From a bacterium (GTDB taxonomy: Bacteria > UBP15 > UBA6099 > JAJRTR01), in NCBI GenBank assembly GCA_024278215.1, contig JAJRTR010000002.1, forward strand, positions 1 to 14,685: a stretch of DNA of 14,685 bases, written 5' to 3'. Under the pieces are notes generated by a model. The model did not search any database. It worked only from the letters and a program-made list of their open reading frames with translations, and was not told where the DNA came from. Both the position numbers and the translations under genes were made by a program. The stretch's first letter is position 1, and each line of letters opens with the position of its first letter. Shown one piece after another: positions 1 through 14,685 of the stretch.

Positions 1-960
1 GATCTCGACGCGCGCGTATTTTATGAGCAGCGGGTTGTCGGGATTCTGCATGTCGGTGAGGACGCGGATGTTTGTGCTTGTGGCGACGGCGAGCAGTGTG
101 CCGCACACAACGCCGTGCGGTATGTCGAAAAAGCCGCCGATGGGGCCTGCGAGGCCGTGGACGATGCCGAGTCCGGCGTTCGCGAGCGTGATGCCCGACA
201 GCATAGCGGCGTAGGCCATGTCGGCGCGGGCGTCGAGGTTGTCGCCGTAGTTGCACGACTCCATCAGGCTGCGGCTCAGGCGCTCGAGGCCGCTGTAGGC
301 GAGTGCGTCGGTCATTGGCGACGATTCGGTCGAGGTGTACGATTCGAGAAGTTGCGTGAAAGCATCGAGCCCGCACGCCGCAGTGACCGCGGGCGGGCAG
401 GAGAGAGCGAGCTCGGGGTCGATCATTGCGATGTCCGGGACAAAGTTGTCGTGCCGTAGCGATTTTTTGAAGCCGTCGACACCTATCTTGCTGAGCACCG
501 CGTTTTTGGTCGTTTCGCTCCCTGTGCCGGATGTCGTGGGCAGTGCGATGAACGGGACTTTGCTGCCGGGATGCTCTTTTCCCGTGCCGACGCCTTCGAG
601 ATAATCGAAGACGGATTCGTTGAGATGCAGCATTGCGGATACGGCTTTGCCCGCGTCGATGACGCTGCCGCCGCCGATGGAAATTACGACATTTATGTCC
701 GAGCCGCTGTACTCGAAAACGGTTGCGTCGACAAAATCAGGCGATGGTTCACCGCTGATTGTCGTATGGTGCATTTCTACGGAATTTTTTTTAAGTTCAT
801 CTGAAAACTGCGTCCAGGCCCGACATCTGCCCGGGAAGCCGGGACTTGTGATAACGAGCGCGTTGTTGCAATGGCCGCTGATGATACCAGCGAGCCGGGC
901 GAACTTGCCGGTGCCGAAAATGATCCTCGGTATTCTTGCGAAAGCGAATGGGCTTATCAT
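1..960 (-). CDS. Iron-containing (group III) alcohol dehydrogenase, C-terminus cut by window edge
   Basis: Reads from ATG at 960 through 320 codons to the window edge with no stop, so the C-terminal part (families run about 380-400 residues) is missing. It should be a cytoplasmic NAD(P)-dependent oxidoreductase interconverting an alcohol and an aldehyde or ketone; the substrate cannot be told. Visible motifs in order are the nucleotide-binding GGGSVIDAGKA, then PTTSGTGSE, a metal-site segment GLDAFTQLLESY, then GIVHGLAGP and DIPHGVVCG. Two metal-ligand histidines (in IVHGL and IPHGV) and the ligand aspartate (GLDAF) are present. The position that is histidine in FucO-type enzymes (DAxTH) is glutamine here (DAFTQ), a variant I recall from some family members. 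GGAG lies about 6 nt before the ATG. The gene starts 17 nt after the stop of the Cys-repeat secreted protein, so the two are probably co-transcribed. Confidence 0.93.
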   Translation of the reverse strand, partial: MISPFAFARIPRIIFGTGKFARLAGIISGHCNNALVITSPGFPGRCRAWTQFSDELKKNSVEMHHTTISGEPSPDFVDATVFEYSGSDINVVISIGGGSVIDAGKAVSAMLHLNESVFDYLEGVGTGKEHPGSKVPFIALPTTSGTGSETTKNAVLSKIGVDGFKKSLRHDNFVPDIAMIDPELALSCPPAVTAACGLDAFTQLLESYTSTESSPMTDALAYSGLERLSRSLMESCNYGDNLDARADMAYAAMLSGITLANAGLGIVHGLAGPIGGFFDIPHGVVCGTLLAVATSTNIRVLTDMQNPDNPLLIKYARVEI

Positions 961-977
961 GTTTATCTCCGATGTTA

Positions 978-2177
978 CTATTGTTGAACTATTTCAGCCG
1001 TGCATTTCGTATGTTCCGGGTCGCGCGAGTATTCCTTGCAGTAGGGGTTGTTTGTGCTGAGGCAGCCACCGATGGTATCTTCTCTGGCCTCGTTCTCGGT
1101 GGCACCGGTGCCCTCGAAACCGTCGTTGCGCGCGCCGTCGTTTTTCCACAGGGTGCAGGTCCAGCGCACCTGCGGTGTCGAGTTTTGCGCGGAGGCATAA
1201 GCGACGCATTTTGTGTGTGCGTCGTCCACGGCATACTGCTCGCAGTATGGGTTGTTTGTCGAACGGCAGCCGCTGATGGTATCTTTTCGCGCTTTCTCCT
1301 CGGTGGTGCCTGTACCCTGGAAGCCGTCGTTGCGCGCGCCGTCGTTCTTGCGCAGCATACACTCCCATCTTTCGATATTTATGTCTTTCGGTATTTGATC
1401 GCGGTCGTAATCCACGAGTTTCACGTCGCCCGTGTCCTGGAACTCGACATTGCAGACAGTATGGTCGGGGTGCCGCGAATACGCCGTGCAATGCGGATTG
1501 TTCGTGCGGAAGCAGCCGGAGGCGGCATCGTTGCGCGCGTCTTCGAGTGTGCTGCCGTAGCCGTTGAAACCATCGTTGCGCGCGCCGTCGTTCTTCTGCA
1601 GGTAGCAGTGCCACCGAGTGCTGTATTGTTTCAGCGCCACCTTTACAGTTTTCGACTGAGCGGGTGTTTTCTTATCCGGCGTCTGGACGGTCTGCGGCGC
1701 GGATGGTGCGGGTTCGGCGGTGGTCGCGCCGGACGTGTCGGCAGCTTTGCCCATCGGAGACGTCCGCACCGCGGGCAGCCACAACACGTAATCAGGGTCG
1801 ATTACATAGCCTTTGTCGATCTGATTTTTGAGTTCACTCTTCAGCTTGTCGTAGAGATTGATCTTCGCAGAGACGACAATATCTTTTTCGGGTCTGTCGC
1901 AACTGTCGGCAGCGTCGAAAAGATCGACAGTGAACGACACCACTTTCTTTGTGCCCCTGTATGATTTGTATTCGGGCGAGAACCTGACAGATGCCCTGTG
2001 CTGCGAGGCCGGGCATCTGCTATATGTGAGGAACGAGTATTCGAGCGCAGCGCCGTCGAAGCTCATCGTGTCGAGTATGCCTACCTGTTTGATCTGTGCC
2101 GCACCGGCATCGAGGCATGTCAGAAATAATGCCGCCACCACTACAAAGATAATCGCACCTGCTTTTTTCATTTTCAT
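978..2177 (-). CDS. Secreted protein with three identical-spacing four-cysteine repeats (unknown function)
   Basis: 399 residues. I do not recognise the family. Residues 1-27 form a signal peptide (Lys start, hydrophobic core, AGA-AQ end), so export is likely; a Cys at 21 lies in a poor lipobox context. Residues 28-140 form a unique N-terminal domain with Cys55 and Cys93. A Thr/Ala/Pro-rich linker (about 145-176) follows. Then come three 54-residue modules at 189-242, 271-324 and 339-392. Each has W-x-C, KNDGARNDGF, a G-x-G-x-T segment, an acidic helix, GC, TNNPxC and a final C. Cysteine spacing is CX30CX7CX11C in all three with no insertions, suggesting two disulfides per module. The start at 2177 follows GGAG by about 9 nt; an in-frame ATG two codons later is possible. 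It lies 108 nt after mutS and 17 nt before the Fe-ADH gene. It could be an extracellular binding or adhesive protein; nothing catalytic is apparent. Confidence 0.85.
   Translation of the reverse strand: MKMKKAGAIIFVVVAALFLTCLDAGAAQIKQVGILDTMSFDGAALEYSFLTYSRCPASQHRASVRFSPEYKSYRGTKKVVSFTVDLFDAADSCDRPEKDIVVSAKINLYDKLKSELKNQIDKGYVIDPDYVLWLPAVRTSPMGKAADTSGATTAEPAPSAPQTVQTPDKKTPAQSKTVKVALKQYSTRWHCYLQKNDGARNDGFNGYGSTLEDARNDAASGCFRTNNPHCTAYSRHPDHTVCNVEFQDTGDVKLVDYDRDQIPKDINIERWECMLRKNDGARNDGFQGTGTTEEKARKDTISGCRSTNNPYCEQYAVDDAHTKCVAYASAQNSTPQVRWTCTLWKNDGARNDGFEGTGATENEAREDTIGGCLSTNNPYCKEYSRDPEHTKCTAEIVQQ
1123..1592 (-). repeat. Three exact 20-nt DNA repeats inside the Cys-repeat gene
   Basis: The 20-mer TCGTTGCGCGCGCCGTCGTT (plus-strand reading) occurs exactly at 1123-1142, 1327-1346 and 1573-1592, in the same frame each time, and encodes NDGARND. 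Spacing between copies is 204 and 246 nt, matching the protein module spacing of 68 and 82 residues. The flanking codons diverge more than this core. The modules therefore arose by internal duplication, and the core has either been strongly conserved or homogenised. Confidence 0.9.
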
Positions 2178-2285
2178 AGCTTCCGTCTCCCTGCTTCGTG
2201 TTATTTATATATTAACAGATTTTTTTCAGGCCGCTTACACATTTTTTAACGGATCGAGTTCGGGCTATTCGCAAGTCCTGGAAAA

Positions 2286-4874
2286 TCAATACGACTCATC
2301 GAGCATATCTTTCATTTTGAACAGCATGTCGAGCGCTTTCTTCGGAGTGAGTTCGTCCGGATCGATACTCCTGAGAATCTCTTCGATGCGGCTGGGCGGC
2401 AAGTCGTCGATAAGTGTAAGCTGCGAAATGGTTCTCTCGGGTACCGTCATGTTATCATCCCCGGCGCGGTCCGCCATTATCTCCGCCGCGCGCCGTATGA
2501 CCGAAGCCGGCACGCCCGCCATCTTCGCCACCTCGACGCCGAAACTACGGTCCGTGCTGCCGGGTATCACCTTGTGCGTAAAGACAATCTCCCTGCCCTT
2601 TTCAATGGCTGATACATGGTGATTTTTTATCCGTTCATATTTCTCTTCCATTTTTGTGAGTTCATTAAAATGCGTTGCAAACAGGGTTTTCGCGCCGATG
2701 CGTTCGTGAATATATTCCGTGGCGGCCCACGCGATGCCGACGCCGTCTGTTGTGCCCGTGCCGCGTCCGACCTCGTCCAGCAGTATCAGCGCACGCTTCG
2801 ACGCATTATTGAGAATCACCGATGTCTCGACCATTTCGACCATGAACGTGCTCAGCCCCAGCGCTATGTCGTCGACCGCGCCCACGCGTGTGAATATGCG
2901 GTCTACAACACCTATGTCCGCGCTCGCGCAGGGCACGAAGCCGCCTGTCTGCGCCATCAGCACTATCAGCGCCACCTGCCGCATGTAAGTCGATTTCCCG
3001 GACATGTTGGGGCCGGTGATTATATGTATCTGGCTCGACGAGCAGTTCAGAAACGTATCGTTGGGAATGAAAGAGTGGGCCGGCAGCGTGTGTTCGAGTA
3101 CCGGGTGGCGGCCTTCTTCGATCCTGATCGTTTCCGACCTGCTCACGTTGGGGCGGCAGTAGTTGTTGTCCGCCGCGACAGAAGCGAGCGACAGCAGAGT
3201 GTCCACCGCTGCCACAACCCGCGACGCCTTCAGCATCCTGGGTATCTCTTCGGCAACTCTGTCGCGCACCTCGCAGAATAGTTTATATTCCAGATCGTTC
3301 AGTCTGCCCTCGGCACCTAGTATCGCGAGTTCCTTTTCCTTTAGTTCTTCCGTGAAGTAGCGTTCACAGTTCGCCATCGTCTGTTTTCGGATGTAATGAT
3401 CCGGCACGAGATCGAGATTTGATTTTGTTACCTCGATAAAATAGCCGAACACCTTATTGTATTTGATTTTCAGCGATTTTATGCCGGTTTCGCTGCGCTC
3501 GTGTTCTTCGAGTTCGACGATCCAGGTGCGGCCGCCTTTTTTCGCTGCCCGCAGTTCGTCCACTTCCTCGTTGAAACCGTCATTGACGATGCCGCCCTCG
3601 CGCATGGTGCGGGGCGCGTCGTCGGAGATCGCGTTGCGGAGCAGGTCGGTTACATCTTCGAGCAGATCGAGGTCCGCCGCGAGCGTTTCGAACATGTTGC
3701 TTTTCAGCTCCGACAATTCTTTTTTCAACGGAGGCATGTAAGCGAGCGAATCGCGGATGGCGAGCAGTTCGCGCGGTGTGATAAGGCTTGTGGCCACGCG
3801 GCTAGAGAGGCGCTCGAGGTCCCGGATTTCCGACAGGTGCGCGGCGAGCGCTTCCCTGCGGACACGGTCTTCGACAAGTTCGGATACGGCATCAAGGCGG
3901 CGGTTGATCTCATCGGCGTCCAGCAGCGGCTGTTCGATCCAGCGCCGTATCATCCTTTTACCCATGGGCGTTTGCGTGCGGTCGACGACCCACAGCAGGC
4001 TGCCCTTGCGCGCCCCCTCGCGGATGGTTCCCGTCAGCTCGAGGTTCCGCTTCGTCGACGGGTCCATGTACATGTTTTCGTCGAGAACATAAAGGGAGAT
4101 GGACTGCACATGTTTCGGCGCGGCGCGCAGGTTGTCTGTCACGTAATCGAGCAACTGGCCCGCCGCCATTATCGCCAGCGGGTAGTCTTCGAGCCCGAAA
4201 CCTTTGAGTGATTTTGTGCCGAAATGCCCGCACAGCCTGTCCCGGTGATATGCGGGATCGAAAAGCGGATCGAACGGCGTAAGGCTAAGATCGGGGAACT
4301 CGCGACCTATGGATTCGGCGAGTTCGTCCTCGGCGGCACGCACGGCGACGAGGCACTCTCTGGGCGCGATGCGCTCTATTTCCCTGAGCAGCAGCCCCGG
4401 CCCGCCGCCCCTGGGTATCTCGCCCGCGCTGAACTCGCCCGTCGATATGTCGATGATGCTGATGCCGAATCTGTCGCGCGCCGCGACGATGGAAAGCACA
4501 TACTGATTGCGACCGGCGTCGAGCCGCTCGATGTCCATATCTGTTCCGGGTGTGATGATTCTGACAACTTCGCGATTGACGATCTTCTTGCCTTTCGTCG
4601 GCTGCTCGGTCTGTTCGACGATGGCGACTTTGTGGCCAAGTTCGAGCAGTTTAGCGATGTAGGAGTCCGCCGCATGATGCGGTACACCGCACATCGGCAG
4701 CTTGATGCCGCCGCCGAAGCTGCGCTCCGTCCTCACAATTTCGAGCGCCTTCGACGCGACGACGGCGTCTTCGCCGAACATTTCATAAAAATCGCCGAGG
4801 CGGTACATCAGTATCTCGTTTTTATGCTGGTCCTTTATGGAGCGGTACTGCTGGTACATGGGCGTCATACTCAA
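2286..4874 (-). CDS. mutS: DNA mismatch repair ATPase MutS
   Basis: 862 residues, normal bacterial MutS length (about 850-880). It binds base mismatches and small loops and uses ATP to license MutL. Seen in order: N-terminal mismatch-reading motif GDFYEMF (Phe29, Glu31), connector and core domains, clamp region (about 440-560), Walker A GPNMSGKST (621-629), the STFMVEM signature (665-671), Walker B LILLDE (696-701), the GRGTGTTDG loop (704-712, usually GRGTSTxDG), and ATHFNELT with His735. A helical C-terminal tail ends at 862. Start choice: TTG at 4874 lies 9 nt after GGAGGT and overlaps the miaB stop as TTGA. The alternative ATG at 4868 (MTPMYQQY) matches family N-termini equally well but sits 15 nt from that site. 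It is translationally coupled to miaB. No mutL follows in the window. Confidence 0.98.
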   Translation of the reverse strand: MSMTPMYQQYRSIKDQHKNEILMYRLGDFYEMFGEDAVVASKALEIVRTERSFGGGIKLPMCGVPHHAADSYIAKLLELGHKVAIVEQTEQPTKGKKIVNREVVRIITPGTDMDIERLDAGRNQYVLSIVAARDRFGISIIDISTGEFSAGEIPRGGGPGLLLREIERIAPRECLVAVRAAEDELAESIGREFPDLSLTPFDPLFDPAYHRDRLCGHFGTKSLKGFGLEDYPLAIMAAGQLLDYVTDNLRAAPKHVQSISLYVLDENMYMDPSTKRNLELTGTIREGARKGSLLWVVDRTQTPMGKRMIRRWIEQPLLDADEINRRLDAVSELVEDRVRREALAAHLSEIRDLERLSSRVATSLITPRELLAIRDSLAYMPPLKKELSELKSNMFETLAADLDLLEDVTDLLRNAISDDAPRTMREGGIVNDGFNEEVDELRAAKKGGRTWIVELEEHERSETGIKSLKIKYNKVFGYFIEVTKSNLDLVPDHYIRKQTMANCERYFTEELKEKELAILGAEGRLNDLEYKLFCEVRDRVAEEIPRMLKASRVVAAVDTLLSLASVAADNNYCRPNVSRSETIRIEEGRHPVLEHTLPAHSFIPNDTFLNCSSSQIHIITGPNMSGKSTYMRQVALIVLMAQTGGFVPCASADIGVVDRIFTRVGAVDDIALGLSTFMVEMVETSVILNNASKRALILLDEVGRGTGTTDGVGIAWAATEYIHERIGAKTLFATHFNELTKMEEKYERIKNHHVSAIEKGREIVFTHKVIPGSTDRSFGVEVAKMAGVPASVIRRAAEIMADRAGDDNMTVPERTISQLTLIDDLPPSRIEEILRSIDPDELTPKKALDMLFKMKDMLDESY

Positions 4875-6163
4875 GCGCCTGCCACCTCCCCCTGTATACC
4901 GTGGGGCGTGGCGCCCGTGACGCGAACAGTGACTGTGTCTCCCGCGCGCAACTCCCGCGTGCAGGCCAGGTCGGTCAATTTGCTCGTGCGCGTGCGACCG
5001 TAGTACCTGCCGCCGCCGCTGTTCGATCTCGATTCGATCATCACTTCAACATCCGTCCCGATGAGCGACTCGTTTATCCCGCGCGAAATCCCGTCTTCGA
5101 GTTCGTTGAGTTCGGCAAGCCGCTTTTTCTTTTCGGCGTCCGGCACGTCGTCGTGGTCGCGTGATTCGGAAAGCGGGCGCGGCGAGTATTTAAACGAGTA
5201 TATGTTGTCCACGCGCACCCTGTCTATCAGTTTCAGCGTGTTGTCGAAATTCGCGCGCGTCTCGCCCGGAAAGCCCACAATGGCATCCGCTGTGATCCCC
5301 GCGCCGGGATAGTATTCCCTTATCATGTCGATCATTTCCATATATTCCGCCGCGGTGTATCCGCGGTGCATTCGCTCCAGCACATCGTCGTCGCCCGACT
5401 GGAATGGAACGTGGAAGTGTTCGCACACCTTTTCCATGCCTGCGATTCCGGCGACGAATTCTTCCTTCACCCACGCGGGGTGCGACGTTACAAACCGGAT
5501 GCGTCTAAGCTGCGGCAGATCGTGAATCAGTTCGATGACGTCCAGCAGTGTGCGGCGCGGTTTCAGGTCGTAACCGTAAGCGAGCACATTCTGTCCGAGC
5601 AGAGTGATTTCCCGCGCGCCCGCTTCGACTTTGGCGGCGATTTCGTCGCGCATCTTGAATGGGTCTTCGCTTATCTCGGGGCCGCGCACATAGGGGACGA
5701 CACAGTAGGCGCAGAAATTAGTACAGCCGCGAATCACAGTCTGGTACGCGGATGCCGTCGCTTCCGGCCCCATTGATTCCGGGACATCCAGGCCGGGGAA
5801 TTCCGACTGGATCAGCGCGGCGAGTTCCGCCATGTACACCTGCGGATGTTTCGCGCCGACGACATAATCGACAAACTGTCGTCCCGCCCTCAGGTCCTCT
5901 TTTTCCGGTATGCAGCCGCCGACGCCGATAATCGGCCTGCCATGTTTTTCTTTTCTTATTCGCTGCACACCGAGAAAACTGAAAAACTTGTCTTCAGCCT
6001 TCTGACGCACGCAGCAGGTGTTGATATGTACAAGGTCGGCGTCGGCGTCGGACTCCGCAGGACGCAGACCCAGCCCGCGCAGGAGCCGCCCCATTTCCGA
6101 CGAGTCGTCGCGGTTCATCTGGCAGCCGAATGTCTTAATAAAAAATGTCGGTCGTTTTTTCAT
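4871..6163 (-). CDS. miaB: tRNA-2-methylthio-N6-dimethylallyladenosine synthase MiaB
   Basis: 430 residues. This radical-SAM methylthiotransferase adds the 2-methylthio group to i6A37 in tRNAs reading UNN codons. The N-terminal UPF0004 domain carries the auxiliary cluster cysteines Cys14, Cys50 and Cys84. The radical-SAM motif RGCTNFCAYCVVPYVRG supplies Cys147, Cys151 and Cys154. LLGQNVLAYG and VGFPGET are typical of MiaB rather than RimO or MtaB. A TRAM domain fills about 365-428. The usual GRERSR after the cluster loop is GPEISED here, a mild deviation. The ATG at 6163 has no convincing Shine-Dalgarno sequence. A TTGACA box lies 30 nt upstream and a 20-bp palindrome lies just beyond that. 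The stop overlaps the mutS start by 4 nt, so this is the first gene of a miaB-mutS operon. Confidence 0.96.
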   Translation of the reverse strand: MKKRPTFFIKTFGCQMNRDDSSEMGRLLRGLGLRPAESDADADLVHINTCCVRQKAEDKFFSFLGVQRIRKEKHGRPIIGVGGCIPEKEDLRAGRQFVDYVVGAKHPQVYMAELAALIQSEFPGLDVPESMGPEATASAYQTVIRGCTNFCAYCVVPYVRGPEISEDPFKMRDEIAAKVEAGAREITLLGQNVLAYGYDLKPRRTLLDVIELIHDLPQLRRIRFVTSHPAWVKEEFVAGIAGMEKVCEHFHVPFQSGDDDVLERMHRGYTAAEYMEMIDMIREYYPGAGITADAIVGFPGETRANFDNTLKLIDRVRVDNIYSFKYSPRPLSESRDHDDVPDAEKKKRLAELNELEDGISRGINESLIGTDVEVMIESRSNSGGGRYYGRTRTSKLTDLACTRELRAGDTVTVRVTGATPHGIQGEVAGA

Positions 6164-6170
6164 GTTATGT

Positions 6171-6221
6171 TTTCAATCATTATGCGTGATCCATGTCAAC
6201 ACCCGCAAACCAGTTTGCGGG
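6171..6221 (-). promoter_or_regulatory. miaB upstream region: 20-bp palindrome next to a TTGACA box
   Basis: On the minus strand a near-perfect palindrome (arms of 9 nt, CCCGCAAAC and GTTTGCGGG, 2-nt centre) occupies 6221-6202. TTGACA follows at 6199-6194, 2 nt further on. Seventeen nt downstream of the TTGACA is TTGAAA (6176-6171), a poor -10 match, then 7 nt to the miaB ATG. The palindrome could be an operator or activator site abutting the -35 box. As RNA it would be an 8-bp hairpin without a U-tract, so it does not look like an intrinsic terminator. Confidence 0.35.
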
Positions 6222-6238
6222 CGCTGCCCGGATTCTAT

Positions 6239-6261
6239 CCCGCATATTTCACCAATGCGGG
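6239..6261. repeat. Short dispersed hairpin repeat, copy 1
   Basis: Plus-strand CCCGCAT (6239-6245), loop ATTTCACCA, ATGCGGG (6255-6261): a perfect 7-bp inverted repeat. On the minus strand the core reads TTGGTGAAATATGCGGG. It shares the TTTCACCA loop and CCCGC/GCGGG arms with copies at 6310-6332 and 11311-11340. It lies between hisI and miaB. Confidence 0.6.
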
Positions 6262-6309
6262 CTATTGTCAAAAACCGCCACATGGTTTATAACAACGCGC
6301 AAAGCTTAC

Positions 6310-6332
6310 ACCCGCCTTTCACCAGTGCGGGT
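6310..6332. repeat. Short dispersed hairpin repeat, copy 2
   Basis: Plus-strand ACCCGC (6310-6315), loop CTTTCACCAGT, GCGGGT (6327-6332): a 6-bp inverted repeat with the same TTTCACCA loop core as copy 1. It begins 6 nt after the hisI stop codon in the direction of hisI transcription, so it could act as a 3'-end stabilising hairpin for the his transcript. There is no adjacent U-tract. Confidence 0.6.
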
Positions 6333-6338
6333 AAAAAC

Positions 6339-6662
6339 TCACAGTGTCAGTTCCCTGTAGAAGCAAGTCCAGTTACCAGTGTGGCAGGCGCCCTTGCCGC
6401 CCTGTCTGACCGTTGCGAGCAGGCAATCGGCGTCGCAATCGTACATCAGGCGCACAACCTCCTGCATATTGCCCGAAGTCGCGCCCTTGTTCCAGTATTC
6501 CTGGCGGCTCCTGCTCCAGAACCATGTTGTGCCTTTCTCCAGAGTTCGTTTTATTGATTCCTCATTCATATACGCGACCATCAGAACATCTTTTGTCGCT
6601 TCGTCCTGCACCACGCACGTGATGAGGCCTTTATCGTCGAATTTAAGGTCCGAAATTTTCAT
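6339..6662 (-). CDS. hisI: Phosphoribosyl-AMP cyclohydrolase HisI
   Basis: 107 residues, the length of the stand-alone cyclohydrolase without a fused HisE domain. It opens the adenine ring of phosphoribosyl-AMP to give ProFAR, the substrate of HisA. Motifs are MVAYMNEES, FWSRSRQEYWNKGATSGN, YDCDADCLL and ACHTGN. The Mg-binding aspartates would be Asp75, Asp77 and Asp79; the Zn cysteines Cys76, Cys93 and Cys100, judged by spacing to the archaeal enzyme. GGAG lies 8 nt before the ATG. It sits 110 nt after hisF, wider than the other his junctions but still plausibly in one transcript. No hisE is seen in the window, so that step must be encoded elsewhere. Confidence 0.97.
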   Translation of the reverse strand: MKISDLKFDDKGLITCVVQDEATKDVLMVAYMNEESIKRTLEKGTTWFWSRSRQEYWNKGATSGNMQEVVRLMYDCDADCLLATVRQGGKGACHTGNWTCFYRELTL

Positions 6663-6772
6663 ATCGCAGCTCCAGTACTGTTGATAATAAAAACACGCAA
6701 TTTCCGCGCAAACTATATCTTATCGCAAGTGAGATTTATTTAAAACATTATGAATATGAAGTCGGGCGGATA

Positions 6773-7528
6773 TTACATCCTGACCAGAACGCCCCGGTCG
6801 CGCAGATATTCTTTTGTTTCCCGCACCGTGAGTATCCCGTAATGAAAGAGCGAAGCGACAAGTACGGCGTGCGCTTTTCCCTTGTCTATCGCATCGTAAA
6901 GATGTGAAAGCTCGCCCGCGCCGCCCGAAGCGATCACGGGGATATTGACAGCCTCTGCGACGGCGCGTGTAAGTGGCAGGTCGTAGCCCGCCTTCGTGCC
7001 GTCCGCGTCCATGCTCGTGAGCAGTATCTCGCCCGCGCCGCGCTGCTCGACTTCTCTCGCCCACTCGACGGCGTCACGCTCGACGCGCGTCCGGCCCCCG
7101 TGCGTATACACCACCCAGCGGTCGCCCTCCCTTTTCGCGTCGATGGCCACCACTATGCACTGCGCGCCGAACATCGCCGAGGATTCATTTATCAGGTCCG
7201 GCGTGTACACCGCCGCCGTATTCATCGAAATCTTGTCCGCGCCCGCGTTCAGCAGTTCGCGTATCGTTTCCACACTACTAGTGCCGCCGCCGACTGTGAA
7301 CGGAATAAAAATCGATTCCGCAACCCGCCGCACCACGTCCAGCATTATATGCCGCGTGTCGGATGACGCTGTTATGTCGAGGAAAACCAGTTCGTCCGCT
7401 TCCATCTCGTCATACTTAATCGCCTGCTCGACAGGGTCGCCCGCGTCGACGATATTGACAAAGTTGACGCCCTTCACCACTCGTCCCTTATCGACGTCAA
7501 GGCACGGTATTATCCTTTTTGCCAGCAT
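6773..7528 (-). CDS. hisF: Imidazole glycerol phosphate synthase cyclase subunit HisF
   Basis: 251 residues, normal for the family. It is the TIM-barrel cyclase half of IGP synthase: ammonia from HisH and PRFAR give IGP and AICAR. The N-terminal [20 protein letters not shown] contains the catalytic Asp11, and VVAIDAKR holds the second catalytic Asp130. FTVGGG and VIASGGAG are the two phosphate-binding half-barrel loops, and [11 protein letters not shown] is the family signature. AAGGAG lies about 5 nt before the ATG. It lies 39 nt downstream of hisA. Nothing is odd in the sequence. Confidence 0.98.
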
Positions 7529-7567
7529 GAGAACTCCTTATGTCATCCGATTAAGTCAACCGAACGA

Positions 7568-8296
7568 TCAGTCCTGATACTTCCTTATCGCCTCTTCGAG
7601 ATCGAAGTCGCCTGTATACAGTGCCTTACCGATAATCGCGCCGGTAATATTGTCGTGGCCCAGTTCGATGAAGCGGCGGATGTGGTCGGCATCCGACACG
7701 CCGCCCGCCGCGATAATGCCGATGTCCAGCGCCTTCGCCACCTCGTCCATCATCTCGAAATTCGGTTCCGTCAACATTCCATCCCGTTTTATATCTGTAA
7801 AGATGATCACCTTCGCGCCGTCTTCCTGCATACGCAACGCGGCGTCCACCGTATCGAGATCGGTGTAATCGGTCCATCCCTTTACAGCGACCTTTCCATT
7901 CGCGGAGTCGACGGACACGGCGACTTTATCGCCGAATTCGGCAAACAGGTCGCGCGCGAATTCGCGTGATTCGAGCACTTTCGTGCCGACGATCACACGC
8001 GCGACGCCGTCTTCGAGATACTTCCGCACATGGTCCGCCTCGCGTATGCCGCCGCCCACCTGCACAGGCACATCCACCGCGTCCACAATCCTTTTCACCG
8101 CATCTCTGTTGGCGAAACAACGCTGGTCTATCGCGCCGTCGAGATCGATGACATGCAACCATTTGCAGCCCGCGGCGAACCACCTGGCCGCCATCTTCTC
8201 CGGCTGGTCCGAGTACACAGTGCACTCCTCTCGCACGCCGCGAGTCAGGCGCACGCACTTGCCGCCCATCAGGTCTATCGCGGGATACAGCATCAT
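7568..8296 (-). CDS. hisA: ProFAR isomerase HisA
   Basis: 242 residues. 1-(5-phosphoribosyl)-5-[(5-phosphoribosylamino)methylideneamino]imidazole-4-carboxamide isomerase, a TIM barrel performing an Amadori rearrangement to PRFAR. Catalytic Asp8 (YPAIDLMGGKCVRL) and Asp130 (VAVSVDSANG) are present. Phosphate loops QVGGGIR and IIAAGGVSD and the segment FTDIKRDGMLTEPN are typical. The Trp of VKGWTDYT is retained as in single-function HisA. The start at 8296 gives an ATGA overlap with the hisH stop; a second ATG immediately follows at 8293. The tight overlap implies coupling to hisH. Confidence 0.97.
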   Translation of the reverse strand: MMLYPAIDLMGGKCVRLTRGVREECTVYSDQPEKMAARWFAAGCKWLHVIDLDGAIDQRCFANRDAVKRIVDAVDVPVQVGGGIREADHVRKYLEDGVARVIVGTKVLESREFARDLFAEFGDKVAVSVDSANGKVAVKGWTDYTDLDTVDAALRMQEDGAKVIIFTDIKRDGMLTEPNFEMMDEVAKALDIGIIAAGGVSDADHIRRFIELGHDNITGAIIGKALYTGDFDLEEAIRKYQD

Positions 8297-8904
8297 GATT
8301 CGTTCACCCGCTTTCCGAAAAGTTCGAGCAACTTGAGTCCCAGCTTCTGGCTCTTCTCGGGGTGGAATTGTGTCGCCGCCACATTGTCCTTCAGGATCGA
8401 CGAAGCGAACTCGATACCATAAGGAGTAGTCGTCATAATTATCGACGCATCTTCCGGAACCGGGTAATAAGAATGCACAAAATAGAAAAAAGAGCCATCG
8501 GCGATCTCGTCGCCCACAAGGTCGCGATTTTTGAAATAAACCTGGTTCCAGCCCATGTGCGGCACTACTTCATCGTCCGGGAAACGTATGTTTTTTCCCT
8601 TGAAAACGTCCAGGCAATCGACACCGCCACCCTCCTCGCTGCAAGTGAAAAGCATCTGGTAGCCGAGGCATATCCCGAGGAAAGGCTTGCCGCCCGTGAT
8701 CTGTGCGGCAATGAGATCGACGAGATTCAACTCGCGCAGGTTTTTCATCGCCGCGCCCATCGCGCCCACGCCGGGCACTATAACACCTGCCGCGTCTTTG
8801 ATCGACTGCGCGTCCGACACAACTCGCGCGTCGAGCCCCACCTTTTCGCAGCCTTTCCACACACTGCCCAGGTTGCCCATTCCGTAATCTACTATCGCTA
8901 TCAT
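8293..8904 (-). CDS. hisH: Imidazole glycerol phosphate synthase glutaminase subunit HisH
   Basis: 203 residues from ATG at 8904 (MIAIVDYGMGNLGSV), the family's standard N-terminus. The frame stays open to 8991, but that extension would encode the promoter. It is a class I glutamine amidotransferase feeding ammonia to HisF. The nucleophile Cys79 is in GICLGYQ, and His181 and Glu183 are in TQFHPEKSQ, completing the triad. PGVGAMG is the oxyanion-side glycine loop. No Shine-Dalgarno sequence is visible. A strong sigma70-type promoter ends 7 nt before the ATG, so translation is probably leaderless. It is the first gene of hisHAF(I). Confidence 0.97.
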   Translation of the reverse strand: MIAIVDYGMGNLGSVWKGCEKVGLDARVVSDAQSIKDAAGVIVPGVGAMGAAMKNLRELNLVDLIAAQITGGKPFLGICLGYQMLFTCSEEGGGVDCLDVFKGKNIRFPDDEVVPHMGWNQVYFKNRDLVGDEIADGSFFYFVHSYYPVPEDASIIMTTTPYGIEFASSILKDNVAATQFHPEKSQKLGLKLLELFGKRVNES

Positions 8905-8911
8905 AGGCAAA

Positions 8912-8940
8912 AGTGTAGGGAAAACACTTGGGGATGTCAA
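8912..8940 (-). promoter_or_regulatory. Sigma70-type promoter of the hisHAFI operon, predicted leaderless
   Basis: On the minus strand TTGACA (8940-8935) is separated by exactly 17 nt from TACACT (8917-8912). Seven nt follow before the hisH ATG at 8904. The expected start of transcription (6-8 nt after the -10 box) falls on or within 1-2 nt of the ATG, leaving no room for a leader, ribosome-binding site or attenuator. There is accordingly no his-leader peptide or T-box ahead of hisH. Confidence 0.7.
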
Positions 8941-9005
8941 TTCTGTTCGTCGCGGCACGCGCAACCTGCACTGCGATATTTGAAGGCGCAATTCATACAG
9001 GGAAC

Positions 9006-9062
9006 TTGAGCCGCTTTCGTTTGTTTATATAGCTATGGATATTCTGCAAATAGCCGGGGAGG
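9006..9062 (+). promoter_or_regulatory. Possible promoter and strong ribosome-binding site of the small CxxC gene
   Basis: A weak TTGAGC (9006-9011) and TATAGC (9028-9033) pair, spaced 16 nt, precedes GGGGAGG at 9056-9062, which is 6 nt before the ATG at 9069. The ribosome-binding site is convincing and decides the start, since the nearer ATG at 9064 is too close. The promoter is only a guess. This region is divergent from the hisH promoter. Confidence 0.4.
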
Positions 9063-9068
9063 CATGAC

Positions 9069-9278
9069 ATGCAATCATGCAAAGGCGTCGCAGGCCCGAA
9101 AAAACATCCTTGCCCCGACTGCACCTTCTGCCAGTGGTGCTCGGACACAAAGTGTAATGTATGTTTGCGCGAGCGAAAAACCTGCAAGTCATGCGCACCG
9201 GACAAAAAACGCAAGCCCGCGTCACCGCGTCACCGCGTTATCGCTGATTGCCCCCGCGATAGTGCCGCCGCCCAGTAG
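9069..9278 (+). CDS. Small cysteine-rich CxxC protein, 69 residues
   Basis: The only likely plus-strand protein gene. Ten cysteines occur in 69 residues, including four CxxC pairs (15/18, 21/24, 29/32, 39/42), centred on CPDCTFCQWCSDTKC. The density of CxxC knuckles suggests a zinc- or iron-binding mini-protein. I recall similar small CPDCxFCQWC proteins from deltaproteobacterial genomes but cannot name a function. GGGGAGG stands 6 nt before the ATG. The Cys-rich core ends near residue 42; the tail is basic, then Ala-rich, and its last 57 nt overlap the 3' end of mnmA on the other strand. A GCGTCACC tandem duplication lies in the tail, so the original stop may have been displaced. It is divergent from hisH. 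Real-gene status is likely from the motif and the ribosome-binding site, not from length. Confidence 0.65.
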   Translation: MQSCKGVAGPKKHPCPDCTFCQWCSDTKCNVCLRERKTCKSCAPDKKRKPASPRHRVIADCPRDSAAAQ

Positions 9279-10331
9279 TTCTTCTCCGTCATACAGCACA
9301 GCGGCCTGACCCGGAGTGACGGCCCGCAGCGGCCTGTCAAACCTGATAATGTGTATGCCGTTTTCATCTTTACCGGCATATACAGCCGGGGCGGGCGGCG
9401 CGTTGTACCTGATCTTCACAAACACATTCATCTCGTCCGGCAGCGGGCGGCCCGACACGAAATACGCATCGTCAAAAAACAAACCGTCCGCGAAAAGTTT
9501 GTCACCCGCACCGGCTGTGATCGTGTTGTTCGCCGGGTCGAGCGCAACAACATACAGCGGTTGCGGCGCGGCGATTCCAAGTCCTTTTCTCTGGCCGATC
9601 GTGTAATGAACAATGCCTTTGTGCCTGCCGATCTCGTTTCCGGCGGTGTCGACAATCGGGCCGGGCTTCACAGCATCGGGAAAAAGTTTTTCCACGAGTT
9701 CGCCGTATCCGCCCGGGCCGATAAAACAGATTTCCCGGCTCTCGGGCCTGTCGGCGGCGGACAATCCGAGTTCTTTCGCCTTTTGTTTTAAATCATGTTT
9801 TACATATTTGCCGTCCGGGAAAAAAACACGGTCCAGAGTCTTCTGGTTCAGTCGGTAGAGGAAGTAAGACTGATCCCTTGTCTTATCGGCACCCCGAAAG
9901 AGTTTCCACTCGTTGCCGCATCTTTTTTTGATGATGTAATGGCCGGTGGCAAGCGCGTCCGCGCCGAGTCTCCGGGCTTCCGCAAGCAGCGCGCCGAATT
10001 TTATTTTCAAGTTGCACACCACACACGGGTTAGGCGTGCGGCCTTCGAGATAGGTTCTTGCAAAATTATTAACAACCGCATCGAAAAAAACAGCGCCGAG
10101 ATCGACACTATGAAAATCAATGCCGAGTTTGCCGCACGCCGCGCGCGCCGATTCAACGGGAGCCTCCTGCCCGGCATCGCCGACGACCGTGCCGCTGTTC
10201 CAGTCGCCTTCGAGCCGCATGTGAAGCCCGAACACCTCGTGCCCTTCTTCCTTAAGCAGCCAGGCGGCGACCGAGCTGTCCACTCCGCCGCTCATCGCTA
10301 CCGCTATCTTTTTTCTGCGAACCGAATTCAT
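9222..10331 (-). CDS. mnmA: tRNA-specific 2-thiouridylase MnmA
   Basis: 369 residues from ATG at 10331 (MNSVRRKKIAVAMSGGVDSS). It adenylates and thiolates U34 in Lys, Glu and Gln tRNAs. The PP-loop SGGVDSS is at 14-20. The catalytic Cys103 is in TPNPCVVCN and the second active-site Cys202 in REICFIGPGGYG. ATGHY and TRDQSYFLYRL are family signatures, and the C-terminal beta-barrel ends in LLGGGTIAGA. The frame is open to 10409, but that region overlaps the upstream esterase gene and lacks family similarity. An internal ATG at 10355 is a second option. The gene starts 7 nt after the esterase stop, so it is probably co-transcribed. Its 3' end lies in a short tandem repeat and converges on the CxxC gene. 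Confidence 0.96.
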   Translation of the reverse strand: MNSVRRKKIAVAMSGGVDSSVAAWLLKEEGHEVFGLHMRLEGDWNSGTVVGDAGQEAPVESARAACGKLGIDFHSVDLGAVFFDAVVNNFARTYLEGRTPNPCVVCNLKIKFGALLAEARRLGADALATGHYIIKKRCGNEWKLFRGADKTRDQSYFLYRLNQKTLDRVFFPDGKYVKHDLKQKAKELGLSAADRPESREICFIGPGGYGELVEKLFPDAVKPGPIVDTAGNEIGRHKGIVHYTIGQRKGLGIAAPQPLYVVALDPANNTITAGAGDKLFADGLFFDDAYFVSGRPLPDEMNVFVKIRYNAPPAPAVYAGKDENGIHIIRFDRPLRAVTPGQAAVLYDGEELLGGGTIAGAISDNAVTR

Positions 10332-10338
10332 ATAATAG

Positions 10339-11277
10339 TCATTCTTTATCAACATTCCGTTCTTCAACTGTCTCCGTCGACGGGACCAGGTGTTGCTTGA
10401 GAAACACAACAGCTTTCTCGCGACCGATGCGCGCCGCTTCCGTGTCGAAATAATCGCTCATGAACCCATGCACAGCGCCCGCCGCTTCGTAATATTCCAC
10501 TTCACGGCCCGCATATTTCAGTGCGTCATACATCATGCGGCTCTGCTCGACCGGCACCAGCACATCTTTATCTCCGTGCATAATCAGCATCGGAACAGAA
10601 GTTCTCACATATTTAATCGGAGAAAAATCGACCATCATTTTCCGAATCTTTTTCTTGTCTTTGACACCGGTCATTCTCTTAATTTCGTTTTTGAGGAGCA
10701 TGGCAAGGTTGTTCTTCATCTTCAGGAAATGCGTGGGAGGATAAGCAGCCACCCCGGCCAGGACGGATGTATCAATACCGTCGGCCTGCGCGCAGTCCGG
10801 CTCGAATTCCGCCATACCCGCCGTCATCGCTATCATCGCCGCAAGATACCCGCCGGCGGATTCGCCCAGCACGCCCACACGGCCTTTCATCATTCCGTAG
10901 CCAGGCCCATTTTTTTTCAACCAGCACAGCGCGCATTTCGCATCCTTTATATTGTTCGGAAAAACACCGCCCTGCTGCAGTAGCCTGTAATCAGCGCTGA
11001 ACACGATAAAACCGTTTTCGGCGATATACCGGATCAACTGCACCTGCGTCTTCCAACTCTTCGTGCCGGCGACGAAACCGCCGCCGTGCAGGTACAGAAC
11101 ACCCGGAAACGGCCCTGCCCCGGCAGGGATATACAGGTCGCCCTTAAGATGGACGCCGCCGGCCTCGGTGAATTCCATATCTTTCTTTACAGTTATTTCA
11201 CCGGCCTTTGCCGCCATAGTGCACAGCGCCGCTATGATAATCGCCGCCGCTATGGATTTTCTGAAGATTACCGTCAT
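10339..11277 (-). CDS. Exported alpha/beta-hydrolase (esterase/lipase, HSL/BD-FAE-like)
   Basis: 312 residues. A signal peptide covers about 1-25 (basic start, Ala/Ile core, AKAG end), so it is probably periplasmic or secreted. The mature part is an alpha/beta-hydrolase with oxyanion motif HGGGF (64-68), nucleophile elbow GESAG (Ser140), Asp248 in HGDKDVLVP and His270 in AVHGF, giving a complete triad. The HGGG signature points to the hormone-sensitive-lipase or feruloyl-esterase-like group, acting on carboxylic esters; the substrate is unknown. GAGGTG lies 6 nt before the ATG. It precedes mnmA by 7 nt, an arrangement with no obvious functional link. The lysine-rich segment 191-216 may be part of a lid. 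Confidence 0.92.
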   Translation of the reverse strand: MTVIFRKSIAAAIIIAALCTMAAKAGEITVKKDMEFTEAGGVHLKGDLYIPAGAGPFPGVLYLHGGGFVAGTKSWKTQVQLIRYIAENGFIVFSADYRLLQQGGVFPNNIKDAKCALCWLKKNGPGYGMMKGRVGVLGESAGGYLAAMIAMTAGMAEFEPDCAQADGIDTSVLAGVAAYPPTHFLKMKNNLAMLLKNEIKRMTGVKDKKKIRKMMVDFSPIKYVRTSVPMLIMHGDKDVLVPVEQSRMMYDALKYAGREVEYYEAAGAVHGFMSDYFDTEAARIGREKAVVFLKQHLVPSTETVEERNVDKE

Positions 11278-11310
11278 AATTTCACCTCATTGAACGGAAT
11301 TTTTCTGCTA

Positions 11311-11340
11311 CCACACATATTTCACCAAGTGCGGGTGAAA
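11311..11340. repeat. Short dispersed hairpin repeat, copy 3 (in the esterase 5' region)
   Basis: The segment 11318-11335 matches copy 1 (ATATTTCACCA, then GTGCGGG), but the left arm has drifted to CACAC. Instead TTTCACC (11320-11326) pairs with GGTGAAA (11334-11340), giving a 7-bp alternative stem. It sits 34 nt upstream of the esterase ATG, so it would fall in that gene's 5' untranslated RNA. Confidence 0.5.
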
Positions 11341-11355
11341 AATCGATCCAACCAC

Positions 11356-11361
11356 ATTATA
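11356..11361 (-). promoter_or_regulatory. Possible -10 box for the esterase-mnmA transcript
   Basis: A perfect TATAAT on the minus strand, about 79 nt upstream of the esterase ATG, in an AT-rich stretch. No good -35 partner is seen at 16-18 nt. A transcript starting near 11349 would include hairpin-repeat copy 3 in its leader. Confidence 0.3.
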
Positions 11362-11507
11362 TCTTAAAATACGAATCTTTTGCGCTTCGAGAGAATCAAC
11401 ATTACTGGGAGCAAGTAATAAAAAAAATCGGGAAAGTCTGGAAAAGAACAACAAAACGGTTATAATAATGGATGGTTCCCGTATGTGCAGCATGATAGAA
11501 AATCTTA

Positions 11508-11536
11508 TTTGCATCGGAAGCTCATGATGTTATAAT
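11508..11536 (+). promoter_or_regulatory. Candidate plus-strand promoter for an orphan small RNA
   Basis: TTTGCA (11508-11513), 17 nt, then a perfect TATAAT (11531-11536). A further TATAAT lies at 11543-11548 and another at 11461-11466. No protein gene follows on the plus strand before the terminator at 11649-11680. Confidence 0.4.
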
Positions 11537-11542
11537 GGAAAA

Positions 11543-11680
11543 TATAATACAGACGGAAAGGTTGTGATTAAGAATTTATACGCTTAACAGCGTTTAAATG
11601 ATCCCACTTATTCCTCAATTTCCCCTTAGTGTCTAATACGGCACTTTTGGTGGTTCCCTACAAGGAACCACCTTTTTTTT
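11543..11680 (+). ncRNA. Candidate small RNA, about 138 nt, with hairpin and intrinsic terminator
   Basis: A transcript from the promoter at 11508-11536 would start near 11543 and end in a strong terminator at 11680. In between, ATTTA-T-ACGCT (11574-11584), loop TAAC (11585-11588) and AGCGT-T-TAAAT (11589-11599) form an 11-position stem with one U-U mismatch. A C/U-rich unpaired stretch (about 11602-11633) follows, then the terminator stem. No open reading frame with a ribosome-binding site fits. The 3' end is antisense to the last codons of the glycosyltransferase gene. I do not recognise a known RNA family. The rest of the gene-free stretch 11278-11657 is AT-rich and otherwise holds only a hairpin repeat and a possible -10 box. 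A decayed mobile-element end is the main alternative. Confidence 0.35.
11649..11680 (+). terminator. Rho-independent terminator (plus-strand orientation)
   Basis: A perfect 9-bp stem, GGTGGTTCC (11649-11657) and GGAACCACC (11664-11672), with a 6-nt loop and eight Ts (11673-11680). The T-tract is only on the plus side, so it terminates plus-strand RNA. The glycosyltransferase stop codon (minus strand) lies in the loop and its final KKGGSL codons form the stem. For minus-strand RNA it would be a plain 3' hairpin. Confidence 0.85.
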
Positions 11681-12407
11681 GTGTATCTGCGTTTGTGGAA
11701 AATCTGTGCGTGATACGGTTGCAGGCCGTGACAAACGCGACTGCGGCGCAGGCGAGAAGAGCGCGAGCGACACCCACGCCCTGTCGCGCCCGGTGGGCGA
11801 AACCACGCACCGAACGCCCGGTGGGCCGGTGCGTCATCTCCACCGGAACTTCGACAACCCTGAAACCGCCGCGTGCCGCCTTAATCAACATATCTGTCTC
11901 GACACCGAAGTCGCGGCGCAACGGATATACAGCGTTCAGCACTTCACGCCGCATGGCGCGTTGCCCGGAAAGCGGGGCCGTCACTGTGATGCCGCCCAGT
12001 TTTCGCACCCCGAACCGCGCAAGACGCAACACGAGTCCGAACCCGCCGCCGGGCGCTGAAAACGCACCCACTGCGAGGTCGGCTTCGTCGTCGCGTACAA
12101 TATCGAGTATCGGTTGCGCCGCCGCCGCCGAGCCGCCAAGATCGGCATCCAGAAACATGATGTACCGGCCCCGCGCCGCCGCCAGCCCGGCATTCATCGC
12201 GGCACCCTTGCCACGGTTTTTCATTTTACGCACTACCATCGCACCGTGCTCGAGCGCGATAGACGCAGTTTCGTCCTTCGAGCCGTCGTCTACAACAATT
12301 ACTTCGTCGCCGAGTTTCAACCGGAACAGCGCGTCGACAGTCGCTCCGATCCGCTCAGCCTCGTTGTAGGCCGGTATGATAATAGAAACCGTTCCGGGGT
12401 TTATCAC
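11658..12407 (-). CDS. Family 2 glycosyltransferase (DPM1/WcaA-like)
   Basis: 249 residues from GTG at 12407, which overlaps the upstream gene's stop as GTGA. It transfers a sugar from a nucleotide-activated donor to an unknown, probably lipid or envelope, acceptor. The GT-A fold is seen in VSIIIPAYNEAERI (7-20), VVDDGS (38-43) and the metal-binding LDADLGG (86-92). Then come LSGQRAMRREVL, like the SGFRAFRR of dolichyl-phosphate-mannose synthases, and GVETDMLIKAARGGFRVVEVPV. Near the C-terminus the RGFAHRARQG segment and a hydrophobic stretch (about 221-238) suggest membrane association. Translation is coupled to the MctB/SteB-like gene. The C-terminal KKGGSL lies in the hairpin described at 11649-11680. 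The acceptor cannot be predicted. Confidence 0.92.
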   Translation of the reverse strand: MINPGTVSIIIPAYNEAERIGATVDALFRLKLGDEVIVVDDGSKDETASIALEHGAMVVRKMKNRGKGAAMNAGLAAARGRYIMFLDADLGGSAAAAQPILDIVRDDEADLAVGAFSAPGGGFGLVLRLARFGVRKLGGITVTAPLSGQRAMRREVLNAVYPLRRDFGVETDMLIKAARGGFRVVEVPVEMTHRPTGRSVRGFAHRARQGVGVARALLACAAVAFVTACNRITHRFSTNADTQKKGGSL

Positions 12408-13213
12408 TTCAGGGTGTCGCTCCTTCTCTGGAGATACAATTCACTGAGTTGCGACACGGCGTCTACCTGCCCGTTAAGTTTTTCAATATTCTGGAAATAA
12501 GGCAACCTGCCCGCCTTGAATATGTTCATATAGGCGCTCTTGCGCCCGTATGCCGCATTCAGGACAAGCCCCTCGTTGTTCTCGATAACATTTTCTATCG
12601 GCAACACTATCCGCCTCACATCATAGAGGTCGAGATTGCTTCCAAGAATGAAGACAATGCCGCCGACAGGTTTTTCGAAGCTGCCGGAAACAAGCGCACC
12701 TTCGCTGACGAGATTGTCGGTGAAAGATGTGCCGAAATCCGCGCCGTTAAGCATTTCCTTTGCAAGGAGCGGCACCGTCAGCCCCGGGTCTTTCCCGAGC
12801 AGTTCCTTAAGAACGGCGAGCGATGTATGCACTTTGAAAGATATACGCCCGCCGGAGGTCTTGAGCCGTCCCAGAAAAGCATCCTCATTCATTGTATCGT
12901 CTTTGGGTTCGCCAAGGACAACCACGCCCAGGTCCAGGCCGTCGAGCTTTCCACTGAGCAGCTTGGGCAACACACTGTCTTCGAGCAACTTCTTATATTT
13001 TTCCGTTTCATTAAGTTCGGCTTTGGTTTCCTTCACCTCTTTTCGAATTTCCTTGTAGTTTTCTTCCAGTTTTTCTATGATCGAATTCTGGCTCTTGATT
13101 ATGGAACTGATGCCGAAAAAGTTCGTGTTGCTTCCCACAAGGATTCCCACACCCAGCGCGAGGAATACCGCCGCGAGAGAAACCACATGGTATCTTATAT
13201 TTATCGGGCCCAA
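12404..13213 (-). CDS. MctB/SteB-like membrane-anchored coiled-coil protein (copper transporter family, DUF3186)
   Basis: 269 residues. The N-terminal INIRYHVVSLAAVFLALG followed by VGILVGS is characteristic of the family that includes mycobacterial MctB (annotated as a copper transporter) and corynebacterial SteB (envelope-related partner of SteA). One transmembrane helix lies at about 8-28, a Lys/Glu-rich coiled coil at about 38-79, and a mixed alpha/beta domain follows (LGVVVLGEPKDD, GGIVFILGSNLD). No clustered Cys/His/Met copper site is apparent, so a copper role is doubtful. Start choice: TTG at 13213 is 7 nt after GGAGGT and gives the usual family N-terminus; GTG at 13219 is only 1 nt from that site. 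The stop overlaps the GT2 start (GTGA). I recall this pairing with a GT2 from Gram-positive genomes. No steA is seen here. Confidence 0.82.
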   Translation of the reverse strand: MGPINIRYHVVSLAAVFLALGVGILVGSNTNFFGISSIIKSQNSIIEKLEENYKEIRKEVKETKAELNETEKYKKLLEDSVLPKLLSGKLDGLDLGVVVLGEPKDDTMNEDAFLGRLKTSGGRISFKVHTSLAVLKELLGKDPGLTVPLLAKEMLNGADFGTSFTDNLVSEGALVSGSFEKPVGGIVFILGSNLDLYDVRRIVLPIENVIENNEGLVLNAAYGRKSAYMNIFKAGRLPYFQNIEKLNGQVDAVSQLSELYLQRRSDTLK

Positions 13214-13354
13214 TTTCACGACCTCCAGTTGTTACTTGATTTTATTCACTCTGTGCACCATCAACAAGCTGTGCGCGATCATATCAACAGGTTTCGAGCA
13301 GTAAACAGGCGATTTTTCGGTACAGTTTTATTTCCATGTTTATTCCATGCCGGG

Positions 13355-14434
13355 TCAGTCTCTTAAATAGGTTTTTCTGACCTGAACGCCGAGGCCGGGA
13401 TGGGTGGGTACTGTGATCATGCCTCTTTCGACAGTAAGACCGCTGGATATAATTTTCTGGTCGAGTGCGAGGCACGAATCCATGTCGGCGTATTGGACAG
13501 CAGGGTGTGAGAGTGCGAGATGCGCTGCCGCCGTGGCGGATATGGGTGTTTCGCCGGCTGTGCCGATTACTACAATAACGTCTGAAATACGGGCCAGTTC
13601 ACATATACGCCGCGCCGGCGTGAGGCCACCGCATTTCATGAGCTTGATTTTTACTGCTCCTATCCCATTTTTTATCAACTCAGCCGTTTCCGACTCGTTT
13701 ACAGCCGATTCATCCGCCACTACCGGAACCGGGCATTCTTCAGATAATTTCAACAATCCGTCGATGTCGTCGCGAGCAACAGGCTGCTCGAAAAGCTGGA
13801 GGCTCTTACCCGTTTCCAACATGACTTCTCGCGCGTCTTCTTCAGTATAGCCGCCACGCGCGTCAAGCCTGATTGCAATATTTCTTCCGAAATCGCGTTT
13901 CAGCGCCCGGATTCGCTCGATATCTTCCGCAGCGTTGCCGCCGACGAGTTTCAAGACCGAAAAACCTTTGTTGTATATTTCATTTGCATAAGCGGTGGTT
14001 GTCTCGGGGTCGGAAAGTTCGACCGTGCCGGAAGTGGGCATATCGAAGCGGAACGGGCCGAGAACGGAAACGAGCGCGGCGGCGAGTTGTTTTGCCCAGA
14101 TATCGTGGAGCGCAATATCTACGGCAGCACGCGCGGCAGGCGCATCGGGGCACATTTCGCCAACCTCCTCGAACAGTGCGCGCACAGGTCTCATGCCATG
14201 TTCCACGAGGTGCGGTTCGATAGTATTCTTTATGGCATCAACGGTTTTTTCGATGTCTTCGCCCGTGTCGTCGGTGCATGGAGCAGCGCAGCCCCAGCCG
14301 CTGTAACCCGTATCTGACGCGATATTTACTATTATCTTTTCACTGGCGGTCTCACCTTCTTCAGCACTCTTTTCCTTCTTCGGCATATCTACCCTGAAAA
14401 GATGCACCGCGTCTATACGTAAAGGTTCAATCAT
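13355..14434 (-). CDS. Dipeptide (L-Ala-D/L-Glu) epimerase-like enolase-superfamily protein
   Basis: 359 residues from ATG at 14434, with AGGAG 6 nt upstream; an upstream in-frame TTG at 14455 lacks a site. Family members epimerise L-Ala-D-Glu from murein turnover. The capping domain (1-120) is followed by a TIM barrel. Metal ligands are Asp191 (IRLDARGGYT), Glu216 (LFEQPV) and Asp241 (VVADES). Lys264 in VKIKLMKCGGL matches the Lys268 base of B. subtilis YkfB. The DxD dipeptide-ammonium site appears as ADMD (317-319). The KxK motif on barrel strand 2 is KLV here (Lys162, Val164), so the second-face catalytic lysine is missing. It lies 141 nt upstream of the SteB-like gene, possibly a shared envelope context. 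Function as a true epimerase is uncertain because of the substitution. Confidence 0.88.
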   Translation of the reverse strand: MIEPLRIDAVHLFRVDMPKKEKSAEEGETASEKIIVNIASDTGYSGWGCAAPCTDDTGEDIEKTVDAIKNTIEPHLVEHGMRPVRALFEEVGEMCPDAPAARAAVDIALHDIWAKQLAAALVSVLGPFRFDMPTSGTVELSDPETTTAYANEIYNKGFSVLKLVGGNAAEDIERIRALKRDFGRNIAIRLDARGGYTEEDAREVMLETGKSLQLFEQPVARDDIDGLLKLSEECPVPVVADESAVNESETAELIKNGIGAVKIKLMKCGGLTPARRICELARISDVIVVIGTAGETPISATAAAHLALSHPAVQYADMDSCLALDQKIISSGLTVERGMITVPTHPGLGVQVRKTYLRD

Positions 14435-14584
14435 AAGGTTCTCCTGTTGCCGCAACCTTGACGCTGTTGATTTTTACGTATTTCGGCAGGTTCCGGTCCG
14501 TCTCAAGCCCGTTCATATTTTAAGAATATCCGACATTATCAACAGAGCCAATTGCAAAATTATGTTCGTAGCGAGGTCGAGCGA

Positions 14585-14681
14585 AATTGTTCAGAGCAAG
14601 GCGGAGGTGTAAAATCCTCGCAGGCGTACTTGTAGAGTACGTCGAGGACGATTTCGCGCCGACAACGCAGCTATGGACAAT
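14585..14681. repeat. Long imperfect inverted repeat (candidate extragenic mobile-type repeat)
   Basis: About 97 nt fold back on themselves. Outer arms are ATTGTTCAGAGC (14586-14597) and AGCTATGGACAAT (14669-14681). The inner arms are CCTCG (14616-14620) with CGAGG (14643-14647), and GTACT (14626-14630) with AGTAC (14636-14640), around a TGTAG loop. Middle segments are partly complementary. It lies upstream of the epimerase gene and may continue beyond the window edge. It resembles dispersed hairpin repeats I recall from uncultured bacterial genomes. There is only one copy here. Confidence 0.55.
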
Positions 14682-14685
14682 AGCA

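Follow-up and report, generated by a model that had tools for sequence, protein, structure and literature searches.

Gene organization and protein architecture

The window, i.e. the whole stretch of 14,685 nucleotides that was analysed, comes from a member of a small uncultured bacterial phylum and carries on its minus strand a gene coding for a predicted exported protein with three tandem modules. The features of this gene are the following (window coordinates):

978..2177, minus strand: whole coding sequence of the exported three-module protein, 399 amino acids and a stop codon
2097..2177, minus strand: predicted signal peptide, residues 1-27 (MKMKK, hydrophobic stretch, DAGAA), from hydropathy
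1761..2096, minus strand: N-terminal domain, residues 28-139, about 110 residues, two cysteines (55, 93)
1626..1760, minus strand: low-complexity linker (Pro/Ala/Ser/Thr), mostly disordered in the model
1437..1616, minus strand: module 1, residues 188-247, cysteines 191/222/230/242, from repeat comparison
1191..1370, minus strand: module 2, residues 270-329, cysteines 273/304/312/324, from repeat comparison
987..1166, minus strand: module 3, residues 338-397, cysteines 341/372/380/392, from repeat comparison
1573..1592, minus strand: 20-nt identical run, module 1 copy, encoding part of the KNDGARND loop
1327..1346, minus strand: 20-nt identical run, module 2 copy
1123..1142, minus strand: 20-nt identical run, module 3 copy

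The signal peptide proposed by the first-pass annotation agrees with a hydropathy peak of 3.1 over 13 residues, also present in the orthologs, and with an AxA-type site; the call was made from these two features only, and the cleavage site is accordingly putative. The protein would be exported by the Sec route. The N-terminal domain had been called novel, and it indeed gave no Pfam match and was recovered in orthologs only: it was not found beyond the three of them among 376 genomes sampled across the taxonomic domain. Both of its cysteines (55 and 93) are kept in all three orthologs. Antisense to the three-module gene lies an open frame of 342 residues (window 936-1964, plus strand); nothing independent supports it, and it is probably a side effect of the codon usage of the opposite strand.

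The gene is flanked by mutS (2286-4874) and by the gene of an Fe-containing alcohol dehydrogenase (1-960). All three are on the minus strand and belong to a run that includes matches to miaB, hisI, hisF, hisA, hisH and mnmA (names inferred from Pfam). Since the dehydrogenase gene starts 17 nt downstream of the three-module gene, co-transcription of the two is allowed. No promoter-like site was found by the gene, and terminator-like sites were at chance level. The first-pass annotation had asked whether homologues recur beside Fe-alcohol dehydrogenase genes, which is not the case: the ortholog at L005 neighbours a FAD-dependent oxidoreductase and a MotB/OmpA protein, that at L006 a radical SAM protein and an RND pump, and the more distant relative at L009 a metallophosphatase and a scramblase-like protein. 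Because neighbours differ in every relative, a functional link to the dehydrogenase was rejected and the context is uninformative on function. Elsewhere in the window, a gene matching MctB, a copper transport outer membrane protein (12404-13219, minus strand; E 2.4e-19), adjoins a family 2 glycosyltransferase gene (11658-12407).

Relatives and distribution

Full-length orthologs were found in genomes G005 (L007, contig JAKQPS010000019.1; 46% identity, E 9e-98) and G001 (L008, JAGUYV010000371.1; 39% identity, E 1.6e-66), with the same N-terminal domain, linker and three-module layout. Counting the window's own genome, three of the seven genomes of the phylum carry the gene; in the remaining four, including one of 92% completeness, it was not found.

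A scan of a genome collection revealed one more module, carried by a protein of different architecture in Elusimicrobia bacterium RIFOXYA12_FULL_51_18 (L009:5800-7563). Like the window protein, this protein has a clear module behind a predicted export signal; unlike it, it lacks the shared N-terminal domain, and its single module precedes a long series of YDxxG-type pentapeptide repeats and another C-terminal region. The expectation that relatives would differ in module number was therefore borne out, with one module in L009 and three in the orthologs. The L009 module is 50-68% identical to those ortholog modules that have full length, the highest value being to module 3 of L008. Since a credible match was obtained in only one of 340 Elusimicrobia genomes, and given this 68% identity, acquisition of the L009 module by horizontal transfer would fit the sequence data, which do not prove it.

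Plasmids, phages and viral contigs yielded no relatives, and a scan of 386 genomes returned extra matches at chance level only. Weak matches in G215, G083 and G435 were discarded as chance, as they fell in unsupported frames (beside a real frame, in a pilin, or antisense).

Cysteine register and conservation of the modules

The three modules, of about 58 residues each, have cysteines at identical offsets (3, 34, 42 and 54), giving the spacing C-x30-C-x7-C-x11-C that had been read from the sequence at first sight. The repeat was also recovered by independent repeat detection, with about 22 residues between modules 1 and 2 and about 8 between modules 2 and 3. Among 20,000 shuffled versions of the C-terminal part, 23 had a single copy of the cysteine pattern and none had two or more. 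Any two modules share 55-67% of their residues and 59-68% of their nucleotides, and the reported exact 20-nt DNA match is present in all three. Each pair of modules differs synonymously at 14-15 codons of identical residues, which shows an old duplication in which shared residues were kept by selection on the protein. In the module tree, window modules 2 and 3 group together (88/86) and the rest is without resolution.

Ten modules were aligned, namely three from each of the three orthologs and one from L009. Eight columns are invariant: the four cysteines, both glycines of a GxG motif, one helix alanine and one asparagine. Two statements of the first-pass annotation had to be narrowed at this point. 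The KNDGARNDGF core is invariant inside the window protein, but relatives carry KRDGARKDGF, KNDGSSRDGF or no loop; conservation without indels is not general either, one ortholog module being 9 residues shorter. In module 2 of L008 the KNDGARND stretch is missing from the first hairpin, and all eight invariant columns are kept. Because this module retains them, the loop is dispensable for the scaffold; in the other nine modules it is among the most constant parts.

Predicted structure

Module 3, modelled with AlphaFold2 from the ten-row alignment, gave a pLDDT of 90.4, a confident prediction in line with the compact fold proposed earlier. The order of elements in the model is strand-strand-helix-short helix-strand (E4-11, E22-26, H29-41, H48-53, E58-65). 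The four cysteines fall, in turn, in the first strand, where the helix ends, where the short helix begins and in the last strand. Confidence is lower for the full-length model (pLDDT 70): its N-terminal domain is mostly beta (pLDDT about 75-85) and linker residues 139-174 fall under 50.

Foldseek searches of the PDB and of viral models with the module and full-length models returned nothing significant (best module E 0.15). With VIA-align, the first of 994 chains for the full-length model was 7nhz, aligned over module 1 (Z 5.1, rmsd 2.0, 50 residues); unrelated rows scored 5.0 and 4.6, the former, next in rank, over a different part of the protein, and 7nhz was absent from the matches listed for the single-module model. 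Taken by itself, a Z of 5.1 does not convince. The N-terminal domain matched NigD-like proteins and 5bmt (Z 4.6-5.0), a likeness of the model that is suggestive only.

Probable relationship to DUF4189

Chain 7nhz is Rv1813c of Mycobacterium tuberculosis, a solved DUF4189 protein, its identity having been checked by sequence match. Rv1813c consists of two facing lobes, each beta/beta/alpha/beta, and has two disulfides, one of which joins strands 4 and 6 (PMC10269737). The link to this family had arisen from a Pfam match before the structural result was obtained: DUF4189 (PF13827) aligned to residues 291-382 of the whole protein with 15.6 bits (E 0.025), under the cut-off of 25 bits, over a stretch that runs from one module into the next, as expected of a pair of lobes. 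Searched singly, the ten modules gave zero matches to Pfam DUF4189.

A profile-profile comparison of the modules with DUF4189 lobes scored 21.7 (P 3.7e-4, hhalign probability 36%), a score reached by none of 200 column-shuffled controls (mean 8.8, sd 2.0, maximum 14.5), although column shuffles are an easy null and the lobe profile was built from seven hand-picked lobes. P0002, a protein of a cyanobacterial plasmid, and genomes G622 and G718 supplied these lobes, which are true or likely DUF4189. P0002 is a true DUF4189 protein (Pfam E 1.5e-26); a self-made generic DUF4189-like query was used solely for reaching it. Its second lobe reads C-x29-C-x7-C-x6-C against C-x30-C-x7-C-x11-C in the modules, so that all four module cysteines have counterparts.

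Several features are common to the modules and DUF4189: predicted export, a strand-strand-helix-strand unit to which the modules add one extra short helix, a GxG ahead of the helix, helix alanines, a C-x7-C after the helix and the four-cysteine counterparts. The differences are also clear. In DUF4189 two lobes face each other within a single domain of about 97 positions, whereas here there are three modules separated by linkers, and a single one in L009. In the modules the first hairpin is longer and bears the K[NR]DGAR[NK]DGF loop, the Cys3-Cys4 stretch is longer too, both presumed disulfides would lie within one lobe, and the score is under the family cut-off. Judged by the Pfam cut-off, the protein does not belong to DUF4189. 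Searches for PF13827 in the window's phylum and in 334 Elusimicrobia found none, a weak negative as control genomes gave none either.

The mycobacterial relative L031 has four cysteines; if the last of them pairs with the strand-4 cysteine, as in Rv1813c (PMC10269737), the other two are left together, and by this analogy module cysteines would pair 1-4 and 2-3.

The sub-threshold Pfam match, the profile score and the structural match are each weak, and because they agree we think that the modules are rather likely akin to DUF4189 lobes. The module had first been described as unrecognised; this stands insofar as no Pfam family exceeded its cut-off with it, but probably not as regards kinship, with Rv1813c as best structural match and a weak agreement in sequence. 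The main competing explanation is that the module represents a separate small disulfide fold, whose GxG, T-xx-EA at the helix start and C-x7-C would have converged with DUF4189 on a common hairpin-helix element. It would account for the lack of any significant sequence match anywhere, for the Foldseek E of 0.15 and for a Z of 5.1 that is inside the range of common arrangements; a GxG-T-xx-EA-like element also occurs in double-stranded-RNA-binding domains. We nevertheless regard convergence as rather unlikely, as the placement of the cysteines, the order of elements and the first-ranked structural match all indicate DUF4189. A host-cell role has been reported for Rv1813c, but similarity to its fold is no evidence of a host-directed role here.

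The resemblance to the double-stranded-RNA-binding domain lies in a hairpin followed by a helix starting GxGxT-xx-EA-xxx-A, and the Pfam family dsrm (PF00035) reached 13.2 bits against a cut-off of 23 (E 0.14) in one ortholog only. That domain is intracellular and has an extra N-terminal helix, unlike the modules, and to our knowledge it has no conserved cysteines. Glyco_hydro_129 (PF11308; 18.4 bits against 25.6, best stretch 37 of 324 positions) was rejected, as were IgA0_D2, PHD, T9SS_sortase_N and phrog_15313, with matches that were weak, short or under cut-off.

Putative role of the modules

The best explanation overall, to which we give an even chance, is that the gene encodes an exported multivalent binding protein derived from a reworked DUF4189-type lobe. 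The protein would be Sec-exported and either envelope/periplasmic or secreted, with an orphan beta-rich N-terminal domain and a flexible linker preceding three tandem disulfide-rich modules. Each module would be a derived, free-standing DUF4189-type lobe with the conserved K[NR]DGAR[NK]DGF loop in its first hairpin; by analogy with Rv1813c, a Cys 1-4 bond would hold the first and last strands together, and a Cys 2-3 bond would close the turn after the helix. The hairpin loop is a putative contact site, and three copies in a row may allow multivalent binding of an envelope or extracellular ligand. A contact site is more likely than a structural need because the loop is best conserved, yet dispensed with in a sister module and in DUF4189 lobes. 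No conserved neighbours support a binding role. Computation establishes the gene, its modules, its relatives and a confident module model; the kinship with DUF4189, the pairing of the cysteines, the route of export and the role in binding are inferred.

Two other functions were considered for the loop. The modules could act in tandem to inhibit an enzyme outside the cell, for instance a protease, comparable to multi-headed disulfide-rich inhibitors, with the loop as inhibitory element. Tandem disulfide-rich domains with a conserved and probably exposed loop would suit this function, and ecotin turns up, at a Z of about 2.5, in the very weak matches to the N-terminal domain. Inhibitory loops, however, usually vary between repeats, whereas this loop is the most constant part of the module; no inhibitor family was matched in Pfam, the ecotin matches are at noise level, and the proposal seems improbable. 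It is just as hard to credit that the DGxxxDG loop, with two Asp-Gly pairs in nine of the ten modules, binds calcium or another cation in a stabilising or buffering envelope protein, as no calcium-binding family was matched in Pfam, the loop also has conserved basic residues and one module is without it.

Taken as a multivalent binding protein of DUF4189 descent, the window protein may represent, more tentatively, a new family of tandem single-lobe, doubly disulfide-bonded DUF4189 relatives, forming a multivalent array with a recognition loop, in an uncultured phylum and occasionally in Elusimicrobia. If the link to DUF4189 is true, a two-lobed fold that was without structural relative according to its discoverers gains single-lobe, repeatable relatives in environmental bacteria, which would provide an evolutionary context for DUF4189 and a small, tractable module for binding studies; if it is false, this is one more lineage-specific exported repeat protein. 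Genome G622 harbours several proteins made of DUF4189-like lobes (L037, L040 and L042), exceeding the Pfam cut-off in five places, and these are a possible source of intermediates between lobe and module.
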